From Bacteroidota bacterium (GTDB lineage Bacteria > Bacteroidota > Bacteroidia > Chitinophagales > LD1): a stretch of DNA of 64,000 bases. How positions within the stretch are numbered: position 1 is the first letter of the stretch; each line of letters begins with the position of its first letter. Under the pieces are notes generated by a model. It saw nothing but the letters and a program-made list of their open reading frames with translations. It was not told the origin of the DNA and searched no databases. The stretch lies in contig JAFDYN010000008.1 of assembly GCA_018267385.1 (NCBI GenBank), positions 126,622-190,621 on the forward strand, given 5' to 3'. A program made the position numbers and the translations under genes. Positions 1 to 64,000 of the stretch are shown one piece after another.

Positions 1-1117
1 AGCGGAGCGCGTTATAATGCCATATCAATCGCATGACCCACGAGATGATGGCTGATAGCAGTAATAATCCCAGTGGCATCACTACCATCACATAGGATGG
101 CAGCTTGGTCTGAGCCACTGTGAAGAAACAGTAGACCAGCACAAACGTAAAAGAAAGAGAAGCAGCCAGTCTTAGCCTACGAGCAAACAATAAAGCAACC
201 ACTATACTCAAACCGATCAGATACTGCAAACCTCTATAATAGTCAGGCAATATATTCAGGTAAAACCAGGTCTCGTGCTCATGCCCCTCTACTACCTGAA
301 AGAAGTGCTTACTATTATATGCGTATTCGGAATGGGCCTCTACCGGGTACTGCCAGAGAATATATAGCTGCCACGGCAGGAAAACAACAAAACAAACGAC
401 CAAGGCTTTCACGAGATTCTTCACGGTGCCTGCTGTAAATAAATCCTTTGCCAACAGCAGATGGTAAACGATAAACCCCGAAAAGACAAGCATACCCGTC
501 AGCCACTTGCAGAGCACCGCGCAGCCGGCAAAGAAACCCATCATCAGCAGGTAGCCCGTGCGCTGCCGCTGCTCATAGCAGATCCATGCCCATATAGACA
601 GCGTGACATAAAAGAGGAAAGCAATATCATTGTGCTCCATCCCCATCATGCCGCTATTCATCTCCAGCAGCGGCTCATAGCATGACAATATGAAGGCGGC
701 AATAAAACCGGCTATAGGATTGAAAACCATACGGCCTATCTGGTATATCGCCGGGATCAGGATAGAGGTCATGATCAGGCTCGGCAGCCGCACAGCAAAC
801 TCAGTAGCTCCAAACAAGCGGATAGACAGTGCCATCTGCCACAGGAAGAGCGGCTGCTTGTGCAGCCAGATATGTTTATCTGTCCACTCTTCCTTTACAT
901 TGCTGAGTATGTGATGCTCTACCAGCGTAGGCCGTAGCCAGTGCTGCGTGAGGTTTTTGGCTACCAGCGCGTGAAAGCGCTCATCCCAGTCATGAAGGAA
1001 AGGATCCAGTGTAGCAAAATAATAGCGCAATATGACTCCGCCCGTCAGCAGCGTGAGGAGCGCCCATCTTTGCCTATCTGAGAGAAACAAGAGCACTGCC
1101 CCTACGTGAAGGACCAT
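1..1117 (-). CDS. ArnT/PMT-like membrane glycosyltransferase, C-terminus cut by window edge
   Basis: The reading frame is open from an ATG at 1117 to the window edge (372 codons seen). The first loop carries DWDERFHALVAKN (residues 43-55), the acidic pair typical of family 39/83 glycosyltransferases that use polyprenyl-phosphate sugars. Many hydrophobic segments follow, and the late TKLPSYVMVVMPLG stretch is a family hallmark. It probably moves a sugar or aminosugar onto lipid or protein at the periplasmic face of the inner membrane. The start overlaps the hydrolase gene upstream by 16 bp, and AGGAGA lies 18-23 bases ahead inside that gene, so translation may be coupled. The exact substrate cannot be read from sequence. 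Confidence 0.85.
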   Translation of the reverse strand, partial: MVLHVGAVLLFLSDRQRWALLTLLTGGVILRYYFATLDPFLHDWDERFHALVAKNLTQHWLRPTLVEHHILSNVKEEWTDKHIWLHKQPLFLWQMALSIRLFGATEFAVRLPSLIMTSILIPAIYQIGRMVFNPIAGFIAAFILSCYEPLLEMNSGMMGMEHNDIAFLFYVTLSIWAWICYEQRQRTGYLLMMGFFAGCAVLCKWLTGMLVFSGFIVYHLLLAKDLFTAGTVKNLVKALVVCFVVFLPWQLYILWQYPVEAHSEYAYNSKHFFQVVEGHEHETWFYLNILPDYYRGLQYLIGLSIVVALLFARRLRLAASLSFTFVLVYCFFTVAQTKLPSYVMVVMPLGLLLLSAIISWVMRLIWHYNALR

Positions 1118-1806
1118 AGCCAGCTGAAAGAGATTTTCTCCTGACACGACCGCAACGCTTTTAGGATAGCTTCATTGACATCGCCGGGCTGCGTACAGCC
1201 CATCACATGAGAGCCACCGGTGATGGCAATAGCATTTTTCACATTAGCGAAGGGGAATAGCCTGTCTTTGGTACCATGTATATGAATGATATCTGCTCTG
1301 TGATCGGCACTGCCATCCCAGTTTACCACCTCATTGATAGCCCACTCTACAAAGTCCGGATCAGCATCTTCGTGCATGTCCATGAGTAGTTTTGCCACTC
1401 GTGTGTCACGCCTGGTGATCAGTAGTCTGATATTTGATTTACTGAATTCGATGAAACGTTTACCCGATAGAAGTTTGTGCAGCCTGAGGTACTTCATGAC
1501 ACGCATCCAGAGTGGCAGCTCTGCCCGATGCTTCACAGACGATATCAGTATGACCTTCTCGGGCTGCAGGATGCGTGATATCTCCATAGATAAGATCCCT
1601 CCGAGAGAGGTACCTATCAGGATAAACGGCTCCGAGGTATCTATTTTCTCTGTTAGTCGCTTTGCATACGCCCTGAGCGTTTCTCCCTTTAGGGGTTTCT
1701 GATGCTCCAGCACCTCATATCGCTCCAGTATCCGCACCTGCGGCTCATACATCCGGGCATCGGCACCCAGGCCTGGTATGAGGTATACTTTGGTATCTGT
1801 AGCCAT
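1102..1806 (-). CDS. alpha/beta hydrolase
   Basis: This 234-residue protein has the alpha/beta-hydrolase order. An oxyanion strand YLIPGLGADARMY lies at the N-terminus. The nucleophile elbow is GTSLGG (Ser near residue 67), a candidate acid lies in HGTKDRLFP, and the late His lies in GGSHVM. No signal peptide is visible, so it should be cytoplasmic. It starts one base into the stop of the upstream hydrolase gene (TAATG overlap) and overlaps the glycosyltransferase gene downstream, so the three form one operon. The substrate is unknown; an esterase or lipase-like role is the family expectation. Confidence 0.85.
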   Translation of the reverse strand: MATDTKVYLIPGLGADARMYEPQVRILERYEVLEHQKPLKGETLRAYAKRLTEKIDTSEPFILIGTSLGGILSMEISRILQPEKVILISSVKHRAELPLWMRVMKYLRLHKLLSGKRFIEFSKSNIRLLITRRDTRVAKLLMDMHEDADPDFVEWAINEVVNWDGSADHRADIIHIHGTKDRLFPFANVKNAIAITGGSHVMGCTQPGDVNEAILKALRSCQEKISFSWLWSFT

Positions 1807-2609
1807 TAGTTCAGTGCTTTATTCCACATATCATCGTATTCCTTGTACCGGGGCAGATTGCCATGGCCGGCACCCGGCACTTCTACATAGGTGAATTGAT
1901 GCAACCCTAAATCCAGAAACTGCCTTGGCGACTTTACAGGTATCACTCGATCTGCTGTGCCATGTATCACGTAGGTAGGATGCTGTATATCTTTCAGGTA
2001 CTGGTAGGTGCTGAGCGGATAGCGGGTGAGCAATCCAATAGGCATAAATCCATAGCGTCTCTTAGCCAAGTCTGTGATCGAGTAGTACGGGCACTCCAGC
2101 ACGAGGGATTTGAACCAGGCCCTGTCGCGCGCAGTATGCGCTGCCACACCGGTACCCAAAGACATACCATAGATCACTATCCTGCTGGTAGGAAAATGTG
2201 CGCGGGCCGAATCATATAGCGCCAGACCTGTATTGAAGATATTTTGCTCAGAGATGGTGCCGGTACTTTTGCCATAGCCGGAGTAATCTACCATCATACA
2301 GTCATAGCCCCGGCTGGTAAAATAGCCAGCCTTGTGTCCGGCCCGGTCCAGCGCTTCGCCATTACCGTGAAAGAATATCACCACTCCCCTGGCTGGAGTA
2401 TCAGCATAAAAGTGGAGCGCATCGAGATCACTACCATCAGTCAGGTGTATACGAAACTCATCAAACCTGCCGTCAAAATCATATTTATGATCCTGAGATA
2501 TCAGATAGGGATGAAAGAGCAGCTTCTCCTGATAGAGATACATCACCAAACATAGCAGCAGATAGACGGAAGCCAATGCTATAGCGGTACGGCGCAGCCA
2601 CTTTTTCAT
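1806..2609 (-). CDS. membrane-anchored alpha/beta hydrolase (ABHD/BEM46-like)
   Basis: The 267-residue protein begins with a basic stretch and one hydrophobic helix (residues about 8-27) that probably anchors it in the inner membrane. The hydrolase fold follows: HGNGEA oxyanion motif, DYSGYGKS, the nucleophile in GMSLGTG, the acid in HGTADRVIP, and the His in GAGHGNLP. This arrangement matches the BEM46/ABHD13 group of serine hydrolases, whose natural substrates in bacteria are mostly unknown. It is the first gene of a three-gene overlapping minus-strand operon. A TAGTTTTG motif (2633-2626) upstream resembles the Bacteroidota -7 box, but no well-spaced -33 box goes with it. Confidence 0.85.
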   Translation of the reverse strand: MKKWLRRTAIALASVYLLLCLVMYLYQEKLLFHPYLISQDHKYDFDGRFDEFRIHLTDGSDLDALHFYADTPARGVVIFFHGNGEALDRAGHKAGYFTSRGYDCMMVDYSGYGKSTGTISEQNIFNTGLALYDSARAHFPTSRIVIYGMSLGTGVAAHTARDRAWFKSLVLECPYYSITDLAKRRYGFMPIGLLTRYPLSTYQYLKDIQHPTYVIHGTADRVIPVKSPRQFLDLGLHQFTYVEVPGAGHGNLPRYKEYDDMWNKALN

Positions 2610-2698
2610 ATTTAGGTGTTTATTACAAAACTAAGCATTGCAGTTACTTTTACTGTCAAAAATTGTATTTTAGACTTTATTATAGATCATAGCTGTAC

Positions 2699-5314
2699 AT
2701 GTCCTCTACTACCCCGGAAATCCTCAAAGCTCTCTTAGGAAAGTCTGCAGACCTGGGTAAACTATCTCCCGATGCCAAAAAACTACTGGACACGATCCAG
2801 TCTGGTTTGCAAAGCGCCGTTTTTACGCATTTTTTCAGCGAATATGAAAAGCTGAATAAGATCGGTCTGACCCCGGCAGACCTCAAGCAGTACTTTGATG
2901 AATGGTATACAGATGCCGTATCTATTATCAATGATGCAGGCATACAGCTTTTCATCAATGAGCAGCATACTAAGATATTCGGCTACTCAGCCTCAGAGCT
3001 GGTAGGACATGATACGTATGGCACGCTTTTCCCGGAGGAGTTTAAACCAACTATCAAGGCTAAATCCGACCTGCGCCGCAAGGGTATATCTGATGTCTAC
3101 GAGACACGTATGTACCGCAAAAACAAGGAGCTGATAGATGTTCGCATCACGGGCAAACCCCTCTTCAACAGTGCAGGAATATACATAGGCGCCATAGCGA
3201 TCATAGAGGACATCACCAAAGAACGCGAACTGGAGGACCGCCTGCGCCGCACCAATGAGGAACTCGAAGCCAAAGTGCAAAAGCGCACCCGTGAGCTGAC
3301 CATCTCAAACTACCAGATGGTAAACGAGATCAAAGAGCGCAAGCTGGCAGAGATAGCAGTCAAAAATAGTGAAAAGCGCTTTCGTGATCTTTTCTATAGT
3401 TCTCCGGAGGGTGTTTTTGTAGAGGACTTTGAGGGCAATATATATGATCTCAATGATGCCGCTGCCAAGCTGCATGGCTACCAGCGCGAAGAGATGATCG
3501 GGCAGAATGTACGCAAGTTCTCGCCGGAGGAGGACCAAAGTGCATACCAGATGCGCCAGGAGCAGCTCACGCTAGGTACGATAGGGTCCTTTGAGGCACG
3601 CATCAGGCACCGCGATGGCCACCTGATACCGGTAGCTGTCCGCACTGCAGTGATAGAGTACAATGATAAACCTGCGCTACTCCTGCACGCGCGGGATATC
3701 ACAGACCGGATCCGGTACCAGGAGACGCTGAAAGAGATGAACGTACAGCTGGAGCAGAAAGTAAAACAGCGCACCGAAGAGCTCGAGAACCTCAACACCA
3801 CGCTCCAAAAAGAAGTATCCTACCGTAAAGAGGCCGAGAAAGCGATAGAACAGCAAAAAGACTTTCTGCGCCTGCTCATAGACATGAACCCCAACCTCAT
3901 CTTTGTGCGGGATAGCGAGGGCAAGTACGTGCTGGTCAATGAAGCCTTTGCATACTTCAATCATACGACGCCGAAAGATATGGTAGGACGCCACATTGAG
4001 GACTTTCATCATGACAAAGCACAGGCAAAGATCTTTGAAGAAGAAGACCGCCGCATCGCGCTGTATGGAGAAACTATACAGCAGTCTGACCAAAAGATGC
4101 ATCACCGGGGCATGGATAAGGATATACACGTGCAGCTGGTGAAGCGGCCTATACCCTCACTGGATAGCACCGGGCAGAATATATTGGGTATCATCACAGA
4201 CATCACGGAGATCAGAACCGCCGAGGAGAAACTCAAGCAGTCTGAGCAGCTCTACCGCCAGATAGCGCGCAACGTCCCTAATTCTGCGATCTTCATTTAT
4301 GACAAGGACCTGCGCTACGTGCTGGCAGAGGGTAGCCTGATAGGCACGATCAGTCTGCCCAAGGAGCAGGTAGAAGGACGCACCATATACGAGGTGACTG
4401 ACAAAGAACTGATCCCAGCTCGTGAAAGCAGGTACAAGAATATCCTGCTCGGCAATAGCCAGGTGGAGCAGTTTGAAGAAGGTGATAAGACCCTCCTGAC
4501 CAATGCCCTCCCTATCAAAGATGATCAGGGAAATATCATCTACGGTATGGTGATCATCCTGGATATCACCGACCTGACCAAAGCCCAGAAAGAACTGGAG
4601 GAAAAAGCATCGACACTCAAGCGTTCAAATGAGGAGCTGGAGCGCTTTGCCTATGTGGCCTCACATGACCTGCAGGGTCCGCTGCGGACCATCACCAGCT
4701 ACCTGCAGCTGCTCGAGCAGCGCTACTTCAATGATCTGGGCGCAGACGCCAAGGACTTTATCTCCTTCTCGGTGAGCGGGGCCAAGCGCATGCAGCAGCT
4801 CATCACAGACCTACTGAACTACTCCCGACTCAACTCCGTACCTCGCCCATACCAGAATGTGAACCTGAATGAGTTGCTATTTGTAGTCAACAAGAATCTG
4901 GAGAGCACCATAGAGGCCAAGAGCGCCACCATAGAATACCAAAATCTCCCTACGATCTTTGCGGAGCAGTATCAGCTCACGCAGATGATGCAGAACCTGG
5001 TAGACAATGCAATGAAGTTCATACCTGCTGACCGCAAGCCTCTCATAAAGATCACCTGTGATGAGGATCCGGATTACTGGAGGATCAGTGTATCAGATAA
5101 TGGTATCGGCATCAAGGATGAATTTAAGGACAAGGTCTTCCAGATCTTCCAGCGTCTGCACACAGATAGTGAATATCCCGGCACAGGTATAGGCCTAGCT
5201 ATCTGCAAAAAGGTAGCCGACCTGCACGATGGCCGCATCTGGTTTGACTCTCAGTATGGCCAGGGTACCACTTTCCACGTGACTATCTCCAAGTCACTGA
5301 AAAATAAAATGTAA
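2699..5314 (+). CDS. multi-PAS hybrid-free sensor histidine kinase
   Basis: An 871-residue kinase without membrane segments. Four PAS-type sensor domains can be placed at about 73-180, 228-345, 390-505 and 515-630. They are joined by charged coiled coils such as ELEDRLRRTNEELEAKVQKR. The dimerisation domain holds the phospho-acceptor His656 in ASHDLQGPLRT; most relatives have Glu where this one has Gly after Gln. ATP-binding boxes follow: NLVDNAMKF, DNGIGI and GTGIGL. No receiver domain is attached and no response regulator gene adjoins, so its partner is elsewhere. It likely senses a cytoplasmic redox, gas or ligand signal. It converges on the MscS gene with an 11-bp gap. Confidence 0.9.
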   Translation: MSSTTPEILKALLGKSADLGKLSPDAKKLLDTIQSGLQSAVFTHFFSEYEKLNKIGLTPADLKQYFDEWYTDAVSIINDAGIQLFINEQHTKIFGYSASELVGHDTYGTLFPEEFKPTIKAKSDLRRKGISDVYETRMYRKNKELIDVRITGKPLFNSAGIYIGAIAIIEDITKERELEDRLRRTNEELEAKVQKRTRELTISNYQMVNEIKERKLAEIAVKNSEKRFRDLFYSSPEGVFVEDFEGNIYDLNDAAAKLHGYQREEMIGQNVRKFSPEEDQSAYQMRQEQLTLGTIGSFEARIRHRDGHLIPVAVRTAVIEYNDKPALLLHARDITDRIRYQETLKEMNVQLEQKVKQRTEELENLNTTLQKEVSYRKEAEKAIEQQKDFLRLLIDMNPNLIFVRDSEGKYVLVNEAFAYFNHTTPKDMVGRHIEDFHHDKAQAKIFEEEDRRIALYGETIQQSDQKMHHRGMDKDIHVQLVKRPIPSLDSTGQNILGIITDITEIRTAEEKLKQSEQLYRQIARNVPNSAIFIYDKDLRYVLAEGSLIGTISLPKEQVEGRTIYEVTDKELIPARESRYKNILLGNSQVEQFEEGDKTLLTNALPIKDDQGNIIYGMVIILDITDLTKAQKELEEKASTLKRSNEELERFAYVASHDLQGPLRTITSYLQLLEQRYFNDLGADAKDFISFSVSGAKRMQQLITDLLNYSRLNSVPRPYQNVNLNELLFVVNKNLESTIEAKSATIEYQNLPTIFAEQYQLTQMMQNLVDNAMKFIPADRKPLIKITCDEDPDYWRISVSDNGIGIKDEFKDKVFQIFQRLHTDSEYPGTGIGLAICKKVADLHDGRIWFDSQYGQGTTFHVTISKSLKNKM

Positions 5315-5325
5315 TACCAGGATGG

Positions 5326-6156
5326 TTACTCTGCAGCCCGATGAATGACCCTTTGAGGAAAGGGGATCGTTATATTATTGGCCCTGAAAGCATCTAACAA
5401 CTTCAAACGCAGCTCACTTTTTACGTTTTCTATACGAAACAGGTTGAAGCTGAAAAAGATGAGAGAGAAATTGAGAGATGAATCATCAAACTCCTCCAGC
5501 CTCACAAAAGGAAGGTATTTTTCTTCGGCCAGTATATCAGTATGCTGTCTGGCACAGTCCAGCATTACCTTTGTGACCAGCGCAGCATCCGAGCTATAGT
5601 CTACTCCCACCAGTATAGAAAAACGCGTAGGATGAAGATTATTGGTCCAGTTTACGATCTTCTCCTCCACAAATTTATGATTGGGAAAGATGATGACATT
5701 GTCATCTCGCGTAGTGACGCGGGAGGTCCGGAGTGAAACCTCGTTTACCATCACGATCATACCGTCGGCCTCTACTATATCCCCCACCTGTACGGTACCC
5801 TCCAGCAATAGTACAATGCCCGATACAAAGTCTTTAAATATATTCTGCAAGCCCAGACCCACGCCTACCAGCAGCGCTGCTGAGCTAGCCACCAGGAAGG
5901 TAATATCTATGCCCATGGTCTGCAGGATAAACGATAGCGCTATGGCCCAGACAAAATACCGGATCAGCTGTATGACTGATGCCTGCCTGCCATCTATGCT
6001 ATCATCTTTCCGTCGGATAGACCGGCGCACCACATAGGAGATGCCCCGGAGCAAAGCATAGGTAAAAATGAAAATCATCAATGCTTTCAGCAGGCTGCCA
6101 AAGGTGACCGAAACAGCTCCCCATGATAAGATATCGCGATGCAAAAGCTCCTTCAT
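5326..6156 (-). CDS. MscS-family mechanosensitive ion channel
   Basis: A small-conductance mechanosensitive channel of 276 residues, about the size of E. coli MscS. Three hydrophobic segments come first. The pore-lining helix then has the Gly/Ala-rich pattern SSAALLVGVGLGLQNIFKDF. The beta domain carries VQVGDIVEADGMIVMVNEVSLRTSRVTTRDD and the FPNHKF motif. The frame stays open upstream to 6501, but that extension reads through the tRNA-Val gene. The ATG at 6156 gives a normal MscS N-terminus and was chosen. It protects cells against hypo-osmotic shock by opening under membrane tension. Confidence 0.88.
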   Translation of the reverse strand: MKELLHRDILSWGAVSVTFGSLLKALMIFIFTYALLRGISYVVRRSIRRKDDSIDGRQASVIQLIRYFVWAIALSFILQTMGIDITFLVASSAALLVGVGLGLQNIFKDFVSGIVLLLEGTVQVGDIVEADGMIVMVNEVSLRTSRVTTRDDNVIIFPNHKFVEEKIVNWTNNLHPTRFSILVGVDYSSDAALVTKVMLDCARQHTDILAEEKYLPFVRLEEFDDSSLNFSLIFFSFNLFRIENVKSELRLKLLDAFRANNITIPFPQRVIHRAAE

Positions 6157-6300
6157 ACCAGATATTTTGACTGACAATAAGGGTAAAGTTAAAACAGCGC
6201 AGGGGAAATCCGGATAAAAGTCGATCAACCCTGCTAAATGAGCCATACATAATAACGATCTATGGAAGAAGAATATATGATGTAGACCCAATGAGCCATA

Positions 6301-6330
6301 AAATAAAAATGCCCCACTATTGTGAGGCAT
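6301..6330 (-). terminator. intrinsic terminator of tRNA-Val
   Basis: Reading the minus strand, ATGCCTCAC pairs with GTGGGGCAT across a four-base loop, with a short T-rich tail. It lies six bases past the mature tRNA end, separating the tRNA transcript from the MscS gene. Confidence 0.75.
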
Positions 6331-6335
6331 TTGTG

Positions 6336-6410
6336 TGGGAGCTACAGGGTTCGAACCTGTGACCCTCTGCTTGTAAGGCAGATGCTCTGAACCAGCTGAG
6401 CTAAGCTCCC
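6336..6410 (-). tRNA. tRNA-Val (anticodon TAC)
   Basis: A 75-nt cloverleaf on the minus strand. The acceptor arms GGGAGCT and AGCTCCC pair, the D arm contains AGCTCAGCTGGT, the anticodon loop is CTTACAA (anticodon TAC, reads GTA) and the T arm carries GGTTCGAACC. The discriminator base is A. CCA is not encoded and must be added by the CCA-adding enzyme. Confidence 0.97.
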
Positions 6411-6427
6411 GTTTGCTAAAGGGAATG

Positions 6428-6457
6428 CAAATATAAAGGAGTTTACCAAAAATGCAA
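6428..6457 (-). promoter_or_regulatory. promoter of tRNA-Val (Bacteroidota sigma type)
   Basis: On the minus strand TTG (6457-6455) is followed after 19 bases by TATATTTG (6435-6428), a perfect TAnnTTTG -7 box. Transcription would start about ten bases before the tRNA 5' end. Confidence 0.7.
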
Positions 6458-6596
6458 GGCCCCCTCCATTTTTTCAATAGTTTTTTTCGGCACCGGCCCA
6501 ACCGCTCACTTGCCCGCCCCCTGTACCCATCGCCTCAGTGGGTATCTCAGCCGCTTCGGCACATATTTTTTCCTGTCTCATCAAAAGTTTTTATTT

Positions 6597-6616
6597 TTGA
6601 CTGACCATTTAGTCAA
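6597..6616. promoter_or_regulatory. candidate TetR operator
   Basis: A perfect inverted repeat, TTGACT-N8-AGTCAA, lies ten bases upstream of the TetR gene. Its size and place fit an autoregulatory operator that would also control the downstream exporter genes. The binding itself is inferred. Confidence 0.6.
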
Positions 6617-6625
6617 TAATAAAAT

Positions 6626-7264
6626 ATGCCGCGCCGCCCCGAGCAGTTTGAAGAGCTGAGAGACAGAAGCAGGAAGAAGATCATTTCTGCCTCACTGGAG
6701 CTCTTTGCCAATAAAGGATACGGCTCCACGTCTATAGAAAGCATAGCGAGAAAAGCAGGTGTCTCAAAGGGGTTGATCTATAATTATTATAAAGACAAGA
6801 AAAGCATCCTGCTGGCCATCTATGACGAGGCCATGCAGTACGGTGAGCGCATGATGGCCCAGCACCGTGACGATCCGGACCCATACCACCGCCGCAGGGT
6901 AATGCTGGAGCACGTCTTTGATATGACGAGCAGGCAGGAGAAGTATATCAAGCTGCTTTTGGTCCTCTCTATGCAGCACGGGGTACTAAAAGACTCAAGG
7001 GACTTTGCCCGCAAAATGTTCAAGCGGAATGAAGCCTTTATAGAGGAGCTATCAGGTGACCTGAAGAGCAATGACCCCATAGAAGGGCTCATACTGGATG
7101 CCCTCATAGACGGCATCATGGTAAACTATATGCGCTATGGCGAGGTGTACCCCCTGGAAGCGATCAAAGAGCGCGTCATAGCAGCCTACTGTACCCCACC
7201 TGCCACTAAGGAAAGACGTGCAGCACGATCAGTCAGAAAACCACAAACTATAAAAACACGATAA
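6626..7264 (+). CDS. TetR-family transcriptional regulator of the exporter operon
   Basis: A 212-residue one-component regulator. The N-terminal helix-turn-helix reads KKIISASLELFANKGYGSTS ... IARKAGVSKGLIYNYYKDK, the classic TetR DNA-binding domain at about residues 15-62. The C-terminal part is helical and should bind an inducer. It is the first gene before tolC, hlyD, two ATPases and two permeases, only 11 bp from the tolC-like gene. This layout resembles the CecR-YbhGFSR system of enterics. It probably represses the operon through the inverted repeat just upstream. Confidence 0.92.
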   Translation: MPRRPEQFEELRDRSRKKIISASLELFANKGYGSTSIESIARKAGVSKGLIYNYYKDKKSILLAIYDEAMQYGERMMAQHRDDPDPYHRRRVMLEHVFDMTSRQEKYIKLLLVLSMQHGVLKDSRDFARKMFKRNEAFIEELSGDLKSNDPIEGLILDALIDGIMVNYMRYGEVYPLEAIKERVIAAYCTPPATKERRAARSVRKPQTIKTR

Positions 7265-7274
7265 AAAAAGATAG

Positions 7275-8549
7275 ATGAAACAGATCATCACCCTTCTCGT
7301 TTTAGCAGCCAGCATAGCCGTATCAGGCCAGGCACTGACCATAGATCAGTGCTACGCCCTGTCGCGGCAAAACTATCCGCTGGTCAAACAGCATGAGCTG
7401 ATACAAAAGACCAAAGAATATACGGTGCAAAACGCCTGGCGCGGCTACATACCGCAGCTCAATGTATTTGGCCAGGCTACGTATCAGTCTCAGACCACAA
7501 ACTTTGCTGACGTGTTTTCCAAGTTCGGAAACCTCTTCCCTTCCGGTGTCAGCTTCCCTGTGTATAGCAAGGACCAGTACCGTATTACCGGCGAGGTCAA
7601 TCAAACTGTATTTGACGGGCTGGCCAGCAAGTATAAAAAGGAAAACGCCGAGACACAGGCGGAGATACAGGAGCAGAATGTAGAGGTAAACCTATATAGC
7701 CTCAAGGATCGGGTCAACCAGGTCTACTTTGGCGTGCTGCTCATAGACCAGCAGCTGCTGCTGAATGATATACAGCAGCACGATGTGCAAAATGGTATAG
7801 ATAAAGCACAAGCCCTGGTCAACAACGGATCTGCCTATCGCAGCAGTGTGGATGAACTGAAAGCACAGCTACTGCAGGTACAGCAAAACAAAGTAGAGCT
7901 GCAGAGCAACCGCCGCTCCTACCTGCAGGTCCTGAGCCTGCTCATAGGCAAACCTATAGATGACAACACTATGCTGGCACAGCCGCAGCCAGCCAATCTC
8001 AGCAATGATATACGCAGGCCAGAGCTGACACTCTACGACCTGCAGAAGAAAACCTATGATGTGCAGTCACGCCAGCTCAATACAGCACTGATGCCTTCGC
8101 TCAATGCCTTCTTTGACGGGTCGTATGGCCGCCCTACACTAAATACGGTCAGCAATGACTTTGGCGCTTTTTGGGTCACCGGCGTCAAGCTAAACTGGAG
8201 CCTGACTGCGCTCTATACCCGAAAGAATAACAAACTGGTCTACGGCCTCAATCAGAATGACCTGGATATACAGAAGGAGGTCTTCCTTTTCAATACAAAG
8301 ATCACGCTGTCGCAGCAGGATGAGCAGATAGCCAAGTATAATGAACTGGTGTCAAATGACCAGAAGATCGTAGACCTGCGCGTATCTGTAAAGAATGCAT
8401 CAGATGCCCAGCTGCAAAACGGGGTGATCACCGGTCACGACTATCTCACGCAGGTAGATGCAGAGGCACAGGCCCGGCTCAACCTGATACTGCATCAGGT
8501 GCAGCTGCTCCAGGCACAATATAATCATCAAACCACATCAGGCAACTAA
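7275..8549 (+). CDS. TolC-family outer-membrane efflux protein
   Basis: A 424-residue outer-membrane channel component. A cleavable signal peptide is visible (MKQIITLLVLAASIAVSGQA, cut after residue 20). The mature part is mostly long helices rich in Gln/Asn with the two-fold repeated OEP pattern (LTIDQCYALSRQNYPLVKQ near the start, INQ/DAEAQARLNL near the end). It would form the outer-membrane exit duct for the ABC pump encoded downstream. It is transcribed with the TetR gene and the HlyD-like gene. Confidence 0.9.
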   Translation: MKQIITLLVLAASIAVSGQALTIDQCYALSRQNYPLVKQHELIQKTKEYTVQNAWRGYIPQLNVFGQATYQSQTTNFADVFSKFGNLFPSGVSFPVYSKDQYRITGEVNQTVFDGLASKYKKENAETQAEIQEQNVEVNLYSLKDRVNQVYFGVLLIDQQLLLNDIQQHDVQNGIDKAQALVNNGSAYRSSVDELKAQLLQVQQNKVELQSNRRSYLQVLSLLIGKPIDDNTMLAQPQPANLSNDIRRPELTLYDLQKKTYDVQSRQLNTALMPSLNAFFDGSYGRPTLNTVSNDFGAFWVTGVKLNWSLTALYTRKNNKLVYGLNQNDLDIQKEVFLFNTKITLSQQDEQIAKYNELVSNDQKIVDLRVSVKNASDAQLQNGVITGHDYLTQVDAEAQARLNLILHQVQLLQAQYNHQTTSGN

Positions 8550-8576
8550 ACCATCATATAAAACCGTAAACAAGTC

Positions 8577-9467
8577 ATGAATAAAATCACAATACTCGCC
8601 GCTGTAGCCCTGCTACTTTTTAGCTCCTGCTCGCAGAAACAGAAATTTGATGCCTCAGGCACCTTTGAGACGGAGGAGACCATCATCTCTGCCGAGGCCA
8701 CTGGCCGTATCAAGGAGTTTAAGGTGCAGGAAGGAGACACCCTCGCCGCAGGTGCTTATGTAGGGTACATAGATACCACGCAGCTCTACTTCAATAAGCT
8801 CAACCTCGAGGCTCAGGTACAGGCTGGCCTCAGCCGCCGCCCGGACATCTCCGCCCAGATAGCCGCTCTCAAGGTACAACTGGAGACTGCGAAAAGAGAG
8901 CAAAACCGTATAGCCAACCTGGTAAAAGCTGATGCTGCTACTCAGAAACAGCTCGATGATCAGACCTCACAGGTGCAGCAGATCCAGAAGCAAATAGACG
9001 CACAGCTATCTACCCTCGATATCAATACTCAAAGCATCAATAAAGAGACCGTACCGCTCAAGGCCCTGACACAGCAGATCAATGACCAGCTGGCTAAATG
9101 CTACCTGATCAATCCCGTACAAGGTACTGTACTGGCTAAATACGCGCGGGTGAACGAGGAAGCCACTCCCGGCAAACCTTTGTATAAGATCGCAGATGTA
9201 TCGAGTCTATACCTCCGCGCCTATCTGACCAATGACCAGTTTACAAAATTGAAACTAGGGCAAAAAGTGACGGTGCTGGTAGACAATGGCCCGGATAAAT
9301 ATAAGGAGTACCCCGGTACTGTTACCTGGATCAGTGACAAGGCAGAGTTTACACCAAAGACCATACAGACCAAAGACGAACGCGCCAACCTGGTATGGGC
9401 TACCAAGATCACTGTAAAAAATGATGGCTACCTCAAGATAGGTATGTATGCCGATGTAAAATTCTGA
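8577..9467 (+). CDS. HlyD/MFP periplasmic adaptor lipoprotein
   Basis: A 296-residue membrane fusion protein. The N-terminus is a lipoprotein signal with lipobox LFSSC, so the protein is probably anchored to the inner membrane by lipid. The biotinyl-lipoyl-like half motif ATGRIKEFKVQEGDTLAAG is followed by a coiled-coil hairpin (about residues 75-155) and then the second lipoyl half and beta barrel (INPVQGTVLAKYARVNEEATPGKPLYKIADVS). This matches YbhG/HlyD adaptors that link ABC permeases to TolC channels. It lies 27 bp after tolC and 2 bp before the first ATPase. Confidence 0.92.
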   Translation: MNKITILAAVALLLFSSCSQKQKFDASGTFETEETIISAEATGRIKEFKVQEGDTLAAGAYVGYIDTTQLYFNKLNLEAQVQAGLSRRPDISAQIAALKVQLETAKREQNRIANLVKADAATQKQLDDQTSQVQQIQKQIDAQLSTLDINTQSINKETVPLKALTQQINDQLAKCYLINPVQGTVLAKYARVNEEATPGKPLYKIADVSSLYLRAYLTNDQFTKLKLGQKVTVLVDNGPDKYKEYPGTVTWISDKAEFTPKTIQTKDERANLVWATKITVKNDGYLKIGMYADVKF

Positions 9468-9469
9468 TC

Positions 9470-10402
9470 ATGGCTGCTATCACGCTGGATAATATCGTAA
9501 AGACCTACGGGGAGAAAGACAAGAAGGTCCTCGCTGTAGACCGGGCTTCATTCTCTGTAGAGGAGGGGGAGATGTTTGGCCTCATAGGGCCGGATGGAGC
9601 CGGCAAAACGACCCTCTTCCGCATTCTCACCACCCTCCTGCTGCCTGATAGCGGCACCGCATCTGTGGCAGGGTATGACACGGCAAAAGACTATACGAAG
9701 ATACGCAATAGCGTAGGCTATATGCCGGGGCGCTTCTCCCTCTATCAGGACCTGACCGTAGAGGAAAACCTGCAATTCTTTGCTACCATATTTAATACCA
9801 CGATCGAGGAAAACTACCACCTCATCAAAGACATCTATGTCCAGATCGAGCCATTCAAAGATCGCCGGGCGGGCAAGCTCTCCGGCGGTATGAAGCAGAA
9901 GCTGGCCCTATGCTGTGCGCTGATCCACAAGCCTACGGTCCTCTTCCTGGATGAGCCTACTACCGGCGTGGATGTGGTATCGCGTGTAGAGTTTTGGGAT
10001 ATGCTGAAGCGGCTCAAAGCGCAGGGTATCACCATCCTCGTATCCACTCCGTATATGGATGAGGCGGTGCTTTGCGATCGCATCGCACTGATACAAAATG
10101 GCAAGATCCTCTCTGTAGATACACCTGAGAATACAGTCAGGAAATACCCGACCAAGCTGTACGCCGCCAGATCTGATGATATGCACAGGCTGCTAAAAGA
10201 GATACGCTCCTATCCGGATATAGCCAGTTGCTTCACATTCGGCGAGTCTATGCATTTCACCTTTAGAAGTGACGATCCGCATAATATAGAAAAGCTCAAA
10301 GCAAAACTAAATAAGGCCCCGCACGAGTATCTGGAGATAAAAGAGATCCAGCCGGGCATCGAAGATTATTTCATACAGATAAGCGAACCGGCACATGAGT
10401 GA
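9470..10402 (+). CDS. ABC exporter ATP-binding protein 1
   Basis: A 310-residue ABC ATPase with a complete set of motifs: Walker A GPDGAGKTT, Q-loop region SVGYMPGRFSLY, signature LSGGMKQK, Walker B TVLFLDEPTTGVD and a switch segment near VSTPYMDEA, where most ATPases have His. A C-terminal extension of about 80 residues follows. It corresponds to the first half of the fused YbhF ATPase of enterics. Its stop overlaps the next ATPase gene by 8 bp, so the two halves are separate but coupled here. It powers the ABC-2 pump. Confidence 0.93.
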   Translation: MAAITLDNIVKTYGEKDKKVLAVDRASFSVEEGEMFGLIGPDGAGKTTLFRILTTLLLPDSGTASVAGYDTAKDYTKIRNSVGYMPGRFSLYQDLTVEENLQFFATIFNTTIEENYHLIKDIYVQIEPFKDRRAGKLSGGMKQKLALCCALIHKPTVLFLDEPTTGVDVVSRVEFWDMLKRLKAQGITILVSTPYMDEAVLCDRIALIQNGKILSVDTPENTVRKYPTKLYAARSDDMHRLLKEIRSYPDIASCFTFGESMHFTFRSDDPHNIEKLKAKLNKAPHEYLEIKEIQPGIEDYFIQISEPAHE

Positions 10403-11138
10403 GATAGCCATAAAAGCAGATAAACTGACCAAGAAGTTTGACGACTTCGTAGCGGTAGATGCCATCACCTTTGATGTGAAGCAGGGCGAGATATTCGGCT
10501 TTGTGGGTGCCAATGGTGCGGGCAAGACGACTGCCATGCGTATCCTCTGCGGCCTTTCCAAGCCTACATCCGGCTCTGCCACAGTAGCTGGCTTTGATGT
10601 ATACAAGGAGACCGAAAAGATCAAGCGCAACATAGGCTATATGAGCCAGAAGTTCTCTCTGTATGATGACCTGACCGTGATGGAGAATATCACCTTCTAC
10701 GCTGGTATCTATGGCCTGTCAGATAAGGAGATCAAAGACCGGGGAGAGTCACTGCTCAGCCAACTCGGCATCAGCCATGAGGCAAAGACCTTTGTCGCTT
10801 CTCTCCCGCTCGGCTGGAAGCAGAAACTGGCCTTCTCAGTGGCGGTGATACATGAGCCAAAGATCGTCTTCCTGGATGAGCCTACCGGTGGGGTAGACCC
10901 GGTCACACGCAGGCAATTCTGGGACCTGATATACGAAGCTGCGGACCGCGGTATCACAGTATTTGTCACTACGCACTATATGGATGAGGCGGAATATTGC
11001 AACCGCCTGACGGTGATGGTAGACGGCAAAATAGATGCACTGGATACGCCCACCAATCTGAAAAAGCAGTTTAGTGTAGACTCTATGGACAAGGTATTTT
11101 ATCAGCTGGCCCGTGCCGCAAAGCGTAGCGGGGACTGA
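10395..11138 (+). CDS. ABC exporter ATP-binding protein 2
   Basis: A 247-residue ABC ATPase paired with the preceding one. Walker A is GANGAGKTT and Walker B is KIVFLDEPTGGVD. The switch His is present in VTTHYMDEA. The signature is degenerate (SLPLGWKQKLA instead of LSGGQ), as is usual for the second half of YbhF-like ATPases. The heterodimer may therefore have one standard and one weakened ATP site. The coding region overlaps its neighbour by 8 bp. Confidence 0.93.
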   Translation: MSEIAIKADKLTKKFDDFVAVDAITFDVKQGEIFGFVGANGAGKTTAMRILCGLSKPTSGSATVAGFDVYKETEKIKRNIGYMSQKFSLYDDLTVMENITFYAGIYGLSDKEIKDRGESLLSQLGISHEAKTFVASLPLGWKQKLAFSVAVIHEPKIVFLDEPTGGVDPVTRRQFWDLIYEAADRGITVFVTTHYMDEAEYCNRLTVMVDGKIDALDTPTNLKKQFSVDSMDKVFYQLARAAKRSGD

Positions 11139-11159
11139 TCAATAGCAAAACAGAAGGAT

Positions 11160-12266
11160 ATGAAACAATTGCTGGCATTTGTGAGAAAGGAATTCTATCA
11201 CGTTTTTCGTGATAAGAAGACGCTGCTCATGCTCTTTGGGGTGCCTATAGCGCAGATCGTGCTCTTTGGCTTTACCCTGACCAATGAGATCAAAAATTCG
11301 CGTATAGTCGTGGCAGACTATGCACATGACTATGCCTCTCAGGAGATCATCCGCAAGATCGAAGCGAGCCGCTACTTTGAGGTGGTAAAGTCTAATATGT
11401 CTCACGACCAGATAGAAACGGCATTCAAAACAGGTACAATCAAAATAGCGGTAATCTTCCCTGCCAATTTCTACAACGACCTGTCGCATCTGAATAAGGC
11501 ACAGATACAGGTCATAGCCGATGCATCCGACCCCAATACTGCTACCACACTCACTTCATACCTGAATAATATCATCACCGACTACCAGGCACAGAAAGCA
11601 CAGCAGACCAAGGTACCCTATCTGATCACACCCGAGGTCAAGATGCTCTACAACCCTGAACTGCTGGGTGCGCCCAACTTTGTGCCGGGTGTGATGGCGC
11701 TCGTGCTCATGCTGATCTGCGCCATGATGACCTCCATCTCTATCGTAAAGGAAAAGGAAATGGGCACGATGGAGATACTGCTGGTATCCCCTATACGGCC
11801 CTTCCTGCTGATCATCTCTAAGGTGATCCCTTACCTCATCGTATCCATCATCAATCTGATCACGATACTCGTACTCAGTGTGGTACTGCTGCACCTGGAG
11901 ATCAAGGGTAGCCTCCTGCTTTTGTTTTTTGAGAGTACGCTCTTCATCATCTCCTCTCTCGCACTGGGCCTACTCATCTCAGTACGTGCCGAGTCGCAGA
12001 TGGCCGCTATGATGACCTCTCAGATGAGCCTCATGCTACCTACCATGCTACTCACGGGCTTTATGTTTCCCATAGAGAATATGCCACTCCCCATGCAGGT
12101 GCTGTCCTATGCATTACCCTCTCACTACTATTATGTCATAGTCAAAGCTGTGATGCTGGAGGGGCTTGGCTTTATGTCGATATGGAAGGAGACACTGATC
12201 CTGGCCTTTATCACTACGGTACTGGTGGTGATCAATTTGAGAAGCTTTAAAATCCGCCTGGCATGA
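11160..12266 (+). CDS. ABC-2 type permease 1
   Basis: A 368-residue inner-membrane permease of the YbhS/YhhJ type. One N-terminal transmembrane helix (residues about 22-40) is followed by a large periplasmic domain. Five or six helices come after residue 170, including the ABC-2 pattern IVKEKEMGTMEILLVSPIRP at the membrane edge. It would form half of the channel with the next gene product. Start ATG overlaps none of the ATPase gene, but the four-base overlap with the following permease (ATGA) indicates translational coupling. Confidence 0.92.
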   Translation: MKQLLAFVRKEFYHVFRDKKTLLMLFGVPIAQIVLFGFTLTNEIKNSRIVVADYAHDYASQEIIRKIEASRYFEVVKSNMSHDQIETAFKTGTIKIAVIFPANFYNDLSHLNKAQIQVIADASDPNTATTLTSYLNNIITDYQAQKAQQTKVPYLITPEVKMLYNPELLGAPNFVPGVMALVLMLICAMMTSISIVKEKEMGTMEILLVSPIRPFLLIISKVIPYLIVSIINLITILVLSVVLLHLEIKGSLLLLFFESTLFIISSLALGLLISVRAESQMAAMMTSQMSLMLPTMLLTGFMFPIENMPLPMQVLSYALPSHYYYVIVKAVMLEGLGFMSIWKETLILAFITTVLVVINLRSFKIRLA

Positions 12267-13381
12267 GAACACTTAAATTTTTGCTCCAGAAGGAGTTCAA
12301 GCAGATATTTCGCAGCAAATCGATCATCTTCTCCATCGTCTTTGCTCCGATCATCCAGCTCATACTGATGCCACTGGCCGCCAACTATGATGTAAAAAAC
12401 ATCTACGTAGCCTTTGTGGATCACGATCACTCCACCTACTCGCAAAAGCTCATCAACCGCGTTTACTCATCCATCTACTTCAAGGCTGCTCCGTATAGCG
12501 CCTCCTATGATGATGCCATGCATCTCATAGAGCAAAATAAAGCTGATATCATCGTAGAGATACCGCAGGGCTTTGAAGACAATCTCGTGCGTGAAAGCCA
12601 CGACAAACTATACCTGGCCGTAAATGCCATCAACGGCACCAAGGCCGGAGTAGGGAGCGGCTACCTGGGTGCCATCATCCGCGACTTTAATCAGGATATC
12701 CAGATGCAGTGGAAACAGCCGGGGCACTTTGCTGAGGCGCAGACCATAGATGTAGTGACCAATAACTGGTATAATCCGTACATGAGCTATTTTCTCTTTA
12801 TGGTGCCGGGCCTCATGGTATCACTGCTCACAGGTATCGGTGCCTTCTCCGCCTCGCTGAATATAGTCCGCGAAAAAGAGATAGGCACCATAGAGCAGAT
12901 CAATGTGACCCCTATCCGCAAGTATCATTTCCTGCTGGGCAAACTGATCCCATACTGGTGCCTGGGCATGATCGTGTTTACGATCGGTATGCTCGTCTCG
13001 CGGCTGGTATATGGCATCGTGCCTGTAGGCAGCATCCCACTCTTATATGGATTTCTGGCTGTGTACCTTCTCACGCTTCTCGGTGCCGGCCTGCTCATCT
13101 CTACCTACTCTGACACGCAGCAGCAGGCGGTATCGGTAGCATTTTTCTTTGTACTCATCTTCAATTTTATCAGTGGCATTTTCACGCCCATAGATAGTAT
13201 GCCGGAGTGGGCTAAGGCACTGGCCTATATCAGTCCTATCAGTCACTTCGCACAGGTCATGCGTATGGTCGTCCTGAAAGGTAGTACCTGGCCTGATGTG
13301 CTGCCTCATCTGGGTGCGGTCTTTGCGCTGGGTGTAGTACTGAATACCTGGGCGGTGCTCAACTACAGGAAAACAACCTAG
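12263..13381 (+). CDS. ABC-2 type permease 2
   Basis: A 372-residue paralogue of the preceding permease, with the same topology: one helix, a large outer domain (residues about 45-175), then five or six helices with IVREKEIGTIEQINVTPIRK. It completes a heterodimeric ABC-2 exporter working with HlyD and TolC, likely for drugs or lipophilic toxins by analogy to YbhFSR. It is the last gene of the operon; no clear terminator follows within 60 bases. Confidence 0.92.
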   Translation: MRTLKFLLQKEFKQIFRSKSIIFSIVFAPIIQLILMPLAANYDVKNIYVAFVDHDHSTYSQKLINRVYSSIYFKAAPYSASYDDAMHLIEQNKADIIVEIPQGFEDNLVRESHDKLYLAVNAINGTKAGVGSGYLGAIIRDFNQDIQMQWKQPGHFAEAQTIDVVTNNWYNPYMSYFLFMVPGLMVSLLTGIGAFSASLNIVREKEIGTIEQINVTPIRKYHFLLGKLIPYWCLGMIVFTIGMLVSRLVYGIVPVGSIPLLYGFLAVYLLTLLGAGLLISTYSDTQQQAVSVAFFFVLIFNFISGIFTPIDSMPEWAKALAYISPISHFAQVMRMVVLKGSTWPDVLPHLGAVFALGVVLNTWAVLNYRKTT

Positions 13382-13717
13382 CCCCTACTTCATTAGCCAT
13401 CCGCTGCAGCAGCAGGCGCTAAGCGACGCTACATACGTCATAAAGAATAAGTGCCGATGGAGCACCCGTATTACGATCATTTACCTGTCGCGTCAATCCA
13501 TTCCGGCCCATACACATCGCAGCAAATAGAGGTTGCCGGCGCAGGCATAATCGGAAATAACAGGTAGTTGCCAGCCGCAGGGGTACATTATCCTACATCC
13601 GGCAAATTTCAACATAATGATCTCTGTTCATATGTGGTTATCTCAACTACTGTATTGATCATCATCATGTTTTATACGGGTATCCTGCTCCAACTTTGCT
13701 GTACTTAAAATCACATT
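13382..13717. other. intergenic stretch with no recognised feature
   Basis: About 335 bases between the exporter operon and the next lipoprotein. I see no conserved reading frame, RNA fold or strong terminator on either strand. Confidence 0.5.
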
Positions 13718-14431
13718 ATGAAACACATACATCACTACTTCTTACGCTTTGTCATTGTGGCTGGCGTATCTCTCTTCCTTGTTTCTTCGCCGGGATGCAA
13801 GAAAAATGATCCTAACGTTTTGACGGGCGACACCAATATCCAGCTAACACAAAAAGACAGTGTGACCAATGTATATTTCACTGTCAATGGCACTAGCCTG
13901 CCCGGCACTACAGTGAAAATCATCAGCAACTCCAATGGTATGGTGACCTATGGAGCTACTACCGACCTAAGCGCCTATCCCGACTCTATCAAAACTGCAC
14001 TGGCCACCATGGTGCCACAGCTCATTACTTACTACAATCCTCAAAATGTCACTTTCAATATTTCTGGTACCACACTGACCATTCAGTTTACGATCAAAGT
14101 CACTTCGGAAGGCATGCAAAATTACTTCGTAGATGGACAGCCATGGACTGTGAAGTATGCAGATGGGGTAGGCACTAATTACACTGTAAAGCGTACCAAC
14201 GGCGACATACTGACGGCTACGGTCACTGAGAAAACCGGCGCGGATGACTGGCCATATGGATTTTACTACATTAAGACCAGCAAGGTAGAGTATAATGCTC
14301 CGGTAGATGATCCCGTATTGAGCAAAGTAACATTCCGGGTCAATCACAAATTTGGATTGGTATATCTCAAAGCCGAGGGCAAAAACGGGAAAGTACTGGA
14401 GCTAAGCCTCTTCCCTTATTACGTCATGTGA
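13718..14431 (+). CDS. uncharacterised lipoprotein
   Basis: A 237-residue protein with a lipoprotein-like signal: hydrophobic core FVIVAGVSLFLVSSPGC followed by KKND, typical of Bacteroidota lipoproteins that reach the periplasm or surface. The rest is rich in Thr, Asn and Val and reads like beta structure, with no motif I recognise. It stands alone on the plus strand and ends at a strong bidirectional terminator shared with bshC. The function cannot be assigned. Confidence 0.75.
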   Translation: MKHIHHYFLRFVIVAGVSLFLVSSPGCKKNDPNVLTGDTNIQLTQKDSVTNVYFTVNGTSLPGTTVKIISNSNGMVTYGATTDLSAYPDSIKTALATMVPQLITYYNPQNVTFNISGTTLTIQFTIKVTSEGMQNYFVDGQPWTVKYADGVGTNYTVKRTNGDILTATVTEKTGADDWPYGFYYIKTSKVEYNAPVDDPVLSKVTFRVNHKFGLVYLKAEGKNGKVLELSLFPYYVM

Positions 14432-14440
14432 TCCATCTCA

Positions 14441-14483
14441 GGCATAAAAAAGCTTCCTGCTAGCCCGGAAGCTTTTTTATGCC
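14441..14483. terminator. bidirectional intrinsic terminator
   Basis: AAAAAAGCTTCC and GGAAGCTTTTTT form a strong stem, extended by GGCAT/ATGCC, with a T run on either strand. It serves the lipoprotein gene on plus and bshC on minus; the bshC stop codon lies inside it. Confidence 0.88.
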
Positions 14484-16045
14484 TGATCGAGATTGACCAC
14501 CAGCATCGCTCGTTGCATTGGATCAGCAGCATCCACGATGTGCCGGATATACTGCGGATCTTTCAGATAAAAAGATGAGAAGTTTTCTATCCGCTCCTGC
14601 CAGGAGTTCATAGGAGCAATAGCAGCATGCAAGGCTTTAATCTGATTGATCGCGTCTTCTTGTTTGCGCTTTTCGGCTTTGACTATACGCCCTTCCAGCG
14701 CTTGAAGTGCATTGAGTTGCTTTTGCTTCTCAGCCAGTACCGTACCTTTCAGCGTCGGGTCCACAGTTTCTGCTTTGATGGCCATAGAGTCGTACAACGC
14801 TTCCAGGCTCTTAGTCTCCTCATCAAATTGCATCTCTGCAGAGAGCTTTGACTTGACAAAGTTGCTGATCAGTGTATCAATATTGCCGAAGAAATCTGCG
14901 ACGGTCAGTCCCAGCTTTTCGAGTTTGCGCAGCTGGCTTGTATTGAGCACAGTCATAGAGGTACGCACCACCAGCATCGGATAGTTGACCTTGTGATGCT
15001 CAAAGACGGGCTTTAGTTCCAGCCAATAACTCAGTTCGCCTGCGCCACCTATGAAGGCAAGATTAGGAAGGATCATCTCCTGATAGACGGGACGCAGGAT
15101 GACATTGGGGCTGATAGATCCCCACCTCTCCCCCTTTCCCTCTCCAAAGGAGAGGGGAAGGTATGATCCATCCTTCCTTGTGATTCGCTCACGAGAGTTT
15201 TCACCTAAAAAGAAAAGATTGATCTCCCTCGGCGTAGCCTGCACAGAATAGTTTGTCTCCAGCCATTGCAAGGTAGAGTCGAGTACCTTGATAGCCGATG
15301 AGTGCTCTAACTCATCCTTAATGATTGGCGCAAAGCGCTGTTTCAGTTCTGCATCATCCTGGTCTATCACCACAAGGCCTGTGTCGGCAAAGAGTTCATT
15401 GATGACATAGCGCGTATACTCACCGAAGCGCGTGAACTTGTCTAAGCCCGCGCGCAGTTTATCTATAAGTGGCTTGCCAGCCTCTCCCAGTATCAGCTCT
15501 GCCTCATTCAGCACATTCACAAAGCTATCTAGCTTCCGGCGGCCATAGGCACCCCCCTCCCCTTCTGCCGCGGGCCATTCTATCTTCTTTCCATAGATAT
15601 AGGTCGTGCCCAGCTCCTCAAAGTCATGGTCCTCACTACCCATCCAGAAGACAGGCACAAAGTTCTTCTCCGGATACTTAGCCTTGAGCTGGTTGGCCAG
15701 ATTGATCGTAGAGCTGATCTTATAGATATTGAAGACTGGCCCGAGCATCACACATGGCTGATGCGCGGCAGTGACGGTGAAAGTATCAGCAGACAGCAGC
15801 GACTCGATACTGAGCTTCGTCTTGTCTGATGCGTCTATATTCTCGTACTGCTTCTTCAGCACAGAGACGAGCAATGGACGGTCTATCGGGTCTTTGGCTT
15901 TGTCTGCCATGACCTGGGCGAAGGCATCAATATTGAGGTCGTATTTATAAAGATGACGTAGCGCGGGGTGGCCGCTGATATAGTCGGCTACCAGCCTGCT
16001 AAAGCCGGGAATAGTAGTAAGCGGTATAGTGGAAACAATGGACAT
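14477..16045 (-). CDS. bshC: putative cysteine ligase BshC (bacillithiol synthesis)
   Basis: A 522-residue protein matching BshC, which adds cysteine to glucosaminyl-malate in bacillithiol formation. Recognisable stretches are TAAHQPCVMLGPVFNIYK, FWMGSEDHDFEEL, SPNVILRPVYQEMILPNLAFIGGAGELSYWLELK and a C-terminal coiled coil. The ATG at 16045 was chosen because an upstream start (16138) adds a non-conserved tail. At residues about 297-309 the sequence LPLSFGEGKGERW is not BshC-like. It is the translation of a palindromic repeat that sits in frame where other BshC proteins, as I recall them, have a helical linker. The enzyme may still work, since flanking motifs are intact. It follows rimO with a 64-bp gap. 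Confidence 0.88.
   Translation of the reverse strand: MSIVSTIPLTTIPGFSRLVADYISGHPALRHLYKYDLNIDAFAQVMADKAKDPIDRPLLVSVLKKQYENIDASDKTKLSIESLLSADTFTVTAAHQPCVMLGPVFNIYKISSTINLANQLKAKYPEKNFVPVFWMGSEDHDFEELGTTYIYGKKIEWPAAEGEGGAYGRRKLDSFVNVLNEAELILGEAGKPLIDKLRAGLDKFTRFGEYTRYVINELFADTGLVVIDQDDAELKQRFAPIIKDELEHSSAIKVLDSTLQWLETNYSVQATPREINLFFLGENSRERITRKDGSYLPLSFGEGKGERWGSISPNVILRPVYQEMILPNLAFIGGAGELSYWLELKPVFEHHKVNYPMLVVRTSMTVLNTSQLRKLEKLGLTVADFFGNIDTLISNFVKSKLSAEMQFDEETKSLEALYDSMAIKAETVDPTLKGTVLAEKQKQLNALQALEGRIVKAEKRKQEDAINQIKALHAAIAPMNSWQERIENFSSFYLKDPQYIRHIVDAADPMQRAMLVVNLDQA
15123..15156 (+). repeat. palindromic repeat, solitary copy inside bshC
   Basis: The core CCCTCTCCAAAGGAGAGGG (15138-15156) is preceded by CACCTCTCCCCC. 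It is the same repeat, in the same order, as the two copies that flank the DUF559 insert in leuS. It is translated in frame from the minus strand. Confidence 0.85.
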
Positions 16046-16109
16046 GAGATAGACTTTAGTCAGTGACGCTAAGCCCGATGAAAGACGAATAACCCTGCCT
16101 TTTATGCTA

Positions 16110-17423
16110 TCAGGCCACCACCTCTCCGTAGAGATCAAACTCTTCTGCAGAAGTGATCTTCACTTTGGCAAAATCACCGATGCGAATGTAGGTGTTTTCG
16201 GCGCTGACCAGTACCTCGTTATCCACCTCTGGTGAATCGTACTCGGTCCGGCCTATGAAGTAGCCTCCCTCCTTGCGGTCAAAAAGCACTTTGAAGGTCT
16301 TGCCTACTTTCTTCTGATTCAGCGCAAGGGAGATACCTTCCTGCACGGCCATGATCTCTGCTGCGCGCTCCTGCTTGGTGTCTTCATCTATATCATCGGC
16401 GTGAATATGCGCACGGGTACTATCCTCGTGAGAGTAGGTAAACACACCGAGGCGCTCAAACTGCACTTCTTCGATAAAATTCTTCAGGTTTTGGATATCC
16501 TGCTCGGTTTCTCCCGGATAGCCCACCAGCATCGTAGTGCGGATGGCGATATCAGGTACGCGCGCACGGATATCGCGTATCAGGTCTATGGTCTCCTGGT
16601 TGGTGATATTGCGGCGCATAGAGGTCAGGATCGGATCGCTGGCGTGTTGCAGCGGCATATCCAGATAGTGGCACACCTTAGGGTTCTGCGCCATCTCGTC
16701 TATGATCTCCATGGGGAACTGTGCCGGATAGGCATAGTGCAGGCGTATCCACTCGATGCCCTCTACCTTGGCCAGCTCCTGGAGCAGCTCCGGTAGGCGG
16801 CGCTTCTTGTAGATATCCAGCCCGTAGAATGTCAGCTCCTGCGCGATAAGCATGAGCTCTTTCACGCCCTTGGCGGCAAGGCCCTTTGCCTCAGCCACCA
16901 GCTCGTCTATGGTACGGGACACGTGCTTGCCACGCATCAGAGGGATAGCGCAGAAAGAGCAGGTACGATTGCAGCCCTCTGATATTTTCAGATAAGCATA
17001 GTGAGACGGCGTAGAGAGCATCCGCTCGCCTACCAGCTCATGCTTGTAGTCTATCTTAAATTTCTTGAGCAGCTTTGGCAGCTCGGCAGTGCCGAAGAAA
17101 GCATCTACCTCGGGGATCTCATCCTCCAGATTGTCCTTATAGCGCTGCGAGAGACAGCCGGTCACATACAGCTTTTCGATCTTGCCTTTGCTCTTGGCAT
17201 CGGCATACTCCATGATGGTATTGATAGACTCCTCCTTGGCCTTATCTATGAAGCCGCAGGTATTTACCACCACGATGTTGCGGCCCTTGCGCCATTTGTC
17301 ATGCACCACGTCATAGCCGCCATCCTGCAGGTGCGCCATCATCACCTCGCTATCCACGAGGTTCTTGGAGCAGCCGAGGGTGATGACTGATACCTTATCT
17401 TTCTGTATGCTTTTGGTCTTCAA
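16110..17423 (-). CDS. rimO: ribosomal protein S12 methylthiotransferase RimO
   Basis: A 437-residue radical-SAM enzyme that methylthiolates an Asp of ribosomal protein S12. The N-terminal UPF0004 domain has VITLGCSKNLVDSE and NTCGFIDKAKEES. The radical SAM cluster is CNRTCSFC (Cx3Cx2C), and a C-terminal TRAM domain ends the protein. The only start in frame that gives the conserved N-terminus is TTG at 17423; a stop lies six codons upstream. A four-heptad repeat lies just before the start codon, in the place of the ribosome-binding region. It belongs to the minus-strand block with ftsY and the ribosomal protein genes. Confidence 0.95.
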   Translation of the reverse strand: MKTKSIQKDKVSVITLGCSKNLVDSEVMMAHLQDGGYDVVHDKWRKGRNIVVVNTCGFIDKAKEESINTIMEYADAKSKGKIEKLYVTGCLSQRYKDNLEDEIPEVDAFFGTAELPKLLKKFKIDYKHELVGERMLSTPSHYAYLKISEGCNRTCSFCAIPLMRGKHVSRTIDELVAEAKGLAAKGVKELMLIAQELTFYGLDIYKKRRLPELLQELAKVEGIEWIRLHYAYPAQFPMEIIDEMAQNPKVCHYLDMPLQHASDPILTSMRRNITNQETIDLIRDIRARVPDIAIRTTMLVGYPGETEQDIQNLKNFIEEVQFERLGVFTYSHEDSTRAHIHADDIDEDTKQERAAEIMAVQEGISLALNQKKVGKTFKVLFDRKEGGYFIGRTEYDSPEVDNEVLVSAENTYIRIGDFAKVKITSAEEFDLYGEVVA

Positions 17424-17426
17424 ACG

Positions 17427-17456
17427 AGTATTAAGTAGTTAGTATTAAGTATTAAG
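17427..17456 (+). repeat. four-heptad repeat, AGTATTA type
   Basis: Units AGTATTA, AGTAGTT, AGTATTA, AGTATTA in direct tandem (28 bp), then AG. It begins four bases from the rimO start codon. Confidence 0.85.
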
Positions 17457-17475
17457 ATGAAATGCACGACACCGC

Positions 17476-17503
17476 CGAAATCCCAAATCGGACATCCGAA
17501 ATC
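17476..17503 (-). repeat. four-heptad repeat, GATTTCG type
   Basis: On the minus strand the units are GATTTCG, GATGTCC, GATTTGG, GATTTCG, exactly 28 bp. It ends one base from the ftsY stop codon. The second unit is the deviant one, as in the AGTATTA type. Confidence 0.8.
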
Positions 17504-17504
17504 A

Positions 17505-18461
17505 TTACACTCCTTTAAAGAGCGAATCCACAAACTCCTTAGCATTAAACACCTGGAGCTTGTCTATCGCCTCGCCTACGCCTATGTAGCGCACAGGTAT
17601 CTTAAACTGATCTGAGATGCCTATCACCACGCCGCCTTTGGCAGTGCCGTCAAGCTTAGTGATAGCGAGGGCAGTCACTTGTGTAGCTGCGGTGAACTGG
17701 CGAGCTTGCTCCACTGCATTCTGGCCGGTAGAGCCATCCAGCACGAGCAGCACCTCATGTGGTGCATCAGGTATCACCTTCTGCATCACACGGCGGATCT
17801 TGGAGAGTTCGTTCATCAGGTCTACACGGTTGTGCAGGCGACCTGCGGTGTCTATGATCACTACGTCGGCGCCATCTGCTACACCTTTCTCTACAGCCTG
17901 ATACGATACCGCCGCAGGGTCAGATCCCATCTCCAGCTTTACGATACCCACGTCAGAGCGCTTGGCCCAGACGTCGAGCTGGTCTACTGCCGCTGCGCGG
18001 AAAGTATCCCCCGCGCCGAGCATGACCTTCTTGCCGGCTTTCTTAAACTGATAAGCGAGTTTGCCGATAGTAGTCGTCTTGCCCGCTCCATTTACACCTA
18101 CTACCATGATCACATATGGCTTCTTGCCGGAGGGCAGGTTGAAGTTGGCGAAGTCATCGTTCTGGTCATTGACGAAAAGGGCTGATACCTCTTCTTTCAT
18201 GATGCGGTTCAGCTCACCGGTAGAGGTGAACTTATCCCGCGCTACGCGCTCTTCTATGTTCTTGATGATCTTGATGGTCGTCTCCAGGCCCACGTCTGAG
18301 GATATGAGCGCCTCCTCCAGATTGTCGAGCACCTCTATATCTACGGTAGATTTGCCCGCTATGGCGCGGGTCAGTTTGCCCAGGAAACCCTCATTGGTCT
18401 TCTGTAGCCCCTTGTCGAGGTCCTCTTTCTTCTCCTTGCTGAAAAAACCGAAAATACCCAT
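17505..18461 (-). CDS. ftsY: signal recognition particle receptor FtsY
   Basis: A 318-residue SRP GTPase that docks ribosome-nascent chain complexes at the membrane. It has the N-domain helices (residues 1-90) and the G domain with GVNGAGKTTTIGKLA, DTFRAAAVDQL, DTAGRL, TKLDGTAKGG and the C-terminal GVGEAIDKLQVFN. The acidic A domain of E. coli is nearly absent, as is usual in Bacteroidota. The SRP RNA gene is elsewhere in the window (32840-32936). The gene sits between DUF4295 and rimO, a conserved order in this phylum, but repeats fill both gaps. Confidence 0.97.
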   Translation of the reverse strand: MGIFGFFSKEKKEDLDKGLQKTNEGFLGKLTRAIAGKSTVDIEVLDNLEEALISSDVGLETTIKIIKNIEERVARDKFTSTGELNRIMKEEVSALFVNDQNDDFANFNLPSGKKPYVIMVVGVNGAGKTTTIGKLAYQFKKAGKKVMLGAGDTFRAAAVDQLDVWAKRSDVGIVKLEMGSDPAAVSYQAVEKGVADGADVVIIDTAGRLHNRVDLMNELSKIRRVMQKVIPDAPHEVLLVLDGSTGQNAVEQARQFTAATQVTALAITKLDGTAKGGVVIGISDQFKIPVRYIGVGEAIDKLQVFNAKEFVDSLFKGV

Positions 18462-18465
18462 GAAT

Positions 18466-18495
18466 AGTATTGAGTAGTTAGTATTGAGTATTGAG
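18466..18495 (+). repeat. four-heptad repeat, AGTATTG variant
   Basis: Units AGTATTG, AGTAGTT, AGTATTG, AGTATTG in tandem, then AG. It begins five bases upstream of the ftsY start codon and differs from the copy at 17427 by the same A-to-G change in three units. Confidence 0.85.
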
Positions 18496-18542
18496 ACGAA
18501 TCACGTTAGCACACTATTTTATTCCGCCACTTTTGTACTGCT

Positions 18543-18570
18543 CCTCCCCTTTGGGGAGGTTAGGAGGGGC
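18543..18570. repeat. CCTCCCC-type palindrome
   Basis: CCTCCCC-TTT-GGGGAGG followed by TTAGGAGGGGC. It has the same general form (C-rich arm, TTT centre, G-rich arm) as the CCCTCTCC palindromes in leuS and bshC, but a different sequence. Confidence 0.6.
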
Positions 18571-18580
18571 TGCCCCTTTT

Positions 18581-18613
18581 AAAAACAAAGCCCCTTCCCG
18601 GATAGGAAAGGGG
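18581..18613 (-). terminator. probable terminator after DUF4295
   Basis: On the minus strand CCCCTTTCC pairs with GGGAAGGGG and is followed by CTTTGTTTTT. It would end the ribosomal protein transcript before ftsY. Confidence 0.55.
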
Positions 18614-18642
18614 TATATGTTTATAGGCTATACGCCATGGAT

Positions 18643-18807
18643 TTACTTTTCTTTCAGGTGCTCTTGTACCTTGTCCTTATGCACGATCTTCTCGAGGAAG
18701 CCATAAGAACCAGATTTGCCTTTTACGGCCTTGATCACACGTACATAATCCTTTGAGCCCACCTGAGCTGTACGGTCTGTCTTCGCGTTCTTTGATATCT
18801 TTGCCAT
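18643..18807 (-). CDS. DUF4295 small basic protein
   Basis: A 54-residue Lys-rich protein beginning MAKISKNAKTDRTAQVG, a DUF4295 member found almost only in Bacteroidota between rpmG and ftsY. Its role is unknown, but size, charge and place suggest a ribosome-associated protein. It lies 8 bp after rpmG in the same operon. Confidence 0.9.
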   Translation of the reverse strand: MAKISKNAKTDRTAQVGSKDYVRVIKAVKGKSGSYGFLEKIVHKDKVQEHLKEK

Positions 18808-18815
18808 TGCTTATC

Positions 18816-19004
18816 TTATTTGATTTCTTTGTGTACTGTTACTTTCTTCAGTATCGGGTTGTATTTCTTCAACTCGATCCTCTCCGTAGTATTCTTACGG
18901 TTTTTGTACGTGATGTAGCGGGATGTACCCGGCTGGCCACTGTCTTTATGCTCAGTGCACTCCAGTATCACCTGTATCCTGTTCTCTTTTCCTTTCTTAG
19001 CCAT
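18816..19004 (-). CDS. rpmG: 50S ribosomal protein L33
   Basis: A 62-residue ribosomal protein with the L33 patterns [12 protein letters not shown] and [22 protein letters not shown]. Only one Cys of the zinc ribbon form is present, so it is the zinc-independent type. It lies 31 bp downstream of rpmB. Confidence 0.97.
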
Positions 19005-19035
19005 GATTCAGCTTATTGAGATTGCTTCTTTAAAA

Positions 19036-19278
19036 TTAGTTCATCTGGATCTCACCCTTACGGCTCAGTTCCTTGAGGTATGGGTAGAGGCCTTTCTTAT
19101 TGATAGTCCTGATCGCTTCAGTAGAGACCTTGAGGGTCACCCACTCGTCCAGCTCAGGTATGAAAAACCTTTTGGTCTTAATATTTGGCAGGAACTTCCT
19201 CTTAGTCTTCCTGTTAGAGTGGGAGACCTTGTGGCCGGACATTGGTCCTTTTCCTGTCAGATCGCAAAAACGTGCCAT
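19036..19278 (-). CDS. rpmB: 50S ribosomal protein L28
   Basis: An 80-residue L28 with CDLTGKGPMSGHKVSHSNRK near the N-terminus and the C-terminal VSTEAIRTINKKGL. It is the first gene of the rpmB-rpmG-DUF4295 transcript, driven by the promoter at 19311-19342. Confidence 0.97.
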   Translation of the reverse strand: MARFCDLTGKGPMSGHKVSHSNRKTKRKFLPNIKTKRFFIPELDEWVTLKVSTEAIRTINKKGLYPYLKELSRKGEIQMN

Positions 19279-19310
19279 GATTAGCTCTGTTATCGTTTAA
19301 AAATGGAGTG

Positions 19311-19342
19311 CAAATATGGGGATTTAAATTTAAAATCCCAAA
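19311..19342 (-). promoter_or_regulatory. probable rpmB promoter with a near-palindromic spacer
   Basis: On the minus strand TTTG (19342-19339) is followed after 20 bases by CATATTTG (19318-19311), one mismatch from TAnnTTTG. The spacer reads almost as a palindrome (GGGATTT ... AAATCCC), which could be an operator. Confidence 0.55.
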
Positions 19343-19464
19343 TGTTATTGAAAATGTGTAGAAGTTTAGAGAAATGCAGGGTGATCTGGAAATCAGGAAG
19401 ACAGGAAATCGGTTAAAATGCATTGCTATTCAAACAATTAGCCTATTCCCTGTTGGATCATGAT

Positions 19465-19794
19465 TTACACATCCGTCTTAGGTGCTATCTGTACTTTCAG
19501 CCCATCTATCTCCGGGTGGATCTTGATCTGGCAGCCCAGGCGGCTGTTCTTTTGCACGTGAAAGGCCTGGTCCAGCATATCCAGCTCTGCATCAGACTGC
19601 TCCGGCAGCTCATGGCCGCTCTCCACATACACCTGGCAGGAGGCACATAGCGCCATGCCGCCACAGGTACCCTCTACGCCCAGATTCTCCATGCGGCAGA
19701 TCTCCATCAGGTTCAGGTTCATATCTGTAGGGGCCTCTACAGTGTGCTCCAGGCCCGCGCGGTCGGTGATATATAGTGTGACAGTATCTTTCAT
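19465..19794 (-). CDS. 2Fe-2S ferredoxin, adrenodoxin type
   Basis: A 109-residue ferredoxin. Cluster ligands are visible as CGGMALCASC (Cx5Cx2C) and a later Cys in SRLGCQIKI, the pattern of Isc/adrenodoxin-type 2Fe-2S proteins. It transfers single electrons in the cytoplasm, for instance to iron-sulphur assembly or hydroxylases. It stands alone on the minus strand; the partner is not visible nearby. Confidence 0.92.
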   Translation of the reverse strand: MKDTVTLYITDRAGLEHTVEAPTDMNLNLMEICRMENLGVEGTCGGMALCASCQVYVESGHELPEQSDAELDMLDQAFHVQKNSRLGCQIKIHPEIDGLKVQIAPKTDV

Positions 19795-19954
19795 CAGTGG
19801 TCAGTATCTGGTAGAATGAGCGCCAAATGTACAGAATAATGCGTGGACAGGCCACCTCGCCCTCCTTATGATAAATGACAGGTAGCCGCATGACTCAGAT
19901 AGGTCAACAGCCGCCGGTCTCATCGTATTTTCACCACATCTAAAACCATATATC

Positions 19955-20494
19955 ATGAAGCAAACACTGGTCCTCCTCGCTCTGCTGGCGCTGCTCACGG
20001 GCTGCCAGACCTATACATTTGACAAAGCCCAGCCGCGCGACTCGGCAGCTATGCCGGCATTCCCGGATATACTGCAGGGCGCCTATGCCCACCGCTCGGG
20101 CCCGGAGCTGATGGAGATATCTGACAATGCCATCATCATCTCCAGCGTGGCACAGCAGGACTCCTTTACGCTCAAAGCTACCGAGCGGGACACGGTCTTT
20201 ACGATCTCTGATACAGCAGTGCTGAAGACCTACAAGGGTTACTACTTTATCAGCCGCTTTGTGAGAGACAGGTGGATGGTCTTCTCCATCAAACCGGAGA
20301 ATAATACCATCGTACTGGGCAAGATCACTGACTCCTCAGACATCGCGCGGCTGAAACAGCTCGCCCCTTATCACTGCGACTCTACCGGCTGCGTTTTTCG
20401 CCCCTCTCAGAAGCAGTTTATCAAGTATATCAAGGGAGATGGCTTTCGTGACCGCGACACATTTGACCGGGTCATAGTGCCCAACGCGCTCTGA
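19955..20494 (+). CDS. uncharacterised lipoprotein
   Basis: A 179-residue protein with a clear lipoprotein signal peptide (VLLALLALLTGC, Cys at residue 17). The mature part is mixed alpha/beta with no motif that I recognise, and two Cys near the C-terminus (YHCDSTGC) that could form a disulphide. It stands alone between ferredoxin and exonuclease III. No function is proposed. Confidence 0.75.
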   Translation: MKQTLVLLALLALLTGCQTYTFDKAQPRDSAAMPAFPDILQGAYAHRSGPELMEISDNAIIISSVAQQDSFTLKATERDTVFTISDTAVLKTYKGYYFISRFVRDRWMVFSIKPENNTIVLGKITDSSDIARLKQLAPYHCDSTGCVFRPSQKQFIKYIKGDGFRDRDTFDRVIVPNAL

Positions 20495-20665
20495 GGCATA
20501 CAGGCTAACGTAAAAGCTGGCTAGCTTGCTACAGGAAGACCAGTAAAGTCAATTTTTAGCCATAGGTTCTTTCCTTTCCTTGGGAGAGAAAAGATGCTGA
20601 AGGCAGATAGGTGAGGTGCTCTTTTTGGTACGATAGTTTGATACCTTTATATCAAAACTACGCGT

Positions 20666-21442
20666 ATGAGGATCGCTACCTATAATATCAATGGCGTGAA
20701 CGGCCACCTGCCTATCCTCCAGCGCTGGCTGGATGAGACCAAACCGGATGTGGCCTGCCTGCAGGAGCTCAAGGCGCCGCAGGAGAAGTTTCCCCTCGAT
20801 GCGATCTCGGAGCTGGGCTATCATGCCGTCTGGCATGGCCAGAAAAGCTGGAACGGGGTAGCCATTCTCTCCCGCAGCCCACATATACAGGAGGTGCGCC
20901 GCGCGCTGCCCGGCGATACGGAGGATGAGCACAGCCGCTATATAGAGGCCATCGTAGACGGCATACTCATAGCCTGTCTCTATCTGCCTAATGGCAACCC
21001 TGCCCCCGGCCCCAAGTTTGACTATAAGTTGTCCTGGTTTAAAAGGCTGCAGGCGCATGCCAAAGACCTGCTGAAGCAGGATGTACCTGTGGTGATGACA
21101 GGTGACTATAATGTAATGCCGGCGGACATAGATGTGTACAAGCCTGAGCGGTGGGTAGATGATGCGCTCTTCCGACCCGAGTCGCGCGAGGCCTGGCGCA
21201 AGCTCGTAGCTCTGGGCTGGACCGATGCGATACGCCATCTGCATCCTGATGAGGTGATCTATACCTTCTGGGACTACTTTCGCAATGCCTATGGCCGCAA
21301 TGCCGGCCTGCGCATAGACCACTTCCTGCTTAGCCCTCACCTGGTGCCACGCCTGCGCAAAGCAGGTGTAGACAAGCACGTCAGAGGCTGGGAGAAATCA
21401 AGCGACCACGCTCCGGTATGGATCGAGCTATCAGGCAAATAA
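20666..21442 (+). CDS. xth: exodeoxyribonuclease III / AP endonuclease
   Basis: A 258-residue endonuclease/exonuclease/phosphatase-fold enzyme. Motifs in order: ATYNINGVNGH, CLQELKAPQEKFP (metal-binding Glu), TGDYNVMPADIDVY, DYFRNAYGRNAGLRIDHFLLS and SDHAPVWIEL (catalytic Asp-His). It cuts at abasic sites and trims 3' ends in base excision repair. It converges on the minus-strand gene at 21495. Confidence 0.95.
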   Translation: MRIATYNINGVNGHLPILQRWLDETKPDVACLQELKAPQEKFPLDAISELGYHAVWHGQKSWNGVAILSRSPHIQEVRRALPGDTEDEHSRYIEAIVDGILIACLYLPNGNPAPGPKFDYKLSWFKRLQAHAKDLLKQDVPVVMTGDYNVMPADIDVYKPERWVDDALFRPESREAWRKLVALGWTDAIRHLHPDEVIYTFWDYFRNAYGRNAGLRIDHFLLSPHLVPRLRKAGVDKHVRGWEKSSDHAPVWIELSGK

Positions 21443-21468
21443 AAAAGCTCCGCGCCTGAGCGGGGAGC
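21441..21468 (-). terminator. intrinsic terminator
   Basis: On the minus strand GCTCCCCGC pairs with GCGGAGC and is followed by TTTTTT. It serves the gene at 21495-21962. Confidence 0.75.
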
Positions 21469-21494
21469 CTTCCGGGGTTCATTGGGTGAAGAGG

Positions 21495-21962
21495 TTATTT
21501 CAGATGGGTAGCTTTAGCGGCGTCGTACATGGCCTGGGCCTGTGCGAGCGTATAGGCGTCACCGTTTTTGGTGTCTTCTATCATCACATAGTCTTCACCC
21601 ATTTTCGCAGTATAAAAGAAGTGGTATTGAGCCTTGCCAAAGACCTCTGACTCATAGATACCACCCTCCGGCGCATCTACCACCCACTTTTTTAGTATGT
21701 TCACAGTGTTGCTTTTGATCTCAGCCTTGCGCTTAGTCACGTCGTATGGTTTGCTCATGGTATTGATGGTCATCTCAAAGCTTTTGCCCAGTGTGATCTG
21801 CACCTCACCGTATTTCTCTTTGGAGGTGGCACCGGCAGGAGCTTTGGTGATAAAAGGGAAACCCTCATTGCTGCTCAGGTCGAGGTCTTGCAGGGTGGTC
21901 GTTTGTGCATAGGATAAAGTGGCCGCGAAGAGTCCGAATGAAAGGACGAGGAGCTTTTTCAT
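21495..21962 (-). CDS. uncharacterised exported protein
   Basis: A 155-residue protein with a cleavable signal peptide (MKKLLVLSFGLFAATLSYAQ). The frame is open upstream, but ATG 21962 gives the signal peptide and was chosen. The mature domain contains KAEIKSNTVNILKKWVVDAPEGG and looks like a single small alpha/beta domain; I recognise no family. Probably periplasmic. Confidence 0.75.
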   Translation of the reverse strand: MKKLLVLSFGLFAATLSYAQTTTLQDLDLSSNEGFPFITKAPAGATSKEKYGEVQITLGKSFEMTINTMSKPYDVTKRKAEIKSNTVNILKKWVVDAPEGGIYESEVFGKAQYHFFYTAKMGEDYVMIEDTKNGDAYTLAQAQAMYDAAKATHLK

Positions 21963-22153
21963 GATAGATGTGTTTTGTTGTTGAGAATAAATACGGTGCA
22001 AGGATACACCGCGCGGCGGACCTGCGCCTCTCAACTTTAGGCCGGAAATCGGAAGCCTGACACTCCCACTTCACAGTTGTACCGCTTCCTTGCTCCAATT
22101 GGGGTATGGGACTGAGGGAATGCTTTTTGAGGCGGTAACCAAAACCAGACACC

Positions 22154-23164
22154 ATGAGTGAGAAACATACCATAGACCGTCGTACCGTATTAAAGAATCT
22201 TGGCCTCGGCATAGCTACGCTCGCTGTGCTGCCCGCTATCCCAGGCCCGGCCGCTGCCGGCAGCACTCCCGCCAATATGGCCAAAGAACTGGAAGACCCG
22301 ACTAAGAAATACCCTCGCCCACCCTTCAAAAGCCAGAAGCAGCCGTGGCCGGGACTAGTCTCCAAGATGGACCCGCGCCCCGATCATGGCGAGAAGAGCT
22401 ATGTAGGCTCAGGCCGCCTCACCGGGCGCAGGGCACTGATCACGGGAGGTGACTCAGGCATGGGCCGCGCGGCGGCTATCGCCTATGCGCGTGAGGGCGC
22501 TGATGTGGCTATCAACTACCTGCCGGCAGAGGAACCGGATGCACAGGAGGTGGTGGAGCTGATCCGCCAGGCCGGCCGCAAGGCAGTGGCCATACCCGGC
22601 GACCTGCGCGATGAGGCCTTCTGCAAGAAGATGGTGGAGACGGCTGTGAAAGAACTGGGCGGGCTGGACATATTAGTCAATAACGCCGGCCGCCAGCAGA
22701 CACGCCCTTCTATATTGGACATCACTACTGACGACTTTGACGCTACCATGAAGACAAATATCTATGCGCCCTTCTGGACGATCAAGGCCGCCCTGCCGCA
22801 TCTGAAGCCCGGCTCGGTGATCATCGGCACCGCCTCGGAGCAGGCCTATGACCCTTCGCCTGACCTATATGACTATGCCCAGACCAAAGCAGCTACTATG
22901 AACTATGTGAAGTCCCTGGCCAAACAACTAGCCCCCAAAGGTATCCGTGTGAACGGGGTAGCGCCTGGTCCCATATGGACACCACTTCAGGTGAGTGGCG
23001 GTGCCACCCAGGAGAAACTGGAGAAGTTTGGCGAGCAGACTCCCTTCAAGCGGCCGGGACAGCCGGCAGAGCTGGCCTCTATCTATGTACAGCTGGCAGA
23101 CCCCGGGGCGAGCTATGCCACTGGGCAGATCTATGGGTCGTCAGGTGGGGCCGGGCAGCCGTAG
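22154..23164 (+). CDS. SDR-family oxidoreductase with Tat signal
   Basis: A 336-residue short-chain dehydrogenase resembling YghA and general stress protein 39. The nucleotide-binding motif TGGDSGMGRA, NNAGRQQ and the catalytic YDYAQTKAA (Tyr and Lys) are intact. The N-terminus carries a twin-arginine pattern, DRRTVLKNLGLGIATLAVLP, ahead of an Ala-rich cleavage region, so the folded enzyme with its cofactor may be exported to the periplasm. The order with the exported catalase-peroxidase downstream suggests an envelope stress role, but the two are 490 bp apart. Confidence 0.9.
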   Translation: MSEKHTIDRRTVLKNLGLGIATLAVLPAIPGPAAAGSTPANMAKELEDPTKKYPRPPFKSQKQPWPGLVSKMDPRPDHGEKSYVGSGRLTGRRALITGGDSGMGRAAAIAYAREGADVAINYLPAEEPDAQEVVELIRQAGRKAVAIPGDLRDEAFCKKMVETAVKELGGLDILVNNAGRQQTRPSILDITTDDFDATMKTNIYAPFWTIKAALPHLKPGSVIIGTASEQAYDPSPDLYDYAQTKAATMNYVKSLAKQLAPKGIRVNGVAPGPIWTPLQVSGGATQEKLEKFGEQTPFKRPGQPAELASIYVQLADPGASYATGQIYGSSGGAGQP

Positions 23165-23168
23165 GGAG

Positions 23169-23298
23169 CAAGTTTTCCGACTATAGGAGGATATAGCAAG
23201 GACCAGCCTATGGGCTGCCCTTTTTGAGGTGTGAGAAATACTTTACATGCGAAAAGAATCTCAAGTCACCGGACTGAATACCAAGTTTTCCGACTATA
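23169..23298 (+). repeat. 17-bp direct repeat pair
   Basis: CAAGTTTTCCGACTATA occurs at 23169-23185 and identically at 23282-23298, 113 bp apart. Both copies lie downstream of the SDR gene. Confidence 0.8.
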
Positions 23299-23599
23299 AT
23301 AACAATAAATTACTAATAACCACATTTATAATATAATGATATAAATAAAATTAAACACCATTATTTTTATCAATCATATGCAGCGGTTTGACTCATCTCC
23401 CTTGCCTTTGCGTAAATAATATATAATCATCCAGCTATATGTAATAGCTAGACGCCCTCTCAGCGGAGGGAAAGCCTTAAAATCAAAAGTCCTTACTGAA
23501 GGCGAGGCGTATAGCTGTCCATAAGGACCGCCAACAATAGCAGTAGCATCAGATAGATTCTACCTATGACCTTATTGATATTATTGATTTTTTCAATTA

Positions 23600-25915
<2,316 letters not shown>

Positions 25916-25937
25916 TATTAAATCGATCAGATAATTA

Positions 25938-25985
25938 AAAGCCCTCTACGGTATATCATTACACTCGTAGAGGGCTTTGCCTTTT
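25938..25985 (+). terminator. katG terminator
   Basis: AAAGCCCTCTACG (25938-25950) pairs perfectly with CGTAGAGGGCTTT (25966-25978), followed by a T-containing tail. Confidence 0.85.
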
Positions 25986-26201
25986 CAGTTTGTCCAGTGC
26001 GCGGCTCAGTCAGTCCGCTATCTTTGCCTGGAGGCCCGTGGCTATGCACGCGATGCTCTGTCGGTCAGGGTGATCAACGATGGCGCAGACTTAAATAATC
26101 TCAGCTGAACCTGATTTGAATCTCATTCGCCTCTTGGTTTAAGGACCGGACCATTATCTCCTGACTCCACAATATTCTAAAGGCTTAAGAATGCGATCAG
26201 G

Positions 26202-26251
26202 GTTAAGCTGAAAGCTTAACATATTGGTAAGTCTAAGCTGGAAGCTTAGAC
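26202..26251. repeat. two REP-like hairpins in tandem
   Basis: GTTAAGC-TGAAA-GCTTAAC (26202-26220) and GTCTAAGCT-GGA-AGCTTAGAC (26231-26251) share the AAGCT(G)rAAGCTT heart. The second ends in the stop codon of the minus-strand lipoprotein gene. Confidence 0.7.
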
Positions 26252-26778
26252 TAGTGCGGGAAAATGGTATCCAGCGATTTGTCAAGTGTTTTACTCCTTC
26301 CTTTTCTAACTATCAGATCATTGATTGTCGCTCTTCTCAATTTATTCCATGTTCTTTCTGTAGAGTCCAAAGGGGAAATGTCTTTGTATATTTCGCCCTG
26401 ATTTTCGATGTAAATATCAAGAACATAATCACCGGGATAAGCTAATCTATAGAAATCGAATCTGACACCATAGAGAGATTGAGTTTCCCTGCTTACAAAC
26501 GCGATCGGCAAGTTTTTACAAAAGCTATCAACTTCTACACCTTTATAGCGTACTGTGCGAAACTTTCCGCCATAAACAATTTTCAGAAACGGTGTGCTAT
26601 CGGCTTGATATGAATCAGAATTTTCTGCTTGGATTTGGACTTGAAGTATATCTGTGCCGTAAATACCACCTTGCAAATCTTTTTTACTTGCTCCTGTACA
26701 TGAGTGTAAAAGCAACAAAGTGCTTAGTAAAAAAAACAAATCTGTTCCAAAACCTATTGAAATCTCGGTTTTCCTCAT
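26251..26778 (-). CDS. uncharacterised AT-rich lipoprotein
   Basis: A 175-residue protein with hydrophobic core FFLLSTLLLLHSC and a lipobox Cys at residue 27. The rest is polar with no recognised motif. Its codons are clearly more AT-rich than those of its neighbours, and it stands alone between katG and the VWA gene with REP-like hairpins at its 3' end. Both hint at lateral acquisition, but the evidence is only compositional. Confidence 0.65.
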   Translation of the reverse strand: MRKTEISIGFGTDLFFLLSTLLLLHSCTGASKKDLQGGIYGTDILQVQIQAENSDSYQADSTPFLKIVYGGKFRTVRYKGVEVDSFCKNLPIAFVSRETQSLYGVRFDFYRLAYPGDYVLDIYIENQGEIYKDISPLDSTERTWNKLRRATINDLIVRKGRSKTLDKSLDTIFPH

Positions 26779-26962
26779 CTAATAGTTTAAAAAGTTATAC
26801 CTGGTAAATTTCTTCCCACTTTTCTCTATAAAGATAAACTTTCAGTCTCGCTTATATTTCTTGTTTTGGAAAGTAAATATCGTGAGCCAAATTGGTTGGC
26901 AGGGAGATCCCTAAGGACATAGCCTCGTCTCTACCCCGGTCCGAAGGCCAAAGCTATTATCC

Positions 26963-29140
26963 ATGTATACCCCCTCCCCCATTTCCCCTATATTTACCAT
27001 CTTTACCGGCAACCTTAAATCAATCGCGTACTTGAATTCCGGCATCTCTTTCGCATATCCCTGGTGGTGTATCATCCTTTGTATCGCGCTGGGCGCGGCC
27101 TATGCGGCAGGGCTGTACTACAGAGACAGATCCTTTCGTCAGGATGGCGCGCGGCGGCCCTGGGCGCAGTGGGCCATGGCGGCCTTCCGCTTTCTGGCGG
27201 TGACCATACTGGCGGTGCTGCTGATGTCGCCCTTCATCCGCTACCGCAATACGAAGACCTACAAACCTATCGTAGCCATCCTGCAAGACAACAGCGAGTC
27301 GGTGCGGAATGGCTTCAAGGCCGGCGACTCTGCCGCCTATGTGAAAAAGCTGCAAGACCTGACCGACAAGCTCTCCGCTAAATATGATGTAGTGCCATAC
27401 ACCTTTGGCTCTGAGCTGAAGAAGTCTGATGCCTACAACTTTGGCGCAAAGGTGACCAACATATCCGATGCGATAGAGAATATCAACGACCTCTACTACA
27501 ATCAGAACCTCGGCGCAGTAGTGATAGCCTCTGACGGTATATATAACCAGGGCATCAATCCTGTATACAGCGCAGCCAAGTCTACCTACGCCATCTACTC
27601 CGTGGCGCTGGGCGATACAACGATACCCAAGGACCTGAAGTTTGGTAATGTCTACTACAACAAGATCACGTACCTGAATGACCAGTTTGCCGTGAGGGCT
27701 GATGTAGAGGCTACTTTCCTAAGTGGCAAAAATGCTACGCTGACCGTATCTGAAATAGATGGCGGCGTGAAGCAGCTCAGCCGCAAGGATATCATTATCG
27801 GTTCAGATGACTTTGATGCCTCGTTTGACTTTATCATACCAGCCGGCAAGGCGGGCATAGCGCACTACCAGCTCGCCCTGACCAACCTGCCCGGTGAGGT
27901 GACGTATAAGAACAATGTGAAGGACATCTTCGTAGAGGTGCTGGATGGCCGCCAGAAGATACTGATCGTAGCTGCCTCGCCGCACCCTGACATAGCTGCA
28001 CTGAAGCAGGCCATCGAGTCCAATAAGAACTATCAGCTGGATGTGGCCTACGCAGCAGACTTTGCCGGAAAGCTGAATGACTACAACCTGATCATCCTGC
28101 ATCAGCTGCCATCGGTCAACTATAATGCAGAAAACATCCTGGCGCAGGCCAAAGCGCAGAAAAAGTCAGTGCTCTTTGTAGTAGGCTCTGAGACCTCGCC
28201 ATCGGCACTGGCCAAGGCTGAAACAGCCCTGACCATAGCAGGCAATAGCAGCCGCCTGAACGATGTGACTGCCAAGGTGAGCAAGGACTTTAACCTCTTC
28301 ACCGTGTCAGACGCCACGCAGCAGGCTATTACGAAGTTCCCGCCAGTGCAGTGTTTCTTTGGCGAGTTTAAAGTGAATGGTGCCTCTCAGGTACTGCTCA
28401 CGCAGCGCATCAATAACGTGGAGACAGACTTCCCGCTGTGGATGTTTGCAGACCAGCTGGATAGCAAGATAGGCATCATAGCAGGTGAGGGCATCTGGCG
28501 CTGGCGCATGTATGACTACATGCAGAATAAGAATTTTGACGCCTTTGACGAGATCGTAAACAAGACGATACAATACCTGGCGGTGAAAGGCGACAAGCGG
28601 CCGTTCCGTGTGAACCTGCCGAAGAATATATTCCAGGATAATGAAGCGGTGACCTTTGATGCTCAGCTCTACAATGCTGCCTACGAGATGGTCAATACAC
28701 CTGACGTAGACCTGAAGCTGCGCAGCGAAGACGGCAAGGAATATCCGTTTAAGATGAACAAGACGGACAACTACTATACGCTAAATGCGGGCTTCCTGCC
28801 GGTAGGTACCTACTCTTACTCGGCTTCTGTCAAGCTCGGCACGAACAGCTATAAGGCCGATGGCAAATTCAGCATCTCTCCGCTACAACTGGAGGAGCTA
28901 CGCACCGTAGCCGATCACAAGGTGATGTACCAACTGGCCGCGCAACATGGCGGGCAGATGTACCACGCCAATGATTTTGACAAGATAGCAGATGACCTGC
29001 TGGCAAAGAATGTGCTGAAACCGGTGCTCTATGACACCTTCCTGACCGAGAGTGCTATCAACCTGAAATGGATATTCTTCCTCATCCTGCTGCTGCTCTC
29101 AGCGGAATGGTTCTTGAGGAAGTATCTGGGGGGATATTGA
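26963..29140 (+). CDS. membrane VWA-domain protein
   Basis: A 725-residue protein with two N-terminal transmembrane helices (residues about 33-50 and 68-86) and one C-terminal helix just before the end. The region from about 97 to 215 resembles a von Willebrand A domain, with a DxSxS metal site (LQDNSESV). After it come beta-rich repeats and a segment that resembles a type 1 glutamine amidotransferase-like fold. Such proteins are common in Bacteroidota and are held to be envelope proteins related to the Bat group. The partner is not visible. Confidence 0.75.
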   Translation: MYTPSPISPIFTIFTGNLKSIAYLNSGISFAYPWWCIILCIALGAAYAAGLYYRDRSFRQDGARRPWAQWAMAAFRFLAVTILAVLLMSPFIRYRNTKTYKPIVAILQDNSESVRNGFKAGDSAAYVKKLQDLTDKLSAKYDVVPYTFGSELKKSDAYNFGAKVTNISDAIENINDLYYNQNLGAVVIASDGIYNQGINPVYSAAKSTYAIYSVALGDTTIPKDLKFGNVYYNKITYLNDQFAVRADVEATFLSGKNATLTVSEIDGGVKQLSRKDIIIGSDDFDASFDFIIPAGKAGIAHYQLALTNLPGEVTYKNNVKDIFVEVLDGRQKILIVAASPHPDIAALKQAIESNKNYQLDVAYAADFAGKLNDYNLIILHQLPSVNYNAENILAQAKAQKKSVLFVVGSETSPSALAKAETALTIAGNSSRLNDVTAKVSKDFNLFTVSDATQQAITKFPPVQCFFGEFKVNGASQVLLTQRINNVETDFPLWMFADQLDSKIGIIAGEGIWRWRMYDYMQNKNFDAFDEIVNKTIQYLAVKGDKRPFRVNLPKNIFQDNEAVTFDAQLYNAAYEMVNTPDVDLKLRSEDGKEYPFKMNKTDNYYTLNAGFLPVGTYSYSASVKLGTNSYKADGKFSISPLQLEELRTVADHKVMYQLAAQHGGQMYHANDFDKIADDLLAKNVLKPVLYDTFLTESAINLKWIFFLILLLLSAEWFLRKYLGGY

Positions 29141-29143
29141 GCC

Positions 29144-29246
29144 AGTATTAAGTAATCAGTATTAAGTATTTAGACTAATACACTTAGTACCTCTGATTTC
29201 GTTTGCTGCATTTTATCTTAATACTAAATACTAACTACTAAATACC
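29144..29246. repeat. inverted pair of four-heptad repeats, empty form
   Basis: The left copy (29144-29171) reads AGTATTA, AGTAATC, AGTATTA, AGTATTT. The right copy, on the minus strand (29246-29219), reads GGTATTT, AGTAGTT, AGTATTT, AGTATTA. Both continue with AGA toward the 42-bp interior, which holds no gene. The left copy starts three bases after the VWA stop codon. Confidence 0.85.
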
Positions 29247-29252
29247 ACTCTC

Positions 29253-29501
29253 GTGAACTGGCGCTTCTACATATCGACCATCAAAAAAATACTGCAGCGC
29301 AATGGCTACCCGGCGCTGGCGGATGAGATCCTCATGGCGGAGGTCAATGCCGGCCGCAATGCCAATGCCATACTCAAAGAGGTGATCAGCAAGCTGGTCC
29401 AGTTCAGAGAGGGTGAGCAGGAGGCATACGGATATATCGTGTCAGAGTCGGAGGCGCTGATCCGCTTTGCCCGCACCTATGGCATAGAGCCAAACAATTG
29501 A
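29253..29501 (+). CDS. small uncharacterised protein
   Basis: An 82-residue, largely helical protein starting at GTG 29253, with no ATG near the N-terminus. It has no signal peptide or membrane segment. Codon use matches neighbouring genes, which supports it as real. It follows the VWA gene across the inverted repeat pair. The function is unknown. Confidence 0.6.
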   Translation: MNWRFYISTIKKILQRNGYPALADEILMAEVNAGRNANAILKEVISKLVQFREGEQEAYGYIVSESEALIRFARTYGIEPNN

Positions 29502-29715
29502 TTGTTAGCTAATTCAACAATAAACTTGTATCCGGCCCGTACAGTGGATAAGTGATTTCGCCGCCGTAATAAATGATTTAGGCTGACAATACCATGATTT
29601 TGCCGAAGGCGTACACCTTACTCCTTGTTTTCGGCGTATCTTTAGCATAGAGCAAGACCTGCCGATCCCCTGGTTATTATAGATTTAGCCACCCTATCCC
29701 CGAGCCCTCCTATAC

Positions 29716-31653
29716 ATGACGCAAAAACGATCCATTTTCCAGTGGTTTGGAGATATATCTATATCCCGCAAACTGAATTTTACTGTAGGGATCATGGCTA
29801 CGCTGATAGCTGTGGAGCTGCTCACGTTGTGGTTTGCCATTCACACCCTCTCCTCCGTGCGGGCCTACGTAGGCGGTGAGGGCCTGTGGTCTAAGGGCCA
29901 GAAAGACGCCGTATACCACCTGCAGAAGTACGGCCACTCGCATCACGAGGCAGACTACCAGAATTTTCTTCTCTTCATGAAAGTCCCGCTAGGCGACCAC
30001 CTGGCGCGTGAGGCCATGCTCAAAACCCCTATAGACTGGGAGGGTGCGCGCGCAGGCTTCATACAGGGCCGCAATGACCCGGAGGATATAGACGGCATGA
30101 TACGCCTGATGGTGCGCTTTCACACGGAGCCACACCTGAAGCGCGCCATAGATGCCTGGACTGAGGCCGACCCGCAGATCATGCGCCTGCTGCCACTGGC
30201 TGAGCAGCTGCACCAGGAGATCACCTCTGACCACCCGAGCCAGGAGGTGATAGACGCACTGGAGGCAGAGGTGCAGCGCACCAATGAGAACCTGACGGTG
30301 CTGGAAGATAATTTCTCCTTTGCGCTGGGCGAAGGCTCGCGCTGGCTGGAGTTTGTGATACTGAGGCTGCTATTTGCCGTAGCCCTCACAGTAGAGATCA
30401 CAGGACTGCTGTTGGCATTCTCCGTGAGCCGCAGCATACAGCGGGGGCTGAAGCAGATCATACGGGCGTCCAAAGCGATCGCGGGCGGCGACTTTGAGTT
30501 TAAGGCGCGGGTCTACAGCCGTGATGAAATAGGCATGGTAGCAGAGGCCATCAATCATATGGCCGATGAGATAGGTCAGGCGGAGAACCGATTTCGCCGG
30601 ATGCTGGAGTCTGCCCCTGATGCGATGGTCATAGTCAATCAGGAGGGCAAGATCCGCCTGGTGAATGAGCAGGCGGAGAAAGTCTTTGGCTACACGCGCG
30701 GGGAGCTGATAGGACAGCCCATAGAAATCCTGATACCTGATCGGTTTGAGGCCTCGCACCCGTCCCGCCGGCAGGAGTATTTTGCCAGGCCGCAGATACG
30801 TACTATGGGTATGGACCTGGAGCTGTATGGCCGGCGCAAGAATGGGGAGGAGTTTCCCGTAGAGATCAGCCTGAGCCCGCTGGAGACCGAGGAGGGCCTG
30901 TGGGTATCCTCTGCCATACGTGATATCAGCGAGAAAAAGCTGGACCACCTGGCGCTGCGCGACTATGCCCGCAAACTGGAAGTGACCAACAACAACCTGG
31001 AGCAGTTTGCCTACGTGGCCTCGCATGACCTGCAGGAGCCACTGCGCACTATCACAAACTTTGTGACCATGTTTCAGGAAAAGCAGCAAGGTAAACTGGA
31101 CAAAGACTCTGAGATCTACCTGGACTATATAGTCAATGCCTCTGAGCGGATGAAGGCGCTGATACGTGACCTGCTGATGTACAGCCGCGTAGGCCGCCAC
31201 CATGTGACGGAAAGTATAGACACAGCAGAGGTAGTCAATGCCGTGCTGCAGGAGCTGCATACCTCCGTACAGGAGTCGGGAGCGCAAGTCACCGTGGGAT
31301 TCCTGCCGGTGCTCAGGGCCAACAAAGCCGAGCTGCACGAGCTGTTTCTCAACCTGATCAGCAATGCTATCAAATATAGTAAACCTGGTATCGCTGCGCA
31401 GATCAGCATAGAGGCCCGCGCAGAAAATAGTCACTGGCTATTTGCTGTAAAGGATAATGGCATAGGTATTGATAAGGCATATAGTGAACGGGTATTTGTG
31501 ATATTCCAGCGGCTGCACAACCAGAACCAATACAGCGGAACCGGCGTAGGACTGGCTACCTGCCGCAAAATAATAGAACTGCACGGAGGCCGTATCTGGC
31601 TGGAGTCGGCTCCGGGTGAAGGCACCACTTTTTATTTCACATTCCCGACCTGA
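29716..31653 (+). CDS. membrane sensor histidine kinase (HAMP-PAS)
   Basis: A 645-residue kinase. A transmembrane helix at about 22-45, a helical periplasmic sensor (about 46-215) and a second helix at about 217-240 are followed by HAMP, a PAS domain (about 297-410), and the DHp domain with phospho-acceptor His437 in ASHDLQEPLRT. The ATPase boxes NLISNAIKYS, DNGIGI and GTGVGL are intact. The gene is 50 bp before a response regulator, so the two probably form one system, of the phytochrome/Rcp1-like type. Confidence 0.93.
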   Translation: MTQKRSIFQWFGDISISRKLNFTVGIMATLIAVELLTLWFAIHTLSSVRAYVGGEGLWSKGQKDAVYHLQKYGHSHHEADYQNFLLFMKVPLGDHLAREAMLKTPIDWEGARAGFIQGRNDPEDIDGMIRLMVRFHTEPHLKRAIDAWTEADPQIMRLLPLAEQLHQEITSDHPSQEVIDALEAEVQRTNENLTVLEDNFSFALGEGSRWLEFVILRLLFAVALTVEITGLLLAFSVSRSIQRGLKQIIRASKAIAGGDFEFKARVYSRDEIGMVAEAINHMADEIGQAENRFRRMLESAPDAMVIVNQEGKIRLVNEQAEKVFGYTRGELIGQPIEILIPDRFEASHPSRRQEYFARPQIRTMGMDLELYGRRKNGEEFPVEISLSPLETEEGLWVSSAIRDISEKKLDHLALRDYARKLEVTNNNLEQFAYVASHDLQEPLRTITNFVTMFQEKQQGKLDKDSEIYLDYIVNASERMKALIRDLLMYSRVGRHHVTESIDTAEVVNAVLQELHTSVQESGAQVTVGFLPVLRANKAELHELFLNLISNAIKYSKPGIAAQISIEARAENSHWLFAVKDNGIGIDKAYSERVFVIFQRLHNQNQYSGTGVGLATCRKIIELHGGRIWLESAPGEGTTFYFTFPT

Positions 31654-31703
31654 GACCGCACCCTATCCGATCCTGTGATTTTTATCCATCAAAACCGTAT
31701 ACC

Positions 31704-32135
31704 ATGCGTACACGTGATCTGATACTGCTCATAGACGATAGCGATGCGGACAATTTCTACCACCGCTTTATCATAGAGCGTACCGGTGTGCCCTATGATG
31801 TGCACAGCACTGAGGGCAGCATAGAGGGCTATGACTATCTCTCTAAAAGCCTGAGCCTCCCGGACAATAGCCAGTACCCTATGCCGCGCATTATCTTCCT
31901 GGATATCAATATGCCTGCGATCAATGGTTTTGAGCTACTCACTAAGTTTCGTGAGCTGCCAGATCCATGGGGGCGCAAGGAAGGCATCAAGATATTTATG
32001 CTGACCGGCTCACTAAATCCTGATGACAGGGCACGAGCGGCAGCAGAGTACAGCGACCTCATCACTGACTTTCGCATCAAGCCACTGAGTGAGGAGGTGG
32101 TGAAGACATTGGTGCAGGAATATTTCCCTGTGTAA
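31704..32135 (+). CDS. single-domain response regulator (Rcp1-like)
   Basis: A 143-residue receiver domain with no output domain. Metal-binding acids lie in LLIDDSDADN, the phospho-acceptor Asp in IIFLDINMP, the Thr in MLTGS and the Lys in RIKPLS. It likely accepts phosphate from the kinase encoded just upstream and acts by protein contact. It lies 15 bp before aat. Confidence 0.93.
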   Translation: MRTRDLILLIDDSDADNFYHRFIIERTGVPYDVHSTEGSIEGYDYLSKSLSLPDNSQYPMPRIIFLDINMPAINGFELLTKFRELPDPWGRKEGIKIFMLTGSLNPDDRARAAAEYSDLITDFRIKPLSEEVVKTLVQEYFPV

Positions 32136-32150
32136 AATTACCTTTGCCAC

Positions 32151-32789
32151 ATGGTATTCCGCCTGGGGCATGAGCTGATATTTCCAGATCCCTCTCTGGC
32201 AGATGATGACGGCTGGCTGGCAGTAGGTGGCGACCTACAGCCGGAGCGCCTGCTGCTGGCCTATCGCCATGGTATATTCCCGTGGTACTCAGAGGGCGAT
32301 CCTATCTGCTGGTATAGCCCTCATGAGCGCTTTGTGATCTATGCAGACGAGGTGCATGTGTCAGGCAGCATGCAGCGGCTGCTGCGCTCGGGCAAGTATA
32401 CGGTGACGAAGGATCAGGACTTCGCGGCCGTGATACGTCATTGCGCCGATATGCCGCGTGCCGGCCAGGACGGCACCTGGATCACCCCGGAGATGATGGA
32501 CGCCTATATCCGGCTGCATGACATCGGCGCCGCGCACTCAGTGGAAGTTTGGCTGGCGGACCGACTGGTAGGCGGTATCTACGGCGTAGTAGTAGGCCGG
32601 GTGTTTTGCGGGGAGAGCATGTTTAGCCTCGCCCCGTCTGCCTCCAAAGTGGCGCTGATAAACCTCTGCCGCAGCGGCAGGTATGACCTGATAGACTGCC
32701 AGTTTCACACACCGCACCTGGAGCGCATGGGCGGAAAATTTATTTCACGCGAGGCGCTACAGCACCACCTGAGTGCGGCAGAGAAATAA
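32151..32789 (+). CDS. aat: leucyl/phenylalanyl-tRNA-protein transferase
   Basis: A 212-residue enzyme of the N-end rule pathway. It moves Leu or Phe from tRNA to proteins with N-terminal Arg or Lys. Diagnostic stretches are FPDPSLADDDGWLAVGGDL, AYRHGIFPWY, WYSPHERFVI and GGIYGVVVGRVFCGESMFS. It lies 15 bp downstream of the response regulator and 50 bp upstream of the SRP RNA gene. Confidence 0.96.
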   Translation: MVFRLGHELIFPDPSLADDDGWLAVGGDLQPERLLLAYRHGIFPWYSEGDPICWYSPHERFVIYADEVHVSGSMQRLLRSGKYTVTKDQDFAAVIRHCADMPRAGQDGTWITPEMMDAYIRLHDIGAAHSVEVWLADRLVGGIYGVVVGRVFCGESMFSLAPSASKVALINLCRSGRYDLIDCQFHTPHLERMGGKFISREALQHHLSAAEK

Positions 32790-32805
32790 AAAATCCGGTA
32801 TGCTC

Positions 32806-32835
32806 TTGGAGCGAATAGCGGAATTACTATATTCG
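32806..32835 (+). promoter_or_regulatory. promoter of the SRP RNA
   Basis: TTG (32806-32808), a 19-base spacer and TATATTCG (32828-32835), one mismatch from TAnnTTTG. The predicted start falls at the first base of the SRP RNA helix. Confidence 0.7.
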
Positions 32836-32839
32836 CGGC

Positions 32840-32936
32840 GGGGCGAGCCTCATGCGACCAGCTCCTGCTCACTCCCCCAGGTCGGAAACGAAGCAAGGGT
32901 AGGCGGTTGAGCGGTGCGACATGAGTTACTTGCCCT
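32840..32936 (+). ncRNA. ffs: signal recognition particle RNA, small bacterial type
   Basis: About 97 nt. The ends pair (GGGCGAG with CTTGCCC, then CTCATG with CATGAG). The tip carries the Ffh-binding region, CCCAGGTCGGAAACGAAGCA, with the AGCA loop strand. The tetraloop appears to be GAAA closed by TCG/CGA in place of the usual GGAA closed by CC/GG. A T-rich tract (TATTTTTATTT) follows as the terminator. It works with Ffh and the FtsY encoded at 17505-18461. Confidence 0.92.
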
Positions 32937-33008
32937 ATTTTTATTTCCCCTCGCCGAAGATTCTCTCCACCTTTCGTCCACATCTGCCGTTTTTTCTTTT
33001 GTCGTTTT

Positions 33009-33016
33009 TATCTTTG
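33009..33016 (+). promoter_or_regulatory. candidate -7 box for the aldolase gene
   Basis: TATCTTTG is a perfect TAnnTTTG, 53 bases before the start codon. No clear -33 TTG is found at the right spacing, so the call is tentative. Confidence 0.35.
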
Positions 33017-33069
33017 GCATCGCATTCGCTGCTTGTCTTTACTATTTCTAAACCATCAATACATCTGCC

Positions 33070-33726
33070 ATGAAATTCTTCATAGACACCGCAAACCTGA
33101 ACGAGATAAAAGAAGCTACCGCCCTGGGTATACTGGACGGCGTCACTACCAATCCATCACTGATGGCCAAAGAAGGCATCAAAGGTGATGCAAACGTGAC
33201 CAAGCACTACGTAGATATCTGCAACATAGTGGACGGCCCGGTGAGCGCAGAGGTGATCTCTACAGATTTCAAGGGTATAGTGGAAGAAGGTAAAAAACTC
33301 GCCGCCCTGCATCCCAATATCGTAGTGAAGGTGCCGATGATAGAAGAGGGCGTGAAAGCCATCAAATGGTTTAGCGATAATGGTATCAAGACAAACTGTA
33401 CGCTGGTCTTCTCTGCCGGGCAGGCCATACTTGCTGCCAAGGCGGGTGCCACGATGGTATCTCCATTCATAGGCCGTATAGACGATAGCGGCTGGGAGGG
33501 TGTGCCGCTGATCAGTCAGATAGTCAATATATATAACATTCACGGCTATGAGACCGAAGTACTCGCTGCATCTATCCGCAGCGCACTCCATATCATACAG
33601 TGCGCAGAGGCTGGTGCAGACATCGCTACCTGCCCGCTGTCATCCATCAAGGGACTCTTCAAACACCCACTCACCGACATCGGCCTGGAGAAATTTCTCG
33701 CGGATCACAAGAAAGTAAACGGATAA
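33070..33726 (+). CDS. fsa: transaldolase / fructose-6-phosphate aldolase family protein
   Basis: A 218-residue TalC/FSA-type enzyme. It has [27 protein letters not shown], the Schiff-base Lys in NIVVKVPM, and [11 protein letters not shown]. The small size fits the FSA/short transaldolase subfamily acting in the pentose phosphate pathway; which of the two activities it has cannot be told from sequence. It starts downstream of the SRP RNA gene and 26 bp before the EF-Tu-like protein gene. Confidence 0.93.
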
Positions 33727-33752
33727 CTCAGTACCAGCTCTCCTTTCTGACC

Positions 33753-34088
33753 ATGAGTGAAGCCTTTCATCTCAGCAGTCCTGAAATAGAAGCAACTATT
33801 TATTACCTGAGTACGGCAGAAGGTGGTCGCTCCACTCCTGTTCACTCCGGCTACAGAGGTCAATTTTATTATGACCATGCGGACTGGGATGCCGGACAGG
33901 AGTTCATTGGCCAGGATCAATGTGTCCCCGGAGCGTCAGTAGACGTAAGAATGCAGACTGCTTCTCCCGAGTGCCATGTAGGCAAACTTTTTATCGGCAA
34001 GGAATTTGAAATCAGAGAAGGCAATCAAATAGTCGGGCAGGGTAAAATCACAAAACTGATAAGAGAAGATTTTCAAGCGCGTACTTGA
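33753..34088 (+). CDS. free-standing EF-Tu domain III-like protein
   Basis: A 111-residue protein that reads like the C-terminal beta-barrel of elongation factor Tu without GTPase or domain II. GGRSTPVHSGYRGQFYY aligns with the EF-Tu GGRHTPFFSGYRPQFY motif, and FEIREGNQIVGQGKITKLI with FAIREGGRTVGAGVVTKI. The ATG at 33753 was chosen because the upstream frame overlaps the aldolase gene. Domain III of EF-Tu contacts the tRNA T stem and EF-Ts; what this isolated domain does is unknown. Confidence 0.75.
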   Translation: MSEAFHLSSPEIEATIYYLSTAEGGRSTPVHSGYRGQFYYDHADWDAGQEFIGQDQCVPGASVDVRMQTASPECHVGKLFIGKEFEIREGNQIVGQGKITKLIREDFQART

Positions 34089-34105
34089 AATCCATACAAA
34101 TCACG

Positions 34106-34470
34106 CTATCGGGTACCAGAAAATACACAATTGCCCATAATGGTCATCCAAACATGATGACCTGTGCTGTCAAAATATGCCTCGTAAGTACTGTCAGCAT
34201 TGGCAAAGAAAAAGGGATAGGAAACATTGGCAGGTCGGGACAAAGCTGTAATATATTGGTTAGTGGAGCTATCTACAAAAGCTGCATTGTCAGCGTCTAT
34301 CTGATCTACAGTCACTGCCATATATGATGTATCATAAATGACCTGGGTAGGCGAGAACGTCTGGCATACTTTGTAGCCGCTGTACTTCCCGGATATTTTA
34401 GATGGATAGCTGGATTTCTTGCAAGATGCCATCATTGCCGCAAGAGTCAGGAAAAGAATGGCTTTTTCAT
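34106..34470 (-). pseudogene. small lipoprotein gene with a frameshift in the A tract after the start codon
   Basis: From ATG 34470 the sequence reads ATG-AAAAA-GCC and hits TGA after seven codons. With one more A it would read MKKAILFLTLAAMMASCKK, a perfect lipoprotein signal, and then stay open to 34106. Without it the remaining frame can only start at internal Met codons (34435 or 34432), which destroys the signal peptide. The 109-residue downstream part (CKKSSYPSKISGKYSGYKVC...) is otherwise intact. It may be a phase-variable gene, a recent pseudogene or a sequencing error at a homopolymer. Confidence 0.7.
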
Positions 34471-34489
34471 ACTACAAATTATTTATAAT

Positions 34490-35173
34490 TCACAATACAA
34501 CTTTATATACTTGTTTTGAAATGAAAGGATTTTCGAAATCATTATAATCTATCACAATATCTGCCAGCATCTCTGGATTTACCTCAGACTGATATATAGC
34601 AAATGCTGCATGATAGCGCTTCACATATTTATCCCGCGCTGCGCGATCTCCTCCTAGCTCCTCTCTATCTCTACTGACACCGCGCTCCATTGCTATAGCC
34701 TGATCTGCCTTGAGAAAAATTTTGAGGTCCCAGTGGGGTCTGTATATTGATTTGAAAAGATAAGAGCCATCAGAAATGATGATAGCATCATGATCTAGCT
34801 CCAGCCGCTCCATATCGAGATATTTGTCTGAAACCAGATCGTGAATGGCAGGAGTATATTGGGGCCTTTCGCCCTGTGAAGCCAGCAGGACCAGCCTGAC
34901 AAAGGCATCTTCATCATAAGCATCTTCATAGTATCCGAGTGCACTATCACGTCCCTGCCGGTATCTACGCGCACGATCATGGTGATAGCCATCTATAGAT
35001 ACGTGCACAGCGCGCGATTGATGAGCGATAAGGTAATTAGTCAGCTTTTCGGCAAATGTGGTTTTACCCGTCCCTTCCATGCCATTGATAGCTATACGGA
35101 CCGGTTTATCCTTTGTGATAGAACGTATCTGCTGGTATAGGTAAGAGTAAATTTGTTCGGGTTGCATTTTCAC
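34490..35173 (-). CDS. uridine kinase-like P-loop kinase
   Basis: A 227-residue ATPase of the uridine kinase/phosphoribulokinase-like group. Walker A is NGMEGTGKTTFA and the Walker B/substrate region is VHVSIDGYHHDRARRYRQG, with a later IIISDGSYLF and the lid RDREELGGDRAARDKYVKRYH. It is AT-richer than the genes around. The precise substrate (nucleoside or other small alcohol) is not clear. It lies 16 bp before the PspC-like gene's end on the same strand. Confidence 0.8.
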   Translation of the reverse strand: MKMQPEQIYSYLYQQIRSITKDKPVRIAINGMEGTGKTTFAEKLTNYLIAHQSRAVHVSIDGYHHDRARRYRQGRDSALGYYEDAYDEDAFVRLVLLASQGERPQYTPAIHDLVSDKYLDMERLELDHDAIIISDGSYLFKSIYRPHWDLKIFLKADQAIAMERGVSRDREELGGDRAARDKYVKRYHAAFAIYQSEVNPEMLADIVIDYNDFENPFISKQVYKVVL

Positions 35174-35189
35174 ATCGGTTCATAGGTAC

Positions 35190-35414
35190 CTAGTAGTCCC
35201 AAACCGGATTGCGACTGCCGCGTACATAGTCACGCAGCTTGATCCAGAAAGCGAGGATCATATACACGATCAGAGGTGAGCCAATAGTGAGGCAGGAGGC
35301 GTAGATGAAGAAAAGACGGATATTCTTGATAGGCATGCCGAGCCTCTCTCCTACCTTGGTACATACACCAAAAGCGTTATACTCTACGAGAAATTTAAAT
35401 GTGTCTAATTTCAT
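35190..35414 (-). CDS. PspC-domain membrane protein
   Basis: A 74-residue protein with the PspC signature: an amphipathic start, FGVCTKVGERLGMPIKNIRLFFIYASC, and one hydrophobic helix (about residues 38-58). PspC domains occur in envelope stress responses and toxin-like systems; this short stand-alone form is common in Bacteroidota. It probably sits in the inner membrane. Confidence 0.85.
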   Translation of the reverse strand: MKLDTFKFLVEYNAFGVCTKVGERLGMPIKNIRLFFIYASCLTIGSPLIVYMILAFWIKLRDYVRGSRNPVWDY

Positions 35415-35520
35415 ATATCACCTGATACATCCAAAGATAACCATACCGCCGCAGCACGGCAAGCCCGCACTGTTAAAAGATATAACCAAAGCTAACGCAA
35501 TTTGTTGTCTGGCGCGACAT

Positions 35521-36807
35521 CTAGTCGTGCGTAGCATTCAGCAACTGGTGTCCTATCTGGCACTGCAGGCAGCGACCATTGAGGCAATACTCATTGCGCA
35601 ACTGTAGAAGTGCCTGAGTATCATTGGCCGTCCGGGCCTGGATGCCCAGCTCCTCCCACATACGGATGATGGCATTGTCTTCCGCTCCTGCCTCCGCCAG
35701 CATATCCAGCGCCCGTTGGCATATTTTCTCATCATCCTTGTACCTGCCGTAGCTGAAGAGCAGCGGCACCACCGCATTGATCACCACAATATCGGTCAGC
35801 ATATGGCCGATACGGGCACTCCCTCTGCCCGTGGGTTTGTCAAACTGATAATGATCATGCCAGTACGGATGTATCTCTACCTCAAAGAAATGATGCAGCG
35901 CCCTCATATCTCCGCTGGCCAGTATGCCACTGAAGAGGTGCGGCTCGCGTACCAGTAGTGCAGCCAGTTGCGCGATTTTGACGGTGGGGAAACCGGCTGG
36001 CCGCACACGAAAGAACTTCCACTCATGCAGCGCCAGCGGCTGTAGCCCGTGCAGCTTCCTCAGATAGGTATACTCCCGCTTCAAGCTGCGCGGATACTCC
36101 TCATCATGGTCAGCCTCCAGCATACCCGCCTGACCAAACAGCAGTGCCTCTACCTGCACAGGGCTGGCCCTGTGCTTGTGTATCACGGTCAGTGGTAGGG
36201 AGGCCGCCAGCCGCTGAAAGGGCTGTTTATTCACCGTGCCGCCGTAGTACATCGCTATCATCTGAAAGGCGACCTGGTCCCAGTCATTGTGCGATTTGTG
36301 CAGCATGGCTTCTATCACCGCTACTTTGGCCTGGAGCCGCTCTATCACCAGCCGCTCAAAAAAAGCAGTGAAGGATGTACCAGCCGGCAGCGAGCGGATC
36401 AGTCCGGCGCATGGTACCTTGTCCAGGCCGCCTTTCAGCAACTCATATCGCTGCAGCAGTGTGGGCGAAATGTGATCTTTCAGGCTTAGCACTGCTACCT
36501 GCTGGCCGTTTTGCAGGAGCGTAGGTTTAGTATCTGTATCATACACTACATGCAGGATCACATTATTGTAGGCTGCATCGCGCTCGTGGCCGTGCGTGTA
36601 CCAGTCGCGCTGGTGTATATGTATCTCTACGTTGCCCGCCAGCAACGCTTCTCCTATCCTGATGCGTGCATTGGTAAAGTCTGCCCCCGCATCGGTATTA
36701 TGCTGCCCGGACCTGATGATCTGCACTGCCTCGCCGGTAGTAGTGTACAGGCTGCCAGTGTCGTACAGACTGTAGCGCCAGATATAGTGCAGCAGGTCCT
36801 CTCTCAT
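35521..36807 (-). CDS. DUF2851 family protein
   Basis: A 428-residue protein of the DUF2851 family, recognisable by LLHYIWRYSLYDTGSLYTTTGEAVQI, GNVEIHIHQRDWY and ILHVVYDTD near the N-terminus. The C-terminus contains CLNGRCLQCQIGHQLL, four Cys within a short span that could bind metal. The family is confined mostly to Bacteroidota and its function is unknown; nuclease-like residues (EIHIHQRDW) have been noted in such folds but I cannot verify this here. Confidence 0.85.
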   Translation of the reverse strand: MREDLLHYIWRYSLYDTGSLYTTTGEAVQIIRSGQHNTDAGADFTNARIRIGEALLAGNVEIHIHQRDWYTHGHERDAAYNNVILHVVYDTDTKPTLLQNGQQVAVLSLKDHISPTLLQRYELLKGGLDKVPCAGLIRSLPAGTSFTAFFERLVIERLQAKVAVIEAMLHKSHNDWDQVAFQMIAMYYGGTVNKQPFQRLAASLPLTVIHKHRASPVQVEALLFGQAGMLEADHDEEYPRSLKREYTYLRKLHGLQPLALHEWKFFRVRPAGFPTVKIAQLAALLVREPHLFSGILASGDMRALHHFFEVEIHPYWHDHYQFDKPTGRGSARIGHMLTDIVVINAVVPLLFSYGRYKDDEKICQRALDMLAEAGAEDNAIIRMWEELGIQARTANDTQALLQLRNEYCLNGRCLQCQIGHQLLNATHD

Positions 36808-36859
36808 AGCTTTAAAAATACCATCATTTGGCTCAGGGCAAAATTCTTTGTCAGATTTT

Positions 36860-36892
36860 GCACGCTTATACAGAAATCTGCACGCTTATACA
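36860..36892 (+). repeat. 20-bp-period direct repeat
   Basis: GCACGCTTATACA at 36860-36872 and 36880-36892. The spacing of two helical turns is typical of cooperative protein binding sites, but no regulator is known. Confidence 0.6.
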
Positions 36893-37006
36893 TTCACAAG
36901 CATATTGTATATCAATATTCTTGCCTATGACAATACTCTGTACTACTATTGTGTCACGCCGACCACTTTAGACCTACGGTCGCCAAGATATCGACCATGA
37001 AAACGG

Positions 37007-37039
37007 AAGGGCAGTCATGAACAGGCTGCCCTTTTTTAT
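37007..37039 (+). terminator. orphan intrinsic terminator
   Basis: AAGGGCAG (37007-37014) pairs with CTGCCCTT (37026-37033), followed by more T. No plus-strand gene lies upstream; the next gene starts 72 bases downstream. Confidence 0.7.
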
Positions 37040-37110
37040 TGCCTGTGCCGGCCTTTTACCCATTCCTTAGTATTCTTCTATATTAGCGTCGCTAAAAATC
37101 TACACAGTAC

Positions 37111-38751
37111 ATGAGCGACAAGGCCAATCTGGAGTTTAACCGCAATGAAGACAATATGAAGCTGATGATCTCCGACCTGCGCAAGCTGGGCGAGCAGATC
37201 AAGGCCGGTGGGGGCAAAAAATCTATAGAGCGCCACAAGGAGAAGGGAAAACTCACTGCCCGCGAGCGCATAGACCTGCTCACAGACAAGGGTGCACCTC
37301 AGCTGGAGGTGGGCCTCTTTGCCGCATATGATATGTACCCGGAGCAGGGTGGCTGCCCTAGCGCAGGTGTGGTGACCATGCTGGGCTATGTGAAGGGCCG
37401 CCTCTGTATGATCGTAGCCAATGATGCTACTGTGAAAGCAGGTGCATGGTTTCCCATGACTGGCAAGAAGAACCTCCGGGCACAGGAGATAGCCATGGAG
37501 AATCGCCTGCCTATCATCTACCTGGTAGACAGTGCAGGTGCCTTCCTGCCTATGCAGGATGAGATCTTCCCTGACAAGGAGAACTTTGGCCGCATCTTCC
37601 GCAATAATGCGATCATGTCTTCTGCCGGTATACCGCAGATCGCTGCCATCATGGGTAGCTGTGTGGCTGGTGGTGCGTACCTGCCCATCATGAGTGATGA
37701 GGCACTGATCGTAGAGGGTACAGGCTCTGTATTCCTCGCGGGTTCTTTCCTGGTGAAATCTGCCATAGGAGAGGATATAGACAATGAAGCCCTGGGCGGT
37801 GCTGCCATGCACAGCGAGATCAGCGGTGTGACAGACTACAAGATGAAGAATGACGAGGAGTGCATAGAGAAGATCCGCCAACTGGTAGACAAGATGGGCC
37901 ATGGCAATAAGGCCGGCTATGACCGCGCTACACCTGCCAAACCTGCGCTGAAAGAAGCAGACATCTATGGCATCATACCTGAGGATAGTGCCAAGCAATA
38001 CGACATGATGGAGGTGATCAAACGCCTCGTGGACAATAGCGAGATAGAACTCTACAAGGAGCTGTATGGCCAGTCTATCATCTGCGGCTATGCCCGCATA
38101 GATGGCTGGGCAGTAGGTATCGTGGCCAATCAGCGCAAGGTAGTAAAGAGCAAGAAGGGTGAGATGCAGTTTGGCGGGGTGATCTACTCGGACAGTGCGG
38201 ATAAGGCTGCGCGCTTTATCATGAACTGTAACCAAAAGAAGATACCGCTGGTATTCCTGCAGGATGTGACGGGCTTTATGGTCGGCTCACGCTCAGAGCA
38301 GGGTGGCATCATAAAGGATGGTGCGAAGCTCGTGGCAGCTGTCGCAAACTCTGTCGTGCCTAAGTTTACGATCATAGCGGGCAATAGCTACGGTGCGGGC
38401 AACTATGCCATGTGCGGCAAAGCCTACGACCCACGCCTCATCTACGCATGGCCGGGCTCTAAGATCGCGGTGATGGGCGGCGAGCAGGCTGCGAAGACGA
38501 TGCTTCAGATACAAGTGAGCCAGCTCAAAGCCAAAGGCGAGACCATAGAGCCGGAGGCAGAGAAGAAGATCCTGGACGATATCAAAGCAAAATACAACCG
38601 CACGCTCGATCCTAAGTATGCCGCAGCACGTCTCTGGACTGACGGTATCATAGACCCGCTGGATACCCGCAAGATGATCTCAATGGGCATCGAGATGGCA
38701 GATCACGCACCTATCACGCGCCCATTCAATGTGGGAGTAATACAGACCTAG
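37111..38751 (+). CDS. acyl-CoA carboxylase, carboxyltransferase (beta) subunit
   Basis: A 546-residue carboxyltransferase of the methylcrotonyl/propionyl-CoA carboxylase type. The acyl-CoA half has KKSIERHKEKGKLTARERID, VDSAGAFLPMQDEIF and GSCVAGGAYLP. The carboxybiotin half has DVTGFMVGSRSEQGGIIKDGAKL, TIIAGNSYGAGNYAMCG and AVMGGEQAAKTM. It transfers CO2 from biotin to an acyl-CoA in amino acid or odd-chain fatty acid breakdown. The features are closest to 3-methylcrotonyl-CoA carboxylase beta, but propionyl-CoA remains possible. The biotin-carrier subunit is not in the window. Confidence 0.92.
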   Translation: MSDKANLEFNRNEDNMKLMISDLRKLGEQIKAGGGKKSIERHKEKGKLTARERIDLLTDKGAPQLEVGLFAAYDMYPEQGGCPSAGVVTMLGYVKGRLCMIVANDATVKAGAWFPMTGKKNLRAQEIAMENRLPIIYLVDSAGAFLPMQDEIFPDKENFGRIFRNNAIMSSAGIPQIAAIMGSCVAGGAYLPIMSDEALIVEGTGSVFLAGSFLVKSAIGEDIDNEALGGAAMHSEISGVTDYKMKNDEECIEKIRQLVDKMGHGNKAGYDRATPAKPALKEADIYGIIPEDSAKQYDMMEVIKRLVDNSEIELYKELYGQSIICGYARIDGWAVGIVANQRKVVKSKKGEMQFGGVIYSDSADKAARFIMNCNQKKIPLVFLQDVTGFMVGSRSEQGGIIKDGAKLVAAVANSVVPKFTIIAGNSYGAGNYAMCGKAYDPRLIYAWPGSKIAVMGGEQAAKTMLQIQVSQLKAKGETIEPEAEKKILDDIKAKYNRTLDPKYAAARLWTDGIIDPLDTRKMISMGIEMADHAPITRPFNVGVIQT

Positions 38752-38758
38752 TCTATAC

Positions 38759-39976
38759 ATGATGACCCGGCAATCCAAGGCATTGCTATGCCTGTGCTTC
38801 TGTCTGATATCCATCGGATGCCTGTTGCTCACGCGGTATCACACAGGTTTAGCCACCGTCGCTTTTACTATAAGCGGACTAGGTACGGGTATAGTGCCAC
38901 TGATCAGAGAAAAACAAGAAACCTCCTCTGCGGGTCGGTGGCCCGTCTCAGCAGGCTACGTCGTGTACCTCGTTTCCTTTATCATTATTACCAACTGGGT
39001 CACTAATGTATTCCGCGTGCATATTGCCTCCTCTCCTATAGAGCAGATGACAGATATGCTACTTGTGCTCAGGGAAATGTGCGACAGATACATCGCGCAT
39101 CAGCCCGTGTACACCCCCATATCAGATATTTATGGTATGCCTATACAGGTAGTTTACCTTCCGGGTTTCTTTTTGCCCTTCAGCATTCCGGTAGCGCTGC
39201 ACATAGATATGAGGTGGATATCTCTCCTCGCGTTCGCCGTTGCTATCTTCAGCCTGGTAGTAGTGCGCCGGTCAGCATTCACACCGGGGCATATATTGAT
39301 AGTCATAGCGGTGGCGGCATTTACCTACCTCCTGACCGCAGGTGCTGCCTTTTATTTCATGCATACACAGGAAGCTATCGTATTATTATACGTTGGCGTC
39401 CTGGCCTGGGCATTGATAAATGAGTACTGGTTTGCGGCAGGCATAGCAGCAGCGTCATGCCTCATGAGCAGGTATTTCATCTTCATTCCTCTGAGCGCGG
39501 GTCTAGGCTGGCTGTACGTATATCACAGGGCAGCTGCGTACAGAGCAGTTGCCGGCGTTATCGCCAGTGTCCTGGTCCTGCTGAGTGTGAGCCGTACATG
39601 GGGCGACTTACCTCATTTCATACAGATACCATTACTATACAAAGATCTTCTCACAGACGATAAGTCTATCGGTGCTTTCCGCCACGTGTATCAGGGTTCT
39701 GTTGGCTTTGCATGGTTTTGCGGGATGCATACCTTGCATATCGTCAGGGGCATCAATCTGGCCATTATCGTCATTATACCTTTAGGCTATTTTGCCATGG
39801 CGGGGCGCTATCTCCGCGCTGTGCCCCCCGGCATTGTCATCCTGTGCGGCCTGCAGATATTTTTGGTTTGCTTTCTTACTACTTTGCCCTTGCCATTTGG
39901 CTATGTACTCTACACCTCTGCCTTCCTATCTATTTTTATGATCAAGGCATCGCTGGAGGCTCGCAAAAGCAAATAG
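38759..39976 (+). CDS. polytopic membrane protein, possible glycosyltransferase
   Basis: A 405-residue protein with about ten hydrophobic segments. An acidic/aromatic outer loop near residues 100-130 (REMCDRYIAHQPVYTPISDIYGMP) lies where GT-C fold glycosyltransferases bind substrate, which suggests a GT87-like membrane mannosyltransferase. No definitive catalytic motif is visible. It follows the carboxylase gene by 7 bp, although the two functions look unrelated. Confidence 0.7.
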   Translation: MMTRQSKALLCLCFCLISIGCLLLTRYHTGLATVAFTISGLGTGIVPLIREKQETSSAGRWPVSAGYVVYLVSFIIITNWVTNVFRVHIASSPIEQMTDMLLVLREMCDRYIAHQPVYTPISDIYGMPIQVVYLPGFFLPFSIPVALHIDMRWISLLAFAVAIFSLVVVRRSAFTPGHILIVIAVAAFTYLLTAGAAFYFMHTQEAIVLLYVGVLAWALINEYWFAAGIAAASCLMSRYFIFIPLSAGLGWLYVYHRAAAYRAVAGVIASVLVLLSVSRTWGDLPHFIQIPLLYKDLLTDDKSIGAFRHVYQGSVGFAWFCGMHTLHIVRGINLAIIVIIPLGYFAMAGRYLRAVPPGIVILCGLQIFLVCFLTTLPLPFGYVLYTSAFLSIFMIKASLEARKSK

Positions 39977-39986
39977 CTTAGCGCGG

Positions 39987-40889
39987 CTACGCCCGCTCTA
40001 TCACCAGCAGCATATACTTCTTGGTAGCAGCAAACCCGACCGGGTCTATCGTTCTTATGTTCTTGTCTATCTTCTGCTCTATGAGTGGCAGGCTGCCCTC
40101 CAGTGCGTAGTGTATGCCGGGAGCTTTCACTTTCAGCTTGCCTAGTGCAAACTCTTTGATAGGCATGCCGATCTGTATGGCCCACATATGTACATAGGAG
40201 ATAGTAGGTAGTATGTGCGGTGTGATGTCACGCTGTGAGGTGATCTTCAGCCCATACTTGTCCAGCTTTTCCAGAAAGGACGGCCACTGATGCCCGCTCT
40301 GCTCACTAGCCTCTCCCGTGCGGAAATAGTCGCAGGCTATCCAGCGGCCACCCGGCTTCAGCAGCTTCAGGATCATAGGGAGCGCGATATCCTGATTGAG
40401 ATATTGAAGTGACTCGGAGGTGATCACCGTACCAAAGCGTCCTTCATTGCCTGTCATATCCATATCCTCAAATCGGCAGCCCAGTATTTGGTTGGGGTAC
40501 GTCTGTGTGATGTGGTGCACCTGATTCTTGTCGGGCGTGAGGGCAATGGCCTTGTAGCCTTTCTGATTCATCAGGCGCAGCAGGCCACCCATGCCGCAGC
40601 CTACGTCCAGTATCTCGCTATCCTGATCGGCGATCAGGTCTACTATATTCTGCCCATAGCGCTCCTGCGCCTCGTAGATCATGCGGATGGTGATATCCTG
40701 AGGCGCGATAGCCGGATCTTCAAAATAACCATAGTGCAGGAAGTCTCCCGGCAGCAGCTGGTGGTAGAGCTTGAGCTGTGCATCGTCATAGGTGCGGTTG
40801 ACCTTCTTGCGATTGCGCTGCAGGCTGATGACGCGCCACAGGTGCTGCGGCAGGATGAGACGTTTGATGATACCGGATGCGATGCCCAT
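39987..40889 (-). CDS. SAM-dependent methyltransferase (cyclopropane synthase/sterol methyltransferase-like)
   Basis: A 300-residue class I methyltransferase. Motif I is ILDVGCGMGGLLRLM, preceded by the family-typical YHQLLPGDFLHYGYF stretch of the CFA/tocopherol methyltransferase group. FGTVITSESLQYL and KPGGRWIACDYF are later motifs. The substrate is probably a lipid or quinone-like compound; nothing nearby settles it. It converges with the membrane protein gene. Confidence 0.85.
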   Translation of the reverse strand: MGIASGIIKRLILPQHLWRVISLQRNRKKVNRTYDDAQLKLYHQLLPGDFLHYGYFEDPAIAPQDITIRMIYEAQERYGQNIVDLIADQDSEILDVGCGMGGLLRLMNQKGYKAIALTPDKNQVHHITQTYPNQILGCRFEDMDMTGNEGRFGTVITSESLQYLNQDIALPMILKLLKPGGRWIACDYFRTGEASEQSGHQWPSFLEKLDKYGLKITSQRDITPHILPTISYVHMWAIQIGMPIKEFALGKLKVKAPGIHYALEGSLPLIEQKIDKNIRTIDPVGFAATKKYMLLVIERA

Positions 40890-41094
40890 AGTGATAGTAT
40901 GCGCCTAATATCGTAATTAAAATTTATTCGATGTATTAGCGTGCCGTGCTACTATTGCTTGAGAATGATATTGGTCAGCATGCCATGCTGCGTTCATATT
41001 TCTGTCGGAGTACATTAGTTAAACTTATTATCTTTAATACAATCCAAAGTATACAGGTATTCGCACGTCGGTGCTTTTATAAAACCATACCACT

Positions 41095-42750
41095 ATGAAT
41101 GATCTGCTACGTCCCGCCGCAGAGCCCAATGTACCCTACGCGCGCCATGCCGGTGCTGCCGCCCGCTCCGCTACCACTACGCTCACGCCGTATGCCGGCA
41201 CCTGGGGCCGCAAGGAGGCTGTACACCTGCTGAAGCGCACCATGTTTGGGGCAAAGAAGAGTGATGTAGACCACCTGCTCACACTCACTATGAGCCAGGC
41301 GGTAGATGAACTGCTCACACCCCAGACCGCCCCCGCACCTCCGGTGAATAATTATAACAATGCCAACTTCACCGATGCGGTAGTGCCCTTTGGCCAGACT
41401 TGGGTGAATGATACGAGCAATCAGCCGAATGCACTCGGGCCGCGTGCTGTCTCGCTAAAGGCATGGTGCTACGGCAATATGATCAACCAGTCCCGCAGCA
41501 TAGAGGAGAAGCTGGTGCTATTCTGGCACAATCACTTCTCTACACAGATCAGCTCCTACACACAGCCTGTAGCAGGCTATCGCTATATATCTACCATCCG
41601 CCAGTATGCGCTGGGAAATTTCAAAGACTTTGTAAAAGCAGTGACACTGGACCCTGCCATGCTTTTCTACCTGAATGGCTACCTCAATACCAATACCGCT
41701 CCGGACGAGAACTACGCCCGTGAGCTGCAGGAGCTATTCACAGTGGGCAAAGACCTGCCGAACCACTATACAGAAGATGATGTGCGTGCTGCGGCCCGCG
41801 TGCTCACCGGCTATCGTATCAATCCACTCACGCTCACATCCTACTTTGACGCTACGCAGCATGATAGCACGGACAAGCAATTCTCGTCTTTCTATAACAA
41901 TACACTGATCACAGGTCAGAGCGGCGCCAATGGCGCTAACGAGCTGGATGACCTGCTGACGATGATCTTCACTCAGCAGGAGACTGCAAAGTTTATCTGC
42001 CGCAAGCTGTACCGGTACTTTGTCTACTTTGATGTAGATGCGACGATAGAGACCAATATCATAGAGCCGCTGGCTGATACCTTACGCACGAGTGGCTACG
42101 ACATCACCAGTGTGCTGTCACAGCTTTTCAAAAGTGAGCACTTCTTTGACATGCTAAACCGTGGCTGTATCATCAAATCACCTACGGACTTTCTGGTGGG
42201 GCTGCTGCGCGAATACAGTGTGCCAATGCCGGCATCTACTGCCATCGTAGACTCCTATCAGGCATGGATGACGCTGGGCTACTACTCTATCATCCTCGGC
42301 CAGGATGTGCTGGACCCGCCGAGTGTATCCGGCTGGCCGTCATACTACCAGTACCCTCAGTACTACGAGCTATGGATCAATAACTCTACCCTGCCGCTGC
42401 GAAACCAGATCACCGATGGCCTGGTCTATGTAGGCGTGCCTGTCAATACTTTCACAGTGAAGATCGATGTACTGGACTTTTGTGCCAACCTGCCTGACCC
42501 TACTGACCCTGTGGCAGTGGTGAGTGATACCATAGACTACCTCTACATGATAGATGTATCTCAAAGCACGAAAGACTATATACGCGTGTACGGGCTGCTG
42601 GGTGGCCAGACCACCAATGCCTACTGGACCAGTGCCTGGGCTGCCTACGTAGCCAACCCTACCGACCCTACGGCGCGCAGTGTAGTGCAGAGCAAGCTGC
42701 AGATCATGATGAAATACCTCATGGACCTCTCAGAATACCATCTGGCCTAA
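41095..42750 (+). CDS. DUF1800 family protein
   Basis: A 551-residue DUF1800 protein, with KEAVHLLKRTMFGAKKSDVD, EEKLVLFWHNHFST, NYARELQELFTVG and DPPSVSGWP as family hallmarks. No typical signal peptide is seen at the start. DUF1800 genes nearly always pair with DUF1501 genes, as here (18 bp apart), and the pair is thought to act in the envelope on an unknown substrate. It is the first gene of a two-gene unit. Confidence 0.92.
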   Translation: MNDLLRPAAEPNVPYARHAGAAARSATTTLTPYAGTWGRKEAVHLLKRTMFGAKKSDVDHLLTLTMSQAVDELLTPQTAPAPPVNNYNNANFTDAVVPFGQTWVNDTSNQPNALGPRAVSLKAWCYGNMINQSRSIEEKLVLFWHNHFSTQISSYTQPVAGYRYISTIRQYALGNFKDFVKAVTLDPAMLFYLNGYLNTNTAPDENYARELQELFTVGKDLPNHYTEDDVRAAARVLTGYRINPLTLTSYFDATQHDSTDKQFSSFYNNTLITGQSGANGANELDDLLTMIFTQQETAKFICRKLYRYFVYFDVDATIETNIIEPLADTLRTSGYDITSVLSQLFKSEHFFDMLNRGCIIKSPTDFLVGLLREYSVPMPASTAIVDSYQAWMTLGYYSIILGQDVLDPPSVSGWPSYYQYPQYYELWINNSTLPLRNQITDGLVYVGVPVNTFTVKIDVLDFCANLPDPTDPVAVVSDTIDYLYMIDVSQSTKDYIRVYGLLGGQTTNAYWTSAWAAYVANPTDPTARSVVQSKLQIMMKYLMDLSEYHLA

Positions 42751-42768
42751 TCCTAAAAAAGAAGCGAC

Positions 42769-44352
42769 ATGAAAAGAAGAGATTTCCTCAAAGCGGCTCC
42801 GGTAGCAGTATTGCCGGCCTTCCTGAATGGCCTGTCAGTAAAGGCATTTGGCGCATCGCCGCTGATGGCTGCGCTGGCTGGCGCCAATAATGACCACGTA
42901 CTGGTACTCATACAGATGGTAGGCGGCAATGACGGCCTCAATACTGTGATACCCCTGGATGAATACAGCACGCTATCTGCTGCACGCAGCAATATACTGA
43001 TACCACAAAACCGTGTGCTCTCGCTGCAGGGCAGCACTACTGCGGGCCTGCACCCCTCACTGACCGGGCTGCAGCAGCTATACAATGCAGGGAAGCTGCA
43101 TATAGTCAGGGACGTGGGCTACCCTGATCCAAACTACTCTCACTTTCGCGCTACGGATATCTGGCTCACGGGCGCTGACTCCACGCAGGTGCTCAGCACG
43201 GGCTGGAGCGGCCGGTACCTGAGCTATGAGTACCCTAATTTCCCTACCGGGTATCCCAATACAGATATGCCGGACCCGCTGGCCATGCAGATAGGATATT
43301 TCCTCTCACCGGTGTTTCAGGGACCGGCAGTGAATATGGCCATGGCCGTAGCAGATCCCTCCAGCATCTACAATCTGGTAGGCGGTGCACCTGACCCTGC
43401 ACCAGCCACCCCTGCGGGAGATGAGCTGACCTATATCCGCACCGTAGCGGCCCAGACCAATCAATACGCCGGTGTGATCACCGCAGCCTGGAACTCTGTC
43501 ACCACCTCACAGCTCACCTATCCTGCCGGCAATGACCTCGGCGATCAGCTCAAGGTGGTAGCGCGCCTCATAGCGGGCGGGCTCAAGACGCGCATCTACA
43601 TGGTGAGCATGGCCAGTGATGGTAGCTTTGATACGCATGCCGATCAGGTAGATAGCGCTGACACTACTACGGGCAGGCATGCTGACCTCCTGACGAAACT
43701 CTCTCAGGCGGTCAAGACATTCCAGGATGATATACAGCAGCTCGGAGTAGCAGACCGCGTGGTAGGCATGACCTTCTCAGAGTTTGGCAGGCGCATCATA
43801 TCCAACTCGAGCCGAGGTACAGACCACGGTGCTGCTGCGCCGCTCTTTATCTTTGGCAACAAGGTAGTCTCAGGTATCACCGGCAATAGCCCTAACCTGC
43901 CGACCAATCCTACTGATAATGACAACATACCGATGCAGTATGATTTCCGCTCTGTATATGCATCGATACTGACGGACTGGTTCTGCGTGCCTACTACTGA
44001 TGTATCTACCATCCTGCTGGCCAACTATCAGCAGCTCGGCCTCGTACAAAACACCGACTGCACTACGGGTGTCCACGAGATCAACCAGCAGGCCGGCGTC
44101 AACCTGATCAGCAACTATCCTAATCCCTTTACCTCCGCCACTGATATTACCTTTACCACTGCAGGCGGTCATACGATGATCCAGGTCTTTGACAGTACGG
44201 GTAAACTGATCCGCACGCCCATAGACCAGGAGATGACGGCAGGCAGGTATAGTGTCAGATTTGAGAATGAAGACTACGCCACGGGTGTGTACTATGCCCG
44301 TTTCCAGAATGGCATGGTGCAGCAGGTACGCGCCATGATCATAGCACGTTGA
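42769..44352 (+). CDS. DUF1501 family protein with Tat signal and T9SS tail
   Basis: A 527-residue protein of the DUF1501 (alkaline-phosphatase-like) family, with VLVLIQMVGGNDGLNTVIPL, FDTHADQ, TFSEFGRR and GTDHGAAAP. The N-terminus is a twin-arginine signal (KRRDFLKAAPVAVLPAFL). From about residue 445 a type IX secretion sorting domain follows (NLISNYPNPFTSATDITF ... GVYYARF, ending IIAR). A folded protein would thus cross the inner membrane by Tat and the outer membrane by T9SS. It is coupled to the DUF1800 gene. Confidence 0.93.
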   Translation: MKRRDFLKAAPVAVLPAFLNGLSVKAFGASPLMAALAGANNDHVLVLIQMVGGNDGLNTVIPLDEYSTLSAARSNILIPQNRVLSLQGSTTAGLHPSLTGLQQLYNAGKLHIVRDVGYPDPNYSHFRATDIWLTGADSTQVLSTGWSGRYLSYEYPNFPTGYPNTDMPDPLAMQIGYFLSPVFQGPAVNMAMAVADPSSIYNLVGGAPDPAPATPAGDELTYIRTVAAQTNQYAGVITAAWNSVTTSQLTYPAGNDLGDQLKVVARLIAGGLKTRIYMVSMASDGSFDTHADQVDSADTTTGRHADLLTKLSQAVKTFQDDIQQLGVADRVVGMTFSEFGRRIISNSSRGTDHGAAAPLFIFGNKVVSGITGNSPNLPTNPTDNDNIPMQYDFRSVYASILTDWFCVPTTDVSTILLANYQQLGLVQNTDCTTGVHEINQQAGVNLISNYPNPFTSATDITFTTAGGHTMIQVFDSTGKLIRTPIDQEMTAGRYSVRFENEDYATGVYYARFQNGMVQQVRAMIIAR

Positions 44353-44458
44353 TATTTTCATCCAGTCTTTTGTCTCTTTCATAGGCAGATGTGTTATTTC
44401 TTTGCGGAGATTAAACCATTGCTTTTATCTTCCTGTCATACTCAGAAAACATACATCC

Positions 44459-46357
44459 ATGAAGCAGCTGCTACTCACGCTCGCATTGGCCTTTTCCCTT
44501 CATAGCTTTGCTATCCTCACGCCTATCGTAGACTCCATCCCTATGAGCGATGGCAAGAAACTGGCCTGCGATATCTACATCCCCTCAGGGATGAGTTCAG
44601 GCCCGGTGATACTCGTGCAGACACCTTACAACAGGCTTCTGTACAGGGCCAATGCGCTGCCCCTCGGTGTCAATGGCAACATCAACAGTAGTAACTACAT
44701 CTTTGTGATCGTAGACTGGCGCGGCTTTTACGGCTCGGCACATGCCGCTACCCCCAGTCCACCTGCGCAGGGCCTCGATGGCTACTATGTGGTAGAGTGG
44801 ATCGCATCACAGACCTGGAGCAATGGCAAGATCGGCACAGCAGGTGCATCAGCCCTGGGCAAAATACAACTCCAGACGGCTAAGTATAATCCCCCGCACC
44901 TGACCTGTATCAATCCTAGTGTCGCGGCGCCGCAGTTCTCTTTCTACGAATACTATCCTAATGGTGACCTGCGCACAGAGTACCTGGATAAGCTGGACGA
45001 ACTCGGTTTTGGCCTGAAGCCAGCAGTCATGAATAACCAGGTCTACAACGGGGCCTGGCAGGTGACCGAGAATACAAACTTCTATCCTGATAGTATCCGC
45101 GTGCCTTGCTTTATGATAGGCGGCTGGTATGACCACAATATCAAAGACATGCTGGAGTTCTTCCCGGCTATCGTGCAGCGCTCTCCGGCTGGTATCCGCA
45201 GCCAGCACCGGCTACTGATGGGCCCATGGGCACACGGCGGTCATAGTACTGCACATGTAGGCACTGCTGCGCAGGGGCAGCTCACCTACGCAAATGCAGC
45301 AGGATGGAATGATTCTCTGGCCTTGTTATACTTTGACTACTATCTGCGCGGCCAGTCCAATGGCTGGGATCAGAGTCCGGTAGTGCAATACTATCAGATG
45401 GGCGAAGATACCTGGCAGCAGAGCCCGGTCTGGCCACCAGCAGGTCCGGTCGTGACGGATTTTTATATGCATAGTGATGGAGTACTGGATAATAGCGCGC
45501 CTACAGCAGCCACGGATAGCATCAGCTACGGTTATGACCCGACAGATCCCTCACCTACCTATGGCGGCCCTACCCTGCGCAGTGACCTGGCGCAGGGGCC
45601 GTATGACCAGTCAGACACCGTGGAGAGCAGGCATGACATTGCGATCTTCAGCACGCCGGTGCTCACCCAGGATGTGGTACTGCGTGGCAATGCAGTGATA
45701 CATCTCAAGGTTTCCTCTGACCGGCATGACACAGACTTTGAGGTGCGGCTCACAGATGTCTACCCTGATGGCCGCTCTATGATATTGAATCATGCACCAT
45801 TCCGCATGCGTTTCCGCAATGGCAATACTGCAGCTGATACGTCAGGCATAGTGTCCGGCCAGGTCTATGATGCTACCATGACCGTACCTTATACCTGCAA
45901 CACTTTCCTCACAGGCCACCGCATACGGATAGATGTCACATCGAGCAACTATCCTGCCTTTAACCGCAACATGAATACCGATGGAGCCATGTATCCTGCC
46001 AATAGCCTCGATACGCTGGTCAATCCGCTAGTCGCTACGAATACGGTGTATACCAATAGCGCCAATGCATCCTACGTGGAGCTGCCACTCGTGAATTACA
46101 CTACGCCCAATAGTATCAGCACAGTAAACTATGACCAGATACACATTTACCCTAATCCGGCAGCGAATGAGATACATATAACCGCCCCAGAGATAGTAGA
46201 CGCTGTCTACCTCTATGATATAGCGGGTGCACTAGTTGTATCTCAGTCATCACAAACCAATACGATCTCTACTGCTGGTCTGGCAGAGGGTATGTACTGC
46301 CTACGCGCAGTATATGGAGGTAACACAGTGAACTGCAAGGTGACAATAGCACGATAA
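44459..46357 (+). CDS. CocE/NonD-type hydrolase with T9SS sorting domain
   Basis: A 632-residue X-Pro dipeptidyl-peptidase/CocE-like hydrolase. A signal peptide (MKQLLLTLALAFSLHSFA) starts at ATG 44459; the frame opens earlier, but only this start gives the signal. DGKKLACDIYIPSG and VIVDWRGFYGSA are family patterns. The Ser lies in TAGASALGK, an unusual elbow lacking the typical Tyr after Ser. A jelly-roll domain follows. The C-terminus (IHIYPNPAANEIHI ... EGMYCLRAV) is a type IX sorting domain, so the enzyme is probably on the cell surface or secreted. Confidence 0.9.
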   Translation: MKQLLLTLALAFSLHSFAILTPIVDSIPMSDGKKLACDIYIPSGMSSGPVILVQTPYNRLLYRANALPLGVNGNINSSNYIFVIVDWRGFYGSAHAATPSPPAQGLDGYYVVEWIASQTWSNGKIGTAGASALGKIQLQTAKYNPPHLTCINPSVAAPQFSFYEYYPNGDLRTEYLDKLDELGFGLKPAVMNNQVYNGAWQVTENTNFYPDSIRVPCFMIGGWYDHNIKDMLEFFPAIVQRSPAGIRSQHRLLMGPWAHGGHSTAHVGTAAQGQLTYANAAGWNDSLALLYFDYYLRGQSNGWDQSPVVQYYQMGEDTWQQSPVWPPAGPVVTDFYMHSDGVLDNSAPTAATDSISYGYDPTDPSPTYGGPTLRSDLAQGPYDQSDTVESRHDIAIFSTPVLTQDVVLRGNAVIHLKVSSDRHDTDFEVRLTDVYPDGRSMILNHAPFRMRFRNGNTAADTSGIVSGQVYDATMTVPYTCNTFLTGHRIRIDVTSSNYPAFNRNMNTDGAMYPANSLDTLVNPLVATNTVYTNSANASYVELPLVNYTTPNSISTVNYDQIHIYPNPAANEIHITAPEIVDAVYLYDIAGALVVSQSSQTNTISTAGLAEGMYCLRAVYGGNTVNCKVTIAR

Positions 46358-46717
46358 ATGACTCTGGACAGAGTACTGAAGATATGTATCCTTGCCAATG
46401 GCGTCATAAAGGTATCATGTCTGCTGGCGCTGGTAGCAAGCATGTCTGGTGAGCATACCCATCAGATCCTGGTGGATATGCTGGGAGCTATAGTGCTCGG
46501 ATCTATGGCTGCCGGATATCTACTGGCGGGCATGGGACTGGTATACCGCATTATGCGCAGGGAAGTAGCAAATATATCCGGATGGTATACACTGGCTGCT
46601 CTAGGAGAATGCCTCATCGTGCCTCTCCTTATTTTATCTATGCTGAGCGGCGTGGAGTGCTGGATCAGGAGTGATACCACGCTACAATTTCATAACAGTA
46701 CACTAGCGAAATCTTAG
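46358..46717 (+). CDS. small membrane protein, unknown
   Basis: A 119-residue protein with three hydrophobic segments (about 10-28, 40-62 and 78-98). It begins immediately after the stop codon of the hydrolase gene, so it is likely co-transcribed. No family is recognised. Confidence 0.6.
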   Translation: MTLDRVLKICILANGVIKVSCLLALVASMSGEHTHQILVDMLGAIVLGSMAAGYLLAGMGLVYRIMRREVANISGWYTLAALGECLIVPLLILSMLSGVECWIRSDTTLQFHNSTLAKS

Positions 46718-46774
46718 CCTAGCAATAACCATCGGATAAAACACCACAGGTATCTTCGTATCACGATAGACGAG

Positions 46775-46868
46775 AAAACCTGTCCGGTGCTGAGCCGGCG
46801 GGTTTTAGGAGAAAAACCAAACTCAATATATGGTATGCAGGGAAGCTGTTGCTTCCCTGTTTTATTTT
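46775..46868 (+). terminator. two successive hairpins, the second a strong terminator
   Basis: The first hairpin joins AAAACC (46775-46780) to GGTTTT (46801-46806) around a CCGG/CCGG inner stem. The second is CAGGGAAGC-TGTT-GCTTCCCTG followed by TTTTATTTT (46838-46868). GGTTTT could instead pair with AAAACC at 46813-46818, so two exclusive folds are possible. Confidence 0.75.
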
Positions 46869-46877
46869 AGGCAAGCT

Positions 46878-47243
46878 TCATTGTGACAACAACTCATTAT
46901 TACTTCCCCGCGCCCTGAGACGCCGCGCCACAAAGGTATAATACACACCCACCACCAGTAGCCCCAGCGCAAAGAAGATCATAGCATAGGGACGTAGCGT
47001 ATCATTGAAAAAGAACTCACCCGTCATCCACGTAGCATTGGCGCAGATCCAAAGTGTGATGGCGATATTGTGGTAGCGATCCGTCACATCATGCCACGTG
47101 CGCCAGGTGATGTGTATCGCTACGAAAAGTGTTGGCACGATCATGATCATACCCAGCGGCTTGAAGAGCATGCACCAGCAGGCATCCTTTACCAGCCAGA
47201 AAGCGACGTGAAGATTCTCGTATTTGCGCAGGTCTTTGATCAT
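46878..47243 (-). CDS. small polytopic membrane protein
   Basis: A 121-residue protein with four hydrophobic segments and several Trp residues (VKDACWCMLFKPLGMIM, HITWRTWHD, ATWMTGEFFFNDTLRPYAM). Proteins of this look are conserved in Bacteroidota without a known role. It is transcribed away from repeat-rich intergenic DNA. Confidence 0.65.
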   Translation of the reverse strand: MIKDLRKYENLHVAFWLVKDACWCMLFKPLGMIMIVPTLFVAIHITWRTWHDVTDRYHNIAITLWICANATWMTGEFFFNDTLRPYAMIFFALGLLVVGVYYTFVARRLRARGSNNELLSQ

Positions 47244-47288
47244 AGTGCGGCGATTTGTACGGGCAAGATAGCGGTTTCTGTATGGATT

Positions 47289-47328
47289 GATTTACAGATT
47301 TACGGAATTACCGATTTACAGATTTGAA
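47289..47328 (+). repeat. octad repeat, GATTTACA type
   Basis: Units of eight: GATTTACA, GATTTACG, GAATTACC, GATTTACA, GATTTGAA. It resembles the heptad elements in build but has an 8-bp unit. Confidence 0.6.
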
Positions 47329-47351
47329 CTTAAATCTCCCAAAGAAACTAA

Positions 47352-47424
47352 CGGTTAAAACACGAAGAGCGCAAAAGATTTTCAGGAATTCTTTTTGCGT
47401 TTCTGCGCTTTTGCGGTTAAACCT
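47352..47424. repeat. inverted pair of CTTTTGC-type repeats
   Basis: The right arm (47391-47422) has octads CTTTTTGC, GTTTCTGC, GCTTTTGC, GGTTAAAC. The left arm, on the minus strand (47377-47352), starts CTTTTGC, GCTCTTC, GTGTTTT, AACCG. Thirteen bases separate them. The 3' end of the transporter gene lies 10 bases away. Confidence 0.6.
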
Positions 47425-47433
47425 GTATTAAAT

Positions 47434-48222
47434 CTAATCATCCGCCCTCGCTGCTTCATCCTTTAGCCGCTTGGCGAGATCATGCCCCAGATAGCGCTCT
47501 ATAGCCCCGTGTATGACGTAGATCAGCGGCGTGAGAGCAAAGGCCATGATGAACTTGTAGATATAGTTTACTGTACCCACAGCCAGTACCAGTTTGAGCG
47601 GCCATTGCTGATTGGTACCGCGATACGCAAAGTAGAACGCATAAAACAGCACCACATAGCTGTCTACAAACTGTGAGATGAAAGTAGACCCCGTACTGCG
47701 CAGCCAGATGTACTTCTCCCCTGTGCGTTTCTTGACCCAGTGGAAGATATAGACGTCTGTGATCTGCCCGATCATAAACGCAATGAGCGACCCCACAATG
47801 ATATTATTACCCTGTCCAAAGACGGCATTATAAGCATGTGAGAAATCAAAGTCAGGTCCATACTGAGACGTGTGTATCCACCAGTCTGCCGGTGCTACGT
47901 GTATGGCCAGGTTCAGCATCAGGTAGGTGTAGGCGATCATCGCCGCAGCTATGAAAGAAAGGAACCGCACCCCACGCGTACCAAAGTACTCATTGATGAT
48001 ATCTGTAAAGACAAACACAAAGGGCCACAGGATCACACCGCAAGTGAGACTGAAGCCCGTGATATCCTGACCAAACAAATGAAACGTATGCTTGGACCAG
48101 CCGAAGGTGTCCTCCAGTGAGAATATCTTCACGCCCATAAACTCCGCCACCACCGCATTCGTCAGAAAGAATGCTGCTAGGAAAATGAAGACACGGTTTT
48201 GTTTTTCCTTTATAAACTGCAT
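47434..48222 (-). CDS. yhhQ: queuosine precursor transporter (YhhQ/DUF165)
   Basis: A 262-residue polytopic membrane protein of the YhhQ (VUT1) family that imports 7-cyano- or 7-aminomethyl-deazaguanine for queuosine in tRNA. Diagnostic stretches are FFLTNAVVAEFMGVKIF, FVFTDIINEYFG and the region TGSTFISQFVDSYVV. About six to seven hydrophobic helices can be drawn. A heptad repeat starts three bases upstream of the start codon. Confidence 0.92.
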   Translation of the reverse strand: MQFIKEKQNRVFIFLAAFFLTNAVVAEFMGVKIFSLEDTFGWSKHTFHLFGQDITGFSLTCGVILWPFVFVFTDIINEYFGTRGVRFLSFIAAAMIAYTYLMLNLAIHVAPADWWIHTSQYGPDFDFSHAYNAVFGQGNNIIVGSLIAFMIGQITDVYIFHWVKKRTGEKYIWLRSTGSTFISQFVDSYVVLFYAFYFAYRGTNQQWPLKLVLAVGTVNYIYKFIMAFALTPLIYVIHGAIERYLGHDLAKRLKDEAARADD

Positions 48223-48225
48223 ACA

Positions 48226-48675
48226 GGGAATAAGGAATAGGGAATAAGGAATAATGTTTGACGCGTCATACTTTATTGAGTTTTGCCTTTGCAGTCTTGA
48301 TGCCTGATGTCAATAGTTTTAAAAGTTCTTCCACATCTTTCTTCAATGATTCAAAAGGTGTTTCTTCTATAAATCCTGTTACGGCAAGAAGCTCCAGCCA
48401 ATATAAAGTCTCGTTAGCTTCCTTGATCGCGATAGAGCACTTATGTATAAAGTCCGGCCGTGTCTGAGCAGATTCTGACTCTCGCACCATAGCCCCTATC
48501 GCAGTGCCAGATCTCAGGCACTGCTTACTCATCACATATTCCTTCTTCGTCTCACAGAGATAGGTATAGAGTTTCACGATCCTTACAGCAAAGGAAAACG
48601 ATTTGCTCTTAGTAATACTATCCTTCATAAGTCCCCATTTGCATTTCTATTCCCTATTCCTTATTCCCTATTCCT
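48226..48675. mobile_element. four-helix-bundle gene cassette bounded by inverted four-heptad repeats
   Basis: The left end (48226-48253) is GGGAATA, AGGAATA, repeated twice. The right end (48648-48675) is the same 28-bp tandem in inverted orientation, shifted by one unit. The 450-bp unit contains one complete small gene (48266-48628) and fills the whole gap between the yhhQ start codon and the leuS stop codon. Mobility is inferred from the architecture. Confidence 0.7.
48266..48628 (-). CDS. four-helix-bundle protein (23S rRNA IVS / Avd-like family)
   Basis: A 120-residue helical protein of the TIGR02436/PF05635 family. Hallmarks are SFAVRIVKLYTYL, the QCLRSGTAIGAMVRESESAQTRPDFIHKCSIAIKEANETLYWLELL core and the C-terminal ELLKLLTSGIKTAK helix. 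Relatives are encoded in intervening sequences of 23S rRNA in Leptospira and others, or act as the Avd accessory protein of diversity-generating retroelements, where they bind nucleic acid as pentamers. No rRNA or reverse transcriptase is nearby. The gene is wholly inside a pair of inverted heptad repeats. Confidence 0.92.
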   Translation of the reverse strand: MKDSITKSKSFSFAVRIVKLYTYLCETKKEYVMSKQCLRSGTAIGAMVRESESAQTRPDFIHKCSIAIKEANETLYWLELLAVTGFIEETPFESLKKDVEELLKLLTSGIKTAKAKLNKV

Positions 48676-48676
48676 T

Positions 48677-51600
48677 TTAAACAACCACATTCACTATCCT
48701 ACCCTTCACAAAAATGAACTTCTTTGGTTCTTTACCCTCTGTCCATTTCAGTACGACATCATTCGCCAGCACGGCTGCTTTCACTTCTGCTTCGCCCATA
48801 TTCAAATCAAACTGCAGATTAGCCCGCACCTTGCCATTGATAGAGATCGGATAGCTGAATGAGCTTTCCACCAGGTACTTTTCCTCTACGGCAGGGAAAG
48901 TCGCCTTATGAACGCTATCGCTGTGACCGAGTGCCGCCCACAGTTCATCACTGATGAAAGGTGCAAATGGCGCAAGTGCGATCACCAGCGGCTCCAGTAT
49001 CGCACGCTTGGTACACTTCAGCTCGATCAGCTCATTGGTACAGATCATGAACTGGCTCACGCAAGTATTGAAGGCCAGGCGCTCGATGTCTTCTGATATT
49101 TTCTTCAGCGTCTTGTGCAGCACTTTATATTCTGCATCGGTAGCCGCCTCATCGCTCACGCGTGATGCGCCTTTATCATCATAGAATAGCCTCCAGAACT
49201 TACGCAGGAATTTCGCCACGCCATCTATGCCCTGATCATCCCACGGCTTAGACTGATCCAGCGGCCCGAGAAACATCTCAAACATCCGGAAGCAATCCGC
49301 ACCATACTTCTCTATCACATCATCAGGATTGACGACGTTGTATTTGGACTTGGACATTTTTTCGACAGCGAAATCCACTAAGTATTCCTGATTATCATTC
49401 AGGATAAAAACAGACCTTTCAAAATCAGGTCTCCATTTTTTATAGCCTTCTATATCTAATTTGCCGTCCTCCGCTAGCCTTATGTCCAAGTGCCAATCAT
49501 TTATTTTGACATTGTCCCAAAAAACATTTTTCGCATCTCCACCATACTCTTTTATTAAATCTTCAATTAGAGTAGTTAATCGGGGAGTGATTACTTTCCC
49601 ATTACTCAAATAGTCATTATAGAATTCCTTTGAAACAAATACATATGGCACTTTATGAACTGTAGAATCACTTGACTCCCAACTTAGCAAATACACAAAC
49701 TTACTCACCCCCTGTATCATCCCCTGATTCACCAGCTTCTGAAACGGCTCCTCTGTAGGTACATAGCCCAGGTCATGCAGGAACTTGTGCCACATACGGG
49801 AGTACAGCAGGTGGCCCACCGCGTGCTCGCTGCCACCGAGGTAGAGGTCTACATTCTGCCAATAGTCTATCTTCTCCTTCGCCGCAAAGGCATCCGGATT
49901 ATTCGGGTCCATATAGCGCAGGAAGTACCAGCTAGAGCCAGCATAACCCGGCATCGTGTCAGTCTCGCGCTGACCATGTGATGTATTCACCCAGTCGGTT
50001 GCATTGGCCAGCGGTGAGCGGCCATCGCCTGATGGCTTGTAGCTCGTCACGTCTGGCAGCACGACCGGCAGCTCGCTCACCGGCAGTGGGTATGGCAGGT
50101 CACCCTTGTACACGATCGGAAATGGCTCACCCCAATAGCGCTGGCGGCTGTAGCCCGCATCACGCTGGCGGTAGTTCACCTGGCGCTTGCCTATGCCGAG
50201 CGCTTCCACTTTCTCCAGCATGGCCTTGATCGCATCCTTCACCTCCATGCCGTTGATGAAGTCGCTATTGATCATCTTGCCGACCTTGTCCTCTATGGTC
50301 GCGCCGGGATACATGCTTTTGTCTATCACTTCTATCACCGGCAGGCCAAATTTCTCCGCAAACTTCCTGTCGCGCTCATCATCTGCCGGTACGGCCATGA
50401 TGGCACCCGTGCCATAGCCCGCCAGCACATACTCCGCCAGGTAGATCGGTATGCGCGCGCCGTTGAATGGATTCAGCGCATAGCTGCCCGTGAAGGCACC
50501 CGTCACGCGCTTCTCCTGCTGGCGCTCTATATCGCTGCGGCTCTTTACGTAGGTGATGTAGTCGTCTACTTCCTTCTGCTGTGCAGGCGTGGTCAGAGAT
50601 GCTACGAGCTCATGCTCGGGGGCTATGACCATAAAGGTCGCGCCGAAGATGGTATCAGGACGGGTTGTAAAAACAGCCACCTCACCCCCCGCCCTCTCCA
50701 AAGGAGAGGGAGCTAATACATCCTCATTAGTTTCTGAAGTGATAGCGCCATCGTAAGGGACATCCGGCAGAGAGTCTAACCTGGACTTGATCTGTTGGAT
50801 AACATTATCAATGTTTGCAAATACAGCTTCGTTCTTGAAACGGATTATCTCGAAGCCGAGCCGTCTCAAGTCACTTGTTCTCTCCTGATCAGCTTCTTGT
50901 TGATCATTGTGGATCGGACCATCTATTTCGATTACTAGACGTTTGAGAATGCAAACGAAATCTGGGATATACGAACCGATCAAATGTTGCCTTCTGATCT
51001 TATGACCAGTAGCATTACCTCTTAATCTCTGCCAAACTATTTCTTCGGCCTCTGTCGGATCATGTCTGTGCTCTTTAGCCTTTTCAATATTGGCATTCCA
51101 CGACAAAGGATCGGTGTGGTAAAAACCCGGCTTGCCTGTATTTGTATTTAAGCCCTCTCCTTTGGAGAGGGTTTGGGTGAGGTTAAACTGGATGATTGCC
51201 CCCTCTGACCTGCCTATCCAGTTGCGCTGCATATCCTTCATGGCTTCGCTCCAGTCCAGCGTGTCCAGCCCGCGCAGCAGGCGGTCAGAGTACTCGGTGA
51301 TCCTCAGGAACCACTGCCGCATCTTCCTCCGCTCTACGGGATAGCCGCCGCGCTCAGACTTACCGTCTTTCACCTCATCATTGGCCAGCACGGTGCCCAG
51401 CGCCTCGCACCAGTTCACCTCGCTATAGCTCTGGTAGGCCAGGCGGTAGTGCATCAGTATGTGTTGCTGTTCTTCTTCAGAGAAGCCTTTCCACTCCGCT
51501 GCGGTGAATGGCGCATGGTCTTCTTTATCAAACTGCGCAAAACCATCCGTACCACTTTGCGCAAAGCGCGCGATCAGCGTGTCGATGCTTTCTGCCTTAT

Positions 51601-52054
51601 CCTTTTCACGATTGTACCAGCTGCCAAAGAGCTGGAGGAAGATCCACTGCGTCCACTTGTAGTAGCTTGGGTCACAGGTCTTGACCTCGCGGCTCCAGTC
51701 ATAGCTGAACCCGATCTTGCCCAGTTGCTCCTTGTAGGTGGCGATAGCCTTGTCAGTAGTGACTTGTGGTGGCGTACCGGTCTCTATGGCATACTGCTCT
51801 GCCGGCAGGCCAAAGGCGTCAAAGCCCATCGGGTGCAGCACGTTGAATCCCTTGAGCCGTTTGTAGCGGGCATAGATATCAGAGGCCACATAGCCCAGCG
51901 GGTGCCCCACATGCAGGCCCGCACCGCTCGGATACGGGAACATATCCAGCACATAATACTTTGGTTTCGAGGCATCTTCAGTCACACGGTAGATCCCCTT
52001 ATCCTCCCAGTCTTTGCGCCACTTCTTTTCTATGGCTCTGAAATCGAACTCCAT
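48677..52054 (-). CDS. leuS: leucyl-tRNA synthetase with an in-frame DUF559 insertion
   Basis: A 1125-residue class I synthetase, about 170-200 residues longer than the phylum's usual LeuRS. HIGH box HVGH lies in PYPSGAGLHVGHPLGY. The editing domain has TTRPDTIFGATF and GTGAIMAVPADDERD, and KMSKSKYNVVNP marks the end of the catalytic core. At residues about 291-458, between RNWIGRSEGAIIQF and VFTTRPDT, a complete DUF559 nuclease domain bounded by palindromic repeats is inserted without breaking the frame. A second stretch (residues about 788-895, before KMSKS, where the leucine-specific domain lies) is visibly AT-rich. LeuRS is essential, so this gene probably yields active enzyme. Confidence 0.95.
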   Translation of the reverse strand: MEFDFRAIEKKWRKDWEDKGIYRVTEDASKPKYYVLDMFPYPSGAGLHVGHPLGYVASDIYARYKRLKGFNVLHPMGFDAFGLPAEQYAIETGTPPQVTTDKAIATYKEQLGKIGFSYDWSREVKTCDPSYYKWTQWIFLQLFGSWYNREKDKAESIDTLIARFAQSGTDGFAQFDKEDHAPFTAAEWKGFSEEEQQHILMHYRLAYQSYSEVNWCEALGTVLANDEVKDGKSERGGYPVERRKMRQWFLRITEYSDRLLRGLDTLDWSEAMKDMQRNWIGRSEGAIIQFNLTQTLSKGEGLNTNTGKPGFYHTDPLSWNANIEKAKEHRHDPTEAEEIVWQRLRGNATGHKIRRQHLIGSYIPDFVCILKRLVIEIDGPIHNDQQEADQERTSDLRRLGFEIIRFKNEAVFANIDNVIQQIKSRLDSLPDVPYDGAITSETNEDVLAPSPLERAGGEVAVFTTRPDTIFGATFMVIAPEHELVASLTTPAQQKEVDDYITYVKSRSDIERQQEKRVTGAFTGSYALNPFNGARIPIYLAEYVLAGYGTGAIMAVPADDERDRKFAEKFGLPVIEVIDKSMYPGATIEDKVGKMINSDFINGMEVKDAIKAMLEKVEALGIGKRQVNYRQRDAGYSRQRYWGEPFPIVYKGDLPYPLPVSELPVVLPDVTSYKPSGDGRSPLANATDWVNTSHGQRETDTMPGYAGSSWYFLRYMDPNNPDAFAAKEKIDYWQNVDLYLGGSEHAVGHLLYSRMWHKFLHDLGYVPTEEPFQKLVNQGMIQGVSKFVYLLSWESSDSTVHKVPYVFVSKEFYNDYLSNGKVITPRLTTLIEDLIKEYGGDAKNVFWDNVKINDWHLDIRLAEDGKLDIEGYKKWRPDFERSVFILNDNQEYLVDFAVEKMSKSKYNVVNPDDVIEKYGADCFRMFEMFLGPLDQSKPWDDQGIDGVAKFLRKFWRLFYDDKGASRVSDEAATDAEYKVLHKTLKKISEDIERLAFNTCVSQFMICTNELIELKCTKRAILEPLVIALAPFAPFISDELWAALGHSDSVHKATFPAVEEKYLVESSFSYPISINGKVRANLQFDLNMGEAEVKAAVLANDVVLKWTEGKEPKKFIFVKGRIVNVVV
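50679..51183 (-). mobile_element. DUF559 (Vsr-like) nuclease cassette with inverted repeat ends, inside leuS
   Basis: Both ends carry ACCTCACCC pointing outward, followed by the palindrome CCCTCTCCAAAGGAGAGGG (50692-50710 and 51153-51171). Between them is a DUF559 domain (LeuRS residues about 309-430): TEAEEIVWQRLRG, RRQHLIGSYIPDFVC, LVIEIDGPIHN and LGFEIIRFKNEAV, with PD-(D/E)xK-type acids intact. Its frame has no ATG or GTG; only a TTG (51106) could start it. Translation probably depends on leuS. The whole is about 505 bp. Confidence 0.85.
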
Positions 52055-52232
52055 TTATCGTTTGTTGTTTATCTTTTATATGTACAGATAGTATGCGAAA
52101 AAGCCACATGCCGACCGCACAGGGGCATAAATATAACAGAATAGCAGCCTACCCGTATAATATCAGGCGGGGATCGCCAAAAACTCTGAAAATATGCCGG
52201 AAACCGTGCATTTTAGGGCATCAAACCCGAAA

Positions 52233-52265
52233 TTTGCTGTAAGTCAGACAGGTTTGTTAACTTCG
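52233..52265 (+). promoter_or_regulatory. candidate promoter of the S41 protease gene
   Basis: TTTG (52233-52236), a 21-base spacer and TAACTTCG (52258-52265), one mismatch from TAnnTTTG. Start codon lies 45 bases on. Confidence 0.4.
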
Positions 52266-52309
52266 CCTTTTGCCGTGAGGCAAAGGTGCAATTATTCACG
52301 TATAAATTA

Positions 52310-54001
52310 ATGTCATTGAAAAAGATTTTGTGGGTCCTGATACTCGCACTGTGCTGCCGGACCGCTCAGGCACAGGCCACAGGGATAGATCAGGGTGAGA
52401 AATACCGCGAGCTGCTACACCTGCTCGACTCCTATTATACCGATACTGTCAATAAAGAAAAGCTCACCGACGCTGCTATCAATAAGGTACTCGAAGAGCT
52501 TGATCCGCACTCCAGCTACATCCTGGCCAAAGACCTCAAGAAATCTGATGAGCCCCTGGTAGCAAACTTTGAGGGCATCGGTGTCACATTCCAGCTGCTG
52601 CGCGATACCATCATGATACTCGAGGTGATCCCTAGCGGCCCCTCTGAGAAGGTGGGCATAGAGGCCGGTGACAAGATCATCACCATCAATGACAGTACCG
52701 TAGCCGGTATCAAGATAGACAACGACGGCGTGATCAAGCGCCTGCGTGGCCCCAAGGGGACCAAGGTAAAAGTAGGCATCCGCCGCGCCTCTGCAGGCAA
52801 TGATATGCTGACCTTTGTGATACAGCGTGATAAAATACCTATCTACTCCATAGATGCCAGCTATATGGCGGACTCTACTACAGGCTATGTGAAGCTGCTC
52901 CGCTTCTCTGCCTCTACTATGTCAGAGTTCTTTGGCGCCGTGGAGAAGCTGAAGCGCCAGGGTATGAAAGACCTGATCATGGACCTGCAGGGCAATACCG
53001 GTGGCTATCTCATGACCGCCATCCAGCTCTGTGATGAGTTTCTGGGCGAGAAGGAACTGATCGTCTACACCAAGGGTGCCCACGCGCCAAAGGAGGAATA
53101 CTTCTCTGACAATAAAGGCACGATGAAAGACGGCAAGCTGATCGTTCTCATCGATGAGGGTTCGGCCTCTGCCTCTGAGATCTTCTCCGGCTGTATGCAG
53201 GATCTGGACCGTGGCCTCGTGATAGGCCGCCGCAGCTTTGGCAAGGGCCTCGTGCAGAAGCCATATGCTTTCCCTGACGGCTCTGTAGTACGCCTCACCG
53301 TAGCGCACTACTATACCCCTAGCGGCCGCTGCATCCAGCGCCCGTATGACAAGGGCAAGAAGGACTACTACGATGAGTATACCAAGCGTATCAAGTCCGG
53401 TGAGCTCTTCGGCGCTGACACCAATATGGTATTCCCGGACTCGCTGACCTACTATACCAAAAACCTTCGCCAGGTGTATGGCGGTGGTGGTGTGGTGCCT
53501 GAAATATTTGTACCCGTAGATACGTCTCTCAACTCAGGGTACTATCAGGGCATCCGCGGCAAGGGCATCCTGAATAGCTTCTGCCTGGAGTATGTAGACC
53601 GCCATCGCGGTGAGCTGAAGGCTAAATATCCTACTGCAGATGCATTCATCTCCGGCTTCCACGTCACAGATGAGATACTGGAGGAAATGTACAAGAAGGG
53701 CGATAAGGACAGCGTGAAGCGCAATGAAGCAGAGATGCTGCGCAGCAAGCCACTCTTCCTCAATCAGGTCAAGAGCCTCATAGCCCGTGATATGTTTGAC
53801 AATGTGGCTTTCTGGCGCGTGACAAATGACATGAACGACTCCTACAAGAAGGCACTCGTAGTGATGCACGACAAAGGACAATTTGCTGTGCTGAACCCGA
53901 CCAAAAAAGAAATACAAAAACGCGAGAAGGAGCTGAAGAAAAAGGGTATCAACCTGGAGACTACAGAACAAGGAATGCTAAAAGACGAAAAGAGCAAATA
54001 A
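52310..54001 (+). CDS. S41 family C-terminal processing peptidase
   Basis: A 563-residue carboxyl-terminal protease. A signal peptide (ILWVLILALCCRTAQA) follows ATG 52310, chosen over the open frame from 52286. PDZ domain at about 85-165 (FEGIGVTFQL ... SGPSEKVGIEAGDKIITIN). The catalytic Ser lies in EGSASASEIFSG and the Lys in RRSFGKGLVQ, the Ser/Lys dyad of CtpA. It should degrade or mature periplasmic proteins. Four bases separate it from the flavodoxin gene. Confidence 0.95.
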   Translation: MSLKKILWVLILALCCRTAQAQATGIDQGEKYRELLHLLDSYYTDTVNKEKLTDAAINKVLEELDPHSSYILAKDLKKSDEPLVANFEGIGVTFQLLRDTIMILEVIPSGPSEKVGIEAGDKIITINDSTVAGIKIDNDGVIKRLRGPKGTKVKVGIRRASAGNDMLTFVIQRDKIPIYSIDASYMADSTTGYVKLLRFSASTMSEFFGAVEKLKRQGMKDLIMDLQGNTGGYLMTAIQLCDEFLGEKELIVYTKGAHAPKEEYFSDNKGTMKDGKLIVLIDEGSASASEIFSGCMQDLDRGLVIGRRSFGKGLVQKPYAFPDGSVVRLTVAHYYTPSGRCIQRPYDKGKKDYYDEYTKRIKSGELFGADTNMVFPDSLTYYTKNLRQVYGGGGVVPEIFVPVDTSLNSGYYQGIRGKGILNSFCLEYVDRHRGELKAKYPTADAFISGFHVTDEILEEMYKKGDKDSVKRNEAEMLRSKPLFLNQVKSLIARDMFDNVAFWRVTNDMNDSYKKALVVMHDKGQFAVLNPTKKEIQKREKELKKKGINLETTEQGMLKDEKSK

Positions 54002-54004
54002 ATT

Positions 54005-54538
54005 ATGATCAAGATCGGACTGTTTTATGGTACAGATACAGGCAACACGGAAACCATAAGCAAAGAAATAAAGAAGAAACTCGAAGCCACACTGGGTGAT
54101 GGCACCGTAGACCTGCTGGAGATATACAAGAAGAAGAAAGAAGACATGGCCAAATACGATCTTCTAATCATCGGCATGCCTACCTGGTATGACGGCGAGC
54201 TGCAGGGCGACTGGGAGGAGTTTATCCCCGAGATGGAGCAGATAGATTTCACGGGCAAGAAGGTGGCCTTCTTTGGCCTTGGTGACCAGTATGGCTACGC
54301 GGCGTACTTCTGCGATGCGCTGGGTGTATTTGCCGAGATCGTGGAGAAGGGCCACGGCACCCTCTGCGGCTTCACCTCGGTGAAGGGCTACGAGCATGAC
54401 GTATCAAAGGCACAGCGCGGCGACCAGTTCGTAGGCCTCTGCCTCGACACTGACAATCAGGACGAGCTGACCAACGGCCGCCTCAATGCCTGGCTGCCAC
54501 AGGTACTCCAGGAGTTTGGCGTGCAGGTGCCGGCGTAG
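54005..54538 (+). CDS. fldA: flavodoxin
   Basis: A 177-residue long-chain flavodoxin. The FMN phosphate loop is YGTDTGNTE, with WYDGELQGDW and FGLGDQYGYAAYFCDALG as isoalloxazine loops. It carries electrons in place of ferredoxin under iron limitation. It lies 3 bp after the protease gene, likely co-transcribed. Confidence 0.96.
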   Translation: MIKIGLFYGTDTGNTETISKEIKKKLEATLGDGTVDLLEIYKKKKEDMAKYDLLIIGMPTWYDGELQGDWEEFIPEMEQIDFTGKKVAFFGLGDQYGYAAYFCDALGVFAEIVEKGHGTLCGFTSVKGYEHDVSKAQRGDQFVGLCLDTDNQDELTNGRLNAWLPQVLQEFGVQVPA

Positions 54539-54539
54539 G

Positions 54540-54567
54540 GATTTCAGATGTTTGATTTCGGATTTCG
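54540..54567 (+). repeat. four-heptad repeat, GATTTCG type
   Basis: Units GATTTCA, GATGTTT, GATTTCG, GATTTCG, 28 bp, starting two bases after the flavodoxin stop codon. It is the same type as the copy next to ftsY. Confidence 0.8.
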
Positions 54568-54591
54568 GCAGGATGATCCTGCACATGATAT

Positions 54592-54632
54592 AATACTGGC
54601 ATCTCATAGCGAGATGCCAGTATTGTTTTATC
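54592..54632 (+). terminator. flavodoxin terminator
   Basis: AATACTGGCATCTC (54592-54605) pairs perfectly with GAGATGCCAGTATT (54611-54624), followed by GTTTTAT. Confidence 0.88.
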
Positions 54633-54663
54633 CTTTTGCGTTTCTGCGCTTTAGCGGTGTTAA
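54632..54663 (+). repeat. octad repeat, CTTTTGC type
   Basis: Units CCTTTTGC, GTTTCTGC, GCTTTAGC, GGTGTTAA, 32 bp, ending five bases from the stop codon of the next minus-strand gene. It matches the arm at 47391. Confidence 0.7.
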
Positions 54664-54668
54664 ATGTA

Positions 54669-54947
54669 TTACTCCACGTAGTGGGGGATACTATCATCCT
54701 CCTCCCATGGGGCAGGAGTGTCCTCCAGCCACCGCTGGCATTTGTGAAAGTCCTCGAAGCACTGCGCCGCAGCCTCCTCTCCTATTTTGTTTTGCAGTGG
54801 TTTCGCTACCTCATAGTCCATCCGGTTATACAACTTGCCATACCTGCCGTCACTGATGAAGAGCAGCGGCTCTTTTGGCGCATCTTCCCGCACAAAAAAC
54901 TCCGTTTCGTCAGCACGGAGTATATATACTTTGACCTGATCACTCAT
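54669..54947 (-). CDS. small acidic uncharacterised protein
   Basis: A 92-residue acidic protein with no signal or membrane segment; the C-terminus is rich in Trp and acidic residues. It is 11 bp after another small gene on the same strand. No family is recognised. Confidence 0.6.
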   Translation of the reverse strand: MSDQVKVYILRADETEFFVREDAPKEPLLFISDGRYGKLYNRMDYEVAKPLQNKIGEEAAAQCFEDFHKCQRWLEDTPAPWEEDDSIPHYVE

Positions 54948-54958
54948 ACCAGCACAAT

Positions 54959-55378
54959 CTACAAATAAGTATGGCTATTCAGCAGCAGGTCATCATTCGG
55001 ATTGTCATCCTGAGATTTTCCGGCATTTTCCTGCGCGCGCTGATGCAGGTCTTTCAGCCCCTTTACAGTTTGGGTATCATCAGTTTCATCATCTGCGGGA
55101 GCATCTGTAGGTGTGATACCCACCGCACCTGATTGGTGCCTGCTGATATCTGCAGGGTCATAGATATTATCATGATAGATACCGGGATGCTGGTCCGGCT
55201 CGGTATGGATCAGCGGCTTTGCAGCGTGCTCTGTGCGGTCCTGCTCCTCTACGGGCGCCATGGCCAGCTTGTCGGGATCCGCATTTTGCAATTGCTGCCC
55301 TACGTCAGAGAAAACTTCATTCAGCTCCAGGCCGGAGGCGTCGCTACCCGGCTTTTTCTTTTCAGGTTGGCTTTTCAT
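54959..55378 (-). CDS. hydrophilic, probably disordered protein
   Basis: A 139-residue protein almost without hydrophobic residues, rich in Asp, Pro, Gln and Lys, which suggests it is unfolded in isolation. No domain is recognised. It likely forms an operon with the following small acidic protein gene. Confidence 0.55.
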   Translation of the reverse strand: MKSQPEKKKPGSDASGLELNEVFSDVGQQLQNADPDKLAMAPVEEQDRTEHAAKPLIHTEPDQHPGIYHDNIYDPADISRHQSGAVGITPTDAPADDETDDTQTVKGLKDLHQRAQENAGKSQDDNPNDDLLLNSHTYL

Positions 55379-55535
55379 ACCTGTTAGATTTTATGTGAAA
55401 GAATGTACATGCAAATATCTCCAAGACCTGTGCCACCGGGAATAATTAAATGTTATTTCTTCCCGACCGCTCGGTTGATTGATTGTGGCACAGCGAGATA
55501 TCTTTTGCACCGTCAGTTTTACGTACCTTGCGTCG

Positions 55536-56093
55536 GTGAAAACACTATTCGGAGATCTCCGTCGTGTGAGCGTGATAGGCACCAGCGGCAGTGGCAAATC
55601 CACCTTTGCTCGCCGCCTGGCCGCTATGATGCATGCGCCGCACATAGAGCTGGACCAACTCTACTGGGGACCGGAGTGGACAGAGCCGACAGACGATGTT
55701 TTCTTTCCAAAAATAGAAACAGCACTAAGTGGCGATAGCTGGGTGATAGATGGCAACTATACGCGTACCCAACCCATCAAATGGGCCCGCGTGCAACTCG
55801 TGATCTGGCTGGATTTCCCACTGTGGCTCACGCTCTATCGCGTCACCACGCGTGCGCTCAGCCGCATCCTCACTCAGCGGGAGCTATGGCCCGGTACCGG
55901 CAATAGAGAGACATGGGCAAAACTCTTCGGCAAAGACTCTATCGTGCGCTGGTCCTACGATACCCACGCCAGCAACATTGTGAAATACGAGCGCACCATA
56001 GCAGATCCGCGCTACGCACACATTACTTTCATACGGCTGTGCTCACCGCGCGAGGCAGAGTGGTTTCTCAGGGACTGGTCGGCACATAGCTAA
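55536..56093 (+). CDS. P-loop kinase-like protein (FlaR/adenylate kinase-like)
   Basis: A 185-residue ATPase resembling topology modulation protein FlaR. Walker A is VIGTSGSGKSTFARRLA and a substrate loop is HIELDQLYWGPEWTEP, with WVIDGNYTRT afterward. Start GTG 55536 fits the family; the frame opens as far up as 55479 (TTG). It is probably a small-molecule kinase; the name FlaR reflects annotation habit, not proven function. Confidence 0.75.
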   Translation: MKTLFGDLRRVSVIGTSGSGKSTFARRLAAMMHAPHIELDQLYWGPEWTEPTDDVFFPKIETALSGDSWVIDGNYTRTQPIKWARVQLVIWLDFPLWLTLYRVTTRALSRILTQRELWPGTGNRETWAKLFGKDSIVRWSYDTHASNIVKYERTIADPRYAHITFIRLCSPREAEWFLRDWSAHS

Positions 56094-56135
56094 ACGCTGT
56101 AAGAGTTTTGTACATTCACGCATCAGGTACTACGC

Positions 56136-57415
56136 ATGGCTATCATATCACAAAGAGCGTACAGATTTCGCAACTGGGCCGGCAACCAGCAGTACACTGC
56201 TCCGCACTACTACCAGCCGGAGACAGAGGCGGCACTCATAGAAATAGTCAAAACCCACCGCAAGGTCCGCATGGTAGGTACAGGCCACTCCTGGTCTGCG
56301 CTGTGCCATACAGATGAGGCCCTGATCAATCTGGATCTCTACAACCGCGTGATCGCACTGGACCGTGACCAAAAGCTACTCACCGTAAAGGCCGGCATCA
56401 AGCTCTGGCAGCTCAATGACTATCTCGACACACAGGGCCTCGCACTGATCAACCTCGGCTCTATAGCACAGCAGTCCCTGGCCGGTGCCATCTCTACAGC
56501 TACGCACGGCAGCGGCATACAGTATCGCGTCCTGGCCTCTCAGGTGCAGCGCTTCACGCTGATACAGGCAGACGGCTCCGTCCTCACACTGGACCGCGAT
56601 GCAGACAAAGAAAATTTTGACCTGGCCATCATCAGCCTGGGCGCTCTGGGAGTAGTGTCTGAGGTCACCATACATATCTGTGAGGCCTTTCGCCTGCATG
56701 ACCGCACCTACTCTATGGACTTTGACGAGATGCTGGGCCGACTCGATGAACTCGTCACCACTACAGATCATTTCAAGATGTGGTGGTTTCCCCATGTCGA
56801 TGATATTGTGCTCTATCAGTACCAGCGCACTACTGCCACGGCCAATGACTCCCGCCTGCGCCAGTGGCTGATGGATGAGGTGCTGTCTGTACTCGTTTAT
56901 CGTTTCCTCGTATGGATAGGAAATCTCCTACCATCTCTGCGCCCCACTTTCAATAAGCTACTGGTCCTCTCCTTCCGTTCACCACTGGATAGGATCGAGA
57001 AGTCATACCGCGTATTCAATGTAGCCGATCCACCCATCCACCGCGAGGCGGAGTGGGCATTTGACCTGCGCGATGCAAAGGAGGTGCTCTCAGCCTACCG
57101 CAAGATGATAGACGAGAGATCCGCTTCGTAAAAGGTGATGAATATGCGCTGAGTCCCTGCTACCGGCGCGACTCTATCTGGATAGGCTGCTACCTGATAG
57201 GAGACCGCGGCTGGGATGCGCTGCTACATGACTTTGAGGCGCTGGCAGTCAGGTATAATGGCCGTCCGCACTGGGGCAAGGAGTACCAAATAGACCGCGC
57301 CTATCTGCGCGAGCAATATCCTCAGCTAGATGCTTTCTGCGCGCTACGTGACCGGCTGGATCCTGACCACAAATTTAGCAACGTCATGATAGACGCTATC
57401 TGCGGCACGATATGA
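56136..57415 (+). pseudogene. FAD-linked (aldonolactone-type) oxidase gene broken by a frameshift deletion
   Basis: The first part (56136-57131) encodes an FAD-binding PCMH domain (MVGTGHSWSALCHT, GSIAQQSLAGAISTATHGSG) and part of the ALO-type substrate domain, and stops after RKMIDERSAS. The second part continues in the +2 frame from about 57116: EIRFVKGDEYALSPCYRRDS ... HWGKEYQIDR ... RLDPDHKFSN, stopping at 57415. Some residues usually found between (the FPV segment) are missing, and the frame change fits loss of 3n+1 bases. Relatives oxidise sugar lactones or sugar alcohols. The product is probably inactive. Confidence 0.85.
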
Positions 57416-57425
57416 CACTCAATAT

Positions 57426-57458
57426 AAAACCCGCCACTCCGGAGTAGGTGCGGCGGGT
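57426..57458 (-). terminator. terminator of the Crp/Fnr gene
   Basis: On the minus strand ACCCGCC pairs with GGCGGGT, with an inner ACTCCGGAGT palindrome, followed by TTTTAT. Confidence 0.6.
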
Positions 57459-57588
57459 ATGAGCTGGGTGGGTAAAGCGTTTCCGGTCAGGTTAGTTGCC
57501 GTTGTATTGGTCGTCTAGCATGTGGGTGGGTTTTAATGAGACAAAACTATGCTCTACGCGGCCAAAGGCACTTTACAAAGGTTAATTT

Positions 57589-58167
57589 CTACTTTCCTGA
57601 TATTCTTTTTCTGATGCGCGATAGTGATACAGGTGTGATGCCTAGATAGGAGGCCAGATACTTGAGCGGTGCCCGGTCTATCAGCTCAGGCTGCTCGCGC
57701 AGGATACGCTGGTAGCGCTCCTCCGGGCTGCTTTGGGTAAAGTCCTCTATACGCCGTATCGCATTGACCAGTGTCTCCTCCAGTACCATATTGTAAAAGC
57801 GCATCAGGTCCAGATCCTGTTCCGCTTTTTCTTTAAAGGCTTTAAAATCTCCTGTGAAGAGGATGGTCGGCTCTATAGCCTCCGACGTCTCTGTGGCCGG
57901 CAGGTCCAAAAATATAGTAGCATAAGAAGCGATACTCTGCATCTCTGTAGCCAGCAGCACAGTCACCTCCTCGCCATTGGCGTCTATGAGGTAGTTTCGC
58001 ATCATGCCCTGCAGCACCATGGCTACCTTGCCCACACGCTCGCCGCGCCGCACGAAGGTATCGCCCTCCTGCAGCATGACCAGTTCACCCATACCAAGTA
58101 TGACCTGCATTTTCTCCTCCGGCAGAAAAGAATACGTGGCGCGAAACCTATCCAGGAGTTCATCCAT
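57589..58167 (-). CDS. Crp/Fnr-family transcription regulator
   Basis: A 192-residue regulator with an N-terminal cyclic-nucleotide-binding-like beta barrel (about residues 20-115, VRRGERVGKVAMVLQGMMRNYL) and a C-terminal helix-turn-helix (LKYLASYLGITPVSLSRIRKRI). No Cys cluster for an Fnr-type iron-sulphur centre is seen, so it is of the broad Bacteroidota group with unknown ligand. Confidence 0.92.
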   Translation of the reverse strand: MDELLDRFRATYSFLPEEKMQVILGMGELVMLQEGDTFVRRGERVGKVAMVLQGMMRNYLIDANGEEVTVLLATEMQSIASYATIFLDLPATETSEAIEPTILFTGDFKAFKEKAEQDLDLMRFYNMVLEETLVNAIRRIEDFTQSSPEERYQRILREQPELIDRAPLKYLASYLGITPVSLSRIRKRISGK

Positions 58168-58222
58168 ATTATTACTCCTATAAATATATGGCTCCGGTGT
58201 TACTTATATGTATATCGGGCAT

Positions 58223-58254
58223 AAAAAAGCGGTGTGTAGGATATACACACCGCT
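58223..58254 (-). terminator. intrinsic terminator of the small-protein pair
   Basis: On the minus strand AGCGGTGTGTA pairs with TACACACCGCT around a five-base loop, followed by a TTTTTT run. Confidence 0.85.
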
Positions 58255-58295
58255 GTAACTATACCCTGCCACCTTCTGGCAGGCGTACGGTATCT

Positions 58296-58577
58296 TTAGG
58301 CTGCCTCCGGAGCTATGGCTCCTGCTGCCTTGTCCGCCAGCCACTTAGTGACTGCCGCTGTAGCGATAGAGAAGGCCAGTTGCCTCAAAACCTTGATCCG
58401 GCCTACGCCATACAGGGCTATGAGCGCGAGCGTGACGCGGGTCAGCACACGGGCATAGTTGATCTCCTCCTTGCTATCAGCCTGCTGGCCGGTGATCAGT
58501 GTCACGACCTCATCTTTGATTTTCTCATAGTTTGAGCTCGGCTCCGGAGCCTCCATTTGTTTTTTTCTGCCTGCCAT
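58296..58577 (-). CDS. small membrane-associated protein
   Basis: A 93-residue protein with a polar N-terminus and one or two hydrophobic segments (about 48-63 and 66-88). It follows a YtxH-like gene by 31 bp and ends before a strong terminator, so the two form an operon. The function is unknown; envelope or stress association is a guess from the neighbour. Confidence 0.65.
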   Translation of the reverse strand: MAGRKKQMEAPEPSSNYEKIKDEVVTLITGQQADSKEEINYARVLTRVTLALIALYGVGRIKVLRQLAFSIATAAVTKWLADKAAGAIAPEAA

Positions 58578-58608
58578 GATGATCTGATTTATATGGTTGT
58601 TAAATTTC

Positions 58609-58869
58609 TCAGCCCTCGGTATGCTCCAGGCGCTCCAGCCCTGTAGCCAGTTCCTCTTTGGTATCAGCCAGTTTGTCCCTCAGGTCGCTCAAGTAGTCGC
58701 TGCTATTTTCCAGCGCATTTTGTAGTTTGAGGCTAAACTGCTCTCCGGCCTCTGCCAGAGAGTCCTTGATACTATTCATAGTTTCCCTGTCTGTGAGTGC
58801 GTAGCCTACTGCTACACCCGCTGCTGCACCGGCCAGTACGCCCAGTGCTATCTTTGTTTTTTCTTTCAT
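58609..58869 (-). CDS. YtxH-domain protein
   Basis: An 86-residue protein with the YtxH pattern: an N-terminal Gly/Ala-rich membrane helix (ALGVLAGAAAGVAVGYALT) followed by an amphipathic helix with DSLAEAGEQFSLKLQNAL. YtxH proteins are induced by stress in Gram-positive bacteria and common in Bacteroidota; the mechanism is unclear. Confidence 0.85.
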   Translation of the reverse strand: MKEKTKIALGVLAGAAAGVAVGYALTDRETMNSIKDSLAEAGEQFSLKLQNALENSSDYLSDLRDKLADTKEELATGLERLEHTEG

Positions 58870-59053
58870 GATCTTTCTTACTTTTTAGTACAGTTATCAT
58901 TCAGGAAAAACCATGCCATGCCGCTTACGGCGCTTTCGCGGGGTGTCATTTACCCAAAATTACAAAGCCTTTTCGGGATATTGACTGAGCCAGGTCATGG
59001 GTCTGCACAAAACTTTTCCGACCTATCGTATTCAGACAGTTATATTTGCTCTG

Positions 59054-59728
59054 ATGCTACAGGCAGCTTTTACCTTATTCCGCAAGGACCTCCTCATTGA
59101 GTTTCGCAACCGGTATGCACTGGGCGGCATCGTGCTGTACGTCCTCTCGTCTGTACTGGTCATCTACTTCTCGCTCAACTACAATGACAGCATACGCGAT
59201 ATGAGCCCTGTGATATGGAGTATTTTCTTCTGGCTCATCATCCTCTTCAGCAGTATCAATGCCATAGCCAATGGCTTCTTTCGCGAGCCTCCGGGGCGCA
59301 GCTATTACTACTACTATATAGCCAGTCCACAGGCTGTGATCGCCTCAAAGCTGCTCTACAATTTTGTCTTCACGGTCTTCCTCATCCTGCTGGCCTTTAT
59401 AGTGTTTGCAGTGGTAGTAGGAGACCCGGTGCAGCACCTGCCGCTCTTTCTCACCACTGCCCTGCTGGGCGGCACAGGTTATTCGTTCCTCTTTACCCTC
59501 ATGGGGGCTATCGCCTCCCGCGCCGGCAATAATGCCACCCTGATCGCCGTCCTCGGTTTTCCAATCATCATCCCGATACTGATCTTCGTCACCCGGCTCA
59601 GTGCGGCCTGCATGGCCGGTGGCGCAGCAGACCCCGATACGATGAAAAACCTCCTGCTGCTGGCCGCCTTTAACGTCATGGAATTGCTGCTGGCCTATAT
59701 CCTTTTTCCCTATATTTGGCGCGAATAA
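59054..59728 (+). CDS. ccmB: haem exporter subunit CcmB
   Basis: A 224-residue polytopic protein of cytochrome c maturation system I. Six hydrophobic helices and LFSSINAIANGFFREPPGRSYYYYYIASP are typical of CcmB. The ATG at 59054 was chosen; the frame is open to 58997, but the extension is not conserved. The partner ATPase CcmA is not in the window. ccmC follows at 47 bp. Confidence 0.92.
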   Translation: MLQAAFTLFRKDLLIEFRNRYALGGIVLYVLSSVLVIYFSLNYNDSIRDMSPVIWSIFFWLIILFSSINAIANGFFREPPGRSYYYYYIASPQAVIASKLLYNFVFTVFLILLAFIVFAVVVGDPVQHLPLFLTTALLGGTGYSFLFTLMGAIASRAGNNATLIAVLGFPIIIPILIFVTRLSAACMAGGAADPDTMKNLLLLAAFNVMELLLAYILFPYIWRE

Positions 59729-59775
59729 TCCGAAACGGCGCGGAGCTACTCCACACTGCATAGGTTCAGCCTCTT

Positions 59776-60834
59776 ATGATCAATCTTTTCAGACAACAAT
59801 GGTGGAAGTACACGGCAGCGGCTATCCTGCTATATGTACTGGTAGGTGGCATGCTGGTGCCGCTGGGTCCCGGCCTCCGCTCGGTCACTCCGGTCACTTT
59901 TCCCGCTGATAGCACGGTAGACCTGGTGATCACCGGCTACAATACCCACTTTCAGGAGGCGGGCGATCTGCAGGTATGGTTCAAAGATGGCGTATCGTTT
60001 TATGCTGCTGACTCTGTGATCCCCATTATCAATAGTACAGCCCGTGTGGTGTTTCATGTAGCCGCCGCCGATCTCGGCCCTGAGCACAATAGGAACTTTG
60101 ACCTCGTAGTAAATGACAAGCTGGACGGTACGCTCTTCATGAGCTTTGCCACAGTAGCCAAAGCCGGCAGCCACACTGACAGTAGCACAGCCAGGCTGAA
60201 GGCAGTGACGCCGGAGATCGTAAACGCACGCTCCACGCAGTTTGCCTTCCCCTACCGCGAGATCCTCTTCCAGAGCATCCGCAATACATTCTTCCACGTG
60301 CCGATGTGGTTTACCATGATGTTTCTCGTCATCTTCTCGCTGGTATATAGCATCCGCTATCTGCGCACCGGCAGTATGGTAGATGATGTGATGGCATCAC
60401 AGGCTATCTCTGCCGCGCTGCTCTTTGGCGTGCTGGGCCTGGCTACAGGCATGATGTGGGCCACCTACACCTGGGGCTCTCCGTGGCCCAATGATCCTAA
60501 ACTACATGGCGCCGCTGTAGGCGTGATCATCTACCTGGCCTATATCGTGCTGCGCGGCTCGCTGAATGATGAGATACAGCGCGCGCGCATCAGTGCCGTG
60601 TACAATATCTTTGCGATCGTCATCTTTACGCTTTTCATCTTTATCATCCCGAGGCTCACCGCATCGCTTCACCCCGGCAATGGCGGCAACCCGGCCTTTA
60701 GCAAATATGACCTCGATAGCCATCTGCGCCTCTTCTTCTACCCTGCAGTGATCGGCTGGACCATGCTCAGCTTCTGGATCCTATCTATACTGGTGCGTAT
60801 GCGCTTGCTTCAACTCAAAAAATCTGCTCAATGA
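59776..60834 (+). CDS. ccmC: haem lyase/export protein CcmC-like, with N-terminal extension
   Basis: A 352-residue member of the CcmC family that presents haem to CcmE in the periplasm. The Trp-rich haem-handling motif is present as TWGSPWPNDPK. Six helices follow from about residue 175 on. The first 170 residues, with one helix and a beta-rich outer domain, are not found in enteric CcmC (about 245 residues) but are usual in Bacteroidota. Last codons overlap the ccmD-like gene. Confidence 0.92.
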   Translation: MINLFRQQWWKYTAAAILLYVLVGGMLVPLGPGLRSVTPVTFPADSTVDLVITGYNTHFQEAGDLQVWFKDGVSFYAADSVIPIINSTARVVFHVAAADLGPEHNRNFDLVVNDKLDGTLFMSFATVAKAGSHTDSSTARLKAVTPEIVNARSTQFAFPYREILFQSIRNTFFHVPMWFTMMFLVIFSLVYSIRYLRTGSMVDDVMASQAISAALLFGVLGLATGMMWATYTWGSPWPNDPKLHGAAVGVIIYLAYIVLRGSLNDEIQRARISAVYNIFAIVIFTLFIFIIPRLTASLHPGNGGNPAFSKYDLDSHLRLFFYPAVIGWTMLSFWILSILVRMRLLQLKKSAQ

Positions 60835-61034
60835 GAAAACCCTCCATGCTCCTCATAGCCCTCCTCGCTACCCTGGCCGTACAGGCGCAGGATGAGAAAC
60901 CTATCAATACCCTCATGGAGAGCAACCTGAAGATCTATGTGGTGGTCGGCGTGCTGACCATCATCTTTGTGGGCATCATCATCTACCTGATGGCGCTGGA
61001 TAGCCGGTTGAAAAAGCTGGAAAACAATGCCTGA
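60831..61034 (+). CDS. ccmD: CcmD-like small membrane protein
   Basis: A 67-residue protein with an N-terminal hydrophobic segment and a second helix (VVVGVLTIIFVGIIIYLMALD) followed by a basic tail, the CcmD pattern. It overlaps ccmC by four bases. CcmD helps release holo-CcmE from the CcmABC complex. Confidence 0.85.
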   Translation: MRKPSMLLIALLATLAVQAQDEKPINTLMESNLKIYVVVGVLTIIFVGIIIYLMALDSRLKKLENNA

Positions 61035-61304
61035 TCTGCGCTTTGCGGAGCAGAACACATCAGATGCATTTGAATACTTTATTATTTTAATATAAATCAA
61101 TGTGCCAAGCAAGGCCTGTACCGTGAAGCTCATGATTACTAGGGCGCAGGAATCGGACCGGCTTTCTACCGGCATTCACATGAAATCCAATCACATAAGT
61201 TATTTTTATAAGTAAGGATAATTTGGAAATCCAAAAATTCGCTTTTACTTCGATGTCCGTATATTCTATATACGTGCCGTTTTTATCAATAAACATTAAC
61301 AGTT

Positions 61305-62744
61305 ATGGCCGAAAAGAAAAGTCCCAAACCTGACCTGACAGAGCTTAGTTTCTCGCAGTCCGTGTCCTATTATTTTGACAAAGCAGCCCCTCATACCCAG
61401 GCGCCGGCAGGCCTCCTGGACCAGATCAAAGTCTGCAACTCTATATACAAGATGAACTTCCCGGTGAAGTTTGGCAATGAGATAAAGGTGATCGAGGCCT
61501 ACCGCGTACAGCACTCCCACCACCGCATGCCTACCAAAGGGGGTATCCGCTACTCGCTGCATGTAGACCAGGATGAAGTGATGGCCCTCGCTGCTCTGAT
61601 GACATACAAGTGCGCTATCGTAGATGTGCCTTTTGGCGGTGCCAAGGGCGGTATCAAGATATCTCCGCGCAATACGCCACCTGAGGTGATAGAGGCTGTG
61701 ACACGCCGCTACACTACGGAGCTGGTGAAGAAGAATTTCATCGGGCCGGGCCTCGATGTACCGGCTCCAGACTACGGTACAGGTGAGAAAGAAATGGCGA
61801 TCATCGTAGATACCTATATGACCCTGAAACCGGGCGAGGTAGATGGCTACGCCTGCGTGACCGGCAAGCCCGTGAGCCAGAACGGTATCAAGGGGCGCAC
61901 CGAGGCTACAGGCCGCGGTGTGGTCTATGCGCTGAATCAGATATGCAGCTATGCTGATGACATGAAGAAACTCGGCCTCACTACCGGCCTCGGCGGCAAG
62001 CGCGTAGTGATACAGGGCCTCGGCAACGTGGGTTTCCACACGGCCAATATCATCACTCAGTATGGTGCCAAGGTGGTCTGCATAGCAGAAGCCGAGGGCG
62101 CTATATACAGCGAGAAGGGCCTCGATCCTAATGAGGTACTGGCCCACAGGCAGAAGACAAAGTCTATCCTGAACTTCCCTGGCTCTAAGAATCTCAAGAA
62201 GAGCTCTGATGCTCTGGAGCTGGATTGCGATATCCTGATCCCTGCCGCGCTGGAGAAGCAGATCACAGACGTGAATGCCCATAAGATCAAGGCACGCATC
62301 GTGGCCGAGGCTGCTAACGGCCCTGTGACGCCTGCGGCCTCTGACTACCTGACCAAAAAGGGTGTCATGGTAGTACCAGATATCTATATCAATGCGGGTG
62401 GTGTGACAGTGTCATACTTTGAGTGGCTGAAGAACCTCTCGCATGTGCGTTTCGGTCGTATGCAGAAGCGATTTGAGGAGGAGAGCCAGAGCAATATGAT
62501 CCGCCTGGTAGAGGACCTGACCGGCCAGAAAGCATCTAAGGAGCAGATCAAGCGCGTGATACACGGTGCGGATGAGATAGACCTGGTCAACTCCGGCCTG
62601 GAGGACTCCATGATCAAGGCGTACCATGGCATACGCGAGCTGTACAAATCCAGCCGCTCTATACCTGATCTCCGTACGGCAGCCTTTGCCCTCTCGATCA
62701 ATAAGATCAAGGATGCCTACTACGCTATGGGTATCTTCCCGTGA
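61305..62744 (+). CDS. gdhA: Glu/Leu/Phe/Val dehydrogenase (glutamate dehydrogenase)
   Basis: A 479-residue enzyme. KGGIRY and the catalytic Lys in PFGGAKGGIK, the active Asp in VPAPDYGT, and the Rossmann motif GLGNVGFHTA are present. It interconverts glutamate and 2-oxoglutarate with ammonia. Cofactor choice cannot be told. A promoter region of about 270 AT-rich bases precedes it and a strong terminator follows. Confidence 0.94.
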   Translation: MAEKKSPKPDLTELSFSQSVSYYFDKAAPHTQAPAGLLDQIKVCNSIYKMNFPVKFGNEIKVIEAYRVQHSHHRMPTKGGIRYSLHVDQDEVMALAALMTYKCAIVDVPFGGAKGGIKISPRNTPPEVIEAVTRRYTTELVKKNFIGPGLDVPAPDYGTGEKEMAIIVDTYMTLKPGEVDGYACVTGKPVSQNGIKGRTEATGRGVVYALNQICSYADDMKKLGLTTGLGGKRVVIQGLGNVGFHTANIITQYGAKVVCIAEAEGAIYSEKGLDPNEVLAHRQKTKSILNFPGSKNLKKSSDALELDCDILIPAALEKQITDVNAHKIKARIVAEAANGPVTPAASDYLTKKGVMVVPDIYINAGGVTVSYFEWLKNLSHVRFGRMQKRFEEESQSNMIRLVEDLTGQKASKEQIKRVIHGADEIDLVNSGLEDSMIKAYHGIRELYKSSRSIPDLRTAAFALSINKIKDAYYAMGIFP

Positions 62745-62790
62745 TCAGCATTTAGTATCAGGACAATACCGGATACACAACTCATATCTC

Positions 62791-62825
62791 AAATGCCGCT
62801 CCTCCTACGGAGCGGCATTTTTTTT
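62791..62825 (+). terminator. gdhA terminator
   Basis: AAATGCCGCTCC (62791-62802) and GGAGCGGCATTT (62809-62820) form a perfect 12-bp stem with a T run. Confidence 0.95.
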
Positions 62826-62945
62826 GTGGCAAACCCAAACACCGGACACATCGTATGTACCAGTGATATGGCCCAGGCCATTAACTATCCTTAAGAACAA
62901 AATACCGTCGGCCCTGTTTATCTTTACAACCAATACACAACTCTC

Positions 62946-63617
62946 ATGGATCTGTCTAAGCCACTCCGCCTCACCGTCATAGCGCTCATGGCGCTGGTCC
63001 TCACCAGCTCCTGCGCCTATCAGAAATTTGCCCGCAAATACTACGCAAAGGCCAAAACAGATGCACCCTATGACTGCATCATCGTGACAGGCATCCCTTA
63101 CAATGACAGCACCAACTCGGGGCTCATCTTCGCCGCCCGCGTACTTTGGGCCAAGTATCTCTATGACCATAAGATCACCAAGAATATCATCTTCTCCGGC
63201 GCAGCTGTCAGCACCCCTTTCTACGAGGGCCGTGCTATGAAGCTGATGGCAGACTCACTGGGCGTACCCAGTGCGCACACCTTTGCCGAGATCAAGGCTG
63301 AGCACAGCACCGAGAATGCCTACTACGGCATGAAGATGGCCCACAAGCTGGGCTTCAAAAAGCTGGCTATAGCGGCTGACCCGTTTCAGGTCAAGCTGCT
63401 GCGCAAATTCCTGGAGCGCCGCTGTGATAATATGGCCATGATACCGATAGTCTATGACTCAGTGATCAGCAACCGCCGCGCCTGGCAGAAAGAAGTACCC
63501 AAAATGGCCTTCAAAGAAGCCGCAGCAGACAGCGGCTGGGTACGCCTCTCAGACCGCGAGAGCTTTAGCGAGCGCTGGAGAGGTACACAGGGCAAGCATA
63601 TCAAGTTTGAGGAGTAA
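62946..63617 (+). CDS. YdcF/SanA-like lipoprotein (DUF218)
   Basis: A 223-residue protein with a lipoprotein signal (MALVLTSSC) and a DUF218 domain: DCIIVTGIPYND, NIIFSGAAVSTP, the acidic EHSTENAYYG and later AADPFQVKLLRKF. Relatives such as SanA and YdcF affect the envelope and vancomycin tolerance. It would be on the periplasmic side of a membrane. Confidence 0.87.
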   Translation: MDLSKPLRLTVIALMALVLTSSCAYQKFARKYYAKAKTDAPYDCIIVTGIPYNDSTNSGLIFAARVLWAKYLYDHKITKNIIFSGAAVSTPFYEGRAMKLMADSLGVPSAHTFAEIKAEHSTENAYYGMKMAHKLGFKKLAIAADPFQVKLLRKFLERRCDNMAMIPIVYDSVISNRRAWQKEVPKMAFKEAAADSGWVRLSDRESFSERWRGTQGKHIKFEE

Positions 63618-63679
63618 GGCAACTAGTCTATAGTTTCCTCATAGGAAATTATTAGCTACACTTTACTACTTTTACGGAT

Positions 63680-64000
63680 ATGGACGCTATACAATCAGCC
63701 ATCGCTAAAAAAGAAATCCTCGACGGCCTCCGCCCCATAGATCCGGAGCGCGAGCAGATCATCATGCAAAAATTCCGTCTGGATTGGAATTACCACTCCA
63801 ATCATATTGAGGGAAATTCGCTGTCCTATGGCGAAACGAAAGCGCTTGTTCTGTTTGGGATAACGGGAAGCGCAAAACCACTCAAAGACTATCTGGAAGT
63901 AGAAGGTCACAATGCAGCTATTGACTGGGTGCTGGATGTGATAAAAGACAAGCACGAACTAACAGAAAACTTCATTAGGGAACTGCACACCTTACTGCTA
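63680..64000 (+). CDS. Fic family protein, N-terminal part (cut by window edge)
   Basis: The frame starts at ATG 63680 and runs off the window with 107 codons. It shows the Fic_N pattern: FRLDWNYHSNHIEGNSLSYGETKALV, with the inhibitory-type S/T-x-x-x-E/G-N motif SNHIEGN near residue 41. Class II/III Fic proteins use such a motif to block AMP transfer. The HPFxxGNGR motif would lie beyond the edge. Confidence 0.85.
   Translation, partial: MDAIQSAIAKKEILDGLRPIDPEREQIIMQKFRLDWNYHSNHIEGNSLSYGETKALVLFGITGSAKPLKDYLEVEGHNAAIDWVLDVIKDKHELTENFIRELHTLLL

Follow-up and report, generated by a model that had tools for sequence, protein, structure and literature searches.

What is the palindrome that is translated within bshC, and how did it come to lie in frame in a conserved gene? 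The locus belongs to the window, by which we mean the whole 64,000-nucleotide stretch of DNA analysed here. A sequence-only reading of the window had placed a 19-bp core with its flank in frame inside bshC and twice in leuS, and had taken the bshC copy for a non-autonomous form of the leuS element that tolerates or prefers coding sequence. We followed the repeat through its source genome (G000; 4.55 Mb in 27 contigs), the other members of the genus (G001–G006) and their relatives.

Identity of the repeat

The core, CCCTCTCCAAAGGAGAGGG, is found exactly at 15138–15156 with the flank CACCTCTCCCCC immediately before it, and the stretch reads LPLSFGEGKGERW ahead of SPNVILRP, just as that reading had it. 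Two further exact copies lie in leuS, at 50692 and 51153, and their reported translations are likewise correct (LTQTLSKGEG and APSPLERAGGE), so that the three window copies are translated in three different frames within two genes that are indeed conserved, BshC matching TIGR03998 and LeuS matching TIGR00396 (Table 1). A search of both strands of the window at up to three mismatches returned six rows, which are the same three palindromes read twice, against a mean of 0.01 in shuffled sequence. The genome-wide count gave 42 exact copies in G000, and 90 at up to two mismatches, whereas the reversed-pattern control gave none. Chance similarity was ruled out by the window shuffles together with this control.

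Table 1. Coordinates of the bshC and leuS features within the window
Feature	Position	Strand	Evidence
bshC, bacillithiol biosynthesis cysteine-adding enzyme	14477..16045	(-)	TIGR03998, 375.7 bits, cut-off 265.8, E 4e-112
Replaced BshC segment, RERI to SPNV	15113..15181	(-)	23 codons vs 32–34 in 76/79 relatives
Solitary TM/PIT element	15125..15156	(-)	hairpin 15138–15156, 5-nt linker 15133–15137, third strand GGGAGAGG 15125–15132
leuS with in-frame cassette	48677..52054	(-)	TIGR00396, 940 bits
TM element, one cassette end, third strand on outer side	50680..50710	(-)	exact copy
DUF559 nuclease domain, in frame in LeuS	50777..51085	(-)	PF04480, E 1.2e-30; NF007294
TM element, inverted, other cassette end	51153..51182	(+)	exact copy

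All 42 exact copies were retrieved with their flanks and compared side by side. The shared motif consists of a hairpin, CCCTCTCC-NNN-GGAGAGGG, and a third strand, GGG(A/T)GAGG, and this purine block follows the hairpin on a consistent side in 40 of the 42 copies, at a gap of 2–5 nt in 23 of them and of 18–38 nt in the other 17. The bshC copy has the full form, which on the coding strand reads CCCTCTCC TTT GGAGAGGG AAAGG GGGAGAGG. Its RNA duplex fold is moderate (z of −2.4) and was given no weight.

Elements capable of forming intrastrand triplexes are known as TM or PIT elements (Holder et al. 2015, PMC4666352; Hoyne et al. 2000 as cited there). In the available part of that article the Escherichia coli letters are given as CCCTCTCCC...GGGAGAGGG-TTA-GGGTGAGGG (its Table 1), the loop ranges from 1 to 6 nt, and all 23 E. 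coli TMs are intergenic. The bshC copy is a perfect GC-rich hairpin with a pyrimidine 5' arm, its purine third strand mirrors the stem, its loop falls within the same range, and its family is dispersed in many copies (42 exact, none for the control). It lies in frame and not between genes, the intergenic position being a constant habit in E. coli and not a defining feature. Because the hairpin with its mirrored third strand follows the same grammar, and the letters match those of the E. coli elements as far as the available text gives them, the repeat is, judged by its sequence, a TM/PIT intrastrand-triplex element. The kind of repeat is thus a known one, and what is unusual is the place of the bshC copy.

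Each of the seven genomes of the genus has 20–58 exact cores and other members of the family have 0–33; beyond the family such cores hardly occur (2 of 30 genomes). Among three intergenic TMs that were examined, one is common to G000, G001, G004 and G005 and absent in G002, and the site of another G000 TM is rearranged in G004 and G005.

Placement relative to genes

Six of the 42 exact copies lie within coding frames, a number read from the rows of a rough coding score whose training set was 22 ORFs of the window, and they fall in four genes: bshC (one copy), leuS (two) and a related gene pair (three). The function of the pair is unassigned, the one member tested having no NCBIfam match. The remaining copies are intergenic or sit at the outer edge of a frame. 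At the usual bacterial coding density most copies would be expected in genes, and the repeat therefore avoids them. The earlier suggestion of a preference for coding sequence is not borne out, whereas that of tolerance holds: 19 of the 42 copies, including that of bshC, are open in all six frames, compared with 181 of 5000 random 36-mers, and the repeat tolerates translation since no reading frame of its stem contains a stop codon.

Other repeats are present in the window. Perfect inverted copies of AGGGAATAAGGAATAGGGAATA at 48225–48253 and 48648–48676 enclose the DNA that separates leuS from the next gene, and another dispersed, AT-rich repeat (AGTATTAAGTAGTTAGTATTAAG) occurs in direct and inverted orientation at 17427–17466, 18462–18500 and 29144–29250.

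The BshC segment that holds the repeat

BshC comprises 522 residues from the conserved methionine and was aligned with 22 relatives; the protein was found in 55 of 60 relatives, and 30 loci, that of G000 among them, were aligned. Segment length was compared over 79 readable loci of 80 taken from named genomes. Between RERI and SPNV the segment has 32–34 residues in 76 of the 79, the exceptions having 31 (UBA1941, the G005 sequence), 23 (SZAS-58, the G001 sequence) and 21 (L214). In G000 and G001 it has 23 residues, and the TM encodes the majority of these. The ordinary segment, conserved as ...F(S/T)xxEL..HPERFSPNV..., is present in the BshC structure 4wbd, where it ends HPERFSNNVVTRP and which we take to be the Bacillus subtilis enzyme, and is gone from the G000 protein. 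The idea that the repeat is plain conserved protein sequence, with the segment kept as such in distant species, was rejected on the basis of 4wbd and of the 79-locus comparison.

The sequence-only reading had left it between added and replaced residues, and the alignment decides for replacement: nine codons were lost in G000, the replacement being larger than the TM itself, and these comparisons show that the TM took the place of a conserved segment and did not lengthen it. They likewise show that its presence in bshC predates the split of G000 and G001, the sister species G001 having the TM at the same place. An AlphaFold2 model computed from 23 sequences has a mean pLDDT of 91.6, and the sole run of at least three residues below 50 comprises residues 299–306, SFGEGKGE. 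The TM is thus predicted to lie, probably, in an uncertain and exposed loop of BshC.

tRNA gene ends in the same segment

In three other members of the genus the same segment holds the 3' ends of tRNA genes, all of them in frame. Identities amount to 53 of 56 nt between the G004 segment and the 3' half of tRNA-Lys(TTT), to 31 of 32 nt (with an unbroken run of 28) between the G005 segment and tRNA-Arg(ACG), and to 28 of 28 nt between the G003 segment and the tRNA-Glu(TTC) gene of G004; the local scores are 47, 29 and 28, respectively, against at most 11 in shuffles. These patches are near the ancestral length, at 31–33 residues. The copied pieces continue beyond the last base of the tRNA into the flank of the gene, without CCA, and the donor was therefore gene DNA or a precursor. 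Among 109 BshC segments the T-arm signature was found only in G003, G004 and G005 (six rows, each species twice). When the 28 tRNA genes found among 322 loci (1.47 Mb) were used as queries against these loci, the other matches outside tRNA genes were confined to one split tRNA-Arg locus in G000. Two places on contig C11 of G000, 30984 and 81602, hold a 3' half of tRNA-Arg(ACG) at one and a full tRNA-Arg at the other, about 50.6 kb apart, and this pair resembles the termini of an element that has integrated into the tRNA gene.

With this segment left out, the BshC tree pairs G002 with G003 as sister species (86%; support 100/99) and groups G000 with G004 and G005 (100/100). G002 keeps the ordinary segment, which calls for two or more independent tRNA events or else for one loss; on this tree the G003 patch is either an event of its own or was lost in G002. 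Comparison of G002 with G003 by eye places the start of the tRNA-Glu piece after ACAGA and its end in TACT(T/G)GAG, letters that are common or nearly common to the old segment and the tRNA gene. The G003 junctions would fit copying by way of short matches at both ends, in this one case with short matches that were read by eye.

The leuS cassette and other DUF559 hosts

The leuS element proved to be a DUF559 (Vsr-like) nuclease domain between two inverted TMs. The bshC copy, which has no DUF559 of its own, is a lone representative of the repeat flanking the LeuS domain on both sides, and the description of it as a non-autonomous form of the leuS element fits. Two further DUF559 domains were found in G000. 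One is in frame in IleS (contig C9, L044 2452–6309) between CCCCCAAAGGGGG-type palindromes; the other is a free-standing gene (contig C11, L045 3742–4170) with 30-nt inverted arms and with neighbours that, by ORF reading, look like sufB- and sufC-type genes. The IleS of contig C9 also has a second, small palindrome-like pair nearer its C-terminus (LSPQTPKGGL...APFGGLGA).

LeuS was searched in 24 genomes. Each of the five other genus members whose LeuS could be read (G001–G004 and G006) has the cassette, G005 having no full LeuS match among the matches listed, and it occurs also in G017, G025, G026, G027 and G057. No TM scar was found at the cassette-free LeuS site in the eight relatives in which this site was readable (five more gave no pattern match). 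Four cassette-free sites (G011, G016, G018 and G021) have different in-frame 9-nt tandem repeats, and the LeuS loop therefore gathers repeats too. Other proteins with DUF559 in frame, according to NCBIfam, are UvrA, MetH, HsdR, HsdM and PglX-like methyltransferases, and at locus L284 the domain shares one frame with a PurQ-like protein, at the end of that protein.

Association of DUF559 with TM-like hairpins

DUF559 loci were scored for pyrimidine 5'-arm hairpins within 220 nt on both sides, a criterion that was set after earlier results had been seen. Both flanks carried such hairpins at 54 of 64 loci (25/28 in relatives, 23/26 in the phylum and 6/10 on plasmids), counted singly although many are homologous (LeuS, IleS), so that the counts are not independent; the remaining ten loci failed. 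The same test was passed by 5 of 1000 random sites, 0 of 23 BshC loci and 1 of 13 RAYT/Y1 loci. Loci that were too short or rich in N were dropped, leaving 28 scored of 29 listed (from 32) in the relatives; the test covered 26 of the 30 phylum loci and 13 of the 20 RAYT/Y1 loci, and 10 of 43 matching plasmid records were examined. An earlier arm test, which penalised loops, gave a score of at least 13 at 26 of 31 loci in the relatives and at 9 of 26 in the phylum, many of the failing loci having visible palindromes. The strict TM architecture, with outer third strands on both sides, was seen at 23 of 64 loci (8/28, 11/26 and 4/10). Inverted TM-like hairpins thus bracket DUF559 at most loci, the leuS gene of the window having exactly inverted TMs. 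Plasmid positives include Alphaproteobacteria, Cyanobacteria and Deinococcus, and the letters of the hairpins differ among lineages.

By genome, DUF559 is present in all 13 of the 60 relatives that have at least nine exact cores. It is absent from 5 of the 23 relatives with exact cores, each with one or two copies, and present in 18 of the 37 without them. In E. coli MG1655 the DUF559 gene ycjD has at its 3' side one of the 23 TMs listed in the available part of the published account, and a second hairpin overlaps its stop codon (L267 1404–1441 and 1596–1620); ycjD is not bracketed by TMs and fails the hairpin test. Of 5426 E. coli genomes, 3365 have the gene. In one ycjD-free region a TetR-type regulator and an efflux system take the place of sapF downstream of fabI, so that this region is no clean empty site and carries no information on ycjD.

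Origin of the bshC copy

On balance we favour an explanation in which TM elements are mobilised by DUF559 nucleases and bshC received its lone copy through templated repair. TM hairpins would stand to a mobile DUF559 nuclease as REPs do to RAYT transposases, serving as its ends and its non-autonomous partners; the nuclease would act on the hairpins, repair would spread them, and a solitary TM would be the non-autonomous form. In bshC, a break or a stalled fork in the tolerant loop would have been repaired by brief copying from a hairpin-forming donor, either a TM or a tRNA gene, by means of a few matching bases on each side. Presumably only in-frame patches survived because bshC is under selection. 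That tRNA ends and a TM met the same fate suggests that the hairpin of the donor matters rather than its identity, though the TM may have arrived by a route other than that of the tRNA pieces.

Among the alternatives, a MITE-like insertion into bshC followed by in-frame deletion of its flank, with no templated replacement, fares best and is still unlikely. The repeat family is dispersed, the loss of nine codons, with a replacement larger than the TM, would suit insertion and then deletion, and the GGATC found to either side of the bshC copy might represent a duplicated target, but the right-hand GGATC reads GAATC in G001. Moreover, the tRNA patches of G003–G005 stayed near the ancestral length, which insertion and deletion would have to achieve three times.

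Distinctly less probable, in our view, is that the palindromes belong to the REP elements and owe their movement to a RAYT (Y1) transposase, with DUF559 a bystander. REPs are the best-known hairpin repeats of such size, 48 of the 60 relatives have Y1 transposases, G000 has five, and inverted arms were seen at 6 of 13 RAYT/Y1 loci. However, none of the five Y1 loci of G000 has the pyrimidine hairpin within about 1 kb or more on each side, the arms in the relatives are other sequences, some ending GGTAG, and the hairpin test separates the two groups of loci (1/13 for RAYT/Y1 against 54/64 for DUF559).

More doubtful again is the view of the bshC copy as a scar left by a lost DUF559 cassette: other G000 genes do hold cassettes in frame, but none was seen in the 79 readable BshC segments, and all eight readable cassette-free LeuS sites lack a TM scar. 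An assembly or binning artefact is scarcely credible even though the five named genus members are all metagenome-assembled genomes, because both BshC flanks lie on one contig with open frames in G000, G003, G004 and G005 (930 kb in G005), the TM is common to two metagenome-assembled genomes, and three carry three different tRNA ends.

A wider reading may be entertained tentatively, for which we would put the chances somewhat short of even: DUF559 would be the missing mobiliser of TM/PIT elements across phyla, the pair would spread by templated patches at tolerant loops of conserved genes, and other hairpin donors would be copied as well, turning tRNA ends into in-frame protein. The available text of Holder et al. 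(PMC4666352) links TMs to instability, names no mobilising enzyme and does not contain the word DUF559. No published account of the DUF559–TM link or of the bshC tRNA patches was found in a search that was not aimed at tRNA pieces and had most subscription journals outside its scope. A nuclease that travels with TMs makes their spread testable. Within one genus, the bshC loop has had four donors (one TM and three tRNA genes) written into it in frame, and this series offers natural material for studying how short structured DNA rewrites proteins.

Comparison with known systems

Rickettsia palindromic elements are palindromes of tens of bases that lie in frame in conserved genes; they are longer and add residues. 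The bshC copy resembles them as a palindrome in frame in a conserved gene and differs in that residues were replaced, the segment being at least nine residues shorter than usual, and in having the letters of TM elements. The REP/RAYT system comprises many short hairpins, inverted pairs and one gene flanked by the same repeat. TMs likewise are short multi-copy hairpins that form inverted pairs and flank one gene with identical repeats, but the gene is a DUF559 nuclease instead of a Y1 transposase, and the arms are GC-rich, with pyrimidines and a third strand.

Homing endonuclease genes and inteins place nuclease domains at fixed sites beside conserved motifs in essential genes, and the DUF559 domains of LeuS and IleS similarly sit at a fixed site next to a conserved motif in an essential gene. 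Unlike inteins, the DUF559 cassettes showed no splicing domain, no intein family being among the NCBIfam profile matches, and the host protein is apparently produced with the nuclease still in it. The E. coli TM/PIT elements, as the available part of their description presents them, share with the G000 repeat the grammar of hairpin and third strand, near-identical letters and an occasional arrangement as inverted pairs; unlike them, some G000 copies lie within the reading frames of conserved genes and flank a nuclease on both sides.

Follow-up and report, generated by a model that had tools for sequence, protein, structure and literature searches.

The window analysed here, a 64-kb stretch from the genome of a member of the Bacteroidota (the source genome, G000), contains a small gene enclosed by short tandem repeats. 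The gene (48266..48628, minus strand) encodes a four-helix-bundle protein of 120 amino acids that belongs to the '23S rRNA IVP' family (TIGR02436/PF05635), called IVP below. Downstream of the gene lies an array of four 7-bp units, GGGAATA AGGAATA GGGAATA AGGAATA (left array, 48226..48253, plus strand), and upstream of it lies an inverted copy of four units in the same order (right array, 48648..48675, minus strand). The cassette has a total size of about 450 bp. Two host genes mark the insertion site, yhhQ (47434..48222, minus strand), which encodes a queuosine-precursor transporter (TIGR00697), and leuS (48677..52054, minus strand; TIGR00396), which has an in-frame DUF559 domain inside. The left array abuts the yhhQ start codon, beginning 2–3 nt from it at 48222, and the right array abuts the leuS stop codon, with its end at about 48675–48676 and the end of the leuS reading frame at 48677. 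The gap between the two host genes holds a single ORF, that of the IVP protein, and no other gene. A first-pass annotation had placed the gene between two inverted four-unit heptad arrays and had the cassette fill the leuS–yhhQ gap exactly, and the window sequence bears out both statements. Its description of the ends as 28-bp inverted copies holds in part: there are two 28-bp arrays in opposite orientation, but they do not match in full register. The alternation of the units runs in the same order on both strands, so that the longest perfect inverted match between the arrays covers 22 bp at an offset of one unit, and not 28 bp in register.

A three-unit pattern, RGGAATARGGAATARGGAATA, is confined to the two cassette arrays within the 64-kb window and has no match in 100 shuffles of the window. 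The cassette lies outside a 23S rRNA gene, between two protein genes, and an Rfam search at the site gave no match to an RNA family. Heptad arrays very often end 2–5 nt from a neighbouring start codon (in the window at about 48225 and at 18466, and at locus L490 elsewhere); ends close to start codons have also been reported for the TAACTGA repeats of Beggiatoaceae (PMC4679880).

The ORF, read from an ATG start, matches both family profiles well above their curated cut-offs, TIGR02436 at 5.5e-27 (94.1 bits, cut-off 24) and PF05635 at 5.5e-25 (88.1 bits, cut-off 33.8), and by these matches the protein is a member of the family. In a profile search of the protein PF05635 was the sole match, and no nuclease, transposase, polymerase or HUH/Y1 signature was found. 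The solved structures 2gsc and 2rld were recovered as relatives with the family alignment. Family members are present in 223 of 296 Bacteroidota genomes sampled; to our knowledge this widespread family has no known function. Strong purifying selection acts on the protein: dN/dS is about 0.05–0.1 for pairs with a measurable dS, and the closest pair has a value of 0.035. A phage origin was rejected, as a phage collection contained no IVP relative.

The source genome contains five IVP family members and all five lie inside inverted repeats. Heptads are clear at four of these copies and degenerate at the fifth (L005). The packaging thus recurs within one genome with a different unit for each copy: AGTATTT at L001, TTAGACG at L002, GGAATAR in the window, GAATAGT/GAATAGG at L004 and a GGGACGA-like unit at L005.

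A survey for flanking 7- or 8-bp arrays in inverted orientation had been set out beforehand as a check on the first-pass annotation. We gathered 272 distinct IVP loci by homology, best scores first, of which 220 are from Bacteroidota, 38 from other phyla (including Planctomycetes, Firmicutes, Proteobacteria, Acidobacteria and Omnitrophota) and 14 from cyanobacterial plasmids; 1030 genes taken from the same DNA served as controls. Among these phylogenetically non-independent loci the enrichment is strong: 113 of 272 IVP loci have two-sided 7- or 8-bp arrays, but no more than 19 of the 1030 controls do (Fisher p about 8e-66). This outcome favours the first-pass annotation, and the control genes reject the ideas of chance arrays and of simple slippage. 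At least four of the 19 array-flanked controls are IVP copies that had been removed as duplicates, and most of the others have unlike arrays on their two sides. The unit length at IVP loci is seven in 90 cases and eight in 24, any other period from 4 to 13 occurring at no more than two loci each. The second array is inverted in 102 of the 113 two-sided loci. Four units per side is the commonest copy number (52/108 and 41/108 loci), and in 127 of 144 loci G outnumbers C in the arm upstream of the IVP gene. About 58% of the surveyed members are without clear two-sided arrays, through decay, short arms or other ends.

Packaging, unit length, orientation and strand polarity are shared across phyla. 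Inverted-repeat arms with a score of at least 14 were found at 112/220 IVP loci of Bacteroidota versus 12/877 controls, and at 24/38 IVP loci of other phyla versus 6/78 controls. On the cyanobacterial plasmids such arms are present at 8 of 14 loci and heptads at 12 of 14. The latter include AGTAGGG, AGGGAAC and AGGTGAC, and in sequence they look like the STRR repeats of these organisms. No conserved 23S rRNA motifs were found at any fetched IVP locus, so the '23S' in the name of the family refers to a minority habitat. In plasmids of two cyanobacterial genera, IVP cassettes are situated between cas6 and cas4 of CRISPR loci (L492, L496; type I-D in Anabaena).

Comparison of orthologous sites shows that the IVP cassettes are insertions. 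The leuS–yhhQ gap, which the first-pass annotation had proposed to compare in sister strains, is empty or otherwise occupied in sister genomes, so that the IVP gene proves to be no fixed resident there: in G004, whose yhhQ is 97% identical, the gap has neither gene nor heptads and a short palindromic element is found instead, in G006 it contains another gene, and in G013 it is reduced to a few bases. The cassette at L005 is present in G000, G003 and G004 and absent in three sister genomes (G001, G005 and G006), where the stop codon leads directly into the next start codon. In Nostoc plasmids, the gap after a TraM-like gene holds an IVP cassette in two strains, is empty in others and in one plasmid (L506) contains inverted arrays without a gene. 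An IVP cassette fills the nrdB–nrdA gap in Nostoc edaphicum; in Calothrix NIES-4105 this gap is empty. These filled and empty sites indicate that arrays and gene arrive together, and the several empty sites and the gene-less version support the mobility that had been suggested for them. Insertion of the IVP gene into pre-existing arrays is disfavoured, because the empty sites are without arrays and the arms are inverted and not direct. No clear target-site duplication was found at the few empty sites compared, and some insertions replace host spacer DNA. The palindromic element in the leuS–yhhQ gap of G004 (L425) has the sequence TGTAGAGACGCAATACTTTGCGTCTC..., and this gap seems to be a favoured place for various small repeat elements.

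Solo arrays that share the units of IVP cassettes are scattered through genomes, mostly those that carry an IVP gene, and most are single arms without a partner. The window contains two of them, one of AGTATTA type, the unit of the L001 cassette of the source genome, with no gene (17427..17456, plus strand), and one of AGTATTG type (18466..18495, plus strand) 4 nt from the start codon of an ftsY-like gene. It also contains two AGTATT-type arrays in inverted orientation with no gene in the roughly 50 bp between them (29144..29245, unstranded), and this site is empty in the sister genome G002. Across the source genome the AGTATT-type pattern has 38 matches versus 3 for a reversed control pattern, and dispersal of repeats apart from the gene is seen genome-wide for both AGTATT and TTAGAC units. 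AGTATT solo arrays are frequent in two genera of the family (g1 and g3), and none of the 16 genomes from other families has any. Their number follows similarity to the L001-type protein in the 25 genomes of the family (Spearman 0.78, a value confounded by genus); within g3 the correlation is 0.65 (p = 0.016) and within g1 it is not significant. Three genomes without an IVP gene yielded no heptad arrays in a sample of 269 kb; one of these three, G015, has 3 AGTATT matches genome-wide. G016 and G018 have AGTATT solo arrays without a close cognate IVP gene. At the start of the ftsY-like gene an AGTATT unit is found in G000 and G004 and a TTAGAC unit in G001 and G005 (L433, L444, L439, L436, L443). 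Judged from these sequences the unit at a given site can switch, a pattern reminiscent of the Nostoc trnL intron, where one 7-nt class has repeatedly given way to another (PMC4476775).

IVP loci with more similar proteins also have more similar arrays. Within the family of the window, with permutation within genomes only, the correlation (rho) is 0.33, compared with 0.075 ± 0.058 under the null (p = 0.002). Between families the arms follow the protein (rho 0.19, p = 0.003), whereas the DNA just inside the arms does not (rho 0.02, p = 0.35) and the DNA outside them hardly does (rho 0.05, p = 0.10). Linked inheritance alone should touch the inner spacer too. Together with the purifying selection on the protein these results support recognition, short of proof, and the co-variation may partly reflect co-inheritance. 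The earlier suggestion that the protein recognises the heptads is indirectly supported by this co-variation and by the solo arrays that track a related gene; binding itself we infer from these sequence comparisons.

The cassette shares features with several known systems. The 23S rRNA intervening sequence (IVS) of Coxiella burnetii has a protein of the same family, inverted ends that form a long stem and a similar size. This IVS is 428 nt long with a 28-bp terminal stem, is excised by RNase III, and has heptameric tandem repeats, GACAGAT, upstream of its ORF (PMC4990558). The window cassette differs in lying between protein genes and in having full heptad arrays at both ends, and the units of IVP cassettes are specific to their clades and are found scattered as solo arrays too. 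REP/RAYT systems (REPtrons; PMC2817692, PMC8266576) and REPINs (PMC3116915) likewise have a single gene flanked on both sides by a short repeat in inverted orientation; further repeats, single or paired, are scattered between genes, and gene and repeat co-vary. Unlike RAYT proteins, IVP has no HUH/Y1 tyrosine transposase domain, and its repeats consist of 7- or 8-bp units in tandem, whereas REP is a palindromic hairpin. The Avd protein of diversity-generating retroelements (PMC10053308) is an oligomeric, nucleic-acid-binding four-helix-bundle relative, but there is no reverse transcriptase or template/variable repeat beside the window gene, whose neighbours are leuS and yhhQ. Of the two hallmarks of a classical insertion sequence, a transposase gene and a target-site duplication, the IVP cassette has no transposase gene, and a clear duplication was not seen at the few empty sites compared.

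Tandem heptads similar to those of IVP loci are found in cyanobacterial STRRs, in Xanthomonas (GGGAATC; PMC4692102), in Beggiatoaceae (TAACTGA; PMC4679880) and in the P6b element of trnL introns (PMC4476775). As in the IVP arrays, they often have four units and are mostly intergenic, and the IVP-associated arrays, being tandem 7-bp units between genes, are of STRR type. Nostoc-type units (AGGGAAC, AGTAGGG) flank IVP genes on cyanobacterial plasmids. The origin of the heptads was left open in the work on Xanthomonas and Nostoc (PMC4692102) and on Beggiatoaceae (PMC4679880). The heptad papers cited here treat the repeats alone, and we found none that names the IVP family as their companion; in the open-access literature the one connection of IVP with heptads that we found is a comment on a single Coxiella element.

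We therefore propose that the IVP gene and its inverted 7- or 8-bp arrays probably constitute a minimal mobile element, in which the protein reads its own unit and helps to copy or insert the element. The two arrays, typically of four units (28 bp) each, would be the ends of the element. The protein would most likely recognise its unit either as DNA or as the RNA stem formed by the paired arrays, and would take part in copying the cassette, as well as solo arrays in trans, or in inserting them into short intergenic gaps. That the protein drives this movement, by mobilising or copying the cassette, we infer; the enzymatic step, and any host polymerase or nuclease taking part in it, are presumed. 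RNase III removes the stem of 23S IVS from the transcript (PMC4990558), and similar excision would explain how insertions in operons and rRNA are tolerated. The 23S rRNA intervening sequences would then be IVP elements that landed in rRNA.

It is also conceivable, though we think it unlikely, that the IVP protein is cargo, the arrays being moved by a host transposase, reverse transcriptase or repair process while the protein has another role such as binding an RNA stem or regulating a neighbour. The protein has no catalytic family match, solo arrays occur in some genomes without a close cognate gene, and genes unrelated in sequence are packaged in a comparable way in the same genomes: GxxExxY (PD-(D/E)XK-type) genes lie in inverted repeats in 48% of cases and DUF559 genes in 60%, both from small samples, so that a common trans-acting mover is possible. 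The arms of these two families nevertheless differ in sequence from those of IVP and are not heptads; period-7 arrays were found at 60 of 221 Bacteroidota IVP loci versus 1 of 28 GxxExxY and 0 of 10 DUF559 loci. A generic mover moreover predicts no tracking of protein by unit, yet the unit tracks the protein both across families and within genomes, and within g3 the number of AGTATT solo arrays follows the similarity of the L001-type gene. A chance proximity of the IVP gene to ordinary microsatellites born by slippage is scarcely credible. Array copy number does differ between close relatives (L491 versus L507), as slippage would have it, but the two-sided enrichment, the restriction to periods 7 and 8, the inversion of the second array in 102 of 113 loci and the modal four units all speak against this, as does the absence of arrays at empty sites.

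A further explanation is that the arrays act mainly as RNA, forming a stem cut by RNase III, with the protein binding the stem or the excised RNA and movement being rare and incidental. The RNA of the window cassette is predicted to form a long terminal closing stem (MFE z = -3.68), the upstream arm is G-rich at most loci, and precedents exist both in the stem, excision and upstream heptamers of the Coxiella IVS and in the P6b stems of the Nostoc trnL intron, which are built of 7-nt repeats (PMC4476775). The order of units in the two arms is however only weakly co-ordinated (mean z 0.55 versus unit shuffles), and unit counts are equal on both sides in only 31 of 108 loci. This weak matching indicates that the main constraint is something other than a precise RNA stem, and an exact stem as the sole constraint is rejected, in-register complementarity being only weakly above that of unit shuffles. 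Most solo arrays, as lone arms, have no partner with which to pair, and the repeated presence and absence at sites shows mobility. We regard a mainly RNA role as distinctly improbable, and favour the minimal mobile element.

The recurrent packaging across phyla points to a role for the IVP family and to an origin for the puzzling 7-letter repeats. A shared element offers a testable explanation both for the family and for the heptads of cyanobacteria, Xanthomonas, Beggiatoaceae and Nostoc introns, and in its light 23S rRNA intervening sequences become one of the places where a widespread element lands. More tentatively, and with rather less confidence than in the minimal element itself, we suggest that this may be a new class of mobile element, in which a small pentameric four-helix-bundle protein that has no known catalytic domain reads arrays of about 28 bp made of 7- or 8-bp words and copies or inserts them, different clades writing different words. 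Such a class could be the common source of 23S IVS, STRRs, GGGAATC and similar heptads, and trnL stems. The IVP clades form a naturally diversified set of protein–word pairs.

Other repeat-packed or unusual segments were observed in and around the window. The GxxExxY loci (L126–L155) have quasi-periodic arms, AACCGCAAAGNCGCAAAG, and each family has its own kind of arm. At the other end of yhhQ (47289–47420) there is an octad array of 4.6 copies of GATTTACA followed by a gene-less hairpin, the arms of which, GCGCAAAAG...CTTTTGCG, are like those of GxxExxY cassettes. Within leuS, a segment of about 320 bp (49371–49690) has kept its length but has no DNA-level alignment to sister genomes, and is either fast-diverging or replaced. 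Stand-alone DUF559 genes lie inside inverted repeats at L008, L169, L174–L176 and L182. The in-frame DUF559 (Vsr-like) insert of leuS (50777–51085, minus strand) is bordered by the peptides LTQTLSKGEGL and APSPLERAGGEV. In other relatives DUF559 is found inside ORFs of 1081–1447 amino acids, for example at L006, which has an IleRS-like beginning, and these sequences suggest that the DUF559 nuclease domain may spread in frame through large genes.
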